DNA of 64,000 nucleotides, taken from contig CALVFJ010000002.1 in NCBI GenBank assembly GCA_944326795.1, forward strand, positions 1 through 64,000. Direction: 5' to 3'. Below are positions 1-64,000 of the stretch, piece after piece. Numbering within the stretch: position 1 is the stretch's first letter; every line of letters begins with the position of its first letter. The notes beneath the pieces were generated by a model. That model saw only the letters and a program-made list of their open reading frames with translations. It had not been told where the DNA came from and ran no database searches. Both the position numbers and the translations under genes were made by a program. The stretch comes from an uncultured Erysipelotrichaceae bacterium (lineage in GTDB: Bacteria; Bacillota_I; Bacilli_A; Erysipelotrichales; Erysipelotrichaceae).

Positions 1-19
1 TATCTGCAATTTCTCAATA

Positions 20-48
20 AACCAAGTTAAAAACTTGGTTTTTTTTTT
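20..48 (+). terminator. Rho-independent terminator of the upstream gene
   Basis: A 9-bp perfect stem (AACCAAGTT / AACTTGGTT) with a 3-nt loop is followed directly by a long T run. It ends a transcription unit lying left of the window, so miaB probably starts its own. Confidence 0.85.
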
Positions 49-93
49 ATAATTAGATATAATTATTAGGCATAAGATGGAGATAATAAATTA

Positions 94-1542
94 ATGGAAA
101 AATTTAATAATATATTGCCTGATCTAAAAAAGGCCAAGATCCGTACCAAGGATCAAACTGTCATAAAAAGAGAAATTTTTGATCTGCCTGCCCAAGTGAA
201 AAACTTAGGCATTGGCCGTAAATATTTTTTGCGTACTTATGGCTGCCAAGCCAATGAGCGCGATTCAGAAACGATCGCTGGTATCTTGGAAGCAATGTCT
301 TTTACCAGGGTAGATAAGGAAGAAGAAGCTGATGTCTTATTCTTTAATACCTGTGCGATCCGTAAGAATGCGGAAGATAAGGTTTTTGGGGAGATCGGTA
401 TGCTGAAAAAGCTAAAAAGACATAATCCTGATCTGATCTTTGCTTTAAGTGGTTGTATGGCACAGGAAGAGAGCGTGGTAAATACCTTATTAGCTAAATA
501 CCCGCAGGTCGATCTGATCTTTGGTACCCATAATATTCATCGCTTGCCTTATCTTTTATATAATGCCATGATGGCTAAAGAGCGAACGGTCGAAGTGTAT
601 TCGCAAGAAGGAGAAGTGGTGGAAAATTTGCCGGTTTCGCGTTTTGGCAAGCACAAAGCATGGGTCAATATCATGTATGGTTGCGATAAATTTTGTACCT
701 ACTGTATCGTACCATATACTCGCGGCAAGCAGCGTTCACGTTTGATGTCGGATATCTTGCAAGAAGTAGAAAGCTTGAAAAAAGAAGGTTATCAAGAAAT
801 TTGCTTATTAGGGCAAAATGTCAATGCTTATGGCAAAGACCTGGGAATGGAAGATGGCTTTGCCATGCTTTTGGAAGAAGTTGCGAAGACCGGTATTCCG
901 CGCATTCGTTTTAGTACCAGTCATCCGCGTGATTTTAGCGAAAATATGGTATATGTCATGAAGAAATATGCTAATATCATGCCAAGTTTGCATCTTCCTG
1001 TGCAAAGTGGCAATAACGACATTTTAAAGATCATGGGGCGTGGCTATACGGTAGAGCATTATAAACATCTGTTTGATCTACTGAAAAAAGAGATCCCAAC
1101 GATTACTTTCAGCACGGATATCATCGTTGGTTTTCCAAATGAGACCCATGAGCAATTCTTAGATACCCTTGCTTTAGTAGATTATTGTCAGTATGATCTG
1201 GCATATACCTTTATATATAGTGCCAGAGAGTCAACACCAGCGGCTAAGATGCCAGATACGGTATCAGAAGAAGAAAAAGCGCAACGATTGCAGATCTTAA
1301 ATGAAAAGATCACCTATTATTCAAATTTGAATAACCAGCGCTATCTGCATAAGACATTAAAGGTTTTGGTCGATGGTTTGAGCAAGAAGAACAAAGAAGT
1401 ATATAGCGGTTATAGCGAAGAAAATAAGCTGGTCAATTTTACCGGCAAAAATATCGCGGTCGGACAGATCGTGGATGTATATATAACTGAAGTAAAAAGC
1501 TATTCATTGAATGGCGTAGCAAAGGAGGAAGAAAATGAGTAA
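94..1542 (+). CDS. miaB: tRNA-2-methylthio-N6-dimethylallyladenosine synthase MiaB
   Basis: A radical SAM methylthiotransferase that adds the 2-methylthio group to i6A37 in tRNAs reading UNN codons. The 482-residue protein shows the N-terminal UPF0004 domain with its three cluster cysteines (C51 in YGCQANERDSE, C87 in NTCAIR, C121 in SGCMAQEE) and the radical SAM cluster C197-x3-C201-x2-C204, followed by a C-terminal TRAM region. The N-terminal extension of about 40 residues before the first domain is usual in Firmicutes. A GGAGAT ribosome site precedes the ATG. The 3' end overlaps the RNase J-like gene by 8 nt, so the two are probably translationally coupled. Confidence 0.96.
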   Translation: MEKFNNILPDLKKAKIRTKDQTVIKREIFDLPAQVKNLGIGRKYFLRTYGCQANERDSETIAGILEAMSFTRVDKEEEADVLFFNTCAIRKNAEDKVFGEIGMLKKLKRHNPDLIFALSGCMAQEESVVNTLLAKYPQVDLIFGTHNIHRLPYLLYNAMMAKERTVEVYSQEGEVVENLPVSRFGKHKAWVNIMYGCDKFCTYCIVPYTRGKQRSRLMSDILQEVESLKKEGYQEICLLGQNVNAYGKDLGMEDGFAMLLEEVAKTGIPRIRFSTSHPRDFSENMVYVMKKYANIMPSLHLPVQSGNNDILKIMGRGYTVEHYKHLFDLLKKEIPTITFSTDIIVGFPNETHEQFLDTLALVDYCQYDLAYTFIYSARESTPAAKMPDTVSEEEKAQRLQILNEKITYYSNLNNQRYLHKTLKVLVDGLSKKNKEVYSGYSEENKLVNFTGKNIAVGQIVDVYITEVKSYSLNGVAKEEENE

Positions 1543-3199
1543 GATTCGGATATTTGCGCTTGGCGGATTGGACGAAGATGGCAAAAATATGTTTGTCATC
1601 GAAATCGATGATGGTATCTTTATTTTGGAATGTGGCTTAAAATATCCCCAAGGCGATCAGTTGGGAGTAGAAATGATCATTCCTGATTTCACTTATTTGA
1701 AACAAAACGAAAAAAGGATCAAAGGTATCTTTATTACCCATGGACATGATGATGTCATGGCTGCGTTGCCTAGCTTGATGAAGGTCATCAAGGCACCGAT
1801 CTATACGGCGCCTTTGACCGCCGTCTTATTAGAAAAGCGTTTTAAGAAGGAAGGCATCAAGAAATATGAGATCCATCGCATCAAGCGAAATGGCAGCTTT
1901 AAGATCGATAATTATAAGATCAAGACCTTTGGGGTTACCCAGTCGATCATGGACGGCTTTGGCGTAGGTATCGGCACCGATCAAGGATATATCGTTTATA
2001 CCAGCGAATATATCGTGGATTATGATATCAAGAATGAGGCTTTCCGTTGCAATCTAAGCGAGATCACCAAGATCGGCAATGAAGGCGTTTTGGCCTTGCT
2101 TACAGAATCAGTGGGCTCGACCCGTGAAGGGCATAGCGCGCCAAAGCATCGAATCACCAATATCATCGAACCATGCTTTGAAGATAGCGATAACCGTATC
2201 ATCGTTACTTTATATAATCAAAATATCTATCGCATCATTGAAGTCATTGAATTGGCGGTTAAATATGGGCGTAAGATCTGTTTTTATGATGATGAGCTTA
2301 AACAGATGATGATGGATATCGAAAAGCTAGGTTATTATCATGTTCCGGTCAATGCGGAAGTGCCTAGATCGCGCTTTAACAATGATGATGAGAATATCTT
2401 AGTGATCATCTCGGGCAGTGGTTCAAATATCTTTAAGCGCGTTCATAAGATCGCTATCAAAGAAGATGAATCTTTGGAATTTAGAGAGAGCGATACGATC
2501 ATCATCGCTTCTCCAATGGTTCCAGGTACTGAACATGAAGCAACCAAGATGGAAAATGATCTATATAAGGAAGGAGCCAAGGTCATAGCGGTCGATAGCA
2601 AGCGAGCTTATTCGATGCATGCAGCGATCGAGGATCTAAAGATGATGCTGTATCTGTTTAATCCGACATATTATGTACCGGTCAAAGGAGAATATCGTCA
2701 GTTGGTATCTAATGCTAATATCGCTTTGGATATGGGGTATAAGGCTGATCATATCATCGTTTTGGATAATGGACAGATTGCAACGATCGAAGATGGTAAG
2801 CTAAGCAAACATTATGATCTTTTGCAACTGGAAGATGTCATGATCGATGGCAAGGATAATCTAGATGCTTCGGGAATGGTGCTGAAAGATCGTGAAATCT
2901 TATCGACCGATGGGGTCATTGTTGCGGGTGTCGTTGTTAATTATCGTACCAAGCAGATCATTGGCGGACCGGATGTTCAAAGCCGTGGTGTGATCTATTT
3001 GAAAGATGCTGATTATGTCATGAAGGAAGTAGGCGTCATGTTCGAGGATATTATCAATAATGCCGTGAAGGAAAAGCGTTATGATAATATGGGCTGCCGT
3101 CAGGAAGCTCGTGAGAAGATCTCCCGCTATGTTTTCAAAGAAACCGGCAAGAAACCGATGATCTTGCCAGCTATCGTGGAGATCAATATCAAAGATTAG
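1535..3199 (+). CDS. rnj: Ribonuclease J family protein (J2-like) with an eroded metal site
   Basis: A 554-residue protein with the RNase J layout: metallo-beta-lactamase, beta-CASP and C-terminal domains. RNase J enzymes do 5'-3' exonucleolytic and endonucleolytic mRNA decay and rRNA maturation. The metal motif normally reading HxHxDH is HGHDDV here (H69, H71, D73, then V74). The usual SIPD-preceding His is Q136 (TQSIMD), the usual GDF Asp is E158 (TSEY), and the late HGEYR His is K384 (KGEYR). H362 remains. Placement just before ftsK/spoIIIE matches Bacillus rnjB, the weaker partner of RNase J1. It is probably a structural or regulatory subunit of a J1/J2 complex; J1 is not in the window. 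GGAGG lies just upstream of the ATG inside miaB. Confidence 0.85.
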   Translation: MSKIRIFALGGLDEDGKNMFVIEIDDGIFILECGLKYPQGDQLGVEMIIPDFTYLKQNEKRIKGIFITHGHDDVMAALPSLMKVIKAPIYTAPLTAVLLEKRFKKEGIKKYEIHRIKRNGSFKIDNYKIKTFGVTQSIMDGFGVGIGTDQGYIVYTSEYIVDYDIKNEAFRCNLSEITKIGNEGVLALLTESVGSTREGHSAPKHRITNIIEPCFEDSDNRIIVTLYNQNIYRIIEVIELAVKYGRKICFYDDELKQMMMDIEKLGYYHVPVNAEVPRSRFNNDDENILVIISGSGSNIFKRVHKIAIKEDESLEFRESDTIIIASPMVPGTEHEATKMENDLYKEGAKVIAVDSKRAYSMHAAIEDLKMMLYLFNPTYYVPVKGEYRQLVSNANIALDMGYKADHIIVLDNGQIATIEDGKLSKHYDLLQLEDVMIDGKDNLDASGMVLKDREILSTDGVIVAGVVVNYRTKQIIGGPDVQSRGVIYLKDADYVMKEVGVMFEDIINNAVKEKRYDNMGCRQEAREKISRYVFKETGKKPMILPAIVEINIKD

Positions 3200-3209
3200 A
3201 GGTAGTAGT

Positions 3210-5480
3210 GTGGCAAAAAGAAAAAGTGCGAAGAAAAAACAACAGGAAAAAGAACTCTATACCTATCTTACTGTTGTGATCGTCAGTGCTTGCTTGTTGA
3301 TAGCATGCATGCGCTTAGGAATCGTAGGGATGTTTTTATATAATCTTTTTCGGGTGTTGTTTGGAGAATATTTTTATGTTGTCTTGATATATCTTTGTGT
3401 CATTGCAATCATGTATAATGTCAAAAGGTATAGCAAATCATTATCGCTGGGCAAGCTTAGTGCTAGTGTTCTATTGATACTGGCTTTATTGATCTGGGCC
3501 ATGATGCCATATGATCGCCAGCTTAGTGGTTTTACGATCTTTCAAAGCTATCTAAAAAATATTCCCTTATATTTTGCAGGGCAAGCTAATACATTTGGTG
3601 GAATCATTGGAGCATTGCTTTTATCGATATTTACCATCTTATTTGATTATCAGGGAACGATCATCATGATCGTGGTAATGTTGATAATTGCGCTTTTATT
3701 GGTTGTCCCATTATCCGAATTTACTAAGATCTTTGATGGTGGCAGCAAGGTTTTGAAAAAATCGAAAGAAATGCTAAGCACCGATGAAGAAGAGGAAGAA
3801 GATGAGGAAGAAATAATAACTAATCGTCAGCCATTGATCAATACGATCAATGTTGACGATGGCCCACTTCCGACGAATAAAAAATCACGCTTATTCATTG
3901 ATGCTGATGATAAGCTAGAAGAAGATGAAAGCCATGAACAGTTTCAGACGCCATCTAGCGAAGAGCAAGTTCCAAAGGAAGAATCATACGTTCAACCTTT
4001 GGCTCAGCCATCATCACCATCCTCTAGCGTTCCAAAGACCAGTGGACCGTATACACCTGCTCCGCTTAGTTTGCTAGATCCTTTATCAGCTAGCAAAAAA
4101 AGCAATAAGAATCAGATCAGCGCTAAGGAAAAAGGCGAAAGATTGATCGAGATCTTAGATAATTTTGGAATTCATGCCAATTTGATTGCTACTCATATCG
4201 GACCAAGCGTAACCAAATTTGAGGTAAAGCCAGATGCCAGCGTAAAGGTATCCAAGATCCAAGGACTGTCTGATAATATCAAGATGGAATTAGCGGCAAG
4301 GGATATCCGGATCGAAGCGCCGATCCCTGGTAAAAATGCGGTGGGAATTGAGATTCCTAATGTGGAAAGCACCATGGTCAAGATGAAAGAACTGATGATG
4401 GGCATTCCTAAGGATAAGGAAGATAAACCGCTGTTATTTGTTTTGGGTAAGGATCTGATGGGCAAGAATGTTTATTGTCAATTGGATAAGATGCCTCATC
4501 TTTTGATTGCTGGACAGACCGGTAGTGGTAAAAGTGTATGCATGAATACGATCATCACATCTTTCTTGCTGCGATGTGATTGTGATGATGTAAAATTGTT
4601 GCTAGTAGATCCAAAAAAAGTTGAGTTTACCCCTTACCATAAGATCCCACATCTTCTGGGACCAGTCATCTCGGATCCTAATAAAGCTAATAATGCGTTG
4701 AAGATCGTTGTTAATATCATGGATGAGCGTTATGATCTGTTTTCACAGGTTGGGGTTAGAAATATCAGTGTTTATAATGAAAAGGTCAAAAATCAAGCTG
4801 ATAAGGAAAATGGCTTGAAACCTTTGCCTTATATCGTGGTCATCATCGATGAGCTTGCTGATCTAATGGCGGTTGCTGGAAAAGAAGTAGAACTTAGCAT
4901 CCAAAGGATCACGCAGCTTGCCAGAGCAGCGGGCATTCATTTGATCGTAGCGACCCAACGACCAAGTACCGATGTTATCACCGGCATCATAAAGGCTAAT
5001 ATCCCTAGTCGTATAGCGTTTAATGTTTCAAGCGGTATCGATTCGCGAACGATCATCGATCAGGTTGGAGCAGAAAGATTATTAGGCAATGGTGATATGC
5101 TGTATTATCCTACCGGTGAACCTAGTCCTATCCGTTTGCAGGGCGTTTATGTTACGGATGAAGAAGTAGCGAGGATCTGTGAATATGTATCTAGTCAGCG
5201 TGCTCCTTTATATGATGATGCTTTTATCCGCTTAGAAGGCGTAGAAGGAAATGATAATACGGCAATCATGGCAGCTTGCGATGATCCGCTTTATGAAGAA
5301 ATCAAAGAGTATGTCGTAGAGGTGCAAAAAGCTTCAGCATCATTGTTGCAAAGACGTTTCGGTATAGGGTATAACCGGGCTGCTCGTATGATGGATGTCT
5401 TGGAAGATAAGGGCATCATTGGGCCGCAGCAAGGATCTAAGCCTCGTGAAGTATATCTGAAAAAAGATAGTGGACAATAA
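3210..5480 (+). CDS. ftsK: DNA translocase FtsK/SpoIIIE
   Basis: A membrane-anchored hexameric ATPase that pumps chromosome ends through the division septum. The 756-residue protein has about four N-terminal membrane segments (roughly residues 20-175), a long acidic/proline linker (190-300), and the motor with Walker A GQTGSGKS at 435-442 and Walker B ending in D547-E548. A C-terminal gamma winged helix reads KOPS-type sequences (from about 705: LLQRRFGIGYNRAARMMD). The start is GTG, preceded by GAGGTAG; the gap to the RNase J-like gene is 10 nt. With no sporulation genes in view, the vegetative name is preferred. A terminator follows at once. Confidence 0.96.
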   Translation: MAKRKSAKKKQQEKELYTYLTVVIVSACLLIACMRLGIVGMFLYNLFRVLFGEYFYVVLIYLCVIAIMYNVKRYSKSLSLGKLSASVLLILALLIWAMMPYDRQLSGFTIFQSYLKNIPLYFAGQANTFGGIIGALLLSIFTILFDYQGTIIMIVVMLIIALLLVVPLSEFTKIFDGGSKVLKKSKEMLSTDEEEEEDEEEIITNRQPLINTINVDDGPLPTNKKSRLFIDADDKLEEDESHEQFQTPSSEEQVPKEESYVQPLAQPSSPSSSVPKTSGPYTPAPLSLLDPLSASKKSNKNQISAKEKGERLIEILDNFGIHANLIATHIGPSVTKFEVKPDASVKVSKIQGLSDNIKMELAARDIRIEAPIPGKNAVGIEIPNVESTMVKMKELMMGIPKDKEDKPLLFVLGKDLMGKNVYCQLDKMPHLLIAGQTGSGKSVCMNTIITSFLLRCDCDDVKLLLVDPKKVEFTPYHKIPHLLGPVISDPNKANNALKIVVNIMDERYDLFSQVGVRNISVYNEKVKNQADKENGLKPLPYIVVIIDELADLMAVAGKEVELSIQRITQLARAAGIHLIVATQRPSTDVITGIIKANIPSRIAFNVSSGIDSRTIIDQVGAERLLGNGDMLYYPTGEPSPIRLQGVYVTDEEVARICEYVSSQRAPLYDDAFIRLEGVEGNDNTAIMAACDDPLYEEIKEYVVEVQKASASLLQRRFGIGYNRAARMMDVLEDKGIIGPQQGSKPREVYLKKDSGQ

Positions 5481-5505
5481 GAAGCCAGATGATGGCTTCT
5501 TTTTT
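5481..5505 (+). terminator. Terminator after ftsK
   Basis: GAAGCC / GGCTTC stem with a 7-nt loop and a T7 tail, starting directly after the ftsK stop codon. Confidence 0.88.
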
Positions 5506-5521
5506 GATGAGATAAAAAAAC

Positions 5522-5550
5522 TTTTTTATTGGTTTGAAATCAAGTATAAT
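5522..5550 (+). promoter_or_regulatory. Probable promoter of yjjI-yjjW
   Basis: A perfect TATAAT lies at 5545-5550, 29 nt before the yjjI start. At the -35 position there is only a T-rich stretch, so the upstream element is weak. It lies between the ftsK terminator and a good AAAAGGAG ribosome site. Confidence 0.45.
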
Positions 5551-5579
5551 GATTATGCTAAATTAAAAAGGAGAAAATA

Positions 5580-7097
5580 ATGAAAGAAGTAATGGCAATC
5601 ATTCAGGATGAAACCTTGACCTATTCACAGCAGTTGCTGGCTTTGGCCCGCTTAGCAGAAAATATGGATCATACGATCGAACTGGCACCGGAATTGGTCA
5701 AAGCTAAGGAAGAAGGGATCATTTGTGATCTAGGTGAAGGTAATGCACCTTACCGTCCGCGCTATATTTGTCCGCGCTATCAATTGTTGTTGGATAAAGG
5801 CTCGAAGTTTTTAGCTCTTGAGCCAGCACAAGATCTATATGAAGCATTAAATAATCTTTTGATCATGTATCGTCATGTTCCTTCGATAACTTCATATCCG
5901 GTCTATCTTGGCACCTTGGATGAAATGTTGGAACCATTCGTGCAAAAGGTAAGCTATGATGATGCTTATAAGGCATTAAAACTGTTTTTGTTGAACATCG
6001 ATCGTACCTTATGTGATTCTTTTGTTCATGCTAATTTAAGTGGCAAAGATACTTTAACAGCGAGAATGATCATAAAGCTGACGATGGAAATGCAATTGGC
6101 AATTCCTAATCTTACGGTTAAATATGATCCAGAACAAATGAGCGCTGATTTTATGAAATTATGTATCGAGTGCATGATGAAGACCGCTAAGCCATCATTT
6201 GCAAACGATAAGATGTTTAGAAAAGAATGGGGCGATGATTATGTCATTGCAAGCTGTTATAATGGCTTAAAAGAGGGTGGCGGTGGTTTTACCTTACCAC
6301 GCTTAAGAATGTATGAATGTAGCTTGAAGGCTAAGGATGCTGATGATTTTATCGATAATGTCTTGCCTTATTATACGCAGCTGATGCTGAAGATGATGGA
6401 TGATAGGATTGATTTCATCGTTGAGCAAAGTAATTTCTTTAAAGCTAATTTTTTAGTTAAGGAAGGGTTTGTCGAGCTAGATAATTTTACTGGAATGTTT
6501 GGTATGGTTGGTTTGGCTGAATGCTGCAATCATCTTTTGCATATTGCTGATAATACCAAAGGTTATGGAAATAATAAGGAAGCGGATGATCTAGGTGTTA
6601 GGATCATGGAAAAACTGCATGCTTTGGTTGAAGCCCATACCTGTAAATATGCAGCTAATTTTGATCATCATTATCGTTTGCATGCGCAAGTTGGTATTGA
6701 TAGCGATGGACGCGAAAATTCGCCAGGCGCTAGGATACCGGTAGGATCAGAGCCTATCATGCCTTGTCAGATCATGCATAGCTGTCGCTTCCATAAGTAT
6801 TTTGAGACTGGCATCGGCGATATCTTTAAATTTGAAGAAACATGGCGGGATACACCGGAAGCTTTGGCTAACATCATTGAAGGGGCAATGAAAAACGGCA
6901 TGCGTTATTTTAGCGGATATCTGGAAAATAATGATGTCGTTAGGGTGACAGGATACTTGGTCAAAAAAAGTGAATTGGCTAAGCTTGATGCTAAGGGACA
7001 ATCATTGAATAATGTCAGTGTTTTTGGACAGGGAGCACGTGATTATGGCAATGCTTTGGACCGCAGGATCGTAAAAAATAATGAAAGCGCCAATTAA
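5580..7097 (+). CDS. yjjI: YjjI-family glycyl radical enzyme
   Basis: A 505-residue member of the YjjI (DUF3029) family of glycyl radical enzymes, whose substrate is not established as far as I know. The C-terminal radical loop reads RVTGY with the radical-bearing residue at G458, 47 residues from the end as expected for this superfamily. A Cys-Cys pair at 315-316 (GLAECC) is a candidate for the thiyl position; this is inference. It is shorter than pyruvate formate-lyase and fits the YjjI length. It overlaps its activase gene by 17 nt, a typical GRE/activase pairing. The enzyme should be oxygen sensitive and act in the cytoplasm. Downstream lies a nucleoside importer. Confidence 0.88.
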   Translation: MKEVMAIIQDETLTYSQQLLALARLAENMDHTIELAPELVKAKEEGIICDLGEGNAPYRPRYICPRYQLLLDKGSKFLALEPAQDLYEALNNLLIMYRHVPSITSYPVYLGTLDEMLEPFVQKVSYDDAYKALKLFLLNIDRTLCDSFVHANLSGKDTLTARMIIKLTMEMQLAIPNLTVKYDPEQMSADFMKLCIECMMKTAKPSFANDKMFRKEWGDDYVIASCYNGLKEGGGGFTLPRLRMYECSLKAKDADDFIDNVLPYYTQLMLKMMDDRIDFIVEQSNFFKANFLVKEGFVELDNFTGMFGMVGLAECCNHLLHIADNTKGYGNNKEADDLGVRIMEKLHALVEAHTCKYAANFDHHYRLHAQVGIDSDGRENSPGARIPVGSEPIMPCQIMHSCRFHKYFETGIGDIFKFEETWRDTPEALANIIEGAMKNGMRYFSGYLENNDVVRVTGYLVKKSELAKLDAKGQSLNNVSVFGQGARDYGNALDRRIVKNNESAN

Positions 7098-7917
7098 TCG
7101 TATCATACCGTTTTCGAATGTAGATGGCCCGGGCAACCGCATGGCCATCTTTTTTCAACGCTGTCCATTTAAATGTTTGTATTGCCATAATCCTGAAACC
7201 ATCAATGATTGCATCAACTGTGGCATTTGCGTGCAAAATTGTCCAGCTGCTGCTTTAAAGATTAATGATGGCAAGGTTGTATGGCTTGAAGAAAATTGTG
7301 TAAGCTGTGATACCTGTTTGCAGGTATGTCCAAATTTATCGACCCCTAAGATCCATCATTATACGGTTAAAGAATTAGTTGAAAAGATCGCTTTTGAGAA
7401 GGACTTTATCAGCGGTATTACCGTTAGTGGGGGAGAATGCATGGAACATGTTCCTTTTTTGATCGAGCTTTTTAATGAAGTAAAAAAGTTGGGCAAGACC
7501 TGTTTTGTTGATTCTAATGGTCATCATTTATTTGTGGATCATCCTCAGCTTTGTGAAGTGATGGATATGGTCATGCTTGATGTCAAGGCTTATGAAGCAG
7601 CGGACCATATGGTTCTGTGCGCCCAAGATAATCAAAATGTTTTAAAAAATCTGCGTTATCTGCAAGACATCGGTAAGTTATATGAAGTAAGAACGGTAAT
7701 GCTTCCCAATGATCCGCAATTAAATGAAAGGACCTTGAAAGGGGTAATTGCCAATCTTGATCCTAATATTCGTTATAAGCTTATCAAATATCGCCCTTTT
7801 GGCGTTCGGAAAGAAGGACTGAAAAAACTGGGCAATACGATAACGTCTGATGATGAAATCAATCGACTATATGATATTGCGATAAAACTTGGACATAAAA
7901 ATATCGTGATCATTTAA
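7081..7917 (+). CDS. yjjW: YjjW-family glycyl radical enzyme activase
   Basis: A radical SAM enzyme that installs the glycyl radical on the partner YjjI. In 278 residues it has the radical SAM cluster C28-x3-C32-x2-C35 (RCPFKCLYC). A bacterial ferredoxin insert follows, with two sets of four cysteines (C44/C47/C50/C54 and C73/C76/C79/C83), the usual activase layout with auxiliary 4Fe-4S clusters. The SAM-binding stretch SGGE follows the insert. The start lies within the 3' end of yjjI, so synthesis of the pair is coupled. No terminator is visible between this gene and the BMP lipoprotein gene, but a new promoter lies there. Confidence 0.9.
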   Translation: MKAPINRIIPFSNVDGPGNRMAIFFQRCPFKCLYCHNPETINDCINCGICVQNCPAAALKINDGKVVWLEENCVSCDTCLQVCPNLSTPKIHHYTVKELVEKIAFEKDFISGITVSGGECMEHVPFLIELFNEVKKLGKTCFVDSNGHHLFVDHPQLCEVMDMVMLDVKAYEAADHMVLCAQDNQNVLKNLRYLQDIGKLYEVRTVMLPNDPQLNERTLKGVIANLDPNIRYKLIKYRPFGVRKEGLKKLGNTITSDDEINRLYDIAIKLGHKNIVII

Positions 7918-7943
7918 ATGTGTTAAATTTGTGTAATAAGGTG

Positions 7944-7972
7944 TTTACTTAGTTTTAACAAAAGGGTAAAAT
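7944..7972 (+). promoter_or_regulatory. Promoter of the BMP lipoprotein gene
   Basis: TTTACT at 7944-7949 and TAAAAT at 7967-7972 are separated by 17 nt, 36 nt upstream of the start codon. I see no purine-riboswitch-like fold in this short leader. Confidence 0.6.
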
Positions 7973-8008
7973 AAATGTGTAAGAAATGGCTTACAAGGAG
8001 GAAAATTA

Positions 8009-9085
8009 ATGAAAAAGGCTTTAAAGCTATTTTTAGCTCTTTTGGTCTCTGTTAGCTTAGCTGCATGTTCATCAAGTAACACAGAAGAAGCAACGACTAC
8101 TGAAGGATCTGAAACAACTTCGACATCAGGGGAATGTCCAGTAACTATCGGTTTGGTTACCGATATGGGTGGTGTTGATGACAAATCATTCAATCAATCA
8201 GCTTGGGAAGGCGTTCAAAGGTTTGCTGAAGAAAATGGATTGCAAGATTGCGTCAGCTATTTACAATCAACAACTGAAGCAGACTATGTTCCAAACTTAT
8301 CAACATTTGCTGATGAAGGTAAGGATCTAGTAATCGCTGTAGGTTATCTGTTCAATGAAGCAATTACAGAAGTTTCAGCAAATTATCCTGATACGATGTT
8401 CTTGTTTGTAGATGACGTCGTTGATCATGAAAATGTTGAAAGTGCTACTTTCAATGCTGAACAAGGTTCTTTCTTAGTTGGAGTTGCTGCTGGCTTAACA
8501 GCTATGGAAAATGGTTCTAAGACTGTAGGATTCATGGGTGGTATGGAAGGACCAATCATCGGTTCATTCCAAGCTGGTTATGAACAAGGTGTCTTAGCAG
8601 TATGTAATGATTGTAAGATTTATGTTGACTACGCAGATTCTTACTCTGATGATGCTAAAGGTCAACAATTAGCTGCTAAACAATATGATTTAGGAGCAAC
8701 CGTTATTTATCAATCTGCTGGAAATGCAGGAAATGGTGTTATCAAAGAAGCTAAAGAACGTGGTGATGTTTGGGCTATCGGTGTTGATAAGGACCAATAT
8801 CAAGATGGTATGAAAGATGATGGTACTTCTGTTATCCTTACTTCAATGTTGAAACGTGTTGACAGTGCTACTTATAGTGCTTGTACCGATATGTTAAATG
8901 GCACATTTGAAGGTGGAACAAAAGTATTTAACTTAAGTAACGATGGCGTTGGCGCTGAAGTAACCAGCGGACGTAACTTAAGTGATGATGTTATCGCTCA
9001 GATCAATGATTATGCTGAAAAGATCAAGAGCGGAGAAATCGAAGTTAGTTCTGAAGCAACGATTGCTAACGGTTCATCTAACTAG
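8009..9085 (+). CDS. BMP-family nucleoside-binding lipoprotein
   Basis: The substrate-binding part of an ABC importer of the basic membrane protein family (TmpC/PnrA/NupN), which in characterised members binds purine or other nucleosides. The 358-residue precursor has a lysine-started signal sequence and a lipobox LAAC with the lipidated Cys at position 20, followed by a Ser/Thr/Glu-rich spacer. The mature part has the family opening GLVTDMGGVDDKSFNQSAW. GGAGG precedes the ATG. ATPase and permease genes follow after a patatin-like gene. Codon use is biased toward favoured codons, which suggests high expression, as usual for binding proteins. Ligand choice cannot be read from the sequence alone. 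Confidence 0.92.
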   Translation: MKKALKLFLALLVSVSLAACSSSNTEEATTTEGSETTSTSGECPVTIGLVTDMGGVDDKSFNQSAWEGVQRFAEENGLQDCVSYLQSTTEADYVPNLSTFADEGKDLVIAVGYLFNEAITEVSANYPDTMFLFVDDVVDHENVESATFNAEQGSFLVGVAAGLTAMENGSKTVGFMGGMEGPIIGSFQAGYEQGVLAVCNDCKIYVDYADSYSDDAKGQQLAAKQYDLGATVIYQSAGNAGNGVIKEAKERGDVWAIGVDKDQYQDGMKDDGTSVILTSMLKRVDSATYSACTDMLNGTFEGGTKVFNLSNDGVGAEVTSGRNLSDDVIAQINDYAEKIKSGEIEVSSEATIANGSSN

Positions 9086-9096
9086 CTTAATTTTCA

Positions 9097-9128
9097 AAAG
9101 ATGTTGATTATGATCAGCATCTTTTTTT
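9097..9128 (+). terminator. Terminator after the BMP lipoprotein gene
   Basis: An AGATGTTGAT / GATCAGCATCT stem (one G-T pair) is followed by T7. It may act as an attenuating terminator that keeps lipoprotein transcripts above those of the membrane components. Confidence 0.85.
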
Positions 9129-9150
9129 GTGATGAGCTCTATGATCTTTA

Positions 9151-9178
9151 ATTGTAATTGATAAATTTGTGTTATAAT
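9151..9178 (+). promoter_or_regulatory. Extended -10 promoter of the patatin-like gene
   Basis: TGTTATAAT at 9170-9178 is a full extended -10 element. ATTGTA at 9151-9156 is a poor -35 at 16-nt spacing. Confidence 0.55.
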
Positions 9179-9204
9179 CTAAAAAGTAAAGGATGTGATG
9201 GATT

Positions 9205-10053
9205 TTGGCAAGTTTGGTTTTAGAAGGCGGTACATTTAGAGGTGTTTTTACAGCTGGGGTACTGGATGCTTTTCTAGAAAATGATATGATGTTTCCATAT
9301 GTGATCGGAGTATCAGCGGGGATTGCGAATGCATCCAGCTATATATCAAAGCAACATGGAAGAAATTTGGAAATAATCGAAAAATATCGTCGTGATCAGC
9401 GATATACAGGAGTAAATAATTTTATCAGGGAACGCTCTCTTTTTGGGGTAGATTTTATTTTTGAAAAAATACCTTTGGAACTTGTACCGTTTGATTATGC
9501 AACATATTATCGATATCCTGGAATTTTGAAGGTTGTTGCTACCAATGCAAAAACTGGGCAAGCAGAATATCTAGATGGTTTAAAAACCTCGGTTCATAAT
9601 GAAGTATATAAAGCTACTTGTGCCGTTCCTGGTGTTTTTCCTGCAGTTAGGATCGGTAGTGAAGAATATTATGATGGTGGAGTGAGCAATTCGATTCCGA
9701 TTGCTAAAGCCATGGACGATGGCAATCAAAAACATGTCATCGTATTGACCCAGCCTGATGATTTTGTTAAAGAATTTGATCGTAGTACTCAGATCGTAGA
9801 AAAGATGATGCGCCGTAAGTATCCAATGATAGCCTTTAAATTACGTAATCGTTATAAACTGTATAATCTGCAGGTAAAATTATGTAAAAAATTGCAGCAG
9901 GAAGGTAAAGCCATAATCATCAATCCTTCGCATAAATTAAATTCAACAGAAAAAGATGTGGATGTTTTGAAAAGCACTTATGAAGAAGGCCGAAAATGGG
10001 TTTATGAGCATTTGGGTGAGCTGCAGGAATTTTTAAAAGGGGAATTGTTATAA
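9205..10053 (+). CDS. Patatin-like phospholipase (YjjU-like)
   Basis: A Ser-Asp dyad lipid acyl hydrolase of the patatin family, 282 residues, cytoplasmic or membrane-associated. The oxyanion motif GGTFRG is at residues 8-13, the nucleophile is S37 in GVSAG, and the catalytic Asp is D157 in DGG. The start is TTG: an ATG 12 nt upstream in frame is followed at once by a stop, and AAAGGATG gives suitable spacing to the TTG. It sits inside a nucleoside-transport locus downstream of yjjI/yjjW. In E. coli the patatin-like yjjU is likewise close to yjjW/yjjI, so the linkage may be functional. The substrate is unknown. Confidence 0.88.
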   Translation: MASLVLEGGTFRGVFTAGVLDAFLENDMMFPYVIGVSAGIANASSYISKQHGRNLEIIEKYRRDQRYTGVNNFIRERSLFGVDFIFEKIPLELVPFDYATYYRYPGILKVVATNAKTGQAEYLDGLKTSVHNEVYKATCAVPGVFPAVRIGSEEYYDGGVSNSIPIAKAMDDGNQKHVIVLTQPDDFVKEFDRSTQIVEKMMRRKYPMIAFKLRNRYKLYNLQVKLCKKLQQEGKAIIINPSHKLNSTEKDVDVLKSTYEEGRKWVYEHLGELQEFLKGELL

Positions 10054-10065
10054 TTCCTTTTTTTT
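10039..10065 (+). terminator. Terminator overlapping the end of the patatin-like gene
   Basis: A GGAATT / AATTCC stem with a short loop containing the stop codon, followed by T9. Stem and stop codon overlap, so termination may depend on ribosome position. Confidence 0.7.
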
Positions 10066-10086
10066 ATTTATTAATGCATTTTCAAA

Positions 10087-10095
10087 TGTTATAAT
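10087..10095 (+). promoter_or_regulatory. Extended -10 promoter of the nucleoside ABC genes
   Basis: TGTTATAAT, 37 nt upstream of the ATPase gene, with no convincing -35. It is identical to the element in front of the preceding gene. Confidence 0.5.
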
Positions 10096-10132
10096 TGTTG
10101 TGTAAAAATTTATTAGAAGGGATACACGCTAA

Positions 10133-11665
10133 ATGGAATACGCTGTAGAAATGTTAAATATTACTAAGGAGTTTCCAGGTATCAAAGCTAATGATAATGT
10201 TACATTGCAGGTTGAAAAAGGGACCATCCATGCTTTATTAGGTGAAAATGGTGCGGGAAAATCAACGTTGATGTCGATCCTATTTGGTTTATATCAACCA
10301 ACCAGTGGAATCATTAGAATAAATGGAAATGAAGTTAGTATCAACGATCCTAACGATGCGAATCGTTTAGGAATTGGTATGGTGCACCAGCATTTTAAGC
10401 TGGTAGATTGTTTCACTGTCACGGAAAATATCATTTTGGGCAAGGAACCTTTGACTAAATATAAGACCGTTGATCTAAAGGAAACCTCAAAAAAGATCCT
10501 AGAACTTTCTAGGCGATATGGATTAGATGTTGATCCATATTCAAAGATCGAAGATATTACTGTAGGCATGCAACAGCGAGTAGAGATCTTAAAGATGTTA
10601 TATCGTAATGCCGATATCTTGATTTTTGATGAACCTACAGCTGTTTTGACTCCACATGAAATTGAAGAACTTATCGATATCATGCGGAATCTAAAAAAAG
10701 AAGGAAAGACCATTATCTTGATCACTCATAAATTAAAGGAAATCAAAGAGGTTGCTGATAAATGCACCGTATTGCGACGAGGCAGATATATCGGTACTGT
10801 TGATGTATCGCAAACGAGCCAAAAAGAAATGGCGGAAATGATGGTAGGCCGTGAAGTTGATTTTACTGTTGAAAAGCCAGATATCCAAGTTGGAGAAAAG
10901 GTTTTGGAAGTCAAGGATCTATGGGTTAAAAATAGTCGTGGGCTTGATGCGGTGAAAGGTTTTAGTTTTAGTGTCGCTAAAGGCGAGATCGTTGGTATTG
11001 CTGGAATTGATGGTAATGGTCAAACTGATCTTGTATATGCTTTGACCGGTTTATCTAAAGTTGAAAAAGGAAAGATCTTATTTAAAGGGCAGGATATCAC
11101 AAAGTTAGATGTCAAAGGAAAAGTCAAATGTGGAATTGGGCATATTCCAGAAGATAGACATAAACATGGTTTGATTCTTGATTTTAAATTAAAAGAAAAC
11201 ATGGTCGTTCATGAATATGACGGTGAATATAGCAAAAATGGAATCTTGCAATTTTCCAAGATCGATGAATATACTGATCGATTGATCAAGGAATTTGATG
11301 TTCGTAGTGGACAAGGCAAGGAAACTATTACCCGAAGCATGTCAGGTGGAAACCAACAAAAAGCAATCATTGCGCGAGAAATTGACCGTAGCCCTGAATT
11401 ATTGATCGTCGTTCAGCCAACAAGAGGATTAGATGTTGGAGCAATAGAATATATTCATCGCCGAATCGTTGAGGAGCGTAATAAAGGTAAGGCCATCCTG
11501 TTAGTTTCATTCGAATTAGATGAAATATTAAGTCTTAGTGATCGTATCATAGTTATGTATAATGGAGGAATTACGGGAGCAGTAAAAGCCAGTGAAACGG
11601 ATGAAAAGCAATTAGGCTTAATGATGGCTGGTGAAAAGATTGAGGGGGTAAGTGATCATGAGTAA
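10133..11665 (+). CDS. Nucleoside ABC importer, double ATP-binding protein
   Basis: A 510-residue fused ATPase with two ABC domains that powers import by the BMP/permease system (NupO-like). The first domain has a canonical Walker A, GENGAGKST (residues 37-45), and a degenerate signature TVGMQQ. The second has a degenerate Walker A without lysine (GIDGNGQT, about residue 291) but a good signature, SGGNQQ (about 403). This asymmetry is typical of the sugar/nucleoside importer ATPases, so it is not damage. The gene overlaps the first permease gene by a few nt. It lies in the membrane complex on the cytoplasmic face. Confidence 0.93.
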   Translation: MEYAVEMLNITKEFPGIKANDNVTLQVEKGTIHALLGENGAGKSTLMSILFGLYQPTSGIIRINGNEVSINDPNDANRLGIGMVHQHFKLVDCFTVTENIILGKEPLTKYKTVDLKETSKKILELSRRYGLDVDPYSKIEDITVGMQQRVEILKMLYRNADILIFDEPTAVLTPHEIEELIDIMRNLKKEGKTIILITHKLKEIKEVADKCTVLRRGRYIGTVDVSQTSQKEMAEMMVGREVDFTVEKPDIQVGEKVLEVKDLWVKNSRGLDAVKGFSFSVAKGEIVGIAGIDGNGQTDLVYALTGLSKVEKGKILFKGQDITKLDVKGKVKCGIGHIPEDRHKHGLILDFKLKENMVVHEYDGEYSKNGILQFSKIDEYTDRLIKEFDVRSGQGKETITRSMSGGNQQKAIIAREIDRSPELLIVVQPTRGLDVGAIEYIHRRIVEERNKGKAILLVSFELDEILSLSDRIIVMYNGGITGAVKASETDEKQLGLMMAGEKIEGVSDHE

Positions 11666-12761
11666 AAAGATGGAAAAGATCTTGATTCCTTTGATCGCCA
11701 TTGCGCTTGGTATCTTGCTTGGGTGTGTTATCTTATTGGTTTCAGGTCAGGATGTTGGAGCATTGTTTAATGGATTGATAAAAAGTGCAACGGGATTTGA
11801 TTTGTCAAAACCGCAAAATGGTTTGAACTTACGATATCCAGGAGAGTTTTTAGTTAGCTCAATGCCAATTATTCTAACAGGTTTAGCCATTGGTTTTGCA
11901 TATCGTTGCGGAATGTTCAATATTGGTGCAGAAGGACAAGTGATCGTAGGTTCTTTGGTAAGCTGTATGGTAGCTATCTTGGTACCGATGCCGGGAATGA
12001 TGGCAGCCATAGTTTGCTTGTTAGCTGGTGGTTTGGCTGGGGCTTTATGGGCGTTTATCCCAGGTATCTTAAAATGTCAATTTAATATCAGTGAAGTTGT
12101 TACAGGCATCATGCTTAATTATACTGCTTTGTACGGAGCCAACTACTTTTTAAAAGCTCTTCCAGAGTCAACAACGACTAGAACAGTGAATATTCCGGCA
12201 AACGCAAGCTTAAGTAGTGACTTTTTATCAGAATTAACCAATAATTCACGTTTACATTGGGGATTTATCTTGGTGATCATATGTGTAATTGCTTATTGGT
12301 TCATTATTGAGAAAACATCTTTCGGTTATAGCTTAAGAGCAACTGGTTTTAATAAAGAAGGCGCTAGATATGCTGGTATCAAAGTTAATAAAAGCACGAT
12401 CCTTTCGATCATGATTTCTGGCTTTTTTGCAGGGCTTGCTGGTGCAATAATATTACAAGGTACATTTGGTTATGGAAGGGTCATGACAGCAGCTGAAAAT
12501 TATGGCTTTGATGGTATTTCAGTAGCTTTGGTTGGAGGATGTAATGCAATTGGTATCTTGCTTTCGGGCTTATTATTTGGTTTGTTGAAGGTTACGCAGC
12601 CTTTGTTGCAAACAAGTGGTATCCCAAAGGAAATCGGCGATATCATATCTTCATCGATCGTTTTCTTCGTAGCAATTCAATATGCGATCCAATATATCTT
12701 AAATAAGCTGGAAATTAAAAAGGGCAAAGCTCATGCTAAGAAAGCAGGTGATGTTCAATGA
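11658..12761 (+). CDS. Nucleoside ABC importer, permease 1
   Basis: An integral membrane permease of the BPD_transp_2 (LivH/RbsC-like) family, about 368 residues with eight to ten hydrophobic segments. The conserved loop EGAxYAGIKVNKS and the stretch GLAGA follow the family pattern (NupP-like). The ATG at 11658 is chosen because GAGGGGG lies 10 nt upstream; a GTG at 11652 in the same frame is the alternative and would add two residues. It overlaps the ATPase gene by 8 nt and the second permease gene by 4 nt, so the three form one operon and one complex. Confidence 0.92.
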   Translation: MSKKMEKILIPLIAIALGILLGCVILLVSGQDVGALFNGLIKSATGFDLSKPQNGLNLRYPGEFLVSSMPIILTGLAIGFAYRCGMFNIGAEGQVIVGSLVSCMVAILVPMPGMMAAIVCLLAGGLAGALWAFIPGILKCQFNISEVVTGIMLNYTALYGANYFLKALPESTTTRTVNIPANASLSSDFLSELTNNSRLHWGFILVIICVIAYWFIIEKTSFGYSLRATGFNKEGARYAGIKVNKSTILSIMISGFFAGLAGAIILQGTFGYGRVMTAAENYGFDGISVALVGGCNAIGILLSGLLFGLLKVTQPLLQTSGIPKEIGDIISSSIVFFVAIQYAIQYILNKLEIKKGKAHAKKAGDVQ

Positions 12762-13714
12762 GTATCTTAATTTCGATGGTTCCTGCAACTTTAATGGTAG
12801 CAACACCAATCATCATTGCTGCTTTAGGCGGCTTGTTCTCAGAACGTAGCGGCATCGTGAATATCTGTATTGAAGGTATCATGATGGTCGGTGGCTTTGC
12901 CGGTGCTACCGTATGTGTATTGTTAGAAAGTGATCCGACCTTTGGTCCTTATGCTGGATGGCTTGGCTTGTTAGCAGGCTTAGTTGTTGGTATCATATAT
13001 TCGTTGTTGCTTGCTGTTAGTACGATTAATTTTAAGGCAGATCATACTATTGCTGGTACAGCTATCAATATGTTGGCTGCCGGTATTACGATCTATTTAT
13101 GTCAGATCATCTTTGGTCAGCAAAGAACGATTGCTTTTTCTAAAGGTATCTCTAAGATGAAAAAGATTCCGCTTTTAAGCGATATTCCGATCATTGGTCA
13201 GGCTTTTACCGGAATATATCCTACGATCTTTATTGCTTTGATCTTAGTGTTGGTTACTTGGTTTGTCGTATATAAGACACGCTTTGGCTTACGGCTGCGT
13301 TCTTGTGGAGAAAATCCTCATGCTGCGGCAAGCATGGGTATCAATGTTTATAAAACTCGTTATGCAGCAGTCATGATATCTGGGGCGTTGGCTGGATTGG
13401 CTGGAGCAATCATGGTGTTGACCAATGGTATCCAGTATACTGCTAGCAGTATCCATGGTGTTGGTTTCATCGCTATTGCTGCTTTGATTTTTGGAAAATG
13501 GCATCCATTAGGTACTTTAGGAGCAGGGCTTTTCTTTGGCTTCTCTAGTGCATTAGGTGTTTATGCCAGCATGATCCCGCTTTTGAATCTTATTCCTTCG
13601 GAATTCTTCTCTTGTATTCCATATATCTTGACGATCGTTGCTTTGATCATCTTTAGTGGCAAAGCGGTTGGTCCAAAGGCTTCAGGACAGATCTACGACG
13701 CAGGGAAACGATAA
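12758..13714 (+). CDS. Nucleoside ABC importer, permease 2
   Basis: The second membrane permease (NupQ-like, 318 residues) of the same importer. It has many hydrophobic helices and the family motifs RSGIVNICIEG near residues 30-40 and GENPHAAASMGI in the coupling loop, plus SGALAGLAGA. The ATG overlaps the stop of permease 1 by 4 nt (ATGA). Together with permease 1 it should form the heterodimeric channel. A hairpin terminator follows. Confidence 0.93.
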   Translation: MSILISMVPATLMVATPIIIAALGGLFSERSGIVNICIEGIMMVGGFAGATVCVLLESDPTFGPYAGWLGLLAGLVVGIIYSLLLAVSTINFKADHTIAGTAINMLAAGITIYLCQIIFGQQRTIAFSKGISKMKKIPLLSDIPIIGQAFTGIYPTIFIALILVLVTWFVVYKTRFGLRLRSCGENPHAAASMGINVYKTRYAAVMISGALAGLAGAIMVLTNGIQYTASSIHGVGFIAIAALIFGKWHPLGTLGAGLFFGFSSALGVYASMIPLLNLIPSEFFSCIPYILTIVALIIFSGKAVGPKASGQIYDAGKR

Positions 13715-13722
13715 TAAAAAAT

Positions 13723-13757
13723 AAAGTCGAATCAATCGTAAGATTATTCGGCTTTTT
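13723..13757 (+). terminator. Terminator of the nucleoside ABC operon
   Basis: A nine-base-pair AAGTCGAAT / ATTCGGCTT stem with one T-G pair and a short T run. It ends just before the ribosome site of the next gene, so some read-through is likely. Confidence 0.7.
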
Positions 13758-13771
13758 AGATGGAGGATAAT

Positions 13772-15037
13772 ATGCTTGATTATAAAATAGTAGAAGGGGT
13801 CAATCTTCATATTGCCAAGACCCCAAAGTTTAAAGATGTTAATATCGAGGTTGTGTTTTCCAAGCAATTGGATGGTGTTGATGATGTTTATTATTATGGT
13901 TTATGTCAGTTTATGGAAGATAGCTGCATGTTATATGATACCAAGCAAAAGGTAAGCGATATCTTAGATGAATTATATGGTGCCAAACTTAATGTAAAGA
14001 TCGAAAAACGTGGACAATTGCTGATACTGCGCTTTGTCAGTAGCGTCATGAATGGTAAATTTGTACATAAAGATCTATTAAGCGAACAATTCAAATTGTT
14101 AGCTGCGTTTATCTTACAGCCTAAATTCTATGATGATAGCAAGGGAAGGCATTTATTTGCCGAAATGAAAGAAATCTTAAGATTAAACATACAAGCCATC
14201 AATGATAATCCTGCAAGTTATGCTAGCGTAAGAGCAAATGAGATCTTTGGTGATATGCTTCAAAAACACTGTATATATAGCCTTGAAGATGTTGAAAAAA
14301 TGAGCTATGAACTTTTATATCAAAAATATCAGGAAATGATCCAAAGCATGGCGATAGACATTTTTATCGTTGGCGATGTTGATGAACGATGTTGTTTGAA
14401 GCAGGTAAAAGAAAATTTTGCCTTTACGGAAAGAAAGACAAATAAACAATTGGTCTATCTTAATGAACGAGAAGATGCAATCGAAATTTGCGAAAGTAGA
14501 AAAGTTACGCAATCAAATCTGGTTCAGCTGTATACATGTCAAAAAGTATCGACATCAAAGGATTATGCTAGCATGATCATTGGAAATGGGATCTTTGGTA
14601 TGCTGCCAACGTCGTTATTATTCCAGGAAGTTCGAGAGAAGAACTCTTTATGCTATTCGATCTATGCGGATTTTAAAATTTATGATGGTATCATCAAGGT
14701 TGCAACTAGTTTTGATATTAAGCAGCGCGATAGGATCGAAATGTTGATCGCTGAACAATTAAAAAAAGTAAAAGATGGTGCTTTTTCTGAAGAATTGCTT
14801 AATACGACCAAACAGATGTATATCAATAATTATCGTCAAAGTGAAGATAGTGCTGCCAGTATCATATGGAATGCTTTTCGTGAAAGCATCATTCATGATG
14901 AGCGTACGACCGAGCAAATCATCAAGGATATAGCAGCAGTTAGCAAACAAAGCATTCAAGAAGCCTTTAAAGATGTCACGCTTAAGGTAACTTATATATT
15001 AGTCCAGGAAGGAGAAAGCCATGATCAAACATGTTAA
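13772..15037 (+). CDS. ymfF: M16-family inactive partner YmfF
   Basis: A 421-residue protein of the pitrilysin/M16 fold without the zinc motif: the region where HxxEH should be reads GLCQFMEDS. It pairs with the next gene, which has the motif, as in the Bacillus ymfF/ymfH pair; NCBI-style names link this family to elongation factor P modification. It probably supplies the non-catalytic half of a heterodimeric peptidase. The ATG at 13772 is chosen over an in-frame ATG at 13760 because the perfect GGAGG lies between them with 5-nt spacing to 13772. It overlaps the next gene by 17 nt. Confidence 0.87.
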   Translation: MLDYKIVEGVNLHIAKTPKFKDVNIEVVFSKQLDGVDDVYYYGLCQFMEDSCMLYDTKQKVSDILDELYGAKLNVKIEKRGQLLILRFVSSVMNGKFVHKDLLSEQFKLLAAFILQPKFYDDSKGRHLFAEMKEILRLNIQAINDNPASYASVRANEIFGDMLQKHCIYSLEDVEKMSYELLYQKYQEMIQSMAIDIFIVGDVDERCCLKQVKENFAFTERKTNKQLVYLNEREDAIEICESRKVTQSNLVQLYTCQKVSTSKDYASMIIGNGIFGMLPTSLLFQEVREKNSLCYSIYADFKIYDGIIKVATSFDIKQRDRIEMLIAEQLKKVKDGAFSEELLNTTKQMYINNYRQSEDSAASIIWNAFRESIIHDERTTEQIIKDIAAVSKQSIQEAFKDVTLKVTYILVQEGESHDQTC

Positions 15038-16313
15038 TGATACGTTTGAAGAAACTTATTATGAGGGTCGCTGTGATAATGGGCTAAGGGTCGTTATCTG
15101 GCATAAACCGGATTATCATACTAGTTCTTGCCTTTTTGCCGTACCTTATGGCAGCTTGGATCTAAAGCAAATTGATCAAAAAGGCAATGTGATCTGCATG
15201 CCTAGCGGTATTGCACATTTTTTGGAACATAAATTATTTGAATCAGATCATAGCGATGTCATGGAGGAATTTAGCAAGTTAGGATGCAATGTCAACGCTT
15301 TTACTTCATATACCGAAACTTGTTATTATTTTGATACCAGCGCACCTGATATCGATGATCCTTTGGAATTGTTATTAGATTTTGTGCAAAGCTTGAATAT
15401 CAGCGAAGCTTCGGTCGAAAAAGAAAAAGGCATCATTGATCAGGAACTACAGATGTATCTGCAAATGCCTGATTCCCGCATCGTTTTTGAAAGCTTCAAA
15501 GCTTTGTATCATCATCATCCATTGCGCAATGATATCGGAGGCGATCATGACAGCGTTTATGCAACGACGAAACAACAGCTTGAAGCTTGTTATCATATGA
15601 ATTATCATCCGTGCAACATGTTTTTGATCATTGCAACGCCAATTGATCCTGAACATTTGTTTAAGGTTATAAATGATAATCAAAAACGCAAACAATTTGG
15701 TGATTTCATCCCGTTAGCTCGTTATTTAGAAATTGAGCCCAAAACAGTGTATAAACCCAATGTTCATATCAAGATGGATGTAGAAATGCCTAGAGTTGCC
15801 TTAGCTATTAAATTAGCGGTAAATACTGATGATATCATGAAAAAGCTCAAGGATGAATGGATCTTACGCATGATCTTGGAAACACACTTTTCGAGCATGA
15901 ATGCGGATTTTCAAAAATGGATCGATGAGAAGAAAATTTCTCCTTTATTCTATTGTGATAATGAAAATGCTAAAGATCATGCATTGATGATCTTTGTTGA
16001 TGAAACCGCAGATGCCCAAGCTTTTGTAGCATTTATCTTGGAACAGCTGCAGTTGCTTCGTGATAAGACCATCGATGAACAAAGCCTAGCACAAATGAAA
16101 AATCGGCATTTTGGCAGCGTGATGCGGATCTTTAATCGTGTTGAAAACATTACGATCCAACATTTCCGCAATATGGTCAATGGGCTGGACATATTCGAAT
16201 TATTAAAATTAATCGAAAGCATCAGCGTAGAAGATTGTTATGCGTTGTATCAAAACCTAGATCTTAGCCATCAGGCGGTAATTGTGATCGATAAAAATGA
16301 TGAAAATTGCTGA
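15021..16313 (+). CDS. ymfH: M16-family zinc peptidase YmfH
   Basis: A 430-residue pitrilysin-type metallopeptidase, the catalytic partner of the preceding gene. The inverted zinc motif is H66-F-L-E69-H70, with the third ligand expected in the EKGIIDQE stretch about 70 residues later. The Arg/Tyr motif typical of the C-terminal half is less clear. AGGAAGGAG precedes the ATG within the end of ymfF. In Firmicutes the pair is usually found in the spoIIIE-pgsA neighbourhood; here the nucleoside operon separates it from ftsK. The physiological substrate is unproven. Confidence 0.9.
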   Translation: MIKHVNDTFEETYYEGRCDNGLRVVIWHKPDYHTSSCLFAVPYGSLDLKQIDQKGNVICMPSGIAHFLEHKLFESDHSDVMEEFSKLGCNVNAFTSYTETCYYFDTSAPDIDDPLELLLDFVQSLNISEASVEKEKGIIDQELQMYLQMPDSRIVFESFKALYHHHPLRNDIGGDHDSVYATTKQQLEACYHMNYHPCNMFLIIATPIDPEHLFKVINDNQKRKQFGDFIPLARYLEIEPKTVYKPNVHIKMDVEMPRVALAIKLAVNTDDIMKKLKDEWILRMILETHFSSMNADFQKWIDEKKISPLFYCDNENAKDHALMIFVDETADAQAFVAFILEQLQLLRDKTIDEQSLAQMKNRHFGSVMRIFNRVENITIQHFRNMVNGLDIFELLKLIESISVEDCYALYQNLDLSHQAVIVIDKNDENC

Positions 16314-16321
16314 ATATGGGA

Positions 16322-16359
16322 AAAATAAGCAAATATCATGTTAGATATTTGCTTATTTT
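16322..16359 (+). terminator. Strong terminator after ymfH
   Basis: A 16-bp perfect inverted repeat (AAAATAAGCAAATATC and its complement) with a 6-nt loop, A-rich before and T-rich after. It could work in both directions. Confidence 0.8.
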
Positions 16360-16439
16360 GCATTTTTAAGTATGATTTTAAACTTTGTTTTTTTGTAACA
16401 ATATTGGCATAATTAGCCTGCAATTAAGGAGGACACAAA

Positions 16440-16754
16440 ATGTTGAACGTATTTACCTTAGTGGGCAAGGTTAAACAAATGCCCCAGATCAAGCAAACAA
16501 GCCAAGGCAATGCTGTAGCAACGCTGGTCATCGAAAGCGAGAGACCTTTTCGCAATAGCGATGGTTCCATAACTTTTGATCTATTCAATGTTACTTTATG
16601 GAAGGGCATTGCACAGATGTGCTCAGATTGTTGCAAAGAAGGAGATGTCGTAGCGATAAAGGGCAGGATCCAGGATACGGTCTATCAAAAAGATAAGGAG
16701 CATAGCTATCATAATATTGAATTGATCGCTGAAAAGGTTTCTTTCATTTCTTAA
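16440..16754 (+). CDS. ssb: Short single-stranded DNA-binding protein
   Basis: A 104-residue OB-fold protein of the SSB family, starting MLNVFTLVGKV and containing the FNVTLWKG strand typical of SSB. It stops right after the OB fold: the flexible linker and the acidic protein-interaction tip (DDDIPF type) of the main SSB are missing. It is therefore likely a secondary SSB or a PriB-like accessory protein, not the replicative one, which would lie elsewhere. GGAGG precedes the ATG. It occupies the place where the SRP regulator ylxM often lies, just ahead of ffh, but has its own terminator. Confidence 0.85.
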   Translation: MLNVFTLVGKVKQMPQIKQTSQGNAVATLVIESERPFRNSDGSITFDLFNVTLWKGIAQMCSDCCKEGDVVAIKGRIQDTVYQKDKEHSYHNIELIAEKVSFIS

Positions 16755-16775
16755 AGCTTCCATGGAAGCTTTTTT
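16753..16775 (+). terminator. Terminator after the short ssb gene
   Basis: AAAGCTTCC / GGAAGCTTT stem with a 2-nt loop and T6, touching the stop codon. Confidence 0.85.
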
Positions 16776-16798
16776 CATGCTTAAATATGGGTAAACCC

Positions 16799-16825
16799 TT
16801 GAAAATTTGCCAAATATGATATAAT
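16799..16825 (+). promoter_or_regulatory. Promoter of ffh
   Basis: TTGAAA (16799-16804) and the extended -10 TGATATAAT (16817-16825) are 15 nt apart, 31 nt before the ffh start. Confidence 0.65.
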
Positions 16826-16856
16826 CTAAGGGAGTTTAGGATGGGAGAAAATAATT

Positions 16857-18254
16857 ATGGCATTTGATTCATTAAGTGAAAGATTGAATAAAGCACTACG
16901 AAATATCAGCGGCAAGGGCAAGCTTACCGACGATAATATGGAAGCGATGCTAAAAGAAATTCGTTTAGCATTATTAGAAGCAGATGTAAATTATCGGGTA
17001 GTTAAAAATTTCTTAGAAACGGTCAAAGAAAAAGCAAAAGGTGAAGAAGTCATCAAGTCGGTCGATCCAGGACAGATGGTCGTTAAGATCGTTCATGATG
17101 AGATCATCAATTTATTAGGCAGTAATGAAGCTTCCTTGACCCTTAAAGATCAGGGGATGAGCGTGATCATGCTGGTAGGTCTGCAAGGTACAGGTAAAAC
17201 GACCAGCATTGCCAAGATCGCTAATCTTTTGAAAAGAAAATTGAATCGGAAGCCATTATTGGTAGCTGCTGACGTTATCCGTCCGGCTGCCATCGAACAA
17301 TTGCAGACCTTAGGACAAAGTATCGATGTTGAGGTTTTTAGCAAAGGAACAGAAACCAGCGCATTGCAAACGGTAGAAGAAGCCATGGCATATGCAAAAA
17401 ACCATGATTATGATACGGTATTGATCGATACGGCAGGACGTTTACATATCGATGAAGAATTGATGAAAGAATTGCAGGATATCAAAGCAGTTTGCGATCC
17501 ACAGGAAATTTTATTAACGGTCGATGCCATGACCGGTCAAGATATCGTAACGGTTGCTAAAAGTTTTAATGAAACTTTAGCGGTAACAGGTTTGGTCGTA
17601 ACTAAATTCGATGGTGATTCGCGTGGTGGTGGCGTATTATCAGTAAAGGCGATCACCAATGTACCAATCAAATTTGTTGGTCAAGGTGAAAAGATCGATG
17701 ACATGGATATCTTCTACCCTGATCGTATGGCGGATAGGATCTTAGGTATGGGAGATATCGTTTCGCTAGTAGAAAAAGCTCAGGAAAAAATGGATCTAGA
17801 AGCTAGTGAAAAGACGGCTCAGCGGTTGATGGAAGGAAAGTTTACCTTAGAAGACATGCTAGTACAATTTGAACAGGTAAGCAAGCTAGGTCCGTTAAGC
17901 GGCATCATGAAGATGATCCCGGGCTTTTCTCAATATAGCAATATGATCAATGATGAAGATAGCGCTAGACAGATGAAGCGTACCAAGGCCATCATCCAAA
18001 GCATGACCCCTTATGAGCGAGCTAATCCAGATACGATCCGCAGCTCAATGAAAAGAAGGATCGCCAATGGTAGCGGAACGAGTGTCAATGATGTAAACAA
18101 ACTGTTGAATCAATATGAAAAAATGAAGACGGCGATGAATGCCATGTCTTCATTATCTAAAAGCGGTAAACTTAATGAAAACTTTTTAGATAAGCTGATG
18201 AAACAAGGACCAAAGGCCAATAAGCCCAATCGTCCAAAGTATCGTTTAAAATAA
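16857..18254 (+). CDS. ffh: Signal recognition particle GTPase Ffh
   Basis: The protein component of the SRP, which binds hydrophobic signal sequences and 4.5S RNA and delivers ribosomes to FtsY. In 465 residues: an N domain (1-90), a G domain with P-loop GLQGTGKTT (108-116), DTAGR (191-195) and TKFDG (249-253), and a Met-rich M domain from about 320 with MKMIPGFSQYS and the RNA-binding SMTPYERANPD stretch. Length and motifs are complete. The 4.5S RNA and ftsY are not in the window. The basic C-terminal tail is typical. Confidence 0.98.
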   Translation: MAFDSLSERLNKALRNISGKGKLTDDNMEAMLKEIRLALLEADVNYRVVKNFLETVKEKAKGEEVIKSVDPGQMVVKIVHDEIINLLGSNEASLTLKDQGMSVIMLVGLQGTGKTTSIAKIANLLKRKLNRKPLLVAADVIRPAAIEQLQTLGQSIDVEVFSKGTETSALQTVEEAMAYAKNHDYDTVLIDTAGRLHIDEELMKELQDIKAVCDPQEILLTVDAMTGQDIVTVAKSFNETLAVTGLVVTKFDGDSRGGGVLSVKAITNVPIKFVGQGEKIDDMDIFYPDRMADRILGMGDIVSLVEKAQEKMDLEASEKTAQRLMEGKFTLEDMLVQFEQVSKLGPLSGIMKMIPGFSQYSNMINDEDSARQMKRTKAIIQSMTPYERANPDTIRSSMKRRIANGSGTSVNDVNKLLNQYEKMKTAMNAMSSLSKSGKLNENFLDKLMKQGPKANKPNRPKYRLK

Positions 18255-18277
18255 TTTGCGGTGTAAAGTAAAAATAC

Positions 18278-18305
18278 TTGACACTATTGATTATTGTGAT
18301 ATTAT
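18278..18305 (+). promoter_or_regulatory. Strong promoter of rpsP
   Basis: A consensus TTGACA (18278-18283), 16-nt spacing and TATTAT (18300-18305) with an extended TG at 18297-18298. It is the best match to a sigma-A promoter in the window, as fits a ribosomal protein operon. Confidence 0.82.
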
Positions 18306-18333
18306 ATTGGAGTGAAAATTAGGAGGAAGAAAA

Positions 18334-18606
18334 ATGGCAGTTAAATTACGTTTAAAAAGAATGGGTGCAAAGAAGGCTCCTTTTTATAGAATAGTTGCAG
18401 CAGACTCTAGATTTCCTAGAGATGGCCGTTCAATCGAAACGATCGGTTCATACAATCCAACAACTAACCCTGCTACGATCATCTTAGATCAAGAATTAGC
18501 GCTTAAATGGTTAAGAAATGGTGCTCAGCCTTCAGATACTGTTCGTAATATCTTATCTTCGCAAGGCGTTATGAAAGCTTTCCACGAAGAAAAGCATAGT
18601 AAATAG
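18334..18606 (+). CDS. rpsP: 30S ribosomal protein S16
   Basis: A 90-residue small-subunit protein starting [20 protein letters not shown], the family hallmark, followed by [17 protein letters not shown]. It binds 16S rRNA and is needed for 30S assembly. AGGAGGA precedes the ATG. It heads the rpsP-khpA-rimM-trmD unit, the usual arrangement in Firmicutes. Codon use is strongly biased, as in other ribosomal genes. Confidence 0.98.
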
Positions 18607-18608
18607 TT

Positions 18609-18857
18609 ATGGTAGAATTAGAAAAGGTCTTAAAGAATCTTTGTCAGCCAATGTGCGCTAATCCTGAAGCTTTGGATGTTAGGGTCATGCCTAGTTTGAA
18701 TGAAAACGAGATCCTGCTTTATGTTTACGCAAAAGATGAAGATGTTGCCAAGCTGATCGGCAAGCAAGGCGTGATGGCTAATAGCCTGCGTCAGATGATG
18801 GCGGTAGCTTCGTTAGAAGATCACAAACGCATCGTTATTAAGTTTGAGACGATATAG
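18609..18857 (+). CDS. khpA: KH-domain RNA-binding protein KhpA
   Basis: An 82-residue single KH-domain protein (YlqC family). The GxxG loop is IGKQG near residue 55. KhpA forms a complex with KhpB/Jag, binds RNA and affects cell elongation or division in related bacteria. The start is only 2 nt after the rpsP stop with no clear ribosome site, so translation is probably coupled to rpsP. A small hairpin with a T tract begins at its stop codon. Confidence 0.93.
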   Translation: MVELEKVLKNLCQPMCANPEALDVRVMPSLNENEILLYVYAKDEDVAKLIGKQGVMANSLRQMMAVASLEDHKRIVIKFETI

Positions 18858-18881
18858 GATGTTTTCATACATCCTTTTTTT
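18856..18881 (+). terminator. Hairpin with T tract between khpA and rimM
   Basis: AGGATGT / ACATCCT stem with a 6-nt loop and T7. It lies inside what is usually one operon and starts at the khpA stop codon, so it may reduce rather than stop transcription into rimM-trmD. This would fit the lower need for these enzymes relative to S16. Confidence 0.7.
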
Positions 18882-18894
18882 CTAGGAGAAAGAC

Positions 18895-19401
18895 ATGGAA
18901 TATATCAAAGTTGGGATGATCATCAATACTTTTGGGATCAAAGGGGAATTGAAGATCAAAAGTTTTACAGATTTTGAGGAAGAACGATTTGCTGCTGGGA
19001 AAATGGTTTATATCTTAAAAGATGGCAATTATCTTCCTTTTACCATTGCTTCGAATCGTTATCATAAACAGCATATCCTTATAGCATTAGAAAAAATGGC
19101 TGATATCAACTTAGTTGAAAAATATAAAGGTTGTGAATTATATGCCGATGCCAAGAGCCTGCATCAGTTAGCTGATGGTGAATATTATTTTTTCGAACTT
19201 AAGGATCTGATGGTATATGATATGAACAATCAGCAAATAGGTAAGGTCTTGCAGGTCGAAGAAGGTTTAGCCCATAACAATCTAAGGATCGAGCTAAATA
19301 ATGGTAAAAAATGTTTGGTACCATATGTCAAAGCGTTTATTCATAAGGTTGATCTTGAGCAACAAAAGATCTGGATCAAAACGATCGAGGGACTGCTATG
19401 A
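18895..19401 (+). CDS. rimM: Ribosome maturation factor RimM
   Basis: A 168-residue 30S assembly factor that helps 16S 3'-domain maturation around S19. The N-terminal RimM domain begins IKVGMIINTFGIKGELKIKS, and the C-terminal PRC barrel includes GLAHNNLRIE and the closing VPYVKAFI. CTAGGAGAAAG precedes the ATG. It overlaps trmD by 4 nt. A conventional member with no unusual features. Confidence 0.96.
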   Translation: MEYIKVGMIINTFGIKGELKIKSFTDFEEERFAAGKMVYILKDGNYLPFTIASNRYHKQHILIALEKMADINLVEKYKGCELYADAKSLHQLADGEYYFFELKDLMVYDMNNQQIGKVLQVEEGLAHNNLRIELNNGKKCLVPYVKAFIHKVDLEQQKIWIKTIEGLL

Positions 19402-20120
19402 AGATCAGCATCATGACCTTGTTTCCTGCGATGTTTGAAGGTTTTTGCAATACTTCGATCATCAAAAGGGCGCAAGAAAAATGTTTGGTCGATATCGAAT
19501 GTGTCGATATGCGTGATTTTGCTTTGGATCGTTTCAAACACGTTGATGATACGCCTTATGGTGGAGGAAGCGGCATGATCTTGAAATGCCAGGTTGTCAT
19601 CGATTGTTTGAATAGCATCCGTACTCCGCAATCACATGTGGTCTTGACCGCGCCGGTTGGCAAGATCTTTAAACAGGCTAAAGCGCATGAATTTAAAAAG
19701 TATGAGCATCTTATCATCATCTGTGGCCATTATGAAGGAATCGATGCACGAGTATATGACTATGTCGATGAATTGATCAGTATCGGTGATTATGTGCTGA
19801 CTGGCGGGGAATTGGCGGCGATGGTCATGGCTGATGCGACGATACGCTTGCTTAAAGGTAGCATCGATGAGCAATCAAGCGCAGATGAATCGTTTGAAAA
19901 TGGGCTTTTAGAATACCCACAATATACCAAACCTAGTGTTTATGATGGCAAAAAAGTTCCCGAGGTCTTGCTTAGCGGACATCATAAGAATATCGAAGAA
20001 TATCGGATGCGGATGTCTTTGAAAACAACTTGGGAAAATCGTCCTGATCTTTTGGAAAAGATCGAACTGAGCCCCAAGCAGCAAGCGCTTTTGGCTCAGA
20101 TCAAAGAAAAAAATAAGTAA
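19398..20120 (+). CDS. trmD: tRNA (guanine37-N1)-methyltransferase TrmD
   Basis: The essential SAM-dependent enzyme that makes m1G37 in tRNAs to stop +1 frameshifting. The 240-residue protein has the trefoil-knot SAM site GHYEGIDARV and the ISIGDYVLTGGELA segment, plus the substrate loop PYGGGSGM. It is coupled to rimM by a 4-nt overlap. No terminator follows; the next gene, rplS, has its own promoter and a long leader. Confidence 0.97.
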   Translation: MKISIMTLFPAMFEGFCNTSIIKRAQEKCLVDIECVDMRDFALDRFKHVDDTPYGGGSGMILKCQVVIDCLNSIRTPQSHVVLTAPVGKIFKQAKAHEFKKYEHLIIICGHYEGIDARVYDYVDELISIGDYVLTGGELAAMVMADATIRLLKGSIDEQSSADESFENGLLEYPQYTKPSVYDGKKVPEVLLSGHHKNIEEYRMRMSLKTTWENRPDLLEKIELSPKQQALLAQIKEKNK

Positions 20121-20149
20121 TTGCATTATTTAGCTAAATATGCTATCAT
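20121..20149 (+). promoter_or_regulatory. Promoter of rplS
   Basis: TTGCAT at 20121-20126, 17-nt spacing, TATCAT at 20144-20149 with an extended TG at 20141-20142. The -35 abuts the trmD stop codon. Confidence 0.7.
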
Positions 20150-20237
20150 ATCAAAGCACGTTATGGTGCAATATTTGTTCCGCTGATCATGAAATGATGA
20201 ATGAGCATAATTATTGATAGAAAAAGGAGAATAGAAG
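20150..20237 (+). promoter_or_regulatory. Candidate L19 leader (autoregulatory 5' UTR of rplS)
   Basis: About 80 untranslated nt lie between the promoter and the L19 start. Two short hairpins are visible: GCAC/GTGC at 20156-20169 and ATCAT-GAA-ATGAT at 20186-20198. Firmicute rplS genes often carry a structured L19 leader (Rfam family L19_leader). I infer membership from position and length only; a covariance search would decide. Confidence 0.45.
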
Positions 20238-20582
20238 ATGAACTTAAATTTAGTAAATGAAATCACTAAAGATCAACTTCGTAATGACATTCCTGATTTC
20301 AGACCAGGATGCACCGTTAAAGTTGACGTAAGAATCAAAGAAGGCGACAAATCTCGTATCCAGGTTTTCGAAGGCTTGGTAATTTCTAGAAAAGGTAAAG
20401 GAATCGGTGAAACATTTACCGTTAGAAAACAATCTAATGGTGTAGGTGTCGAAAGAACATTCCCTGTTCATTCACCAATCATCGAAAAGATTACCGTATT
20501 AAGAGTTGGTAAAGTTAGAAGAGCTAAGTTGTTCTATTTACGCGGCTTATCTGGTAAAGCTTCAAGAATCAAGGAGAAATAA
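20238..20582 (+). CDS. rplS: 50S ribosomal protein L19
   Basis: A 114-residue large-subunit protein at the 30S-50S interface. Family stretches include [13 protein letters not shown], the central [16 protein letters not shown] and the C-terminal [21 protein letters not shown] precedes the ATG. It is transcribed from its own promoter, and a terminator starts at the stop codon. Codons are biased as in other ribosomal genes. Confidence 0.98.
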
Positions 20583-20605
20583 AAAGTCGAGTAATCGACT
20601 TTTTT
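20583..20605 (+). terminator. Terminator after rplS
   Basis: AAAGTCGA / TCGACTTT stem with a GTAA tetraloop and a T run. Confidence 0.88.
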
Positions 20606-20618
20606 GTTTATTTAGCTT

Positions 20619-21143
20619 ATGAAAAATACATTTAAAGATATTGCTTTGGATTTTCTTAAGACCTTGCTGATAAGCTTGATCGTGGTTTATGTGCTGACGC
20701 GTTTGATCGTTAGACCGATCAGCGTAAATGGTAGTTCGATGTATCCGACCTTAAAAGATAAAGATTTTGGTATTGCTAGTGTTTATAAGACCTTCATCAA
20801 TGATGTTAAGCGAGGGGATATCGTGATCATTTATCTCGAGTCGCAAGAATATATCATTAAACGTGTAATTGGTATGCCAAATGAAACGGTGGCTTGCGAG
20901 AATGGGGTAGTGACGATCAATGGCGAAGCATTGGACGAAAGCTATCTAGATGCTGATTATGTGGCAACATTTGACGTATTTACAGAAGATTTTGGACCAA
21001 TTACCTTAGGTAGCGATGAATTTTTCGTTATGGGGGATAATCGTCCTAATTCGAAAGATTCACGTTATTATGGTCCTTTTAAATATGATGATATCAAGGG
21101 GGTCGTTGATGTTATGCTTTGGCCTTTTAAGGTGATGGACTAA
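20619..21143 (+). CDS. lepB: Signal peptidase I
   Basis: A 174-residue type I signal peptidase anchored by one N-terminal membrane helix (about residues 10-30). The Ser-Lys dyad is S40 (NGSSMYPT) and K81 (YIIKRVIGMPNE). The later box MGDNRPNSKDSR is also present. It removes signal peptides of exported proteins on the outer face. The start lies 14 nt after the rplS terminator and has no recognisable ribosome site, so initiation may be inefficient or the annotated start may be imprecise. It overlaps rbgA by 1 nt (TAATG). Confidence 0.95.
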   Translation: MKNTFKDIALDFLKTLLISLIVVYVLTRLIVRPISVNGSSMYPTLKDKDFGIASVYKTFINDVKRGDIVIIYLESQEYIIKRVIGMPNETVACENGVVTINGEALDESYLDADYVATFDVFTEDFGPITLGSDEFFVMGDNRPNSKDSRYYGPFKYDDIKGVVDVMLWPFKVMD

Positions 21144-21988
21144 TGGCTGATATTCAGTGGTTCCCTGGGCATATGAACAAGGCGCGGCGCTTGATGGAAG
21201 AGTCGCTGAAACTTGTTGATATGGTGATCGAGATTCGTGATGCTCGTATACCGTATGCTAGCGCTAATCCTTTGTTAGATCGTTTGATCAATAATAAACC
21301 GCGTTTGATCGTTTTATCAAAAAAAGACCAGGCTGATCCAGAGCAAACTAAGGCATGGGTTGCTTATCTAACAAAAGAAAATACTAGCTGCGTTGCTATC
21401 GATAGCTTGCACGATAATATAAAAAAAGTGATAATTGATGATTGCCGCAAGATCATGGCACAAAAAATAGCTCGCATGAAAGCTAAAGGCATGAAACCAC
21501 GAGCCATCAGAGCGATGGTCGTAGGTATCCCAAATGTGGGCAAAAGTACCTTGATCAATGCAATTGCGAAAAAAAAGATCGCTAAGGTTGCAAATAAGCC
21601 AGGAGTTACCCAAGCATTGCAATGGATGCGCTTGGATAAAGATATCGAATTGTTAGATACGCCAGGCGTTTTATGGCCTAAATTCGATGATCAGGAAGTT
21701 GCTTTGAGCTTAGCTTTATGCAAGGCTATCAAGGATGAGGTGGTCAATATGGAAGATATCGCAATCTTTGCGTTGCGTAAGATGATTGCATATTATCCAG
21801 ATCGTCTTTGCCAACAATATGATTTAGATCTTAAAGATGATCTGTATGCGATGTTTGTCCAGATCGCGCAAAAACAAAAACTGCTTAAGGCCAATGGTGA
21901 AGCTGATGAGGAAAGAGCATACCGGTTTTTCGTTGAGCAAATTCGCCAGGATAAATTTGGAGGCTTGACATGGGAAAGAGTCGCCTAG
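21143..21988 (+). CDS. rbgA: Ribosome biogenesis GTPase RbgA (YlqF)
   Basis: A circularly permuted GTPase for late 50S assembly (recruitment of L16 and others). In 281 residues the order is G4 (SKKDQAD, about 60), G1 (GIPNVGKS, 128-135) and G3 (DTPG, about 171), followed by the ANTAR-like C-terminal helices. The opening QWFPGHMNKA is the family signature. The start overlaps the lepB stop by 1 nt, and the end overlaps rnhB by 19 nt. Confidence 0.96.
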   Translation: MADIQWFPGHMNKARRLMEESLKLVDMVIEIRDARIPYASANPLLDRLINNKPRLIVLSKKDQADPEQTKAWVAYLTKENTSCVAIDSLHDNIKKVIIDDCRKIMAQKIARMKAKGMKPRAIRAMVVGIPNVGKSTLINAIAKKKIAKVANKPGVTQALQWMRLDKDIELLDTPGVLWPKFDDQEVALSLALCKAIKDEVVNMEDIAIFALRKMIAYYPDRLCQQYDLDLKDDLYAMFVQIAQKQKLLKANGEADEERAYRFFVEQIRQDKFGGLTWERVA

Positions 21989-22599
21989 CTCATACAACGG
22001 CAAATGAGTATGAAAAAAAATATTACCCTGCTTTGGTCATGGGCATTGATGAGGCCGGCCGTGGCCCTATTGCGGGACCATTGGTGGTAGCTGGGGTCAT
22101 ATTTCCTGCTGGTTATCATCATGATATGATCTATGATTCTAAAAAATTAAGTGCTAAAAAGCGTGAGGCTATGTATGATGTCATCATCAAGGATGCTTTG
22201 GGTTATAAGATCGAGATCGTTGATGAAAGAACCATCGATCATTTAAACATCTATCAAGCTACCAAACAGACGATGCTAAAAATAGCGCAGTATTTGCCAG
22301 CAGATATTGTTTTGACCGATGCGATGCCATTGGAAAATTGCAAAAAAAAGGTTGAAGCTATCATCAAAGGTGATCAAAAAAGCGTTAATATTGCTGCTGC
22401 AAGCATCTTAGCTAAAGTTACTCGTGATCGTTTGATGATGAACTATGATAAGCAATATCCTGAATATGGTTTTGCTTGTCATAAAGGTTATCCTACCAAA
22501 CAGCACCTGGAAGCATTAGAAAAATATGGAGCGTGTCCGATCCATCGTCATTCATATGGACCGGTATATCGCTTGGATCAAATGAAGTTAGATATTTAG
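21970..22599 (+). CDS. rnhB: Ribonuclease HII
   Basis: A 209-residue enzyme that removes ribonucleotides and RNA primers from RNA:DNA hybrids. The active-site opening is GIDEAGRGP with D27-E28, followed by the later acidic residue in LTDAMPL and the GDQKSVNIAAASILAKVTRD block. The rbgA-rnhB order is the usual one. The ATG lies within the end of rbgA. Confidence 0.96.
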   Translation: MGKSRLAHTTANEYEKKYYPALVMGIDEAGRGPIAGPLVVAGVIFPAGYHHDMIYDSKKLSAKKREAMYDVIIKDALGYKIEIVDERTIDHLNIYQATKQTMLKIAQYLPADIVLTDAMPLENCKKKVEAIIKGDQKSVNIAAASILAKVTRDRLMMNYDKQYPEYGFACHKGYPTKQHLEALEKYGACPIHRHSYGPVYRLDQMKLDI

Positions 22600-22641
22600 G
22601 ATATTTAACTTTTTTTGTTTTATTACATAGGGGGTGTTAAA

Positions 22642-23394
22642 ATGAAAAATAGCCGCTATGTAGCAAATCTTAGCTATCATTATCATGGCGATTGGCGCAG
22701 GATCGCTAAGGCCATCAAAGATAACGAAGATGTAGCTGAACATGATATCAAAGAAAATTATCTTACGATCTTTGATGAAAAATATCCACAAGCTTTTCGA
22801 AACTTGCGTTATCCGCCTTGGGTCATATTCTATCAAGGAGATCTAAGCCTATTGCAAAAACCTTTGATGTCGATCGTTGGTTCAAGGGTCATCGATGCAT
22901 ATGCTTATGAAATGACGGTATGGTGCGCCAGTGCTTTGGCCCAACAGTCTTGCTTGGTTTCGGGACTGGCATGTGGCGTCGATGCCTTGGTTCATGAAAC
23001 CGGCTTAAAATATAACAAGACGATTGGAATCATCGGCAGCGGGATGGATCATTGTTATCCAGCTGAGAATGCTTTTTTATATGCTCGCATGAAAAGGGAA
23101 GGCTTGATCATCAGTGAATATCCGCATGAGGTAAAAGTTGCCAAACATCATTTTCCTTGGCGTAATCGATTGATCGCAGCCTTAGGAAAAAGCCTGTATG
23201 TGACAGCAGCTAAGATCAAAAGCGGTACGATGCATACGGTTAATGAAGCTTTGGAACTAGGCAAAGATGTTTATTGTATTCCATACCCATTAAATGATGA
23301 ATTAGGGCAGGGATGTAATTTATTGATCCAGCAAGGAGCTAATATCATCATTAAAGATGAGCTTGATGCATTTTTTGCTTGCAAGTTTAAATAA
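22642..23394 (+). CDS. dprA: DNA processing protein DprA (Smf)
   Basis: A RecA loader on incoming single-stranded DNA in transformation; widely kept even in bacteria not known to be competent. About 250 residues with the Rossmann-like core: IVGSRVID, SGLACGVDALVHE and GSGMDHCYPAEN. It lacks the extra SAM and winged-helix domains of longer homologues. The ATG at 22642 is chosen because GGGGGTG lies just upstream; an in-frame ATG 27 nt earlier has no ribosome site. It lies between rnhB and topA as in many Firmicutes. Confidence 0.94.
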   Translation: MKNSRYVANLSYHYHGDWRRIAKAIKDNEDVAEHDIKENYLTIFDEKYPQAFRNLRYPPWVIFYQGDLSLLQKPLMSIVGSRVIDAYAYEMTVWCASALAQQSCLVSGLACGVDALVHETGLKYNKTIGIIGSGMDHCYPAENAFLYARMKREGLIISEYPHEVKVAKHHFPWRNRLIAALGKSLYVTAAKIKSGTMHTVNEALELGKDVYCIPYPLNDELGQGCNLLIQQGANIIIKDELDAFFACKFK

Positions 23395-23432
23395 ATTAAG
23401 TTATTGTAATCAACAATGAAAGGATGATAAGG

Positions 23433-25463
23433 ATGAAGAACTTAGTAATTGTAGAATCACCTTCAAAATCAAAAACGATTGAAAAGTACCTAGGCAAAGA
23501 CTATGAGGTCGTATCCAGCAAAGGGCATATCCGTGATCTAGCTACCAAAGGCAAGGATGGCTTAGGTATTGATGTAGAAAATAACTTTACGCCGACCTAC
23601 GTTATCGCCAAGGGCAAAAAAGATGTCGTAAATGACCTGAAAAAACATGTTGCGGCTTGTGATAAAGTATATCTGGCAACTGACCCGGACCGGGAAGGAG
23701 AAGCCATCAGTTGGCATCTAGCCAATGAGCTTGATCAGGATATCGATGCTGTCAATCGGGTCGTTTTCAATGAGATCACGCATGATGCGGTCATCGAGGC
23801 TTTTAAACATCCTCGTAAGATCGATATCAATTTGGTCAAGTCTCAGGAAACTCGCCGAATGTTAGATCGTATCATCGGCTTTAAGCTTTCTAAGCTGTTA
23901 AAAAATAAGATCAAAAGCAAATCAGCTGGCAGGGTACAATCCGTAGCTTTAAAGCTGATCGTCGAAAAAGAAAAAGAGATCAGAGCGTTTGTTCCTGAAG
24001 AATATTGGACCATCGATGCGTTGTTTAAGGAAGATGGCAAAGAATTCAAGGCTTCTTTAAGCAAGATCGATGATGAAAAAGCAAAGATATCATCAAAAGA
24101 GGAAGCAGATAAGATCTTAAAGGAACTTGATGGGCCGTTTATCTTAAGCAGCATCAAAAAACAAGTGCGTAAGAAAGATCCTAAGCTACCATTTATTACT
24201 TCTACCATGCAGCAAGAAGCTTCGACCAAGCTAGGATTTAGCGCTAAAAAGACGATGAGCGTAGCTCAGCGCTTATATGAAGGCGTAGAATTGGCGAATG
24301 GCTTTGAAGGTATCATTACCTATATGCGTACCGATAGCACGCGCTTATCGAATGTTTTTATTGCTAGTGCTAAAGATCATATTGCCAAAGAGTATGGCAG
24401 TGAGTATGTAGGTTTTTATAAAGTGAAAAATGATGCTTCAAGCCAGGATGCTCATGAAGCGATACGTCCAGCCAATCTGGCCAATCATCCGGATAAGATC
24501 AAGCAATATCTGACCAATGATGAATATAAATTATATAAGCTGATCTATGCTAGGGCCTTAGCGAGCTTGATGGCTAGTGCCAAGCTAAATACCATAACTT
24601 ATAATTTGATCCAAAAAGATTATGAGTTTGTGGCAAATGGCTCGCAATTAGCTTTTGATGGTTATTTAAAGGTCTATGCTGATTATGAAACGACCAAGGA
24701 TGTCTTGTTGCCAGAACTTGTCCAAGATCAAGCTTATGATGCGGTTAATGTTCTATCAGATCAACATTTTACGGAACCGCCTTTGCGTTATTCTGAAGCG
24801 CGTTTGATCAAGGAGATGGAAGAACTAGGAATTGGCCGTCCATCTACTTATTCCACGATCATCGATACGATCCAAGCTCGTGGCTATGTGGAATTGAAAA
24901 AGCCTACGGCTTCAGCTAAGACCAAGGTCTTCTTTCCAACTGAACAAGGAGAATTGACTACCGCTAAATTAGATGAATTTTTCTCTAGCATCATCAATGT
25001 GCAATATACGGCACAAATGGAAGATGAACTAGACCTGATTGCCGAAGGTAAGGAAGATAACATCGCGGCTTTGCAGACTTTCTGGGCTAAATTTGATCCT
25101 TTGGTAAACGATGCTTATGAAAAGATGGAAAAGATCAAACCAGAAGAAGTTGGTGAGAAGTGTCCAGAATGTGGCAATGAGCTGGTATATCGCAATGGGC
25201 GTTATGGCCGTTTTATATCTTGTAGCAATTTTCCAACCTGCAAATATACGCGTAAGATCGAGATCGATAAACCTAAAGCAGTAGCTGAACCTACTGGCAA
25301 GATGTGTCCTAAATGCGGCAGCGAGCTTTTGAAACGCAAATCACGCTTTAATACTTTTTTCTTAGGTTGTTCTGCTTATCCAAAATGTCAGTATATGGAA
25401 ACATTGGATGGCGTAACGATCGAGCCTAAGAAGAAAACAACTAAAAAAAGAGGTAAAAAATAA
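23433..25463 (+). CDS. topA: DNA topoisomerase I
   Basis: A type IA topoisomerase that relaxes negative supercoils. From the chosen start it has 676 residues: a Toprim domain ([20 protein letters not shown], with the DPDREGE acidic motif), the active tyrosine Y297 in TYMRTDS, and two C-terminal four-cysteine zinc ribbons (CPEC...C and CPKC...C), ending in a Lys/Arg-rich tail. An ATG 9 nt upstream in frame sits directly on the AAAGG ribosome site, so the ATG at 23433 is preferred. The stop overlaps trmFO by 1 nt. Confidence 0.97.
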
Positions 25464-26755
25464 TGTACGATGTTACCGTAGTCGGAGCTGGTCTAGCAGG
25501 ATGTGAAGCCAGTTATCAATTAGCGCAAAAAGGTTTTAAGGTTCGTTTGTTGGAAATGAGGCCACAAAAATCCAGTGATGCGCATAAGACCGCCATGTTT
25601 GGAGAATTGGTTTGTTCCAATTCGTTGCGCAGCGATGCCTTGACCAATGCCGTTGGCTTGCTTAAAGCCGAGATGCGCATGCTTGATTCTTTGATCATGA
25701 AAGCGGCTGATGCCAATAAGGTGCCAGCAGGCAGCGCGTTGGCAGTTGATCGCGAAGGTTTTGCTAAGATGATAACCGAAACCATCAAGCAGCATCCAAA
25801 CATTACTGTTGAATGTCAGGAAGTTGATACGATCGTTGATGGTCCTTTGATCATTGCTAGTGGCCCATTGACCAGTGATAAGTTATCGAAAGCTATCAAA
25901 GCTTATCTAAAAGAAGAAGATTTTTATTTCTATGATGCTGCTGCTCCGATCGTTACCAAGGATTCCATTGATTTTTCAAAAGCTTATTATAAATCTCGTT
26001 ATGATAAAGGAGATGCTGATTATATCAATTGCCCAATGACCAAAGAAGAATTTGATCATTTCTATGACGAACTTATCAATGCTAAGGTGCATGAACCTAA
26101 AGAATTTGAAAAAGAAATTTATTTTGAAGGCTGCATGCCTTTTGAAGTAATGGCAAAACGTGGGCGTCAAACTTTGCTTTTTGGACCAATGAAACCAGTT
26201 GGCTTGGAGCATGATGGCATTAAGCCTTATGCGGTCGTGCAGTTGCGCCAAGATAATGCCATCAAGACCTTATATAATATTGTAGGTTTTCAGACCCATT
26301 TAACTTATGGTGAACAAAAAAGGATCATCCAAATGATCCCAGGTTTGGAAAATGCGCAGATCGTTCGTTATGGGGTCATGCATCGCAATACCTATATCAA
26401 TTCTCCAAAATGTTTGAAAGAGACCTATCAATGTCGTTTCCGTGATGATCTTTTCTTTGCCGGACAGCTTACCGGGGTAGAAGGTTATGTGGAAAGTGCA
26501 GGAAGCGGCTTATTGGCGGGGATCAACATGATTCGCTATTTAAATAAGCAAGAGCCATTGATTTTAGGTGATACCTGCATGCTAGGAGCCATGGCTCATT
26601 ATATCTGTCATGCCAATCCAGCTAATTTTCAGCCGATGAATGCTAACTTTGGCATCATGCGACTTGAGCAAAAGGTCAAAAAAGCAGAAAAGAAAGAGGC
26701 TTATGCCAAACAGGCTTTAGAGCAGATCAAAACTAAGGTATGGAAGAATTATTAG
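25463..26755 (+). CDS. trmFO: Folate-dependent tRNA (uracil54-C5)-methyltransferase TrmFO
   Basis: An FAD- and methylenetetrahydrofolate-dependent enzyme that makes m5U54 in the T-loop of tRNA in Gram-positives (formerly Gid). The 430-residue protein has the N-terminal FAD motif GAGLAGCEA, the stretch [11 protein letters not shown] and the later [20 protein letters not shown]. The start overlaps the topA stop by 1 nt, and the end overlaps xerC by 16 nt, a conserved Firmicute arrangement. Confidence 0.97.
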
Positions 26756-27654
26756 CGCAATTTATAAGCTATATCAATTTAGCCAAAAGCGGTTCTGCCG
26801 CAACCAGTGAAGCTTATCATCGCGATATTTCGCGTTTTATCACTTATGTGCAAAGCCAAGGGATCGATGATCTTTCTAAGGTGGATAAGCAATTGATCTT
26901 TAAATACATCATGGTTTTAAGAAGCGGTAAGATCACGGATGGAAAGATTTCTAATACGACCTATAGCCGTAATTTAAGTGCGCTGCGTAGTTTTTTCAAA
27001 TATCTGCAGAAGATCCATAAGGTTGAAGATAATCCTTTCAAACAGTTTAAAAATCCCAAAAGCGATAAGAAGCTGCCAGAGTTTTTGACCTATGATGAGA
27101 TCGATAAGATGTTAAATTGCTTAGATGAAGAAGATCCGCTGCAGCTGCGAAATAAAACCATCATTTCTTTGCTTTATGCTTGTGGTTTACGGTTGGCTGA
27201 GGTAGCCTCGCTGCGATTAGAAGATATCGATCTTAATGAAAGATATGTGCGGGTCATCGGTAAGGGCAACAAGGAACGCTTGGTCCCATTTTATGAGGAA
27301 TGTGGCAGTATCTTGCAGCGTTATCTTATAAATGCTCGGCCGCTATGGCTAAAAAATGACATCCAACAGGTCTTTATCAATCAAAAAGGACGACCGCTAT
27401 CCAATCGTTATATTCAGATCATCGTGGAAGAAACTGGAATAAAAGCTGGGTTAAGCAAAAAGGTTCATCCGCATATGATCCGTCATTCTTTTGCAACTCA
27501 TCTTTTAGATAATGGAGCTGATCTAAGGATCGTTCAAGAGCTTTTAGGTCATGAAAATTTAAGTACGACCCAGATATATACCCATATCACGGTCGATAAA
27601 TTGAAAAATGTTATCCAAAATGCTCATCCAAGAGCTAAAAAGCCTTTATTTTAA
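26740..27654 (+). CDS. xerC: Tyrosine recombinase XerC
   Basis: A 304-residue site-specific recombinase that resolves chromosome dimers at dif with XerD. An N-terminal SAM-like core-binding domain (1-95) is followed by the catalytic domain with R151, H245, R248, H271 and nucleophile Y280 (YTHI). All catalytic residues are intact. It sits in the topA-trmFO-xerC order of Firmicutes, which argues against a phage integrase. The hslV-hslU-codY genes that often follow are absent; rpsB comes next. Confidence 0.95.
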
Positions 27655-27673
27655 AGCAAATATATGATATATT
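27645..27673 (+). promoter_or_regulatory. Probable promoter of rpsB-tsf
   Basis: An extended -10 TGATATATT (27665-27673) with TTTATT at 27645-27650 as a -35 at 17-nt spacing. The -35 overlaps the end of xerC. Confidence 0.5.
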
Positions 27674-27679
27674 ATTTGA

Positions 27680-27791
27680 CGGCAAAATGCCTATTACACA
27701 CACTTTGGATTCATTGATTCCGTGCTCATTTGAGTTATCAATGTTGGAAGAGGTGGAGGAAAACAACGGAAAGGAAGGTAAAAAATAAATT
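27680..27791 (+). promoter_or_regulatory. Long untranslated leader of rpsB
   Basis: About 110 nt without a gene, holding short hairpins (GGC-AAAAT-GCC near 27683-27693; CTCA-TT-TGAG near 27724-27733) and purine-rich stretches ahead of the ribosome site. Length and position suit an autoregulatory leader sensing S2, but no named family can be assigned by eye. Confidence 0.4.
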
Positions 27792-28739
27792 ATGACTGTT
27801 GTTTCAATGCGTAAATTATTAGAAAACGGTGTTCATTTTGGACATCAAACTCGTAGATGGAATCCTAAGATGAAATCTTACATCTACACTGCTAAAAACG
27901 GTGTACATATCATCGATTTGGCACAAACTCAAGAAGCTATCGAAAAAGCTTATGCTGCTTTAAAAGAAATTACGGAAAACGGTGGAAAAGTATTGTTCAT
28001 CGGTACCAAGAAACAAGCACAAACAGCTGTATTGGAAGAAGCTTTACGTTCAGGATCTTTCTATGTAAACCAAAGATGGTTAGGTGGTACTTTGACCAAT
28101 TTCAGAACCATTCAAAAGAGCATCAAGAAATTGTTGGAAATTGAAGAAATGGAAAACAATGGTACGATCAATGTTTACCCTAAGAAAGAAATTGCGGTAT
28201 TAACTAAGAAGAAAGAAAGATTGGAAAACTTCTTAGGCGGTATCAAAGAAATGAAGAAGCTTCCTGATGCGATCTTCGTCGTTGATCCAACGGAAGAACA
28301 CAATGCTGTTGCTGAAGCAAGAAAATTAAATATTCCAGTATTTGCATTAATCGATACCAATGCTGATCCAGATGTCATCGATTATCCAATTCCATCAAAT
28401 GATGATGCAATCAAAGCTATCAAATTGATGACCAGCATCATGGCAGACGCTATCGTTGAAGCTAAGGGCGGATTATTAAGCGTAGCTCATCAAGAAGATG
28501 AAAGCGTTGAAGATGTAACGATGAAAGACGTTATGATCAATGTTGAAGAAGTTGCAGCTGAAAATGAAAGACGTCGTCGTCAAAAGAATGAAGAAAGACG
28601 CGCAAGAGAAAACCAAAGAAGAAATCTTGGCAACTCTGAAAGACGTTTCATCAAGAAGGATGCTGCCGCTGCTGTTGAAGTTGTAGAAGCACAGCCAAAA
28701 GCTGCTGCTGTTGAAGCTGCTAAGGAGGAACAAGCATAA
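27792..28739 (+). CDS. rpsB: 30S ribosomal protein S2 with C-terminal extension
   Basis: A small-subunit protein at the 30S neck. The body (1-230) is conventional: [23 protein letters not shown], the [10 protein letters not shown] block, and [26 protein letters not shown]. The protein is 315 residues against about 230-260 for typical S2. The extra C-terminal part of about 70 residues is charged ([19 protein letters not shown]) and then Ala/Glu-rich, probably disordered or helical. Codon use and the 1-nt overlap with tsf show it is a genuine part of the gene. Confidence 0.97.
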
Positions 28740-29623
28740 TGATCACTGCTGCTTTAGTTAAAGAATTAAGAGAAAAGACCGGTGCCGGTATGATGGACTG
28801 CAAAAAAGCCTTGACCGAATGTGAAGGCGATATTGCAAAAGCTGTTGACTGGTTAAGAGAAAAAGGAATCTCTAAAGCTGCTAAGAAAGCTGATAGAATT
28901 GCTGCTGAAGGTTTGTCAAAAGTCTTGATCGAAGGCAATAAAGCTTGCTTGGTAGAAGTTAACTCTGAAACGGACTTCGTGGCTAAGAACGAACAATTCT
29001 TAAACTTATTAGATACTACAGTAAAAGCTTTGATCAACAGCGATGCAAAAACGGTTGAAGAAGCTATGAAAGTTGCCGTAGATGGCAAGACCTTAGAAAA
29101 CTTATTCATCGATGCTACTGCTACGATCGGTGAAAAGATCACTTTAAGAAGATTTGAAGTCGTTGAAAAGAGCGATGATCAAACATTCGGTTCTTATATG
29201 CACATGGGCGGTAAGATCTCGGCTGTTGTTGTCTTAAATGGCGGCAATGCTGAAGTTGGTAAAGATATGGCTATGCAAGTTGCTTCAATGAGCCCTACTT
29301 ATGTATCTCGCAATGATATGCCTGCTGAAGTTATCGAACATGAAAGAAGCATTCAAGAAGAAATCTTAAAGAATGATGAATCATTGAAGAACAAGCCAGA
29401 AAAAGTATTGAAAGGTATCGTTGAAGGACGTGTATCTAAATCATTACAAGAAATGTGCTTGGTAGATCAGATCTACTTCAAGAATCAAGATCTAAAATGC
29501 GGTCAATATTTAAAAGAAAACAATGCTGAAGTAGTATGTTTCGTTAAATATGCCGTAGGTGAAGGCTTAGAAAAACGTGAAGAAAACTTCGCGGAAGAAG
29601 TTGCTAAGCAAATGGCTAAATAA
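28739..29623 (+). CDS. tsf: Elongation factor Ts
   Basis: The guanine-nucleotide exchange factor for EF-Tu, 294 residues. The N-terminal UBA-like part holds LREKTGAGMMDCKKAL, and the core TDFVAKNEQF block is the family signature. The start overlaps the rpsB stop by 1 nt (TAATG). A bidirectional terminator separates it from the convergent phosphatase gene. Confidence 0.98.
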   Translation: MITAALVKELREKTGAGMMDCKKALTECEGDIAKAVDWLREKGISKAAKKADRIAAEGLSKVLIEGNKACLVEVNSETDFVAKNEQFLNLLDTTVKALINSDAKTVEEAMKVAVDGKTLENLFIDATATIGEKITLRRFEVVEKSDDQTFGSYMHMGGKISAVVVLNGGNAEVGKDMAMQVASMSPTYVSRNDMPAEVIEHERSIQEEILKNDESLKNKPEKVLKGIVEGRVSKSLQEMCLVDQIYFKNQDLKCGQYLKENNAEVVCFVKYAVGEGLEKREENFAEEVAKQMAK

Positions 29624-29637
29624 ACAACATCATATAA

Positions 29638-29669
29638 AAAAGATCACTGGATCCAGTGATCTTTGTTTT
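29638..29669. terminator. Bidirectional terminator between tsf and the Ppx/GppA gene
   Basis: A perfect palindrome (AAAGATCACTGG and its complement, no loop beyond the centre) flanked by A's on the left and T's on the right serves two convergent genes. Confidence 0.85.
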
Positions 29670-30511
29670 TATTTATGCAGGATGTGTTCTAAAAGATAGC
29701 CTTCTTTTACGCCGTATTCGCTAAGATATAGTTCGGCAATATCGTAATATTCCATGATGGCATATAAGATCTGCAAACCATACCATAAGGTTTTCTTGCG
29801 AGCATCGATATATTTGCCGATGATGAAGTGAATGGCATCATTGTCATAGTGATTGATGATGTGCAATACCTCATAGCGGGTCAGCTTAAGCCGTGGATCG
29901 CCCATCTTATCATAGATCGTAAATAATGACTCGATCGTTCCGCCAGCACCAACTAGGTTGCCGCTGAAACGATGATCTAGTTTTTTTAGCTGATCGATGA
30001 CATATAGCTGTGGTTCTTGAGGGTTGATCTTAAATAGGCTGACACAACCTAATTCAATGCTAGTTTGATATTTGATCTGATCATAGATGAACTGGACCAT
30101 CTCAAAAGATCCGCCGCCGATATCGATCATGATGCCTTCGTCCATCTTTACCCTGCTGCGACAACCTTTAAATGCTAAAGTTGCTTCTTGCTCTCCTGTT
30201 AGCAAGATTGTGGGAACTTCCTTGTTTAGTTGAGCGATAAAGCTTTGTGGGTCGTTCAGCTTGCGTCCAAAGGCTGTTACTAAAGCATATAGATCTTCAA
30301 CACCGCGGTTTTTAGCGATGTCTTTGAAAGATATCAAGGTCTTAAGGGCTACTTCGATACCTTTTTGGCTGATCTCTCCTTTATCGACGTAGCTGCCAAG
30401 TTCTTTGACCGTGACGTAATTATCGATCACTTCAAAGCCATAATCATCATAAGAATACAGTCCTAATCTGATGGAATTAGAACCAATGTCAATTATTCCG
30501 CATTTTTTCAT
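29669..30511 (-). CDS. Ppx/GppA-family phosphatase
   Basis: A 280-residue exopolyphosphatase or pppGpp phosphatase of the actin-like ASKHA fold. The opening GIIDIGSNSIRLGLY and the block DIGGGSFEM form the phosphate-binding site, with TGEQEA between them. The length corresponds to the catalytic core only; there is no HD-type C-terminal domain. GAGGTAATT lies before the ATG. It is the only minus-strand gene among about 30 kb of plus-strand housekeeping genes and is divergent from pyrH. Whether polyphosphate or pppGpp is the substrate cannot be told from sequence. Confidence 0.88.
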   Translation of the reverse strand: MKKCGIIDIGSNSIRLGLYSYDDYGFEVIDNYVTVKELGSYVDKGEISQKGIEVALKTLISFKDIAKNRGVEDLYALVTAFGRKLNDPQSFIAQLNKEVPTILLTGEQEATLAFKGCRSRVKMDEGIMIDIGGGSFEMVQFIYDQIKYQTSIELGCVSLFKINPQEPQLYVIDQLKKLDHRFSGNLVGAGGTIESLFTIYDKMGDPRLKLTRYEVLHIINHYDNDAIHFIIGKYIDARKKTLWYGLQILYAIMEYYDIAELYLSEYGVKEGYLLEHILHK

Positions 30512-30528
30512 AATTACCTCTTCTTTAA

Positions 30529-31284
<756 letters not shown>

Positions 31285-31285
31285 G

Positions 31286-31834
31286 ATGACACATATAATT
31301 TTAGAGCTACAAAAAGAAAGAATGGAAAAGGTTATCGAACATTTTGAGGAAAACCTAAAAACAATCCGTACCGGAATGGCTAATACCAATATTTTAGATC
31401 ATGTTGAAGTTGACTATTACGGATCACCAACACCGATCAAACAAATTGCTGGCATTACCGTACAAGAAGGACGTACCTTGGTTATCAAGCCATATGATTC
31501 AAGCAGCTTAAAAGATATCGAGAAAGCATGCAATATGGCTGATCTAGGCATGGCTCCGCAAAATGATGGAACGGTCATTCGCTTAACGGTTCCAACGCTG
31601 ACTGGTGAAACCCGAAAAGAAATGTGCAAAAAAGTCGGAAAGCTTGCCGAAGAAGCTAAGGTTCAAGTTCGTAATATCCGCCGTGACGCTAATGATGAAG
31701 CTAAAAAGGATAAGGAATTGACCGAAGATCTACAAAAAGAAATGCTGGAAAAGATCCAAAAGCAAACTGATGAATACATCAAGATGATCGATAAGATCGC
31801 TGATGCCAAAGAAAAAGAAGTATTAAAAGTTTAA
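31286..31834 (+). CDS. frr: Ribosome recycling factor
   Basis: A 182-residue factor that splits post-termination ribosomes with EF-G. It has the three-helix bundle pattern with RTGMANTNILDHVEVDYYG near the start and the basic VRNIRRDAND stretch. AAAAAGGAG precedes the ATG, one nt after the pyrH stop. A terminator begins at its stop codon. Confidence 0.98.
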   Translation: MTHIILELQKERMEKVIEHFEENLKTIRTGMANTNILDHVEVDYYGSPTPIKQIAGITVQEGRTLVIKPYDSSSLKDIEKACNMADLGMAPQNDGTVIRLTVPTLTGETRKEMCKKVGKLAEEAKVQVRNIRRDANDEAKKDKELTEDLQKEMLEKIQKQTDEYIKMIDKIADAKEKEVLKV

Positions 31835-31861
31835 TAAGCGGTAATATACCGCTTATTTTTT
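31833..31861 (+). terminator. Terminator after frr
   Basis: AATAAGCGGTA / TACCGCTTATT stem with a 3-nt loop and a T run, starting in the stop codon. Confidence 0.87.
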
Positions 31862-31890
31862 ACATTTGCGAACTTTTGTTTAAGATAAAT

Positions 31891-31921
31891 TTGCTAGCTT
31901 TTAAGCATTATATGATATAAT
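31891..31921 (+). promoter_or_regulatory. Promoter of the uppS-cdsA-dxr-rseP operon
   Basis: An extended -10 TGATATAAT at 31913-31921; TTGCTA at 31891-31896 is a possible -35 at a long 19-nt spacing. Confidence 0.55.
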
Positions 31922-31945
31922 CGTAGAAGAAAAATGAGGTATGTT

Positions 31946-32644
31946 ATGGAGCAATTACAGCATGTTGCCATTATTATGGATGGAAATGGAAGATGGGCCA
32001 AAGCCAAAGGCTTGCCACGTACCCAAGGACATTTTGTCGGGGTAGATAATGTTCGAAACATTGCGATCAAAGCTAATGATATGGGCATCAAGGTCTTGAC
32101 GGTTTATGCTTTTAGCACAGAGAACTGGAAAAGACCATTGGAAGAGGTAAGCTATTTGATGAAGCTTCCTGCCATCTTTTTTGATAAATTTATGAAAGAA
32201 CTGATGGAAAAAAACATCAGGATCATGATGATCGGAGAAATGGAGCAGATTCCTAAGGAAACGGCGAAGATCTTGCAAAGAGCGATCGATAAGACGGCTG
32301 ATAATACGGGAATGATCTTAAATTTTGCCATGAACTATGGTTCACAGCGTGAAATGCTTTTAGCCATCAATAAGTATGCTAAGGATGTATTGACTGGTAA
32401 AGCTGAACTTGGCATCGATGCTGCTGGGTTTGAACATTATCTGATGACCAAAGATCTTCCGTCAGTTGATCTTATGATCAGGACCAGCGGGGAACAGCGG
32501 ATATCTAATTTCTTGCTTTGGCAGATCGCATATACTGAATTGATGTTCGTCGATGAGCCTTGGCCTGAATTTACACCACAAAAATTTGAAACTTATTGCC
32601 AAAAGTTTTGGCAGCGTGAACGCCGCTATGGAGGCTTAAAATAA
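31946..32644 (+). CDS. uppS: Undecaprenyl diphosphate synthase
   Basis: A cis-prenyltransferase that makes the C55 lipid carrier for peptidoglycan and teichoic acid precursors. About 232 residues with HVAIIMDGNGRWAK, the SxENWxRP block (AFSTENWKRP) and the closing RTSGEQRISNFLLWQ. The ATG at 31946 is chosen for the GAGGT site 5 nt upstream, against an in-frame ATG at 31934. It is the first gene of a tightly packed unit running to rseP and DUF368. Confidence 0.97.
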   Translation: MEQLQHVAIIMDGNGRWAKAKGLPRTQGHFVGVDNVRNIAIKANDMGIKVLTVYAFSTENWKRPLEEVSYLMKLPAIFFDKFMKELMEKNIRIMMIGEMEQIPKETAKILQRAIDKTADNTGMILNFAMNYGSQREMLLAINKYAKDVLTGKAELGIDAAGFEHYLMTKDLPSVDLMIRTSGEQRISNFLLWQIAYTELMFVDEPWPEFTPQKFETYCQKFWQRERRYGGLK

Positions 32645-33408
32645 TGAAGCAGCGATTTTTAACGGGAATCATCCTATTGATCGTCGTATTTTTTCCGTTT
32701 TATTATGGTGGTATGTTGCTTCGTGCCTTGGTTTTTGCAACTTGTGCCATTAGCGCATATGAATTGATCGATCTACGTAAAGGGCGGACCAAATGGGGCT
32801 TGATCATTTTCGTGTTCTTAAGCATCATCGGCTTTTATAACCTCAGTGAAAATTATATGATCATAACGGTCACGATCTTTTTGATCGTATTATTCTTGCT
32901 GACGATCATGGTCAAGGATATCCAAGTGACCGATATCTGTTATATCTTTACCATTTCGATGATCTTGTCGCTGGCTGCTAAAAGCTTGGTCGTAGTTTAT
33001 GATCAAGGGTATGCGGTCTTGATCTATCTGGCTTTGGCTTGTTATGGTTGTGATCTAGGCGCATATTTATTTGGCTATTTTTTTGGCAAGCATAAGATGA
33101 TCGAAAGGATCTCGCCAAAAAAGACCTGGGAAGGAGCGATCGGCGGATGGGCTACCGGTTTTGTCAGCAGCTTGATCGTTGCTTATCTATTTATTCATAA
33201 TATAGATTTTGATATGTTATTTTTATGTTCGATTTTCTTGCCAATGGTTGCACAGATTGGCGATCTGGCTTTTAGCTCGATCAAAAGATATTATGGCGTC
33301 AAAGATTTTGGCAATATCTTTCCAGGACATGGCGGAGTATTGGATAGGATCGATAGTTTAGTGTTTTGTTTGATGTTCTTTAATGCATTTTTAATGATGG
33401 TGATGTAA
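32644..33408 (+). CDS. cdsA: Phosphatidate cytidylyltransferase
   Basis: An integral membrane enzyme that makes CDP-diacylglycerol from CTP and phosphatidic acid. 254 residues with about seven to eight membrane segments and the C-terminal signature containing SSIKRYYGVKDF...GVLDRIDS. A second family mark is KKTWEGAIGG. The start overlaps the uppS stop by 1 nt, and the next gene starts with no gap. Confidence 0.96.
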   Translation: MKQRFLTGIILLIVVFFPFYYGGMLLRALVFATCAISAYELIDLRKGRTKWGLIIFVFLSIIGFYNLSENYMIITVTIFLIVLFLLTIMVKDIQVTDICYIFTISMILSLAAKSLVVVYDQGYAVLIYLALACYGCDLGAYLFGYFFGKHKMIERISPKKTWEGAIGGWATGFVSSLIVAYLFIHNIDFDMLFLCSIFLPMVAQIGDLAFSSIKRYYGVKDFGNIFPGHGGVLDRIDSLVFCLMFFNAFLMMVM

Positions 33409-34563
33409 ATGAAAAAGATACTTTTATTAGGAGCAAGCGGTTCGATCGGCCAACAAACGATCGATGTGATAAAAAATCATCTAGATCAATATGAACTTAC
33501 GGGTTTTAGCGTAGGTAAGCAAGTTGACAAAGCTTTGATGATCCTTAAGGATCTAAAGGTGGCGCACGTATATGTCAAAGATGCTGAAGATGCCGCTAAA
33601 ATTAGTGAAGCTTATCAGGATATCAAGGTATATCATGGGCAAGAAGGCTTAGATGAACTAGTTGAGGCAGCCGACTATGATCTTTTGGTCAATGCGCTGG
33701 TGGGCTTTGTTGGTTTGCAGCCAACGCTAAAAGCTATCAGCTTAAACAAGGATGTTGCATTAGCCAATAAAGAAACATTGGTCGTGGCAGGAGAATTGGT
33801 CAAAAAAGCGCTAGTTGATCATCATGTCAATTTATTTCCGATCGATAGCGAACATTCGGCTATCGCTCAATGCTTGCAAGGCAATAAACATGAAGAAATT
33901 AAAAAATTGATCATAACAGCTAGTGGGGGATCTTTCCGAGATAAAAGCCGTGATCAGTTAAAGGATGTTACCTTAGCTGATACCTTGAAACATCCTAATT
34001 GGTCGATGGGGGCAAAGATTACCATCGATAGCGCAACCATGATGAATAAAGGCTTGGAAGTGATCGAGGCTCATTATTTGTTCGATGTCGATTATGATGA
34101 TATCGAAGTCGTATTACATCGAGAAAGCATCGTTCATTCAATGGTCGAATATGTTGATAATTCGATCATGGCGCAACTTGGCAATGCTGATATGCGTTTG
34201 CCTATCCAATATGCCTTAGGTTTTCCCCGTCGTTATCCGATCAATACGGAGCCATTAGATCTAGTTAAAGTTGGGACCTTACATTTTGAAAAAATGGATA
34301 TGGAACGTTTCCCGCTTTTGAAGCTAGCTTATGACGTGGGCAGAAAGGGCGGTAATCTGCCTTGTATCATGAATGGGGCAAATGAAGAAGCTAACTTTGC
34401 GTTTCAAAAAGGACAGATTGCTTTTTTAGATATCGAAGCGCTGGTCTTTAAAGCAGTAGAGAAAGCAAAATTTAAGCCAATCACAAGTATCGAAGATATC
34501 CTTGAAGCAGACGCTTGGGTAAGAAATTATGTTCGCAAACAAATTGAGGTGATAAATAAGTGA
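33409..34563 (+). CDS. dxr: 1-deoxy-D-xylulose-5-phosphate reductoisomerase
   Basis: The NADPH- and metal-dependent second step of the MEP isoprenoid pathway, 384 residues. It shows the nucleotide motif GASGSIGQQT (residues 8-17), NKETLVVAGE, the metal site IDSEHSA and the loop KHPNWSMGAKITIDSATMMNKGLE. Its place next to uppS and cdsA links isoprenoid supply to lipid carrier synthesis. The organism therefore uses MEP and not only mevalonate for isoprenoids. Confidence 0.97.
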   Translation: MKKILLLGASGSIGQQTIDVIKNHLDQYELTGFSVGKQVDKALMILKDLKVAHVYVKDAEDAAKISEAYQDIKVYHGQEGLDELVEAADYDLLVNALVGFVGLQPTLKAISLNKDVALANKETLVVAGELVKKALVDHHVNLFPIDSEHSAIAQCLQGNKHEEIKKLIITASGGSFRDKSRDQLKDVTLADTLKHPNWSMGAKITIDSATMMNKGLEVIEAHYLFDVDYDDIEVVLHRESIVHSMVEYVDNSIMAQLGNADMRLPIQYALGFPRRYPINTEPLDLVKVGTLHFEKMDMERFPLLKLAYDVGRKGGNLPCIMNGANEEANFAFQKGQIAFLDIEALVFKAVEKAKFKPITSIEDILEADAWVRNYVRKQIEVINK

Positions 34564-35618
34564 CATTGATATATTTTATTCTTTTATTATCAGCGATCAT
34601 CATCATTCATGAATTAGGACATTTCATGTTTGCTAAACTATTTAAGGTTTACTGCTACGAGTTTTCAATTGGCATGGGCCCAAAGATCTATCAAAAAAAA
34701 GGCAAGGAAACCGTGTATAGTTTAAGACTATTGCCAATTGGTGGATATGTGGCCATGGCTGGCGAAAATGATGGAATGCAGGAAGCATATGAAGATATCG
34801 TCGTACCCAAAGAAAGGACCCTTACATATCTAAAGGAATGGAAAAGGATCGTTATCATGGGCGCAGGTATCTTCATGAATTTTATGTTAGCTTGGGTGAT
34901 CATGAGCGGATTCTATCTGTATCAAGGGGCATATCCGGTAGCGCCAGAACCAATTGTTGCCAGCGTAATGGAAGATGGTCCGGCACAAGCTGCAGGCATT
35001 GAAGCCAATGATCGGATCATCAAGGTTACTTTGGCTGATGGAACGACCATCGAGCCTAAGACTTTTGAAGATATCACCAATTATACTTTGACTTATGATG
35101 GTGATATAACATATACTATAGAGCGAGATGGTCAGATCATGGATTTTACCGTGACACCATTCCAGGACGAAGCGACCAAGATCTATTATTCGGGCATCAA
35201 CTCTTTGCCATATCAAAGCAAGGCAGTAAACCTGCTTAATGCGCCGATCTTAGGAGCTAGCTATCTTTTTGATACGACCAAGACGATGATCATATCATTG
35301 GTGCGGATGTTTCAAGGATTTGGCTTGGAACAAATCAGCGGTCCGGTAGGGATATATACCGTTACAGAAACTTATGCCAGCTTGGGTATTGAATATTTCT
35401 TGATGCTGGTCGCCTTGATGTCATTGAATGTGGGCATCGTTAACGCTTTGCCATTGCCAGTGCTTGATGGCGGCAGGATCGTGATCACGATCGGCGAGTG
35501 GATATGTCATCGCAAGCTAAATCAAAAGGTTGAGATTGCTTTGATGTCAGCATGCTGGATATTGCTGATCGGTTTGATGGTCTTTGTGACCTGGAATGAC
35601 ATCTTACGTTTGTTATAA
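34560..35618 (+). CDS. rseP: Site-2 intramembrane metalloprotease RseP
   Basis: A zinc protease of the M50 family that cleaves membrane anchors (anti-sigma factors, signal peptide remnants, pheromones). 352 residues with HELGH at 17-21 in the first membrane helix, one PDZ domain in the middle (about 125-205) and the third ligand in LPVLDGG near the C-terminal helices. The start is GTG, overlapping the dxr stop by 4 nt. No anti-sigma target is visible in the window. Confidence 0.95.
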   Translation: MTLIYFILLLSAIIIIHELGHFMFAKLFKVYCYEFSIGMGPKIYQKKGKETVYSLRLLPIGGYVAMAGENDGMQEAYEDIVVPKERTLTYLKEWKRIVIMGAGIFMNFMLAWVIMSGFYLYQGAYPVAPEPIVASVMEDGPAQAAGIEANDRIIKVTLADGTTIEPKTFEDITNYTLTYDGDITYTIERDGQIMDFTVTPFQDEATKIYYSGINSLPYQSKAVNLLNAPILGASYLFDTTKTMIISLVRMFQGFGLEQISGPVGIYTVTETYASLGIEYFLMLVALMSLNVGIVNALPLPVLDGGRIVITIGEWICHRKLNQKVEIALMSACWILLIGLMVFVTWNDILRLL

Positions 35619-35627
35619 GGAGAGATT

Positions 35628-36491
35628 ATGGATTTTGTACGTAATATCGTAAACGGTATCTTGATGGGCGTGGCTAATGTAATTCCCGGGGTCAGCGGTG
35701 GTACGATCGCTGTTGTCTTAGGATTTTATGATCGTTTGATGGAATGCATTACCGTGAACTTTAAGGTCATCAAGAGAAATTTACCTTTTTTGATTCCGCT
35801 GGCTATTGGAATCGTGATCGGGGTGGTTGGTTTGAGCAAATTGATGGAGATCTTATTTGCAAAGTTCCCACAGCAAACTTATTTTGCTTTTATCGGCATC
35901 ATCCTAGGTAGCTTGCCAGCAATTTTTACCAAAGCACGTTTGAGCACGCCAAAGATCAATGGAATATCTTGGATCGGTTTTATAGTAGCTTTTGGCATCA
36001 TGGTCTTTTTGGCATTGTTCAATGGTGATGCTAATAGCGGATCGGTTCTTTATACGACCTTGACCCCTGAATCATTTATCGTCTGCATGTTAGCGATGGC
36101 CATCGCTGTTGCAACGATGATCATTCCGGGTATCAGCGGTTCGATGATCTTGATCGTTATGAACATGTATCAGACGATATATTTTGAAGTGTTGAATAAT
36201 CTAAATATTCCTTTGCTGATACCTAGCGGCATCGGAGGGATCATTGGTTTATTTAGCGGAGCTATCTTGATTCGTTTCTTGCTAGCTTGTTACAATCAAT
36301 TGACCTATATGATCATCGTTGGCCTTTTGGTTGGGTCTATCTTCCAGCTATTGGTTCAAGCTAATATCGTAGCATTTGATCTAACTTTGATCATTTCGAT
36401 CGTGATCATGCTGATCATGGCAATCGTTATCTTTACATTTGGTAAAAAAGATCTGGATGCTGATCTAGCTAAGATAAAACAAGAAGCATAA
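35628..36491 (+). CDS. DUF368 family polytopic membrane protein (C55-P translocase family)
   Basis: A 287-residue membrane protein with about eight hydrophobic helices. The N-terminal motif NGILMGVANVIPGVSGGT, repeated in weaker form as IIPGISGSM about 170 residues later, is the DUF368 signature; the internal repeat suggests an inverted-repeat transporter. Members of this family (PopT) were reported to recycle undecaprenyl phosphate across the membrane. Location 9 nt after rseP in an operon with uppS and cdsA supports that role here. AAGGAGAG precedes the ATG; a terminator follows. Confidence 0.88.
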   Translation: MDFVRNIVNGILMGVANVIPGVSGGTIAVVLGFYDRLMECITVNFKVIKRNLPFLIPLAIGIVIGVVGLSKLMEILFAKFPQQTYFAFIGIILGSLPAIFTKARLSTPKINGISWIGFIVAFGIMVFLALFNGDANSGSVLYTTLTPESFIVCMLAMAIAVATMIIPGISGSMILIVMNMYQTIYFEVLNNLNIPLLIPSGIGGIIGLFSGAILIRFLLACYNQLTYMIIVGLLVGSIFQLLVQANIVAFDLTLIISIVIMLIMAIVIFTFGKKDLDADLAKIKQEA

Positions 36492-36506
36492 AAGCTTCTT
36501 TTTTAT
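36482..36506 (+). terminator. Terminator of the uppS-DUF368 operon
   Basis: AGAAGC / GCTTCT stem with an AT-rich loop, followed by T6; it starts within the last codons of the DUF368 gene. Confidence 0.82.
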
Positions 36507-36519
36507 TAGCAAATAAATG

Positions 36520-36549
36520 TTTATCAAAGCCAGATAATGATGATATAAT
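36520..36549 (+). promoter_or_regulatory. Promoter of galE
   Basis: An extended -10 TGATATAAT (36541-36549) with TTTATC (36520-36525) as a weak -35. Confidence 0.55.
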
Positions 36550-36572
36550 AAACAAGTAAGTGAGGTAAAAAT

Positions 36573-37586
36573 ATGGCAACTATCTTAGTAACCGGGGGAT
36601 GTGGATACATTGGTTCCCATACCTGCGTAGAATTGATCAACCTTCATCATGATGTTATCATCGTGGATAATCTATATAATTCATCGATCAAGGTCTTGGA
36701 TCGCATTAAGGAGATCACGGGCGTAAAGCCAAAGTTTTATCAGGTTGATATCTTGGATCGCGCAGCTTTGGATCAAGTTTTTGCGGAAAATAAGATCGAT
36801 GCGGTGATTCATTTTGCAGGCTATAAAGCAGTAGGTGAATCAGTAGCTATTCCTTTGACCTATTATAAGAATAATATCAGCGGTAGCATTAATTTGTATG
36901 AAGCTATGGCTAAAGCTAATGTCAAAACGATCGTCTTTAGCTCAAGCGCTACGGTCTATGGTGATCCAGCTAGTGTTCCTATCAAAGAGGATTTTCCTTT
37001 GAGCACGACCAATCCTTATGGAACAACAAAATTATACAATGAACAGATCTTAAAAGATGTTTATGTATCTGATGCGGAATGGAGCATCTTGCTGCTGCGC
37101 TATTTTAATCCGATCGGTGCGCATAAATCAGGTTTGTTAGGCGAAACACCTAATGGCATTCCTAACAACTTATTGCCTTACATTGCGCAAGTCGCGACCG
37201 GTAAACGGGAATTTTTAAGGGTATGGGGCAATGACTATGATACAGTTGATGGTACTGGGGTGCGCGATTATATCCATGTCGTTGATCTAGCCTTGGGTCA
37301 TATCAAGGCTATTGAATATGCGCTAGGCCACAAAGGAGTCGAATGCATCAATCTTGGTACGGGCAATGGTTATTCGGTCTTACAGGTCAAAGATGCTTTT
37401 GCCAAAGCGGCAAAGATGGAAATTCCATATCAGATCATGGATCGTCGCCCTGGCGATATTGCCACTTGCTATGCTGATACTACCAAGGCCAAAGAATTAT
37501 TAGGCTGGAGCGCTCGTTATGATATCGATGATATGTGTCAGGATGCTTGGAACTTTGCTCAAAAAAATCCTAACGGTATCGAATGA
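36573..37586 (+). CDS. galE: UDP-glucose 4-epimerase
   Basis: An NAD-dependent short-chain dehydrogenase-type epimerase that interconverts UDP-glucose and UDP-galactose (and possibly the N-acetyl forms). 337 residues with the NAD motif GGCGYIGSH (residues 7-15), catalytic Ser in SSSATVYG and the NPYGTTK Tyr-Lys motif. It is monocistronic with its own promoter and terminator. It probably feeds galactose into surface glycans; no Leloir kinase or transferase genes are nearby. Confidence 0.96.
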   Translation: MATILVTGGCGYIGSHTCVELINLHHDVIIVDNLYNSSIKVLDRIKEITGVKPKFYQVDILDRAALDQVFAENKIDAVIHFAGYKAVGESVAIPLTYYKNNISGSINLYEAMAKANVKTIVFSSSATVYGDPASVPIKEDFPLSTTNPYGTTKLYNEQILKDVYVSDAEWSILLLRYFNPIGAHKSGLLGETPNGIPNNLLPYIAQVATGKREFLRVWGNDYDTVDGTGVRDYIHVVDLALGHIKAIEYALGHKGVECINLGTGNGYSVLQVKDAFAKAAKMEIPYQIMDRRPGDIATCYADTTKAKELLGWSARYDIDDMCQDAWNFAQKNPNGIE

Positions 37587-37597
37587 TCTTAGTTTTG

Positions 37598-37631
37598 ATA
37601 AGCAGCAGAGATTGATGATCTGCTGCTTTTA
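37598..37631 (+). terminator. Terminator after galE
   Basis: AAGCAGCAGA / TCTGCTGCTT, a 10-bp perfect stem with a 9-nt loop and T4. Confidence 0.85.
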
Positions 37632-37680
37632 TCGTGTATTAAGGAAGTAAGGGAATTTTATTTAAGTATCAATTAAAATT

Positions 37681-37689
37681 TGTTATAAT
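37681..37689 (+). promoter_or_regulatory. Extended -10 promoter of the exoprotein-glucosaminidase unit
   Basis: TGTTATAAT, 21 nt before the GTG start of the next gene. It is the same element as in front of the patatin-like and ABC genes. Confidence 0.55.
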
Positions 37690-37710
37690 AAATTGAAGGA
37701 GTGTGATATC

Positions 37711-38682
37711 GTGAATAAGCAGAAAAAGATCGTTATCGGCATTATTGCCGCATGCTTGCTTGTCGCCTTAACGGTGCTGGGTTTTTTATTATTTGCCCCT
37801 GCCAACAACGATAGCTCGCCACAGGAAACTGCCAAACCAACATTGTCTACCGTAGTAGGGCAGGATAAACCGGATGCCAATACGGCTTTTGATGGCATTA
37901 ACATCGATCTGGTCGATTATACGACATATAAATTTGATGATTTAGATTTTAATTTTGTGATTGCAAGGATCAGAGTAAAAGCTAATGGTCCTACTAATAT
38001 TGGGCTTGAGCATTTTAAGACCAGCGAAGGTATCAATTTAGCTGATTATGCTGCTTATGTATCAGCATTGGAAGAAAAATCATATTATCTAGGTAAACAA
38101 AATGTTTGGTATGAACTGGTCTCGTTGGAAGATGAATATTTTAGTCAGATCTTTATTCCTATCAATAACAAAGATCTAGAAAACATAGAGGTTACCAATG
38201 ATATCGATCAAACCGTGATGAGCTTTGATCTAAACAAAAACAGCGGAACCAAGGAAATGCTGCAATATGTCGCTAATGATGTCATTAGTGATGGCAAGAC
38301 CTATCAATTGCAGGTATCGAGCGCTTTTGATATCAGCGGTGAACAGCTATATCAAAATGGTACGGAATATCTAGTTCCGTCGACCGTAGGTATCTATTGT
38401 TTTAATCTTGATGTCATCAGCTTATGGAAAGATACCGTAGTGATCGAAGAGGCTTATTATTATCCTAATAACAGCGATGAGGTCTTTAAGACTCTTGATT
38501 CTTCGATAAGCGCCATGAAGCATGAAAATATCATCGGTAAGGAAATCACGGAAAAAAGTTCGGGTTCATTATTTTTTGAAGCATATAATCCGATGAATAA
38601 TCCGATAACATATACGGGTGTACTAAAGTTAAAGATCAGCGGTAGCGATACGTTGATCGAAGTAAATGTCGATCTAAACTAG
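37711..38682 (+). CDS. Membrane-anchored extracytoplasmic protein of unknown function
   Basis: I do not recognise a family. About 323 residues: a short basic N-terminus (NKQKKI), one membrane helix (about residues 6-27, rich in Ile/Leu/Ala) and an exported part of about 290 residues rich in Asp, Asn, Tyr and Ser without cysteine clusters. It looks like two beta-sandwich-like halves. The helix has no lipobox, so it is an uncleaved anchor or an ordinary signal peptide. The start is GTG at 37711 with AAGGAG 8 nt upstream; an in-frame TTG at 37693 is the weaker alternative. It lies 13 nt upstream of the large glucosaminidase gene with no terminator, so the two are co-transcribed. Confidence 0.75.
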   Translation: MNKQKKIVIGIIAACLLVALTVLGFLLFAPANNDSSPQETAKPTLSTVVGQDKPDANTAFDGINIDLVDYTTYKFDDLDFNFVIARIRVKANGPTNIGLEHFKTSEGINLADYAAYVSALEEKSYYLGKQNVWYELVSLEDEYFSQIFIPINNKDLENIEVTNDIDQTVMSFDLNKNSGTKEMLQYVANDVISDGKTYQLQVSSAFDISGEQLYQNGTEYLVPSTVGIYCFNLDVISLWKDTVVIEEAYYYPNNSDEVFKTLDSSISAMKHENIIGKEITEKSSGSLFFEAYNPMNNPITYTGVLKLKISGSDTLIEVNVDLN

Positions 38683-38695
38683 GGGAGGGTAACAA

Positions 38696-41600
38696 GTGAA
38701 GAAATTAATCAAAATATTATTATCGGTCTGCCTGGTTTGGTCAGTGCTGACAGTTTGCCATAAAGATTTTGTGCAGCAGGTAGAAGCTTATGATTTTACC
38801 TATGCCATGAACTGCAGCAATTATGAGGTCGATACGGTAAGAGATGATGGTGGCTTTCAAAGTTATGGCTGCTATGCCAATTTCAATGATGCCAAAGCTA
38901 AGATGAATGAGCTGGGCAAAGATGCGGTGGTACGTCATCCATCTAGCAAATCACCAACCAAGATCATTGCCATGGTTTCGGGGACAGCATATAGCTATCC
39001 ATCACGTTATGGCAAGAATACTTTGGATATTACGCAATATAATGGTAATGTTGCAAATCAGAAGACAACTTATGTAACGATGCACCGCGAGCTTTATTAT
39101 CAAGGAACAGAAAGCTATGATGGCAATGGAGAAGGCGTCATCCATATCAATGTTACAGGTTTTGATGGTTATACAACGTTAAAAGGTGTCGATCTGATCC
39201 CTACAAAATATACGGAAAAAGAAATACCGATCATGTTAGGAGGAAATAATAGCGGAAGCTATACCGAACAGCCATTCATGACCCATATCTATAAGGCTGA
39301 ATATGTCGTTGAACAAAGTGGTAACTATCGTGATCTAGTTTTTTATTGGTATAGCGGATGGAGCGATGCTTCGACCTATCCTACCAAAAACCGTCATGCG
39401 ATTGGATTGGCGCCTGATTGGATGGAAACGGGAAAGAAATATTATTCATATGATGGTTATACTTTTTATAGCGATGCCTATTATCAAAATTATGTAGGTA
39501 CATATTATAACTATTATCAATTTTTGCCTTTAAGATCACAAAGTAATATTGCGGCAAACGTCTATAATACTTTTTTAAGCTCAAAAGGATATAATTCTTC
39601 AAGCAAACTGTGGAATCAGGGACAGACGTTTATCGATGCTCAAAACACCTATGGCGCTAATGCCTTATTGGTATATGCGATGGCTTGTTTGGAAAGCGCC
39701 TATGGAACAAGTTCATATGCGCAGCAGCGAAATAATTTGTTTGGATGGAGCGCATATGATTCTGATCCTGATTCAGCTTCTTATTTCTCCTCGGTTGAGC
39801 AGGCAATCAAGGAGCATATGGGGATCAATCTGCGTGGCTATCTAGATATCAATGATTATCGATTCTTTGGACCGCAGCTTGGTAATAAAGGATCAGGAAT
39901 TAATTTAAAGTATGCTGCCGATCCGTATTGGGGCTATAAGATCGCTGCGATCGCTTATGATATCGATAAATGTGCGAATGGCTATAATGGTAATTTGACG
40001 GATTATAACAAATATTCGTTGGGTGTCATCAATACTTATGGCGTGGCGATCAAGCAAAGCGCAGATAATAATTCTAAGACTTTATATACTTCACAATATG
40101 GTGCAACTTATCAAAAAAATTTCATGGTAACGATTCTAAGTGAATCAAGTAATTTTATCAAGACCAATACGGTCAATCCATTAAGCGGATCAAGCGTGAT
40201 CAGCGGTACCGACAAGGGCTTGGTTAACTATGATTTTAATAGCAGCGTAGGATATATCCAGGTAAATTATGTCGATAAAGTAAGCCAAGGATCAAATGTT
40301 CAAGAAGGAACGACACCTACCGGGGACTTTGTATTTAAGATCACTAATTTTGCTTGGAATGAAAATAGCTTGAATATCAAGGGAGAAGCTTATCAACCTG
40401 GCATATATGTGACCCAAAGCAATACCTTGAAACATCGGTTATTGTTAGAAAATAGTTATCTTGAACAAAAAGAATATGCTTTAACATCAACTAGCAACAA
40501 AGATTATGCAACCTTTGAAACTAATCTTGATGTTTCGCAATTAGCTGATGGCAGTTATAAATTCATGATTGATTATATGTATGGTGAATTTAGCGAATTT
40601 AATGGTTATAAATATCTGCAAGGTTTAGAATTACCAGCTGAAAAAGTTGTAGGTAATAAAAAGATAACCTTCAGCAAGCAAGATGAATTAGTAATCATGA
40701 CGGTTCAAACCGTAAATGATCCTTCACCTGAACCAACTGAGACCCCTGATCCAAGCGAAGATCCAGAGGAAACACCTGATCCAAGTGTTAAAAAGACCGT
40801 GGCGGTTGCCCCAACGAAATTTGATTATGTTGATGGCAATATTTTGGAAATCGTTGGTACGGCAATGATAAAAGGCATGGATGCTAAAGAAGGAACTGAT
40901 ATAAAGCATGAAATAGTCTTTATTGATAGCGAAAGCGGTAAAGAAATTAAGAATTATACTGCTTCAACGACTAAGAATGTGATTAATCTTGGCGATGGCT
41001 ATGCATATGAGATGACACAATTTGCGACAAAGATCAATATCCAGGAATTAGTAGACGCTGGATATGCTAATTATACGATCATGATTCGTATTACTAATGG
41101 TGATACCGTAATGAGCGATAATATCTTGAATACCGAATTTTTGAACTTACCTGCTGCTAAACAGCTTGATGGTAAAAATGTATATTTTATCAATAATCAA
41201 GATTATCGTTTCCGTTATGAATTGTTGATCAATAATATCGATATTGATTGGAGCACGATCAAAAAAGCTAATCAGCGAAATTCTTTATATTCTAGCCTTG
41301 CTTTGAGCATCGATGCTGATGAAAATTTAACGACAGAAGCCGCTAGCTGGATTTATAATATTGATTATGATGATGCCTCAAAGATTACATATCAATTTAT
41401 CTTAGCTGATATTAATTCTGGCAAAACTTATGAATTGAAAGAAAGTAAGGCTCAAGCTTGCGCGATTAATTATTCGCAAGTCATGAAACTTTCTTATGAT
41501 TATTCTAATGCTTGTTTCAAAGAGGTTAATTCTTTGAGCAATATTCCTGATGGAAGCTATATCGTATATATGGAAATCATTAATGGTGATTATCACGATA

Positions 41601-41797
41601 TCTTTGAAGTTACAGATTACTATGATGAGATGAATCTTGATGTAACAGCAAAGAATACAGGACGTAATTTCAAGCTTGCTAAGAGCAGCGTTAGAGATAG
41701 GGTTATATTAACTATATCTTCTGCTAAAACAAGCGCAGAAACGACAGAAAATGCATCAGATGCCGATACAACAGCAACTGCTGATATTACAGAGTAA
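38696..41797 (+). CDS. Secreted N-acetylglucosaminidase (GH73-type) with Ig-like domains
   Basis: A 1033-residue exported cell wall hydrolase. Signal peptide 1-32; an N-terminal region of about 250 residues shared with a second hydrolase at 59.2 kb, including YYSYDGYTFY and YYNYYQF. The glucosaminidase domain is at about 290-430 with probable catalytic E333 (CLESAYGTSS) followed by RNNLFGW and DPYWGYKIA. SH3-like and two or three repeated Ig-like modules follow, split by a Pro/Glu/Thr linker at about 677-702 with two PDPSE-like repeats. No LPxTG or membrane anchor is seen at the C-terminus, so it is released or wall-bound non-covalently. GTG start with GGGAGG upstream. Confidence 0.87.
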   Translation: MKKLIKILLSVCLVWSVLTVCHKDFVQQVEAYDFTYAMNCSNYEVDTVRDDGGFQSYGCYANFNDAKAKMNELGKDAVVRHPSSKSPTKIIAMVSGTAYSYPSRYGKNTLDITQYNGNVANQKTTYVTMHRELYYQGTESYDGNGEGVIHINVTGFDGYTTLKGVDLIPTKYTEKEIPIMLGGNNSGSYTEQPFMTHIYKAEYVVEQSGNYRDLVFYWYSGWSDASTYPTKNRHAIGLAPDWMETGKKYYSYDGYTFYSDAYYQNYVGTYYNYYQFLPLRSQSNIAANVYNTFLSSKGYNSSSKLWNQGQTFIDAQNTYGANALLVYAMACLESAYGTSSYAQQRNNLFGWSAYDSDPDSASYFSSVEQAIKEHMGINLRGYLDINDYRFFGPQLGNKGSGINLKYAADPYWGYKIAAIAYDIDKCANGYNGNLTDYNKYSLGVINTYGVAIKQSADNNSKTLYTSQYGATYQKNFMVTILSESSNFIKTNTVNPLSGSSVISGTDKGLVNYDFNSSVGYIQVNYVDKVSQGSNVQEGTTPTGDFVFKITNFAWNENSLNIKGEAYQPGIYVTQSNTLKHRLLLENSYLEQKEYALTSTSNKDYATFETNLDVSQLADGSYKFMIDYMYGEFSEFNGYKYLQGLELPAEKVVGNKKITFSKQDELVIMTVQTVNDPSPEPTETPDPSEDPEETPDPSVKKTVAVAPTKFDYVDGNILEIVGTAMIKGMDAKEGTDIKHEIVFIDSESGKEIKNYTASTTKNVINLGDGYAYEMTQFATKINIQELVDAGYANYTIMIRITNGDTVMSDNILNTEFLNLPAAKQLDGKNVYFINNQDYRFRYELLINNIDIDWSTIKKANQRNSLYSSLALSIDADENLTTEAASWIYNIDYDDASKITYQFILADINSGKTYELKESKAQACAINYSQVMKLSYDYSNACFKEVNSLSNIPDGSYIVYMEIINGDYHDIFEVTDYYDEMNLDVTAKNTGRNFKLAKSSVRDRVILTISSAKTSAETTENASDADTTATADITE

Positions 41798-41821
41798 AGA
41801 GTGCAAATAGCACTCTTTTTA
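41797..41821 (+). terminator. Terminator after the 38.7-kb glucosaminidase gene
   Basis: AAGAGTGC / GCACTCTT stem with a 5-nt loop and T run at the stop codon. Confidence 0.85.
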
Positions 41822-41829
41822 AATGCATG

Positions 41830-41872
41830 AAAAAAGATACCATCTGCTATTGGGCAAATGGTATCTTTTTTT
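41830..41872. terminator. Bidirectional terminator for the convergent PASTA gene
   Basis: A 14-bp perfect stem (AAAAAAGATACCAT and its complement) with a 14-nt loop. On the minus strand its T tract follows the PASTA gene stop; on the plus strand it backs up the preceding terminator. Confidence 0.85.
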
Positions 41873-43982
41873 AGCCAACGATCTTAACAGTGATCGTTTG
41901 ATTGATATTTATACGAGTATTTGGAGCAGGATCGATAGATAAGATCTTTCCAGCACTAGCACCGCTAGCTTCTTCAGATGATACTTTAACAAAATTTAGA
42001 TTATTTCCTAATCCAACAGCAGCATAAGCATTTTTCACATTAGCTACTGCGCTGTCATAAGAATCAGAACTTAAGATTCCTAAACTAATGTTTGGTGTGG
42101 TTACATAAGTTAATACACAAGAATTGCTATTACTATCATATTCATAGTCGACATTGTTACATGTGCAATTTCCATTACCAGGACCGGTTGCATCAGCAGG
42201 GCAAGCTTGGATAGGTTTTGGACCTTTAGATAATACAACTTTGATCGTAGTGCCTTTGGCAACGGAGCTACCTGCTGCTGGGCTCATTGATACGACCTTG
42301 CCAGCTTCAACATCGCTATAATCAGCTTGTGTTGATACTTCATAATTTAAGCCATCGATCGAGCATTTGGCAACATTTCCACATGGATTGGTTGTGAAGC
42401 TTGGAACGGTCACATAAGCACCACTTGAAACTTTACAGGTTATGGTCTTACCACTAACGCTGCAAGCTTCGGTAATGATGCCTTGCTCATAGCTAGTTTG
42501 TCCGACATCAGTTTTATTTAGGGTCCATCCTGCACCTTTGCTGTTAGCAGCATTGATCTCATTTTGCAGATTGCTGAAAGCTTTGCCAGCTTGGTATAGA
42601 TCAGAACTAGGGCCACCATAGGCGCCTAAGGAAACAACATAATTAATGGAAGAGCCTTGAGCCTTGGTTCCGGTATCATTAGAAATGATATTTCCTTTAG
42701 CGATAGAATCGTTATATTGCTCAGAACGGGATCCAGCGTTCATGCCATTATTGCTTAGATAAGTTTTGAAATCAGTTTCTGATTTACCGGCATAACTAAC
42801 GATATCGACTGATTTTCCTTTGGCAAAGGTAACTACGATATTTGTGCCAGGTGGAACCATTTCCGTTCCTGAAATCGTTTTGCCATTGATGGTAATAGCT
42901 AAGATGGTATCAGCTGTTTTATCGGAATCTTTTTCAGTAAAGCTGATATTGATCTTTGCAGAGCTATTGTATAGGGTGTTGATACCATTGATATAGGTAA
43001 CAAATTCTTGCTTTGATCGATCTGTATAATTGTTGATCGGTACATAGCCAACCGATACTTCAAAGGTTACGGTCGAGCCAGATTTTAAAGTACCGTTTGA
43101 AGGAGTTTGGGCAATAACGGTTCCTTTGGTCTTTGCACTATAATATTCTTTAATGGTATATTTTAAATCGTTCTCTTTAGCCCAAGCAACAGCATCGCTA
43201 GAGCTTTTGCCAACCTGACTTTTTACGCTGATACCAGTACCACTTGATAAGACGACGGTAACTTTTTCACCAGTCTTGGTTTTTTCTCCAGCTTTTGGTG
43301 TTTGAGAAATTACCTTGCCTTCGGCGATGGTCGTGCTTGCTTCTTCTTCAAAAGTTACGCTCATAAGATTTTCTTTGGCCCATGCTTGGATATTGGCTTT
43401 GGTATAATCACTGAAATCTGGCATGGTTATTTCAAGTCCAAGTGCATCTTCACCAGCTGATATGCTTACTAATATCAAAGCATTGCGCTTAGCTTTATTG
43501 CCATCGATATTGATCTTAACGAATTTACCTTTTTCGATTTCTTCACTGATGACATATTCAAAGGTTACGTCGGTAAATTTATTATCTTCGAACCATTTTT
43601 TGATCTCATCTTCGGTCTTATCTTTAAAATCAATTAATTCGATTTCTTTTTCTGGATCAGGACCATTGCTGATGACTAGCTTTAAAGGGGTATCTTTGGT
43701 GATATATTCTTCAACCTTTAGATTTTGCGAAACGACATGATCTTTTTCGATATCTTCATCAAACTCATATGAAATTTGATAAAGTTCTTCCGGGATCTTA
43801 TTTTCTTCGATCCATGTTTCGACCTCAGTTATGCTTTTTTCTCTTAGATCGATAACTTTATATTTGCTTCCTGGATCAGCAATCAGGAAGATATAGGCAA
43901 CGATCGCTACGATCATGAATAAAGCGATGGAAACTCCCGCTAAGATGTAGGTCGTTTTTCGGCTTTGAAAATTAATGCTCAT
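41871..43982 (-). CDS. Membrane-anchored multi-PASTA protein without a kinase domain
   Basis: 703 residues: a short cytoplasmic start (MSINFQSRKT), one membrane helix (11-34), then about nine tandem PASTA-like repeats of about 65-75 residues. Repeat ends such as GKVISQTPKAGEKTKTGEKV and GKVVSMSPAAGSSVAKGTTI are diagnostic. PASTA modules bind muropeptides or beta-lactams and usually follow a Ser/Thr kinase (PrkC) or a penicillin-binding protein; neither domain is present. The last third has eight cysteines, including a Cys-rich spacer (ACPADATGPGNGNCTC), which suggests disulfides outside the cell. GAGGTATGAT precedes the ATG. It is divergent from tex and convergent with the glucosaminidase gene. 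Confidence 0.85.
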   Translation of the reverse strand: MSINFQSRKTTYILAGVSIALFMIVAIVAYIFLIADPGSKYKVIDLREKSITEVETWIEENKIPEELYQISYEFDEDIEKDHVVSQNLKVEEYITKDTPLKLVISNGPDPEKEIELIDFKDKTEDEIKKWFEDNKFTDVTFEYVISEEIEKGKFVKINIDGNKAKRNALILVSISAGEDALGLEITMPDFSDYTKANIQAWAKENLMSVTFEEEASTTIAEGKVISQTPKAGEKTKTGEKVTVVLSSGTGISVKSQVGKSSSDAVAWAKENDLKYTIKEYYSAKTKGTVIAQTPSNGTLKSGSTVTFEVSVGYVPINNYTDRSKQEFVTYINGINTLYNSSAKINISFTEKDSDKTADTILAITINGKTISGTEMVPPGTNIVVTFAKGKSVDIVSYAGKSETDFKTYLSNNGMNAGSRSEQYNDSIAKGNIISNDTGTKAQGSSINYVVSLGAYGGPSSDLYQAGKAFSNLQNEINAANSKGAGWTLNKTDVGQTSYEQGIITEACSVSGKTITCKVSSGAYVTVPSFTTNPCGNVAKCSIDGLNYEVSTQADYSDVEAGKVVSMSPAAGSSVAKGTTIKVVLSKGPKPIQACPADATGPGNGNCTCNNVDYEYDSNSNSCVLTYVTTPNISLGILSSDSYDSAVANVKNAYAAVGLGNNLNFVKVSSEEASGASAGKILSIDPAPNTRININQTITVKIVG

Positions 43983-44057
43983 ATCATACCTCTTCTTTAA
44001 TATTCTAAAAAATTATAACACAGAATAAACATTTAATGAATAAACTTGCGGATATCA

Positions 44058-44066
44058 TGATAAAAT
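44058..44066 (+). promoter_or_regulatory. Possible extended -10 promoter of tex
   Basis: TGATAAAAT lies 24 nt before the tex start; no -35 is visible. Confidence 0.4.
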
Positions 44067-44089
44067 AGTTGCTCAGGAGTGATGCAAAA

Positions 44090-46201
44090 ATGAATATGTT
44101 GATTGAACCGATTGCTCAAAGCTTGAATATCAAAGCTGAGCAGGTCGAAAATACGTTAAAACTATTGGAAGAGGGCAATACCGTACCTTTTATTGCTCGC
44201 TATCGTAAAGAAGTAACTAAAGGTCTTGATGAAGAACAGATATTATTTATTCAAAAAGAATATAGCTATCAACAAAATCTGCAACAAAGAAAAGAAGATG
44301 TTTTGCGTTTGATCGAGCAACAAGGAAAATTGACGCCTCAGATCAAGGAAGAGGTTGCAAAGTGTAGTAAATTATCACAGGTCGAAGACATCTATCGCCC
44401 ATATCAGCAAAAGAAAAAGACCAGAGCGACGATGGCCATTGCCCTAGGCTTAGAACCGCTTGCTGATAAGCTTTACAGTTGTCCTAAACAGCTGGATATA
44501 AACAAAGAAGCCGCAAAATACATAAATGAAAAAGTTACGGATGCTTCTGTTGCAATCAAAGGAGCTCAGGATATCATCGCTGAGCGGGTAAGCGATGATG
44601 CCAAGCTAAGATGGAAGGTCATGGAATCGATCATGAAATATGGTAAGATCATTACCAAAGCTAAAAAAGATCATGGGGATGAAAAGAAGGTTTATAAGAT
44701 GTACTACGATCATTGCGAACCAGTGGCTAAGATCGCTAATCATCGCGTCATGGCCATTGATCGTGCCGAGAAAGAAAAGGTCATCACTGTTAGCTTTGAT
44801 TATGATATGGCATATCTGGAAAGATATGCGTTGCGTGGCATAACCCGCGATCGTGAAACGGTGGTCTTAAGTTATTTGGAAGCAGCTGTCAATGATGGTT
44901 TAAAACGCTTGCTTTTTCCTAGCGTTGAACGAGAGATCCGCAGCAATCTTACCAGCAAGGCGCAAGAACAATCGATCGAAATCTTTTCGCTTAATCTGGA
45001 AAAGCTGTTGCTGCAACCACCAGTTTCTACACCGATGATCCTTGGCTTTGATCCGGCGTTTTGTACTGGATGTAAGCTAGCAGTAGTTGATAGTACCGGC
45101 AAGCTGATCAAGATCGATGTCATCTATCCGCATCCACCGGTAAATAAAGCACAAGAAGCAGCTAAAAAATTAGTTGATCTATGCCGTAAATATCCAATAG
45201 GTATCATCGCTATTGGGAATGGGACAGCTTCAAGAGAATCTGAAAGCTTCGTAGCCAAGGTCATCAAAGAAAATGATTTAAATGTACGTTATACTTTGGT
45301 ATCAGAAGCTGGTGCTAGCGTATACAGCGCTTCAGAATTGGCTCGTCAGGAATTTCCTGATCTTCATGTTGAACAGCGCAGTGCGATATCCATTGCTCGG
45401 CGATTGATCGATCCATTAGCCGAATTGATCAAGATCGATCCTAAAAGTATCGGTGTTGGTCAGTACCAACATGATCTACCAGCCAAACAGTTGAATGAGC
45501 GATTAGATTTTGCAATTCTAAAATGTGTAAATAGAGTAGGGGTCGATGTAAATACTGCTAGCATCGAACTGCTGATGCATGTTGCTGGCCTAAATAAAGC
45601 TAATGCCAAAGCTATCGTTGATTATCGGAATGAGCATGGCAGATTTACTGACCGTAGTCAATTGAAAAAGGTTAAGAAAATGGGAGAAAAGACCTTCGAG
45701 CAATGTGCTGGATTCTTGCGAATCCATGATGGAGATAATATGCTTGATCAAACTGGCATTCATCCTGAAAGCTATGAACTAGCTAAGCGCTTGTTGCAAA
45801 GCTATAAGATCGATGAATTGAACAAATTAGATTTTGCACAATGTGCCAAGGAAGTTGGCAGCGATGAATATACGATCAAAGATATCGCGACGATCTTAAG
45901 TGCACCAGGACGTGATTATCGCGAACAGTTTGATGGTCCGATCTTAAGAAGCGATGTTTTGGAAATCGATGATCTAAAGATCGGTGATAAGCTGCAAGGT
46001 ATCGTTAGAAATGTTACGGACTTTGGAGCTTTCATCGATATTGGTTTGCACGAAGATGGCTTGGCGCATATCTCACGTTTAAGCAATAAGAGGATCAATC
46101 ATCCAAGTGAGGCAGTCAATGTTAATGATATCGTCGATGTTTATGTTGCCGATATCGATAAAGAAAGAGAAAAAGTTCAATTGTCTTTGGTAAAAATATA
46201 A
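44090..46201 (+). CDS. tex: Transcription accessory protein Tex
   Basis: A conserved RNA/DNA-binding protein of the Tex/Spt6 type, about 703 residues. It has the N-terminal helical domain with PFIARYRKE, the YqgF-like RNase H fold in the middle (LGFDPAFCTGCKLAVVD), helix-hairpin-helix motifs (SIELLMHVAGLNKANAKAIVDYR) and a C-terminal S1 domain (GIVRNVTDFGAFIDIGLHEDGLAHIS). It is proposed to act in transcription termination or quality control. The ATG at 44090 is chosen for the AGGAG 10 nt upstream; an in-frame TTG further upstream overlaps that site. Confidence 0.96.
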   Translation: MNMLIEPIAQSLNIKAEQVENTLKLLEEGNTVPFIARYRKEVTKGLDEEQILFIQKEYSYQQNLQQRKEDVLRLIEQQGKLTPQIKEEVAKCSKLSQVEDIYRPYQQKKKTRATMAIALGLEPLADKLYSCPKQLDINKEAAKYINEKVTDASVAIKGAQDIIAERVSDDAKLRWKVMESIMKYGKIITKAKKDHGDEKKVYKMYYDHCEPVAKIANHRVMAIDRAEKEKVITVSFDYDMAYLERYALRGITRDRETVVLSYLEAAVNDGLKRLLFPSVEREIRSNLTSKAQEQSIEIFSLNLEKLLLQPPVSTPMILGFDPAFCTGCKLAVVDSTGKLIKIDVIYPHPPVNKAQEAAKKLVDLCRKYPIGIIAIGNGTASRESESFVAKVIKENDLNVRYTLVSEAGASVYSASELARQEFPDLHVEQRSAISIARRLIDPLAELIKIDPKSIGVGQYQHDLPAKQLNERLDFAILKCVNRVGVDVNTASIELLMHVAGLNKANAKAIVDYRNEHGRFTDRSQLKKVKKMGEKTFEQCAGFLRIHDGDNMLDQTGIHPESYELAKRLLQSYKIDELNKLDFAQCAKEVGSDEYTIKDIATILSAPGRDYREQFDGPILRSDVLEIDDLKIGDKLQGIVRNVTDFGAFIDIGLHEDGLAHISRLSNKRINHPSEAVNVNDIVDVYVADIDKEREKVQLSLVKI

Positions 46202-46223
46202 ATATATCTTGATCATATGATAT

Positions 46224-46270
46224 AAAAAAGGTAATTAATCATATTTAAAGATGATTTTATTACCTTTTTT
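46224..46270. terminator. Bidirectional terminator between tex and the response regulator gene
   Basis: AAAAAAGGTAAT / ATTACCTTTTTT with an inner AATCAT / ATGATT stem. It serves the convergent tex and regulator genes. Confidence 0.83.
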
Positions 46271-46315
46271 TATAAATGAAAAGAAACGCTAATTTAAGAA
46301 ATGCAATCATTAAAT

Positions 46316-47017
46316 TTAATTTTTATTTCTATATTCAATAGGAGAAAATCCGGTATAATTTTTAAATACTCTACTAAAATAATGTTGACTAGTATAACCA
46401 GATTGGATCGATACTTCTAATATATTCAAATTAATATTGTTTGATAATAATTCTTTTGCATATTGAATTCTTAAGCTGTTTAGAAAATCACTAAAATTCA
46501 TAGTTGTTTTGTGTTTGATGATTTTTGATAAACTAGAGATGCTTAGATGGGTTAAGTGACTTAATTCGTTTAGACTTAAATTTGGATTTTGATAATTTTT
46601 TCTAATATATTCTATAGGATCAATGTTTTCATTATCTGCATAATTGCTTATATAAATGTTAATTGCATTTTGAATGATATTATATAGTTCAGAAATTTGT
46701 ATAGGTTTTAGCTGATAGCTAAATACACCATAATCAATGGCTTTTTGTGCATAAGAAAAATCTGAATATCCAGAAAGAATGATTATTTTTGATTTTGGAA
46801 CAATATCTAAGATACTTTCAATCATTTCTAAGCCGTTTAATTTTGGCATGTTTATATCAGTAATTATGATTTCAGGTTTATGTTTTTTTATTTGTTCTAT
46901 TGCTTCCAATCCATCTTCAGCTAGCAAAATTTCTTTGAAATTAAATTTGCCATTTTTAATTAGTTGATTTAAACCATTTAAAATTGTAGATTCATCATCA
47001 CAAATCAGTATTTTCAT
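46316..47017 (-). CDS. YesN-type response regulator (receiver plus AraC HTH)
   Basis: A 233-residue regulator with an N-terminal receiver domain: acidic pocket D7-D8, phospho-acceptor D54 in TDINMP, SG at the switch and K in QLKP. A linker follows, then an AraC-type DNA-binding domain with two helix-turn-helix motifs and the closing FKNYTGFSPIEYR. It pairs with the sensor kinase gene whose stop lies 5 nt upstream. The ATG at 47017 follows GAGGTGATTAGC; a GTG 9 nt earlier overlaps that site and is rejected. It probably controls the flavoprotein gene divergent from the kinase. AT-rich and Ile-ATA-rich compared with neighbours. Confidence 0.92.
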   Translation of the reverse strand: MKILICDDESTILNGLNQLIKNGKFNFKEILLAEDGLEAIEQIKKHKPEIIITDINMPKLNGLEMIESILDIVPKSKIIILSGYSDFSYAQKAIDYGVFSYQLKPIQISELYNIIQNAINIYISNYADNENIDPIEYIRKNYQNPNLSLNELSHLTHLSISSLSKIIKHKTTMNFSDFLNSLRIQYAKELLSNNINLNILEVSIQSGYTSQHYFSRVFKNYTGFSPIEYRNKN

Positions 47018-47022
47018 GCTAA

Positions 47023-48714
47023 TCACCTCAAAATATCATTTGGAATCGTAATTGTAATTTTGGTTTCTATAAATGGAATGCTATGGATGTCCATAGAATA
47101 TTTATCATTATAATTTATAAATAATCTTTCATTGATGCTGTATAATCCATAGTTATTTGTTTTAATGTGATTTTTTAAATTATAAGAAATTTCTTTAATT
47201 TTCTCAGCTGATATTCCTTTTCCATTGTCTTTAACGCATATTTTAATTTCATTGTTCATTTGCTGAATATCAATCGTAATTATCCCATGTTCAACATAAC
47301 TTCTTATTCCATGGATCAAGCTATTTTCAACTAAAGGCTGTAGTATTAACTTGGGAATTAGAATATCGTTCAAATCGGAATTACAATTAATGTGATATGA
47401 AAATTTATGGTCATATCTAATTTCTTGCAGAGACAAATAACTGATAACATGTGTTATTTCTTCAGAAATTTCAATGTTTTCACGACCATCACTCAAGCTG
47501 ATCCTAAAAATATTCGATAATTGATATATCATATTGCTAACATCATAAGCGTTATGTTCAATAGCTTTAAATTGGATCGTATCTAAAGTATTATATAAAA
47601 AATGAGGATTAATTTGAGCTTGCAAAGCTCTTAATTGTTCTATACGCTTGTCTTTTTCTTTTTTTTGGATATCAATAAATAATTTATTTATCTCACTGAT
47701 CATTTTGTTGAAAGTTACACCTAGGCTATATATCTCGTCTTTGGTAGAAGGAATATATCGAATATTAAAATTGCCATTTCCAATGGTATCCATGATCTGT
47801 TTTAGATCGACTATAGGTTTACATATGTGTTTAGCAAGTATATTTGCAATGATTATAGACATTATAATTAATAGAAATATAATCACGGAAATGATCTGCA
47901 AAGATTGATCGCTATTATAAAAAAGAACTTTATTATTAATTTTTTGACAGAATATCCATTTGTTAGAATATGGAACTTTACTAAAAAAAATGGTAGAATT
48001 GGTACCTTTTATTATTCCGTTTTCTTGATTATTCATAGCTTCTAAAGATATTTGTGCTAGTTCATTTTTGTTTAAATTTAGTTGATCGATATCATTGCTA
48101 TAAATTAAGCCATTATTTGTCATTATCCACATTTTGCTATTATAGACATTGTTATTAGCTAAAACGTCATTTAGCTTTGTTAAGCTGATAGATCCGTTGA
48201 TAAATCCTATTTTTTCGTTAGTTTGGTGATTAATTATTGGATAACATATTAAAAAAATATTATTTCCATCAGATTTTGATATTACAGGGTCACTAATAAC
48301 ATATTCGTTTGTTCCCATCATCGCTTCTTTGAAATATTGTCTTGAACTGATATCGATAGATAAATGATCATTTATCCAACCTATACCATTAGTACCGCCA
48401 ATCGCATAAGTTTCTTGTAAGTTGCCATAAATTTCTTTATTTAGGTTGTTTAGATTAATGATAAATGGCTTAATTTGTTCTATATTTATATTTTGGGTTC
48501 CTTCAAATTCATGTATTACCCTAATTTCACTAATGCGTTGATTTAACCATGATCCTATTTCTTTTGCTTTATCATCAGTAATTGTTTGAGCTTGGTTTAT
48601 TGCCATTGCTTTATTGTGTGGTTCAACATAAAGTTTGATTAAAAGATATAATGGTAAACAAATTATTAAGATGCAAATAATAAAAGCTAATAATATTTTA
48701 GTTTTTAATTTCAT
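47023..48714 (-). CDS. YesM-type sensor histidine kinase
   Basis: A 563-residue membrane kinase. TM1 (about 7-29), an extracytoplasmic sensor of about 240 residues of the double-Cache type (with SSRQYFKEAM, a typical Cache stretch), TM2 (about 272-294), HAMP, then the His_kinase domain with H371 in NPHFLYNTLD and the ATPase N-box VENSLIHG. The domain order fits the YesM/LytS group that senses carbohydrates or small metabolites outside the cell. It is co-transcribed with the response regulator. GAGGCTTGAT precedes the ATG. Like its partner it is clearly richer in A+T than the genes on either side. Confidence 0.93.
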   Translation of the reverse strand: MKLKTKILLAFIICILIICLPLYLLIKLYVEPHNKAMAINQAQTITDDKAKEIGSWLNQRISEIRVIHEFEGTQNINIEQIKPFIINLNNLNKEIYGNLQETYAIGGTNGIGWINDHLSIDISSRQYFKEAMMGTNEYVISDPVISKSDGNNIFLICYPIINHQTNEKIGFINGSISLTKLNDVLANNNVYNSKMWIMTNNGLIYSNDIDQLNLNKNELAQISLEAMNNQENGIIKGTNSTIFFSKVPYSNKWIFCQKINNKVLFYNSDQSLQIISVIIFLLIIMSIIIANILAKHICKPIVDLKQIMDTIGNGNFNIRYIPSTKDEIYSLGVTFNKMISEINKLFIDIQKKEKDKRIEQLRALQAQINPHFLYNTLDTIQFKAIEHNAYDVSNMIYQLSNIFRISLSDGRENIEISEEITHVISYLSLQEIRYDHKFSYHINCNSDLNDILIPKLILQPLVENSLIHGIRSYVEHGIITIDIQQMNNEIKICVKDNGKGISAEKIKEISYNLKNHIKTNNYGLYSINERLFINYNDKYSMDIHSIPFIETKITITIPNDILR

Positions 48715-48737
48715 ATCAAGCCTCTTTTGATATGCTA

Positions 48738-48743
48738 ATTATA
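48738..48743 (-). promoter_or_regulatory. Probable -10 of the two-component operon
   Basis: TATAAT on the minus strand, 24 nt from the kinase start codon, in a divergent, very AT-rich intergenic region of 139 nt shared with the flavoprotein gene. No clear -35 is seen. The AT-richness makes chance matches likely. Confidence 0.35.
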
Positions 48744-48853
48744 ATTATTTTTACTTTAAAATAAAAGTGCAAAAAAAGGAAAAATAGTATAAATACAAAA
48801 GATTTTATTTATTTTAGAATAGTATTGTTAATAAAATAACAAGGAGAAAAGAA

Positions 48854-50629
48854 ATGGTAAAGTTATTTAAATTGTTTATCTGCTGTATGTTAATATTTGG
48901 ATTGACATCATGTAGCAACAACGGTGCTTCAGGAGCAAATAATATTGCTAATGGCACTTATGAAGGTGTTGGAAAAGGTAAAGGGGGAGATATAACATTA
49001 AATGTTACGATTGAAGATGATCATATAACAAATATAGAGGTAATTTCCCACAATGAAACTACAGGATTTGATAGTGCGATGGATACTTTAAAAGATAAGG
49101 TTTTAAAGTATAATTCTATTGATATTGATACAGTTAGTGGTGCAACATTAACATCAAAAGGCTTTTTATCAGCGATTGAAAATGCTTTAACTAACGCTAA
49201 TGCGAGCAAAGATATGCTTGCTAAAGCAGAAATTAATGATCAAGAAGTTGAAAGACAAGAAATAGAAGAAGAATATGATGTAGTAGTTATAGGTGCAGGA
49301 GGCGCTGGATTTAGTGCTGCAATTGAAGCAAAAAATGCTGGAGCTAATGTTATTATTCTGGAAAAGATGCCTGCAGTAGGTGGAAATACATTGATTTCAG
49401 GAGCAGAGTATGCTGCCCCAAATAACTGGCTGCAAAAAGAAGAAGGCTTAGAAGATAGCGTAGATTTGATGGTTGAAGATATGCTGGTAGGCGGCGATAA
49501 TAAAAACAATCCTGAATTGGTAAGAGTTGTAGCTGAAAATGCACTTGATGGTGCATTATGGCTAAAAGATGAAGTTGGTGTAATTTGGGAAGATGAATTA
49601 ATGTTTTTTGGTGGACATAGTGTGAAAAGATCACTGATTCCATTAAATGCGAGTGGTGTTGAAATTGTTACAAAGCTTAATGAAAAGGCACAATCTATGG
49701 ATATTCCTATTTATCTAAATACCAAAGCAACAGAATTGATTGTTGAAGATGGAAAAGTGGTTGGTGTCAAGGCAGTTGGGGAAGATAACGATTATACTTT
49801 TAAATGTGATGCTGTTGTTATGGCTACCGGAGGATTTGGTTCTAATGTTGAGATGAGAATTCAATATAATCCAGAAATTGATGAGACAATTCTTTCGACA
49901 AATTCTGTAGGATCTACTGGCGATGGTATCATCATGGCTCAAGAAATTGGAGCAGATGTTGAAGGAATGGAATATATCCAAACATATCCAATCTGTGATC
50001 CATTAACCGGAACATTATTATATTTTGATGATGCTAGACTATACGGCCATACAATCATTGTTAATAAAGAAGGAAAAAGATTTGTTGAAGAACTTGGAAG
50101 AAGAGATGAGATGTCTTTAGCTATAAAGGCTCAAACAGGAAATGTTTGCTATGAATTGGTTGATCAAAATGGTTTTGTAGAGTCTAAGCTTGAGGAAAAT
50201 CATGCACAAGAACTAGAATATTTATATGAAAATGATTTGCTAGTAAAAGCTGATACTTTACAAGAAATTGCTGAATTTTTCGGCGTTGATTATGAAGCAT
50301 TGCAAGAAACAGTAGATAACTATAATACTTATGTTGAAAATGGTGAAGATCCAGAATTTAATAAGCGTTCTTTACCTAGCAAGATTGAAACTGCTCCATA
50401 TTATATGATAAAAGCTGCGCCAGCCGTTCATCATACGATGGGAGGATTGGTGATTAATACTGATGCTCAAGTACTTAATACTGATGGTGAAGTAATAGAA
50501 GGATTATATGCTGCTGGTGAAGTTACAGGTGGTATTCATGGAACTAATAGGTTAGGTTCATGTGCTTTAGCTGATATTACGGTATTTGGACGTATTGCTG
50601 GTCAAAATGCAGCAGAGTATTCAAAATAA
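48854..50629 (+). CDS. Flavinylated lipoprotein reductase (FMN-bind plus fumarate reductase-like FAD domain)
   Basis: A 591-residue exported flavoprotein. Lipobox LTSC with C20; an FMN_bind domain (about 33-110) with the ApbE flavinylation motif DTVSGAT, target T98; then a fumarate-reductase-type FAD domain from about 142 (VVIGAGGAGFSAAIEAKNAGA), with HHTMGGL and the closing GTNRLGSCALADITVFGRIAG. Such proteins (urocanate, acrylate, cinnamate-type reductases) pass electrons from a membrane donor to an unsaturated acid outside the cell. The substrate cannot be read. AAGGAG precedes the ATG. The divergent YesMN-type system is the likely regulator. No ApbE gene is in the window. Confidence 0.88.
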   Translation: MVKLFKLFICCMLIFGLTSCSNNGASGANNIANGTYEGVGKGKGGDITLNVTIEDDHITNIEVISHNETTGFDSAMDTLKDKVLKYNSIDIDTVSGATLTSKGFLSAIENALTNANASKDMLAKAEINDQEVERQEIEEEYDVVVIGAGGAGFSAAIEAKNAGANVIILEKMPAVGGNTLISGAEYAAPNNWLQKEEGLEDSVDLMVEDMLVGGDNKNNPELVRVVAENALDGALWLKDEVGVIWEDELMFFGGHSVKRSLIPLNASGVEIVTKLNEKAQSMDIPIYLNTKATELIVEDGKVVGVKAVGEDNDYTFKCDAVVMATGGFGSNVEMRIQYNPEIDETILSTNSVGSTGDGIIMAQEIGADVEGMEYIQTYPICDPLTGTLLYFDDARLYGHTIIVNKEGKRFVEELGRRDEMSLAIKAQTGNVCYELVDQNGFVESKLEENHAQELEYLYENDLLVKADTLQEIAEFFGVDYEALQETVDNYNTYVENGEDPEFNKRSLPSKIETAPYYMIKAAPAVHHTMGGLVINTDAQVLNTDGEVIEGLYAAGEVTGGIHGTNRLGSCALADITVFGRIAGQNAAEYSK

Positions 50630-50660
50630 TAGATATAAAAACGTAAAATAATGATATATA

Positions 50661-50697
50661 CCCATTCCTCTATATTACCAGGGGAATGGGTATTTTT
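50661..50697 (+). terminator. Terminator after the flavoprotein gene
   Basis: CCCATTCC / GGAATGGG stem with a 14-nt loop followed by a T-rich stretch. Confidence 0.75.
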
Positions 50698-50878
50698 ATA
50701 ATTAAGTATTCATAAAAAGTAAAGTTAGGAAATTTGCTGGATCATTTTAAGAACACGGTATTAACTATTTGAAAATAAGTGCAGCATAGCAAAATGAATT
50801 TGTGATTTTTATATTTTTTGACAGTTTGCTAAAAGCTATAAATATTATTTTCAGCAGCAAAATAATAATAATAAAGAT
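50698..50878. other. Intergenic region without recognisable content
   Basis: About 180 nt of AT-rich DNA between two terminators at the right border of the AT-rich island. I see no gene, promoter pair or repeat with confidence. An AAT-type triplet run at about 50862-50875 is the only local simple repeat. Confidence 0.5.
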
Positions 50879-50914
50879 AAAAAAAGGATGTTTCCAGTAA
50901 ATATAGAAACATCC
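50879..50914 (-). terminator. Terminator of the nagA operon (minus strand)
   Basis: A GGATGTTTC / GAAACATCC perfect stem with an 11-nt loop; the plus-strand A tract on its left becomes the T tail for minus-strand transcripts. Confidence 0.8.
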
Positions 50915-50975
50915 ATATGTTGATATTTAATGTGTTAATAGCTTTGTAAACATAACGCAATTGTATATGTTTTAG

Positions 50976-51494
50976 CTATTTCATCCTGAAGATGGCAATG
51001 ATATTAGTAATGGCAAAATAAATGGCAACGATGGCAATGATACCTTCGATGGCAAGCATATACATAGCGTGATTTTGCATGATGCCATTTAATACGATCA
51101 AGACTGCTAATGCTAAGTATAATAAAGCTAGCAAAGCAGCTCGACCTTTATTGCCTTCTTTGACGATTCCATCCAATCGCGATACTTTGTGATATTTTTG
51201 GATATCAAAATTTGGCACTTGGGTCAAAGTATCTAAAAATTTACGATACTTATATTCCGAAATAACTAATGCCAAGACACCTGCAGCGATGCAGATGAAG
51301 ATATTGACGTTAAATGTTGCGATCAGGATACCTAATACCAAAGCAACGATATAGCGATTGCTATAGTAATTTAACTGGCTGGCATGCTTATCTTTCACGA
51401 TGTATGCAGCCTTGGAAAAACGGTCATATATGACATTTTGTCCATCTTCTAGCTTATAGATGTTCCTGCCAGCAACGATTTCTTTTTTGGCCAT
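50976..51494 (-). CDS. Small membrane protein of unknown function, nagA operon
   Basis: No family recognised. 172 residues with four likely membrane helices, two near residues 48-85 and two near 118-168, separated by a charged loop (KYRKFLDTL...KVSRLDGIVKEGNK). The N-terminal part (KKEIVAGRNIYKLEDGQNVIYDR) is soluble. The ATG at 51494 follows AGGGGG and lies 10 nt after the nagA stop; a longer frame extending into nagA has no ribosome site. Co-transcription with nagA suggests a role in amino-sugar or envelope metabolism, which is inference. Confidence 0.78.
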   Translation of the reverse strand: MAKKEIVAGRNIYKLEDGQNVIYDRFSKAAYIVKDKHASQLNYYSNRYIVALVLGILIATFNVNIFICIAAGVLALVISEYKYRKFLDTLTQVPNFDIQKYHKVSRLDGIVKEGNKGRAALLALLYLALAVLIVLNGIMQNHAMYMLAIEGIIAIVAIYFAITNIIAIFRMK

Positions 51495-51504
51495 CAGCAA
51501 CCCC

Positions 51505-52644
51505 CTATAATTGGGCAGTGCCTTTGCAGTATGTCTGAACAACGCTGTAATCATCGTTCAATACGACGATATCAGCATCATAACCAGCGCATAGCTTGCC
51601 TAGATGATCATTTAAGCCAAGCAAGGTAGCAGGGTTGATGGTGCATGAATTTAAGGCAGCATCAAATGGTACCATGGCTTTTTCTACTAAGTTTCTTAGG
51701 CCTTCATTGATCTTTAAGGTTGATCCAGCTAAACCTTTGGTGCTGGTCAAATGGGCGCTGCCATCAGGATAGATTTCGATCTCATTGCCACCGAAAATAA
51801 ATTTTTCACCAGCTTTGAAGCCTTTGCACATCAAACCATCAGAGATCATGATGGTCTTATCACGGCCTTTTGAATTAAACAAGATATTTAAGGCTGAAGG
51901 GGTAGAGTGGTTGCAGTCACAGATAACTTCACCATAAACATCACGATTACGTAAAGCAGCGCCTACCAAACCATTCTTACGATGGTTGTAAGGGGTCATG
52001 CCATTATAGATATGGGTCATTGATCTAGCACCATTAGCAAATGCCATGGTTGCTTCTTCATAAGTTGCTGCTGAGTGACCAACCGAAACGACGACACCAT
52101 TTTCAGCACAGTATCTTGTTAAAGCAAAATCTTTATCGGTTTCGGTTGCCATGGTAATTACTTTGATCAAGCCATCGGCAGCTTCTTGATAATGTTTAAA
52201 TTCTTCAACCGTTGGAGCAACGATATATTGTTCAGGTTGAGCTCCTTTATATACCATATCTAGATATGGTCCTTCAAAATGGATACCTAGGATCGCAGCA
52301 CCTTCGTAACCATCTTTTACAACTTTTGCAACGTTTTTTACCGCATTGGTCAATACTTCGTTGCTTTGGGTGATCGTTGTAGCCAAGAAACCAGTAACGC
52401 CTTCTTCTACGATGTTTTTGGTCCAGTTACGTAGACCCTCTTCATTTGCATCATTGGTATCAAAGCCATAGGCACCATGACAGTGGATATCGATGAAGCC
52501 AGGTACGATTCGTTTATCATCGTAATCCTTATCTACTTCTTTTGCGCCATAATTATGAACAGCTATGATTTTTTTGCCCTCTACTTCTAATTGCGCAGGG
52601 ATGAATTCACCATTCAACCAAACGCGTTTACTTTGAATGATCAT
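51505..52644 (-). CDS. nagA: N-acetylglucosamine-6-phosphate deacetylase
   Basis: An amidohydrolase that deacetylates GlcNAc-6-P (or GalNAc-6-P, as AgaA) after PTS uptake. 379 residues with the metal motif HCHGAYGFDTND (near residue 54), HFEGPY, the VGHSAAT histidine and MISDGLM near the end. TAGGAGG precedes the ATG. It is divergent from agaS, and the two share a 157-nt control region. With agaS and a mannose-type PTS nearby, the substrate could be GalNAc-6-P as well as GlcNAc-6-P. Confidence 0.94.
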   Translation of the reverse strand: MIIQSKRVWLNGEFIPAQLEVEGKKIIAVHNYGAKEVDKDYDDKRIVPGFIDIHCHGAYGFDTNDANEEGLRNWTKNIVEEGVTGFLATTITQSNEVLTNAVKNVAKVVKDGYEGAAILGIHFEGPYLDMVYKGAQPEQYIVAPTVEEFKHYQEAADGLIKVITMATETDKDFALTRYCAENGVVVSVGHSAATYEEATMAFANGARSMTHIYNGMTPYNHRKNGLVGAALRNRDVYGEVICDCNHSTPSALNILFNSKGRDKTIMISDGLMCKGFKAGEKFIFGGNEIEIYPDGSAHLTSTKGLAGSTLKINEGLRNLVEKAMVPFDAALNSCTINPATLLGLNDHLGKLCAGYDADIVVLNDDYSVVQTYCKGTAQL

Positions 52645-52664
52645 TATTATTTCCTCCTAATATA

Positions 52665-52692
52665 ATTATAATTTAGCACGAAAATAAAGCAA
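52665..52692 (-). promoter_or_regulatory. Promoter of nagA
   Basis: On the minus strand: TTGCTT (-35, complement of 52687-52692), 16-nt spacing, TATAAT (-10, complement of 52665-52670). Confidence 0.65.
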
Positions 52693-52725
52693 GTGGTTTG
52701 CACTTTTCAGTAATGATTTTAAGTA

Positions 52726-52754
52726 TTTCAACTAAAACGTTGAAAACGCTATGA
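52726..52754 (+). promoter_or_regulatory. Candidate operator and cre-like site between nagA and agaS
   Basis: An inverted repeat TTTCAAC-N6-GTTGAAA at 52726-52745 overlaps a cre-like stretch TTGAAAACGCTATGA (52740-52754; one clear mismatch at the conserved C). It lies in the -35 region of the agaS promoter. A GTTGAAAA word also occurs upstream of the IIB gene at 55695. Confidence 0.4.
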
Positions 52755-52758
52755 TACT

Positions 52759-52767
52759 TGCTATAAT
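52759..52767 (+). promoter_or_regulatory. Extended -10 promoter of agaS
   Basis: TGCTATAAT, 35 nt before the agaS start, directly downstream of the candidate operator. Confidence 0.6.
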
Positions 52768-52801
52768 TTAAGTGACTTACATAGAAAAGGAGATCAAGAA
52801 C

Positions 52802-53974
52802 ATGACAGTATTTAACATGGATGATGCTACACTGCAAAGTACAAGTGCAACATTCACCGCAACAGAAATTCATCAACAACCTGCTACATGGGCAAAAACA
52901 TGCAATCAGATCCGTGCAATGAAAGATGAGATCAAAACATTCATGGATAAGGTTTTGACCCAAGATGATTATGATGTGGTATTTACCGGTGCCGGAACCA
53001 GCGAATTTGTTGGTAATGCTTTATATTCATATATCAATCGTCTTTGCAATTATAAGGCAAAATCTTATGGAACGACCGATATCACGGCTACTCCTGAAAA
53101 CTATATCTCACCTAATAAACCAACTTTATTGATCAGTTTTGGTCGTAGCGGTAACTCTCCTGAATCAATCGGAGCCGTAGATTCAGCAGAAGCAGTAAGC
53201 AATAATTTATATCATTTATTTGTAACCTGCAATAAAAATGGGGCATTGAGCAAACGCGCTGAAAAAGAAGCTAATTGCTTAGCAATCAATTTAACTGATG
53301 AAACACATGACCAATCATTTGCGATGACCTCAAGTTTCTCTAATATGTATCTTGCTACCTTATTATGTTTCAGTATCGACAACTTAGAAGAAACTATCGC
53401 TAAAGTAAATAGCTTGATCGAAAAGAGCTCTGCTTTGGTTGATGATCGTTTTGCCGAAATGAAAAATGTCGTTGACACTTATAATTTCAATCGTATCGTA
53501 TATCTAGGCAGCAATACTTTGAAAGGTATCGCTCAAGAATCAGCGTTAAAGATGTTGGAATTAACAGCTGGTAAGGTCGTAACGATGTATGATACACCTT
53601 TAGGCTTTAGACATGGTCCAAAATCGATCGTTAATGACGATACCTTGACGGTTGTATATCTAAGCGACACAGCTTATACTCGTCAATATGAGATCGATCT
53701 GATCAAAGAAATGAGCTCACAAAGAAAAGGCAATAAGATCATGGCAGTATGCAATACGCCTTGTGAAGAAGCTAAGGGTCTATGTGATTTCTATTACTGC
53801 TTTGATTCAGAAGCTAAAGATAATGTTTTCAATGGTTTGGATTTCATCGTTTGTGCTCAATTGATCGCTTTATATAAATCTTTATCATTGAACATTACTC
53901 CAGATAATCCATGTCCAACTGGTGAAGTAAACCGTGTTGTTAAAGGTGTTACTTTATATCCATATGCTAAATAA
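52802..53974 (+). CDS. agaS: SIS-domain sugar-phosphate isomerase/deaminase AgaS
   Basis: 390 residues with two SIS domains (FTGAGTSEFVGNALYSY near 60; SFGRSGNSPESIGAV near 110; YLGSNTLKGIAQESALKMLELT near 235; RHGPKSIV). The AgaS group converts galactosamine-6-P, and perhaps glucosamine-6-P, to a keto-sugar phosphate with release of ammonia. The ATG at 52802 follows AAGGAGATC; an in-frame ATG at 52772 lies before the ribosome site and is rejected. It is co-transcribed with the PTS IIA gene 19 nt downstream. No tagatose-6-P kinase or aldolase is nearby. Confidence 0.9.
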   Translation: MTVFNMDDATLQSTSATFTATEIHQQPATWAKTCNQIRAMKDEIKTFMDKVLTQDDYDVVFTGAGTSEFVGNALYSYINRLCNYKAKSYGTTDITATPENYISPNKPTLLISFGRSGNSPESIGAVDSAEAVSNNLYHLFVTCNKNGALSKRAEKEANCLAINLTDETHDQSFAMTSSFSNMYLATLLCFSIDNLEETIAKVNSLIEKSSALVDDRFAEMKNVVDTYNFNRIVYLGSNTLKGIAQESALKMLELTAGKVVTMYDTPLGFRHGPKSIVNDDTLTVVYLSDTAYTRQYEIDLIKEMSSQRKGNKIMAVCNTPCEEAKGLCDFYYCFDSEAKDNVFNGLDFIVCAQLIALYKSLSLNITPDNPCPTGEVNRVVKGVTLYPYAK

Positions 53975-53993
53975 TAAATAGGAGGAAAAATTA

Positions 53994-54431
53994 ATGTTAG
54001 GAATTATCGTTACCGGTCACGGAAATTTTGCAACTGGTTTGACCAGCTCAGTTAAATTGATCGCTGGGATCCCTGAACACTATGAAGCAGTAGATTTCGT
54101 AGAAACTGATTCAGTTGAAGATCTAGAAAAGAAATTGAATGCAGCATTGGATCGGTTAAGCGATTGCGATGGCGTAATCGTATTCTCTGATCTATTAGGT
54201 GGTTCACCATTTAAAACAGCTGTAGAAGTATCCTTAAAACGTCCTGAAGCAAATATGGTCGTTTTATCAGGAACAAATTTAGGCATGATCATTGAATCAA
54301 GCATGGCAAGAGCATTCGTTGAAGATGCACAAAGCCTAGCAGATATGGCTGTTAATACAGGTAAGGATCAAGTTTATAAATACGTCTATACCGAAAGAAA
54401 ACAAGAAGAAGAAAGCGAAGACGGAATTTAA
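53994..54431 (+). CDS. PTS EIIA, mannose/sorbose family
   Basis: A 145-residue cytoplasmic phosphocarrier of the mannose-type PTS. The phospho-acceptor is H9 in VTGHGNFATG, and the second-half motif FSDLLGGSPF is also diagnostic. It takes phosphate from HPr and passes it to IIB. The charged C-terminus (RKQEEESEDGI) is not part of the core fold. TAGGAGG precedes the ATG. IIB, IIC and IID lie 1.4 kb downstream, beyond an opposing regulator gene. Confidence 0.93.
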   Translation: MLGIIVTGHGNFATGLTSSVKLIAGIPEHYEAVDFVETDSVEDLEKKLNAALDRLSDCDGVIVFSDLLGGSPFKTAVEVSLKRPEANMVVLSGTNLGMIIESSMARAFVEDAQSLADMAVNTGKDQVYKYVYTERKQEEESEDGI

Positions 54432-54437
54432 AAAAAC

Positions 54438-54463
54438 AAAGGGATCATAACGATCCCTTTTTT
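54438..54463. terminator. Bidirectional terminator between PTS IIA and the AraC regulator
   Basis: GGGATC / GATCCC stem with a 5-nt loop, A-rich on the left and T6 on the right. Confidence 0.83.
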
Positions 54464-55616
54464 AGTTATCATAGATCTTTCGTGCATATTCGCTAGGAGT
54501 GATACCATAGCGCTGGGTAAACTTACGGCTGAAGTAATGGATCGATGCATAGCCTAGCATATTGCTGATGGCGCTGATCGTATATTGTGACTGACGGATC
54601 AAGACCTTAGAACGCGCAAGTTTTAATTCATTGATATATTGTTTAGGAGAGATATGCAGATTATCCTTGAAAAGATTTTGTAGCGAAGAGCGTGAGATCG
54701 AAAAGGCATTGCATATCTGGTCGATCGGCAGCGGTTCATATAAATGTTCATTGATATATGAAGTGATTTCTTCTAAAAGCTTATCTTCAAAATATTGGTT
54801 GATGTTGGTTGTTGGCTTGACATATTCATTTTCATATTCATATTGTAGCAATTTGATGATGATGCCTTCCAGCAAGCAAATTTGATAATCATTGGCATAA
54901 GGAATGTTGCTATCAGAGTTCTTGGCTAAAAGTTCGATCTGGGCAACTATTTCCTTGCTACAATTAAATACCCGATTGAAAATGCTTGGATCGATGATGC
55001 CGTTCATTTCAAATATTATGGTTAGATATGAACAAGATCCTGCTGAGGCTACAGCTTGAGAATGGAACTGTTTTGGAGCGTATAAGCATAGATCGTGGGT
55101 ATTTAACGTAAATTCCTTATCCTCGATCATGGTTTTTAAGCATCCGTTATCAACATAAGTCAACTCGTAGAAATTATGAACTTCTCCATCAAATTTATAA
55201 TCAGGTCCTTTTACGACATAATAATAAGCAAGGATCTTGTTAATATGCAAAGATGAGCGGATATCTTTGATCGTGTATGGCTTTGTTGGCTGTTCGCTTT
55301 TTATTTGGTGATCATCAGGAGCAAAGATGCTGACACTAACACATTCATCCATTGGGACGATTGCAAAGCGAACACCTTTTTTTAGATTAACATGGCGGTG
55401 GATGGCGTATTCCAGATAGTTTTCATCATCATAGATGATCAGCATGCCCATCCCAGAGTTGACAACGACATAGATATCGCTGTCATAGTAGAATACCTTG
55501 TCGATAGTTTTGCTAGTCAAGATGTATTCTTTGGCGCTAAGGTTTTTTTGGGTAATTATAGCTTTGGTTGGTTTACCATATTTTAAAAAATTAGCGCTTG
55601 TTGTCTTATTGTACAT
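54462..55616 (-). CDS. AraC-family transcriptional regulator, likely of the amino-sugar PTS genes
   Basis: 384 residues, longer than a usual 280-300-residue AraC protein. The C-terminal third has the double helix-turn-helix (SISRSSLQNLFKDNLHISPKQY and YASIHYFSRKFTQRYGITPSEY). The middle (about 125-220) is a cupin-type sensor with HNFYELTYVDNG and LCLYAPKQFHSQAV. The first 115 residues look like a second beta-rich sensor domain. It sits between the two arms of the PTS locus, convergent to IIA and divergent from IIB, so it most likely controls them. AGGAGAC precedes the ATG. Confidence 0.88.
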   Translation of the reverse strand: MYNKTTSANFLKYGKPTKAIITQKNLSAKEYILTSKTIDKVFYYDSDIYVVVNSGMGMLIIYDDENYLEYAIHRHVNLKKGVRFAIVPMDECVSVSIFAPDDHQIKSEQPTKPYTIKDIRSSLHINKILAYYYVVKGPDYKFDGEVHNFYELTYVDNGCLKTMIEDKEFTLNTHDLCLYAPKQFHSQAVASAGSCSYLTIIFEMNGIIDPSIFNRVFNCSKEIVAQIELLAKNSDSNIPYANDYQICLLEGIIIKLLQYEYENEYVKPTTNINQYFEDKLLEEITSYINEHLYEPLPIDQICNAFSISRSSLQNLFKDNLHISPKQYINELKLARSKVLIRQSQYTISAISNMLGYASIHYFSRKFTQRYGITPSEYARKIYDN

Positions 55617-55765
55617 TTTATTTGTCTCCTAACACAAAAATTTTAACATATTTTCACACAATCTTCACAAATAAACTATCAAAAAACACATATTGTTGAA
55701 AAATGCAAATTAAATACTAAAAAAAATAAATAAATAATGGACGGAATAGCATAGAATAATAACTG

Positions 55766-55780
55766 AGGAAAGCGTTTTCT
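55766..55780 (+). promoter_or_regulatory. Catabolite-responsive element (cre) upstream of the PTS IIB gene
   Basis: AGGAAAGCGTTTTCT matches the CcpA cre consensus WTGNAANCGNWNNCW at all fixed positions except one (G for T at position 2). It lies 34 nt before the IIB start codon, downstream of a TAGAAT-like -10 at 55752-55757, a position suited to repression. A CcpA gene is not in the window. Confidence 0.6.
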
Positions 55781-55813
55781 TAAAAAGCTTACCTTTGAAG
55801 GGAAGGAGATATT

Positions 55814-56293
55814 ATGCCAAATATCATTTTAACAAGAATTGACAATCGTCTTATTCATGGCCAAGTTGCAACGCAATGGAGCGGAGCAATCGGAATTAAT
55901 TTAATTCTAGTAGCTAATGATGACGTTGCCAACAATCCCATGCGTCAAGGTTTGATGGATATGGCTGCTCCAAGTTACGCAACTACGCGTTATTGGACAA
56001 TTGAAAAAACGATCAATACTATCCATAAGGCAAGTGACGCACAAAAAATCTTTATTATCGCTGACAACCCTCAAGATGTCTTGAAGCTTGTCGAAGGCGG
56101 CGTTCCTATTAAACGTTTGAATGTCGGTAACATGCATATGTCTGATGGTAAACGTCAAGTTGCTACTAGCGTTGCTGTTGATGATGCTGATATTGAAGCA
56201 TTTACAAAACTTCGTGATCTAGGTGTTGAAATCTTTATTCAACGTGTACCTGATATTGCGAAAGAGGACGCTAGCGTACTGTTTAAAAAATAA
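55814..56293 (+). CDS. PTS EIIB, mannose/N-acetylgalactosamine family
   Basis: 159-residue cytoplasmic IIB; the phosphorylated histidine is H15 in RLIHGQV, with the family opening LTRIDNRLIHGQVATQW. It passes phosphate from IIA to the sugar bound by IIC/IID. GGAAGGAGA precedes the ATG, and IIC follows 36 nt later. The family (AgaV/AgaB/SorB type) covers several amino sugars and hexoses, so specificity rests on context. Confidence 0.94.
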   Translation: MPNIILTRIDNRLIHGQVATQWSGAIGINLILVANDDVANNPMRQGLMDMAAPSYATTRYWTIEKTINTIHKASDAQKIFIIADNPQDVLKLVEGGVPIKRLNVGNMHMSDGKRQVATSVAVDDADIEAFTKLRDLGVEIFIQRVPDIAKEDASVLFKK

Positions 56294-56329
56294 TAATATT
56301 TGATTAATTAGAAAGGGGATTATATCAAA

Positions 56330-57124
56330 ATGGATGTAATTCAAATTGTTTTATTAGCAATCGCAACATTTATCTTTGCTATTGACCAATTCTCATTAAC
56401 TGAATTAATCTACCGTCCAATCATCGCTTGCCCAATCATCGGTGCAATCTTAGGCGATCTAAATACTGGTTTAGTTGTTGGTGGTACTTATGAATTAATG
56501 ATGATCGGTAACATGCCAGTTGGTGGTGCTCAGCCTCCAAACGCTGTATTAGGTGGAATCGTAGCTATGATCTTCGCCGTTAAATCAGGATTCTCAGTTG
56601 AAGAATCTTTAGGTGCTTCTGTTATCTTCGCTGTTTTCGGACAATACGTTGTAACATTAACATTTACTTTAACTTCTGCTTTAATGGCTAAAGCTGATAA
56701 AGCTGCTGAAAATGCTGATCCTAAGGGAATCGTTGCTGTTAACTACATGGCAATGGGTATCTTAGCTTCATTATTCGCAGTATTAGCTATCGTTGCTTAT
56801 GTTGGTGGTTCAGCTATGTCTGGTCCATTACAAAACTTCTCTACTACATTCAGCTGGTTCATGGGTGGTCTAGGAGCTGCTGGTGGTATGATGAGATATG
56901 TCGGTTTTGCTATCCTATTAAAGATCATGCTTGCAAACGATATGTGGGGTATCTACTTCGCTGGATTCGCTGCTGCAGCATTATTAGGAAACGTTTCTGC
57001 TACATCAGGAGCTACATTGCTATTGGTTGCTTTCATCGGTATCGCCATTGCATTGTATGATTACAACATGAACGTTAAGATCAAAAATATTGAAGGAAAT
57101 GGAGGTATGAGTGATGGCATCTAA
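56330..57124 (+). CDS. PTS EIIC, mannose/N-acetylgalactosamine family
   Basis: A 264-residue membrane subunit with seven to eight helices (AgaW/ManY type). Marks include RPIIACPIIGAILGDLNTG and the motif MPVGGAQPPNAVLGGI. With IID it forms the sugar channel. Codon use is strongly biased toward TTA, GGT and GCT, as in ribosomal genes, so high expression is expected. AAAGGGGA precedes the ATG, and it overlaps IID by 11 nt. Confidence 0.95.
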   Translation: MDVIQIVLLAIATFIFAIDQFSLTELIYRPIIACPIIGAILGDLNTGLVVGGTYELMMIGNMPVGGAQPPNAVLGGIVAMIFAVKSGFSVEESLGASVIFAVFGQYVVTLTFTLTSALMAKADKAAENADPKGIVAVNYMAMGILASLFAVLAIVAYVGGSAMSGPLQNFSTTFSWFMGGLGAAGGMMRYVGFAILLKIMLANDMWGIYFAGFAAAALLGNVSATSGATLLLVAFIGIAIALYDYNMNVKIKNIEGNGGMSDGI

Positions 57125-58007
57125 TGTAACTGCTTATAAGGATCTAACACCTGCTCAACCACTAGATAAAAAGACATTAAATAACATGGTTTGGAAATCA
57201 ATGATGTTACAAGCATCATTCAACTATGAAAGAATGCAAGCTTGTGGTTGGTTATGGGGTATCTTACCAGGATTACAAAAAATCCATACTAACAAAGAAG
57301 ACTTAAGTGCTTCAATGACTCACAACCTAGAATTCTTCAATACTCACCCATTCTTAGTAACATTCGTTATGGGTATCGTTCTATCACTAGAACAAGAAAA
57401 AGCTGATATCAACACTATCCGTGCAGTACGTGTTGCTGCTATGGGTCCTTTAGGTGGTATCGGTGACGCATTATTCTGGTTTACATTAGTTCCAGTTACA
57501 GCTGGTATTACTGCTAACATGGCTATTAGCGGAAGCTTAGCTGGTCCAATCTTATACTTTATCATTACATTCGGCGTACAAATGGCATTACGTTATTGGT
57601 TGATGTACTGGTCTTATTCTTTAGGAACTCAAGCTATTACATTATTAACTAAGAACGCTAAAGAATTCACTCATGCAGCTAGTATGCTAGGTGTATTCGT
57701 AGTTGGTGCTTTGACATGTAACTATGGTGCTACTACTTTAGGAATGATGATCCCTAATGGTACTACTATTGATGAAACTGGTGCAGAAGTTGCTAACTTC
57801 ATCGATATCCAAGGATTATTAAATGGTATCTTACCTGCATTGATCCCATTAGCATTAACTATGATGTGCTATTTCTTGATCAAGAAAAAGGGATGGACTC
57901 CAATCAAATGTATCGCATTACTATTAGTAATCGGTATCGTTGGTTGTGTATTCGGTATCTGGTCTGGTGATTACACCGCATTGGTACCAGTTCCTTGGCA
58001 CGCTTAA
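57114..58007 (+). CDS. PTS EIID, mannose/N-acetylgalactosamine family
   Basis: About 297 residues (AgaD/ManZ type). The N-terminal part holds SMMLQASFNYERMQACGW and the central MGPLGGIGDALFW signature, followed by membrane helices. The ATG at 57114 follows GGAGGT by 7 nt; a GTG directly before it is possible but less likely. It ends the IIB-IIC-IID unit; a strong terminator follows. Codon bias is as in IIC. Confidence 0.95.
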   Translation: MASNVTAYKDLTPAQPLDKKTLNNMVWKSMMLQASFNYERMQACGWLWGILPGLQKIHTNKEDLSASMTHNLEFFNTHPFLVTFVMGIVLSLEQEKADINTIRAVRVAAMGPLGGIGDALFWFTLVPVTAGITANMAISGSLAGPILYFIITFGVQMALRYWLMYWSYSLGTQAITLLTKNAKEFTHAASMLGVFVVGALTCNYGATTLGMMIPNGTTIDETGAEVANFIDIQGLLNGILPALIPLALTMMCYFLIKKKGWTPIKCIALLLVIGIVGCVFGIWSGDYTALVPVPWHA

Positions 58008-58040
58008 TTTAAAGTTAAAAGATAAATCTTCTGAACTTCA

Positions 58041-58068
58041 AAAGCTCGCAATCAAGCGAGCTTTTTTT
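58041..58068. terminator. Terminator between PTS IID and the alkylation repair gene
   Basis: AAAGCTCGC / GCGAGCTTT stem with a 6-nt loop and T7; it lies between convergent genes and can serve both. Confidence 0.87.
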
Positions 58069-58697
58069 CATCTGTATTGATCTTTGATCATTGAAGGTAT
58101 ACGGTAAGAATCAAGGATCTTGCGACGTGAAAGCTTTTGGATATCTTGGTCAAAATAAGCAAAAAGCATTTTGCCTTTATGGCAATCAACGATAACTAAT
58201 TCACAGATCAACCAGGCGATAGCCATGTCGATATAATAGGTATGAATTTCGATATCTTTGATAATTTCTATGATGGAAGATAGATATGAAGTATTAAGAT
58301 AATAACGTAGAAACATTACGATCATGAAGCGAATATGGTATTCGCTACTATCTTTTTGTTGGCAGCAATATCCGAAGAAGACATCCTTGTTTTTACGAAC
58401 ATGTTTTTTTAGGTCGCTTACTAGACCATCGCATAATCCCCAATTATCGATCTTTTGCAGATGTTTATCAAGATAGGGTTTGAGTTCTTCGAAGCTTAGC
58501 TTGCTGTTAGCGATGATGATCCCTTCAAGCTGGATTTCTTCAAAATAATGATGCGTTTGTTCAAGATAAGATAGATCTAGCTTTTTAGCGATTTTTTTGA
58601 GGGTAGGGAGAGGAATACCGATCAGCGGATAATTAGTATTTTGGATCTTTTGATTAAAATGCAGATAATTTTTATCTTGATAGTCAATTAGCTCCAT
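58068..58697 (-). CDS. DNA alkylation repair protein (AlkD-like HEAT family)
   Basis: About 209 residues, all-helical, of the DNA alkylation repair (AlkD-related) family, with the opening YPLIGIPLPTLKKIAKKL, the block NWGLCDGLVSDLKKH and DMAIAWLICELVI near the C-terminus. AlkD excises N3- and N7-alkylpurines. The ATG at 58697 follows AAGGAG; an upstream in-frame extension of 25 hydrophobic residues runs through the divergent promoter and lacks a ribosome site. It is divergent from an O6-methylguanine methyltransferase gene. Confidence 0.83.
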   Translation of the reverse strand: MELIDYQDKNYLHFNQKIQNTNYPLIGIPLPTLKKIAKKLDLSYLEQTHHYFEEIQLEGIIIANSKLSFEELKPYLDKHLQKIDNWGLCDGLVSDLKKHVRKNKDVFFGYCCQQKDSSEYHIRFMIVMFLRYYLNTSYLSSIIEIIKDIEIHTYYIDMAIAWLICELVIVDCHKGKMLFAYFDQDIQKLSRRKILDSYRIPSMIKDQYR

Positions 58698-58717
58698 ATT
58701 ATATGCTCCTTTTGGTA

Positions 58718-58723
58718 TATAAT
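58718..58723 (+). promoter_or_regulatory. Probable -10 of the methyltransferase gene
   Basis: TATAAT 20 nt before the start, in a 46-nt divergent region. The -35 would fall within the alkylation-repair gene. Because the region is so short, transcription in the two directions is likely to interfere. Confidence 0.4.
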
Positions 58724-58743
58724 AGCATAAAGAGGAGAAAAAG

Positions 58744-59196
58744 ATGAAGACAAAGGTTATCAATACGCCCATTGGTCAGTTAGCCATAACTGCAAGTGAT
58801 GATGCTATCATAAAGATTGCTAAAAGCGACGATATCAGCAATGAAAATAGTGAACTGTTGGATATGGCTTGTCAACAGATAACAGAATATTTTGACCACA
58901 AACGCAGGATATTTACTTTTCCGATCAGGATTGGTCGTTATAATGAGATATATGAGCAGTTACGTATGGTTCCATATGGAACTACAATTTCCTATAAGGA
59001 GCTAGCTATACGCTGTGGTATGCCAAGAGCAGCACGCTTTATTGGTAATGTCATGCATCAAAATGAATTGTTATTGGTTGTTCCTTGTCATCGGGTCATC
59101 AAGGCAGATGGTGGATTAGGAGGCTTTGGCTTAGGGTTAGATATCAAGCGCTATCTTTTACAATTAGAGATGACACCGCAGAATTTCTTGAAATAG
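58744..59196 (+). CDS. ogt: Methylated-DNA-protein cysteine methyltransferase (Ogt type)
   Basis: A suicide repair protein that moves methyl groups from O6-methylguanine to its own cysteine. 150 residues, the usual length of Ogt. The acceptor is C115 in VVPCHRVI; the DNA-binding helix-turn-helix includes RMVPYGTTISYKELA, and the N-hinge is ARFIGN. AGAGGAG precedes the ATG. It pairs divergently with the AlkD-like gene, a small alkylation repair module. Confidence 0.94.
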   Translation: MKTKVINTPIGQLAITASDDAIIKIAKSDDISNENSELLDMACQQITEYFDHKRRIFTFPIRIGRYNEIYEQLRMVPYGTTISYKELAIRCGMPRAARFIGNVMHQNELLLVVPCHRVIKADGGLGGFGLGLDIKRYLLQLEMTPQNFLK

Positions 59197-59217
59197 CAGG
59201 TTAAAATTGCTTATAAT
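59188..59217 (+). promoter_or_regulatory. Promoter of the second glucosaminidase gene
   Basis: TTGAAA (59188-59193) and TATAAT (59212-59217) at 18-nt spacing. The -35 overlaps the ogt stop codon. Confidence 0.65.
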
Positions 59218-59232
59218 ATAGGGCGAGGTAAA

Positions 59233-62016
59233 ATGATGAAAAAAATTATAAGCTTGATATTATCTATATTGCTTTTAAGCGATGGCGTCTATGCGCTTGG
59301 CTTTGAAGATATCATATATGATGAAAATTATGCGCTTGTAAGTGTGGATAGCGATGGAATAACGACCATCACACAAGCCGATGATTTTAACAGTGCTTTG
59401 ACCCTTTTTGAACAGGAAAAAGATCATTATGATAATTTAGGAATTACTAAAGATGGCATATTTTATAAAGTTGAGCATGGCATCGTAGCTTTGCATAAAA
59501 GCGATGCTTGTGATGTCAATGTGGAATTTGTTAATAAAATAGATGGCAGCAGTAACTATGTTAATGGCTGTTATGGCAATGATGGTGCTTATTTGACTAC
59601 TCGCGATGACATGAAAGTAGAATTTAAGATCTCGGGAGTCGTTGGTGTCGCTGATTTTGCTGATGTGACCATCATACCGTTAGAATTTTTAAATGATACT
59701 AGTTTGAGTATCTATAAAAATATTGATGGTAATCTATATCATCAGATCAAAAATGATGTAGCAAATGATTATTATAGCAATTTGATCAACTTAGGACCTT
59801 CACCGGCATATTTAGTACAAGATGTTTCATACTATAGCTATGATGGTCATTATTTTTATGAAGACATCAAAACCTTATTAGATGATTATAAAAATGGTAG
59901 TTATGCCAACAGCATCAATGTTAGTGAACCATACTATAATTATTATCAGTTTGTTTCGCATCGAACCTTAACTAATATCACGCAGCAACAGATGGAAAAG
60001 TATCTTCATGAAAGCTTGCTTATCGACGATGTCATCTATAGTTATGAAGATATGGATAAAGATAGTGCTGATGACAGCTTGACCAGATCACAGTTCTATG
60101 GCAGTGAATTTGCTTTTTATCAATATCAGTATCAATATGGGGCTAATGCTGCGATGATGATCGCTTTAGCGATGAATGAAAGTGCTTATGGGCGCAGCTC
60201 ATTGGCTTTTACACGCAACAATTTATTTGGGCATGCGGCTTATGACAGTGATGTCGAACGAAATGCGTCGCGATATTTAAGCGTGCCTTCCAGCATCTAT
60301 AGCCATGCTAAATACTACATTTCGGGAACTTATTGTTATCCTAGCAAGTTTCAGTATCATGGTGGTTTCTTTGGCAATAAGGCCAGCGGCATGAACGTAA
60401 GTTATGCATCTGATCCTTATTGGGGCGAAAAAGCCGCGCAATATTATTACAAATTGGATGAAGCTTTAGGGTTTAAGGATAAAGATGCCTACACGCTAGG
60501 AATTAATTTAGATAGCGATCCGATCGATGTCTATCAATTTTCTGATCTTAACAGTCAGATCTTATATCAAAGCAATGCTAATGAAGATTATGCTTTTGTT
60601 ATCTTAGAAGCTTTTGACGTTAATGGCCACAGTTGGTATAAGATCCAAAGCGATGCTAGTCTTGATCAAGACAGTACGGTAGAATTGCTTTATGATTATG
60701 ATTTTGCGAATCATGTTGGTTATATCTTGCAAGATAGCATTGAATTGGTGCTAGCGGGCAACAATGAGCCGCAGACTTATGTAAATGTAAGTTTTGATGC
60801 CAATGGGGGAACTTTTAAAGATGGCTCATCTTATATCAGTTACAATATGCCGCAAGGGATCCCAAGCATCGAAGAACCAACCAAGGATCATGGCTTATTT
60901 ATCGGCTGGGATCAACAGCTATCATCGATCACAGAAGATACGGTCTATGTTGCCCAATATAAAGAGGTAGCAAGCATTGAGATGCTTGCTTTGCCAAAAC
61001 AAGCTTATGAGGTCAATGAAAGGATCGATCTAACAGATGGTACGCTTAAAGTTAATTTTAGCGATGGCAGCAACGAGGAAGTGCAGCTTAACACTGCGAT
61101 GGTTTCCGGCTATGATCTATCAAGCGCTTCAGATCAGGAAGTATTGGTTACATATGGCGGAACCACCGTTACTTATCCCATCAGCGTTTCGCAAGAATTA
61201 GATGATCTACGCAAGGAGATAACCGCCCAGATCGATGTTATCCTTACCCTTGATCCAAACGCTTTAACTGATGAGGATAAAACAAGGATCTTAGATCTTA
61301 AGCAACAGATCAACGATGGTATCCAACCATATTTAAGTTTTGAAAAATTAAGAGCTTTAGATAAGCTGATGTACGCAGCTATCGATGGAATGATCCAGTA
61401 TCGGGTTAGCAGCGATATCAGCGTCAGCGGCTTATCGCTGGTCATTCCCTTAAAAGATTCGTTAAGTAAAGATTGGTTAAAGGACTTTTATAGCTTGACC
61501 AAAACCGGCGGTGCTCATCAGGATATCTTGAAGCAAGTTGCTGAAGCTAATGGATATACGATTCACGATACTTTTGGCATCGATATCCGCAATCGTTTAG
61601 AAAAAATAGAAGTTGATGAACCAATGATCATCAGTATTCCCAAGCCGGAAGGTTATGGGGCAAATGAGATGTTCAAGGTCTTAAGTTATCAAGATGGTGA
61701 AGTAAGAGAATGCTATACGACCCAGACCGATAATTATGTACAATTCATGAGCGATGGGAATGCCGATTATTTATTGGTATCCAAAACGAGTGCTAATGAT
61801 TATGCACAAGCAGATATCCAAGAAACGATCAATCAAGAAAATAGTGAAACCGATATTTTGACGATCATTGGTTTTGTCGCTTTTGGCATCTTAATGATCG
61901 TGATCATGATCATGATCGCACTAAAGATCAATAGAAGGATGAAATATGATTCAAAAAAACGTCGCATTAAACAAGATCAAATATCAGAAGATGACGATAG
62001 CGCCCGAACTGCTTGA
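59233..62016 (+). CDS. Membrane-anchored glucosaminidase-domain protein
   Basis: A 927-residue exported hydrolase related to the one at 38.7 kb. Signal peptide 1-21; a shared N-terminal region with YYSYDGHYFY and YYNYYQF; glucosaminidase domain at about 275-420 with probable catalytic E316 (MNESAYGRSS) and RNNLFGHAAY, then DPYWGEKAA. After an SH3-like stretch come a Listeria-Bacteroides-type repeat (VSFDANGGTF), a bacterial Ig-like repeat (YEVNERIDLTDGTLKVNFSDG), a helical part and one C-terminal membrane helix (about 876-898) with a basic-acidic tail. It is therefore tethered to the membrane, unlike its paralogue. GAGGT precedes the ATG; a second ATG follows directly. Confidence 0.87.
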   Translation: MMKKIISLILSILLLSDGVYALGFEDIIYDENYALVSVDSDGITTITQADDFNSALTLFEQEKDHYDNLGITKDGIFYKVEHGIVALHKSDACDVNVEFVNKIDGSSNYVNGCYGNDGAYLTTRDDMKVEFKISGVVGVADFADVTIIPLEFLNDTSLSIYKNIDGNLYHQIKNDVANDYYSNLINLGPSPAYLVQDVSYYSYDGHYFYEDIKTLLDDYKNGSYANSINVSEPYYNYYQFVSHRTLTNITQQQMEKYLHESLLIDDVIYSYEDMDKDSADDSLTRSQFYGSEFAFYQYQYQYGANAAMMIALAMNESAYGRSSLAFTRNNLFGHAAYDSDVERNASRYLSVPSSIYSHAKYYISGTYCYPSKFQYHGGFFGNKASGMNVSYASDPYWGEKAAQYYYKLDEALGFKDKDAYTLGINLDSDPIDVYQFSDLNSQILYQSNANEDYAFVILEAFDVNGHSWYKIQSDASLDQDSTVELLYDYDFANHVGYILQDSIELVLAGNNEPQTYVNVSFDANGGTFKDGSSYISYNMPQGIPSIEEPTKDHGLFIGWDQQLSSITEDTVYVAQYKEVASIEMLALPKQAYEVNERIDLTDGTLKVNFSDGSNEEVQLNTAMVSGYDLSSASDQEVLVTYGGTTVTYPISVSQELDDLRKEITAQIDVILTLDPNALTDEDKTRILDLKQQINDGIQPYLSFEKLRALDKLMYAAIDGMIQYRVSSDISVSGLSLVIPLKDSLSKDWLKDFYSLTKTGGAHQDILKQVAEANGYTIHDTFGIDIRNRLEKIEVDEPMIISIPKPEGYGANEMFKVLSYQDGEVRECYTTQTDNYVQFMSDGNADYLLVSKTSANDYAQADIQETINQENSETDILTIIGFVAFGILMIVIMIMIALKINRRMKYDSKKRRIKQDQISEDDDSARTA

Positions 62017-62227
62017 AAGCATAGCTGAGCGAGGCATTGCCATAGCCATCAAGGTAAGACAAATCGATGATGATTTATATGAATGTGTAGATGGTCATAA
62101 GCGCTTAAATGCTTTAGCGATCTTGGCTGCCCATGATGAACGATTTTTAATGGTTCCTTGTGTGATCAAGAATGATTTCAGCAAGGCTGGCAGTACTTAT
62201 TGGGGAAATACCAAGAACAAACATTAG
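61946..62227 (+). CDS. Small ParB/Srx-like domain protein overlapping the glucosaminidase gene
   Basis: A 93-residue protein that resembles the ParB/sulfiredoxin-like N-terminal fold: the stretch YECVDGHKRLNALAIL corresponds to the GxxR(K)xxA loop of ParB-like proteins. The first 71 nt overlap the 3' end of the glucosaminidase gene in another frame, and AGAAGG lies 6-9 nt upstream of the ATG, so the start is supported. It lies 10 nt before rluB. There is no ParA gene or DNA-binding domain, so partition is unlikely. Function unknown; a role with the pseudouridine synthase or wall enzyme is speculative. Confidence 0.68.
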   Translation: MIQKNVALNKIKYQKMTIAPELLESIAERGIAIAIKVRQIDDDLYECVDGHKRLNALAILAAHDERFLMVPCVIKNDFSKAGSTYWGNTKNKH

Positions 62228-62237
62228 GAGATAAGAT

Positions 62238-62960
62238 ATGGAAAGATTACAAAAGATTATTGCACAAGCCGGCATTGCTTCACGCCGCAAAGCAGAACAA
62301 ATGATCGTCGAAGGACGCGTAAAGGTAGATGGCGAAGTAATTACGGAATTAGGTTATAAAGCTAAAAAGGGTAGCATCATCGAAGTTGACGGCAAAAAGA
62401 TCCAAAAAGAAGATAAGGTATATTTTGTCATGAATAAGCCTAAAAATACCTTGTGTACCGCTAGCGATGAGTTTGATCGTCCAACGATCAATGATCATTT
62501 AGATATACCGCAGCGCGTCTTTAGCGTTGGCCGTTTAGATTTTGATACTACTGGTGTTTTGATCTTGACCAATGATGGTGATTTTGCCAATCAGATCATC
62601 CATCCTCGCTATCATATCAAAAAAGTTTATGAAGTTAGCATCAAAGGCATGCTGACTACTGAACAGATCAAAGAATTAGAAAAAGGCATCATGCTGGAAG
62701 ATGGCATGACCTTGCCAGCTAAGGTTTGGGTAACCAATCGAAATTATGAAAAAAATAGCTGTAAGATCGAACTTACGATCTTAGAAGGACGTAACCGTCA
62801 GGTCAAAAGGATGATCGAATACTTTGGACTAGAAGTAAAAAAACTAAATCGTAAAGCTATAGGTTTTCTTCAGGTCAATGATCTAAAACCCGGAGAATAT
62901 CGGATCTTGAAGCCTTTTGAGGTCAAACAATTATTAAAATTAGCTAATGAAAGACATTAA
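62238..62960 (+). CDS. rluB: Ribosomal large subunit pseudouridine synthase B
   Basis: A 240-residue RsuA/RluB-type enzyme that modifies 23S rRNA. An N-terminal S4 domain (ERLQKIIAQAGIASRRKAEQMI) is followed by the catalytic domain with the active Asp in GRLDFDTTGVLI and the later EGRNRQVKRM stretch. AGGAGAT precedes the ATG. RluB and RsuA-type specificities cannot be separated with certainty by eye. A terminator follows. Confidence 0.92.
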   Translation: MERLQKIIAQAGIASRRKAEQMIVEGRVKVDGEVITELGYKAKKGSIIEVDGKKIQKEDKVYFVMNKPKNTLCTASDEFDRPTINDHLDIPQRVFSVGRLDFDTTGVLILTNDGDFANQIIHPRYHIKKVYEVSIKGMLTTEQIKELEKGIMLEDGMTLPAKVWVTNRNYEKNSCKIELTILEGRNRQVKRMIEYFGLEVKKLNRKAIGFLQVNDLKPGEYRILKPFEVKQLLKLANERH

Positions 62961-63001
62961 AAACAATGCTCACCGTTGATAATGGTGAGCATTGTTTTTT
63001 T
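62961..63001. terminator. Bidirectional terminator between rluB and rqcH
   Basis: A 14-bp perfect stem (AAACAATGCTCACC and its complement) with a 9-nt loop and T7; it serves both convergent genes. Confidence 0.88.
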
Positions 63002-64000
63002 AATTATGATTTTTTATAGCATTGTTGATAAGTTCGATATCGGGATCGATATAGATCGTTTTATAGGTCGTTAACTGTACCATTCCTGGTTTTGCCTGCG
63101 GGATCTTTTTAAGATTTTTGACATAGCAATAATTTACTGGTACAGAACTAGACATGCGTCCGCTAGAATAATACGCCGCGATATTAGCAGCTAGACGAAT
63201 GATCTTTTCATTGATCTCACCTTGAACGATGACGTGAGAACCATGATAATCTTTGGCATGGAACCACATATCGTTCTTGTTGGCTAATTTGAAGGTTAGA
63301 TAATCATTTTGCAGGTTATTTTTGCCATATAGGATACGCGTATTGTCGATACGGCATATCGAGTATTTTGGTGCTTCTTCTTTCTTGGTTTTACGGATCT
63401 TTTGCTGCGGTTTTTTTAGATAGCCTAGCTTTATCAGTTCTTCCTTGATTTCTTTGGCATCATTGAACTCGGCTATTTCTAGCTGCTGTTTGATGCCAGT
63501 AAAATAATCTAGTTCATCTTGGGTGATCTTGATCTGCTGCAAAAGATGATCCTGCGCCTTTTTTTGTTTATGATATTTGGTATAGCATTTATTAGCATTT
63601 TGTTTACCGTCTAATTTAGGATCTAGCGGGATCTTGATCGAAGAGTCATCACTGAAAGATTTTAAGGTGATCGAGCGTTGGCCTTTGGTATCCGTGATAT
63701 TATAGGTATAAAGCAGATCGCCATATTCTTTCCAGATATCGCATTCTAGCGATTCATCGTAGGCTTCTAACAGTTTAGGCAGCTTATTGCTGTAATGCTT
63801 GATCTGCGCTTTGACAAATTTAAAGATATCGCCGCTGATCTGCTTGATCCTATCTTTTTCTTCCAAATGATAATAGACGACATCCAAACCTTCATGTAGC
63901 GCATAGCTGACATTAGGCCCTAGGTGTCTTAGCTCGATGCAATGGAAGATGGCTTCATCTTGTTGCTTGGCAATATATAGCTTTTGCGAGCCTTTGATTT
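63000..64000 (-). CDS. rqcH: Ribosome quality control factor RqcH (NFACT family), 5' part outside the window
   Basis: The C-terminal 333 or so codons of an NFACT protein; the frame stays open to the window edge, where it reads KLYIAKQQDEAIFH. RqcH binds stalled 50S-peptidyl-tRNA complexes and directs Ala-tailing; older work named homologues fibronectin-binding protein. Visible parts: the end of NFACT-N, a coiled-coil region (about 80-160 of the part shown) and the C-terminal NFACT-R domain with NDMWFHAKDYHGSHVIV and RLAANIAAYYS. The stop lies in the shared terminator. An in-frame TTG at 63887 is internal and not the start. Convergent with rluB. Confidence 0.93.
   Translation of the reverse strand, partial: IKGSQKLYIAKQQDEAIFHCIELRHLGPNVSYALHEGLDVVYYHLEEKDRIKQISGDIFKFVKAQIKHYSNKLPKLLEAYDESLECDIWKEYGDLLYTYNITDTKGQRSITLKSFSDDSSIKIPLDPKLDGKQNANKCYTKYHKQKKAQDHLLQQIKITQDELDYFTGIKQQLEIAEFNDAKEIKEELIKLGYLKKPQQKIRKTKKEEAPKYSICRIDNTRILYGKNNLQNDYLTFKLANKNDMWFHAKDYHGSHVIVQGEINEKIIRLAANIAAYYSSGRMSSSVPVNYCYVKNLKKIPQAKPGMVQLTTYKTIYIDPDIELINNAIKNHN

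Follow-up and report, generated by a model that had tools for sequence, protein, structure and literature searches.

A conserved, kinase-free PASTA rod encoded beside a LytB-like glucosaminidase in Erysipelotrichaceae, and its possible role as an enzyme dock

The means by which Gram-positive cells restrain and position their own wall-cutting enzymes are still not settled. In Streptococcus pneumoniae, the PASTA repeats of the kinase StkP permit the localization of the glucosaminidase LytB at the septum (accessible text of PMC8262956). A LytB-binding region has been defined within the terminal PASTA domain of StkP (accessible text of PMC6428115), and this terminal domain directs LytB (accessible text of PMC6428115, PMC6593474 and PMC8262956). 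The StkP-LytB pair is difficult to interpret, since StkP is active in signalling as well. The window analyzed here, the first 64,000 nucleotides of contig CALVFJ010000002.1 from an uncultured Erysipelotrichaceae bacterium of the gut, contains a gene, here named C, that encodes a PASTA array without a kinase, next to the gene of a wall glucosaminidase, B. The question is what such an array does there. A first-pass annotation had offered three roles: partner of a muropeptide sensor, spacer reaching through the wall, or scaffold for hydrolases.

The coordinates of C, of its parts and of its neighbours A and B are collected in Table 1. The open frame around C has 713 codons and the start codon is ATG. 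In-frame stops lie directly upstream, so that no kinase domain has been overlooked on the 5' side. PASTA (PF03793) is the only Pfam family above cut-off in C, with seven stretches (1.6e-51, 172.5 bits against 23.2). The Pfam scan gave no Pkinase or transpeptidase match to C, and listed no cohesin at E ≤ 1; as a control, the PASTA-containing penicillin-binding protein (PBP) of the same genome was matched by the transpeptidase model at 3.8e-56. The NCBIfam model of PASTA kinases (NF033483) scored 181.7 bits on C against a cut-off of 450, and matched through the PASTA part. An overlooked kinase, considered as a candidate, is excluded by the Pfam scan and the upstream stops.

The AlphaFold model of C (pLDDT 85, pTM 0.37) consists of nine units in a row, most of them formed by a helix and three strands. 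The low pTM is expected for a flexible rod. In a fold search with this model, every PDB chain with Z ≥ 8 comes from a PASTA protein. The best match, 5e12, covers three linked domains (Z 12.2, r.m.s.d. 12.4 over 195 residues), and the single-domain match 3ouv gives Z 11.0 and an r.m.s.d. of 1.7 over 65. C is thus a kinase-free PASTA rod, as the first-pass annotation had described it on the basis of one membrane helix followed by repeats; the ORF, Pfam, the model and the upstream stops agree on this, the repeats are PASTA, and neither a kinase nor a transpeptidase domain had been missed. The annotated count of "about nine" repeats is fair: PF03793 and HMM searches of the sequence find seven, and AlphaFold nine units. 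About ten N-terminal residues are taken to be cytoplasmic, with an orientation of the helix that would place the array outside the cell. PASTA units measure about 3–4 nm each. From these dimensions, the rod is roughly estimated at some 30 nm, long enough to cross much of the wall.

The individual units were located with a repeat profile that was seeded with PrkC, the PASTA kinase of this genome, and comprises PASTA proteins other than C from the assembly and its relatives. Seven repeats were found in C: units 1 to 4 and 6 with the limits given in Table 1, residues 544–587 within unit 8 and, weakly, residues 661–700 within unit 9. The reversed sequence of C scored 0.9 bits. In the alignment of C orthologues, 27 of the 33 invariant columns lie at or before residue 312, that is, in the membrane-proximal units. 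The conservation thus peaks near the membrane and not at the tip of the rod, which counts against docking of B in particular, since a wall precursor or A could equally be the ligand there. Promoter-like sites at the locus number 11, against 9.0 (s.d. 3.0) in shuffled sequences, and terminator-like sites 1, against 2.2, and these counts offer no basis for further conclusions.

The eight cysteines of the first-pass annotation are present, all between residues 507 and 622 (507, 516, 534, 540, 594, 606, 608 and 622), and they differ in conservation. Cys507 and Cys516 occur together in 21 of 29 C orthologues and singly in none, one row having X at both places. Cys534 and Cys540 are both present in 15 of the 29, and one of them is found alone in a single orthologue. 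The four cysteines of the insert (594, 606, 608 and 622) are found all together only in the genus of the window (the window, G003, G004 and G005); single cysteines of this set occur in L048 and L070. B has a pair of its own, 40/59, present in 25 of 26 aligned proteins. By their sequence pattern, the exported pairs 507/516 and 534/540 of C and 40/59 of B look like disulfides formed outside the cell. Searches of family genomes for disulfide machinery found VKOR in 0 of 95 and DsbB in 0 of 57.

Table 1. Positions in the window of genes A, B and C and of their parts (residue numbers in brackets).
Feature	Positions	Strand	Basis
Gene A (329 aa), membrane helix and two beta-sandwich domains, immediately before B	37693..38682	+	Model pLDDT 88; fold matches
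Gene B (1033 aa), LytB-like GH73 glucosaminidase, exported, no dockerin	38696..41797	+	Pfam 3e-15; PDB
GH73 catalytic domain of B (310-423), Glu333	39623..39964	+	Pfam; PDB alignment; B alignment
Gene C (703 aa), PASTA array with membrane anchor and no kinase	41871..43982	-	ORF; Pfam; AlphaFold model
Membrane helix of C (9-34)	43881..43958	-	Model helix 8-34; hydrophobic stretch 9-40
PASTA unit 1 (45-107)	43662..43850	-	47.2 bits; model
PASTA unit 2 (118-177)	43452..43631	-	28.4 bits; model
PASTA unit 3 (187-248)	43239..43424	-	61.1 bits; best Pfam stretch 185-246
PASTA unit 4 (257-312)	43047..43214	-	38.9 bits; Z 11.0, r.m.s.d. 1.7 over 65 with PknB PASTA domain
PASTA-like unit 5 (318-389)	42816..43031	-	2.7 bits only (342-389); helix and three strands in model
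PASTA unit 6 (397-453)	42624..42794	-	27.8 bits; model
PASTA-like unit 7 (469-521), holds Cys507/Cys516	42420..42578	-	Model only; Cys pair co-varies in 29 orthologues
PASTA unit 8 (537-587), loop with Cys534/Cys540 instead of helix	42222..42374	-	35.3 bits; model
Cysteine-rich insert (588-626; Cys594, 606, 608, 622)	42105..42221	-	Orthologue alignment
PASTA-like unit 9 (634-702)	41877..42083	-	11.4 bits; model

The assembly of the window (1.44 Mb, 81% complete) encodes four PASTA proteins: C, a kinase, a transpeptidase and a paralogue, C2. The kinase PrkC has three PASTA units and lies beside a PP2C phosphatase gene, on a contig other than that of C. The transpeptidase is a PBP with two PASTA units, encoded beyond the window on the contig labelled C2 (L011:3668-5851). 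The paralogue C2 (L009:3494-5320) is a second kinase-less protein with a single membrane helix and PASTA units, which makes the earlier statement that PASTA arrays normally sit on kinases or PBPs too strict. It lies next to FtsX/MacB-like ABC permeases, with an ATPase gene wherever the sequence extends far enough, and in several loci near a UvrB-like gene. The C2 family is also found in L054, L056, L058-L062 and L064. Among the PASTA kinases of L010 and L027-L041, three units were counted in 3/3 proteins of family f1, and in family f2 four units in 9/12 and three in 3/12. These counts hint at a possible loss of a LytB-binding unit.

As already annotated, C lies tail to tail with the wall glucosaminidase B, with 73 bases between the gene ends. 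The best solved relatives of B are 7pj3 and 4q2w (2.5e-23, B residues 240–427), deposited as "putative endo-beta-N-acetylglucosaminidase", which we take to be pneumococcal LytB; the autolysin Atl matches B at only 5e-4. Glu333, which aligns with a LytB glutamate, is conserved in all 26 B proteins aligned. The Pfam LytB WW-like domain is matched in 1 of 31 B proteins. In the B protein of the window, Pfam lists no dockerin at E ≤ 1. The window also encodes a second GH73 glucosaminidase (59233-62016, + strand). Its N-terminus resembles a signal peptide, and its C-terminal part holds a hydrophobic stretch of its own (871–903), which may tether this enzyme in a third manner, besides the two kinds of rod described here.

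No Pfam family reaches the cut-off in A. Its second domain folds like MPT63 and Bacillus lipoproteins (YjhA, YcdA and YxkC), with matches to 1lmi (Z 11.0, r.m.s.d. 2.9 over 122), 3cfu (Z 10.8, r.m.s.d. 3.8 over 125) and the YxkC entry 9a4z (Z 9.0, r.m.s.d. 4.1 over 123), which is a model of a complex with DacA. These matches show a common fold and imply no function. The literature matches listed for YxkC-DacA contained nothing relevant.

C belongs to an Erysipelotrichaceae cassette composed of A, B and C. A was matched in 83 of 195 family genomes. Of the 86 A places, 77 have a same-strand B match within 3 kb downstream; the contigs of the other 9 carry no typed B. Of the 99 typed C places, 46 have B at a distance of up to 8 kb, and in 36 of these the distance is at most 1.5 kb. 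B is upstream of C on the same strand at 28 of these 46 places and convergent with it at 18; the divergent arrangement was not encountered (0 of 46). The remaining typed C places have no typed B on the contig (49/99) or are far from B (4); many of the C places without a nearby B look like the second PASTA-only family, C2, or contig ends. The reading of 20 further loci with B, most of them with A, added five genomes in which a PASTA C follows B, bringing the total to 51 genomes. In ten same-strand loci, the gaps between the longest ORFs range from -31 to 19 bases, both for A-B and for B-C. There are departures from this arrangement. C and A-B are on separate contigs in G066, both well inside; B and C are separated by 2.4–3.7 kb and other genes in L067, L077 and L078; and C is kept apart from B in L071/L072. 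In G002, a genome of the window's genus that is 99% complete, A and B are present and the sole match to C is the C2 paralogue.

The presence of the cassette outside the family was considered and rejected, strong matches of the A profile being found in family f1 only. In an order sample of 148 genomes, 54 were matched, 49 of them in f1 and the other 5 at E-values of 3.6e-4 to 8.4e-4; in a class sample of 296 genomes, 21 were matched, 17 of them in f1 and the other 4 at 3.5e-5 to 9.2e-4. A phage or mobile origin of C was likewise rejected. A tblastn search in phages returned five records with 27–29% identity over about a quarter of the protein, of which the one examined is unannotated, and the 73 stretches matched in viral contigs include no relative.

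One alternative is a frozen gene order. A, B and C would then be found together since the whole GalE-A-B-C-Tex region is conserved, without any cooperation between the products. GalE and Tex do flank the cassette in several genera, and Tex also follows the other rod gene described below in 4 of 6 loci with its long form. Yet the linkage of A, B and C tends to persist through changes of the flanking genes and of the direction of C: C is found beside B in both orientations while Tex and other neighbours vary, the same-strand genes abut or overlap, and the kind of rod goes with the presence of a dockerin on the enzyme. This explanation is considered very unlikely.

This other rod was encountered in relatives. 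In L096, L098, L113 and L114, the gene after B encodes a different rod, named X. A shorter X-like ORF follows B in L106, and in L102 the ORF after B is cut by the contig end and has no match to X. X-like matches occur in 57 of 195 family genomes. At 34 of the 79 typed X places, a same-strand GH73 match precedes X by at most 3.5 kb; the 33 genomes concerned do not overlap with the 51 that have C near B. The two rods are thus mutually exclusive beside B in these genomes. Twelve X loci were added to the initial four, and the 16 loci read comprise six long and ten short X. X ends in a hydrophobic stretch in 16/16 cases and begins with one in 15/16; the start of X is signal-peptide-like. Cadherin-like repeats are present in the eight X proteins scanned whole (8/8), and Pfam PASTA is absent from X. 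Open frames of about 2400–5500 aa with many X-like repeat matches are found in genus g73 (G205:C22, G208:C1 and G211:C11).

The enzymes beside X end in a dockerin: Dockerin_1 is matched in 16/16 GH73 enzymes beside X, against 0/31 from PASTA-type genomes (E ≤ 0.01). For 30 of these 31 B proteins, C is on the stretch that was read; for that of L071, C is elsewhere in the genome. When the heads of the six long X were scanned alone, three matched Pfam Cohesin above the cut-off of 24.1 bits: L098 (36.9 bits, 5.1e-9), L114 (32.6 bits, 1.1e-7) and L096 (25.0 bits, 2.3e-5). The head of L126 falls just under it (22.8 bits), and those of L113 and L127 gave no match, nor did the three short X heads scanned (L116, L118 and L122). 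Whole-protein scans of long X had listed no cohesin; the match appeared with the head alone. The PDB list obtained with the profile of the long X head is led, weakly (0.0024), by cellulosomal scaffoldins. With cohesin heads on X and dockerins on the enzymes, the enzyme should, in at least some relatives, dock on a membrane rod through a cohesin-dockerin bond.

The dockerin pattern bears on the idea that C is a mechanical spacer or surface rod that merely spans the wall, its location beside B reflecting co-expression. C is indeed a rod of nine units, and another membrane-anchored rod stands in the same place elsewhere. But the distribution of the dockerin, present on the enzyme with X and missing with C, ties the rod to the enzyme and not to length alone. 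A spacer function by itself is thus regarded as unlikely, while the rod shape suits a reach through the wall, which may be part of the same job as docking.

A tree of 47 GH73 cores places the X-type enzymes at two positions. The six long-X enzymes cluster with support of 95/94, and two PASTA-type enzymes join this cluster at 97/85. A precedes B in four of the six loci with long X (no A was found in the other two, L113 and L127), and Tex, which often follows C in PASTA-type loci, comes after X in four as well. The tree, A before B and Tex after X are more readily explained by one rod having been exchanged for the other at a single gene position than by two systems of unrelated origin. The evidence from short X is weaker: the ten short-X loci carry GH73 enzymes that are a diverged branch, and have no A in the stretches read.

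A further alternative casts C as a co-receptor, which would bind muropeptides or lipid II and, via PASTA-PASTA contacts, hand these ligands to the separate PrkC or form a pair with it. The genome does encode a three-unit PrkC as well as a PP2C phosphatase, the membrane-proximal units of C are the most conserved, and PASTA domains bind muropeptides and lipid II (accessible text of PMC8262956). Such a co-receptor would nevertheless expose no more than some ten residues to the cytoplasm; PrkC is encoded on a different contig here, kinase motifs occur in 0 of the 478 ORFs listed from the neighbourhoods read, and the place beside B can be taken by X, a rod without Pfam PASTA. This possibility is rated as distinctly unlikely, and the annotated role of partner of a muropeptide sensor has no direct support. 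Of the roles first offered, the comparative sequence evidence favours the hydrolase scaffold, as C accompanies the LytB-like B in two orientations and, in some relatives, a different anchored rod comes after a dockerin-bearing enzyme.

On balance, C is probably a membrane-anchored docking scaffold for the neighbouring LytB-like glucosaminidase; we infer that it binds B through a site on the rod. The N-terminal helix would hold C in the membrane, and the rod of about nine PASTA units would pass into or through the wall, where these units could bind uncross-linked peptidoglycan. The rod, probably by its distal half, would hold B and limit where and how far the enzyme cuts, and in this way C would control cell separation or wall turnover. 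A, the second membrane protein with two beta-sandwiches, would be the third member. In design, C would match the pneumococcal kinase StkP, in which the last PASTA unit guides LytB to the septum, but without the kinase domain.

A broader proposal is put forward more tentatively, as a possibility that falls short of being probable: the PASTA array would replace the cohesin as docking module for a wall hydrolase. Within one bacterial family, a LytB-like enzyme would be attached at the membrane through a bond between dockerin and cohesin in some members and through a PASTA rod lacking a kinase in others, and these solutions, unrelated to each other, would have been swapped at one gene position. 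If this is true, PASTA is a hydrolase-docking domain in its own right, and the kinase-linked case is a special one. Since PASTA stands here alone beside its likely enzyme, and since a cohesin-dockerin bond, a well-understood interaction, seems to fill its place in relatives as a natural control, the notion of PASTA as a hydrolase dock becomes directly testable. In the literature, no kinase-less PASTA protein paired with a hydrolase was among the matches listed, which consisted of titles and beginnings of abstracts, with most subscription journals outside the coverage, and this is no proof of absence.

C can be compared with several known systems. Like StkP with LytB, it combines a membrane-anchored extracellular PASTA array with a LytB-type GH73 glucosaminidase. 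It differs from StkP by the absence of a kinase, by about nine units instead of four, by a gene located beside that of the enzyme, by the third protein A and by the cysteine pairs. The single helix followed by a PASTA array is common to C and the PrkC/StkP/PknB kinases, the orientation in C being presumed, whereas their cytoplasmic kinase domain is absent. With the PASTA PBPs (PBP2x and S. aureus PBP1), C shares the PASTA fold but not the transpeptidase domain. The C2 family resembles C in its single membrane helix and PASTA units without a kinase, and differs in a longer cytoplasmic head of about 115 residues and in its neighbours. As in the cohesin-dockerin scaffoldins, C is a membrane-anchored repeat rod whose gene comes after that of the enzyme it should hold, and in some related genera a rod with a cohesin head, next to a dockerin-bearing enzyme, occupies this position. 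Unlike the scaffoldins, C is made of PASTA units and not of cohesin and cadherin-like repeats, it is anchored by its N-terminus and not by its C-terminus, and the B of the window carries no dockerin.
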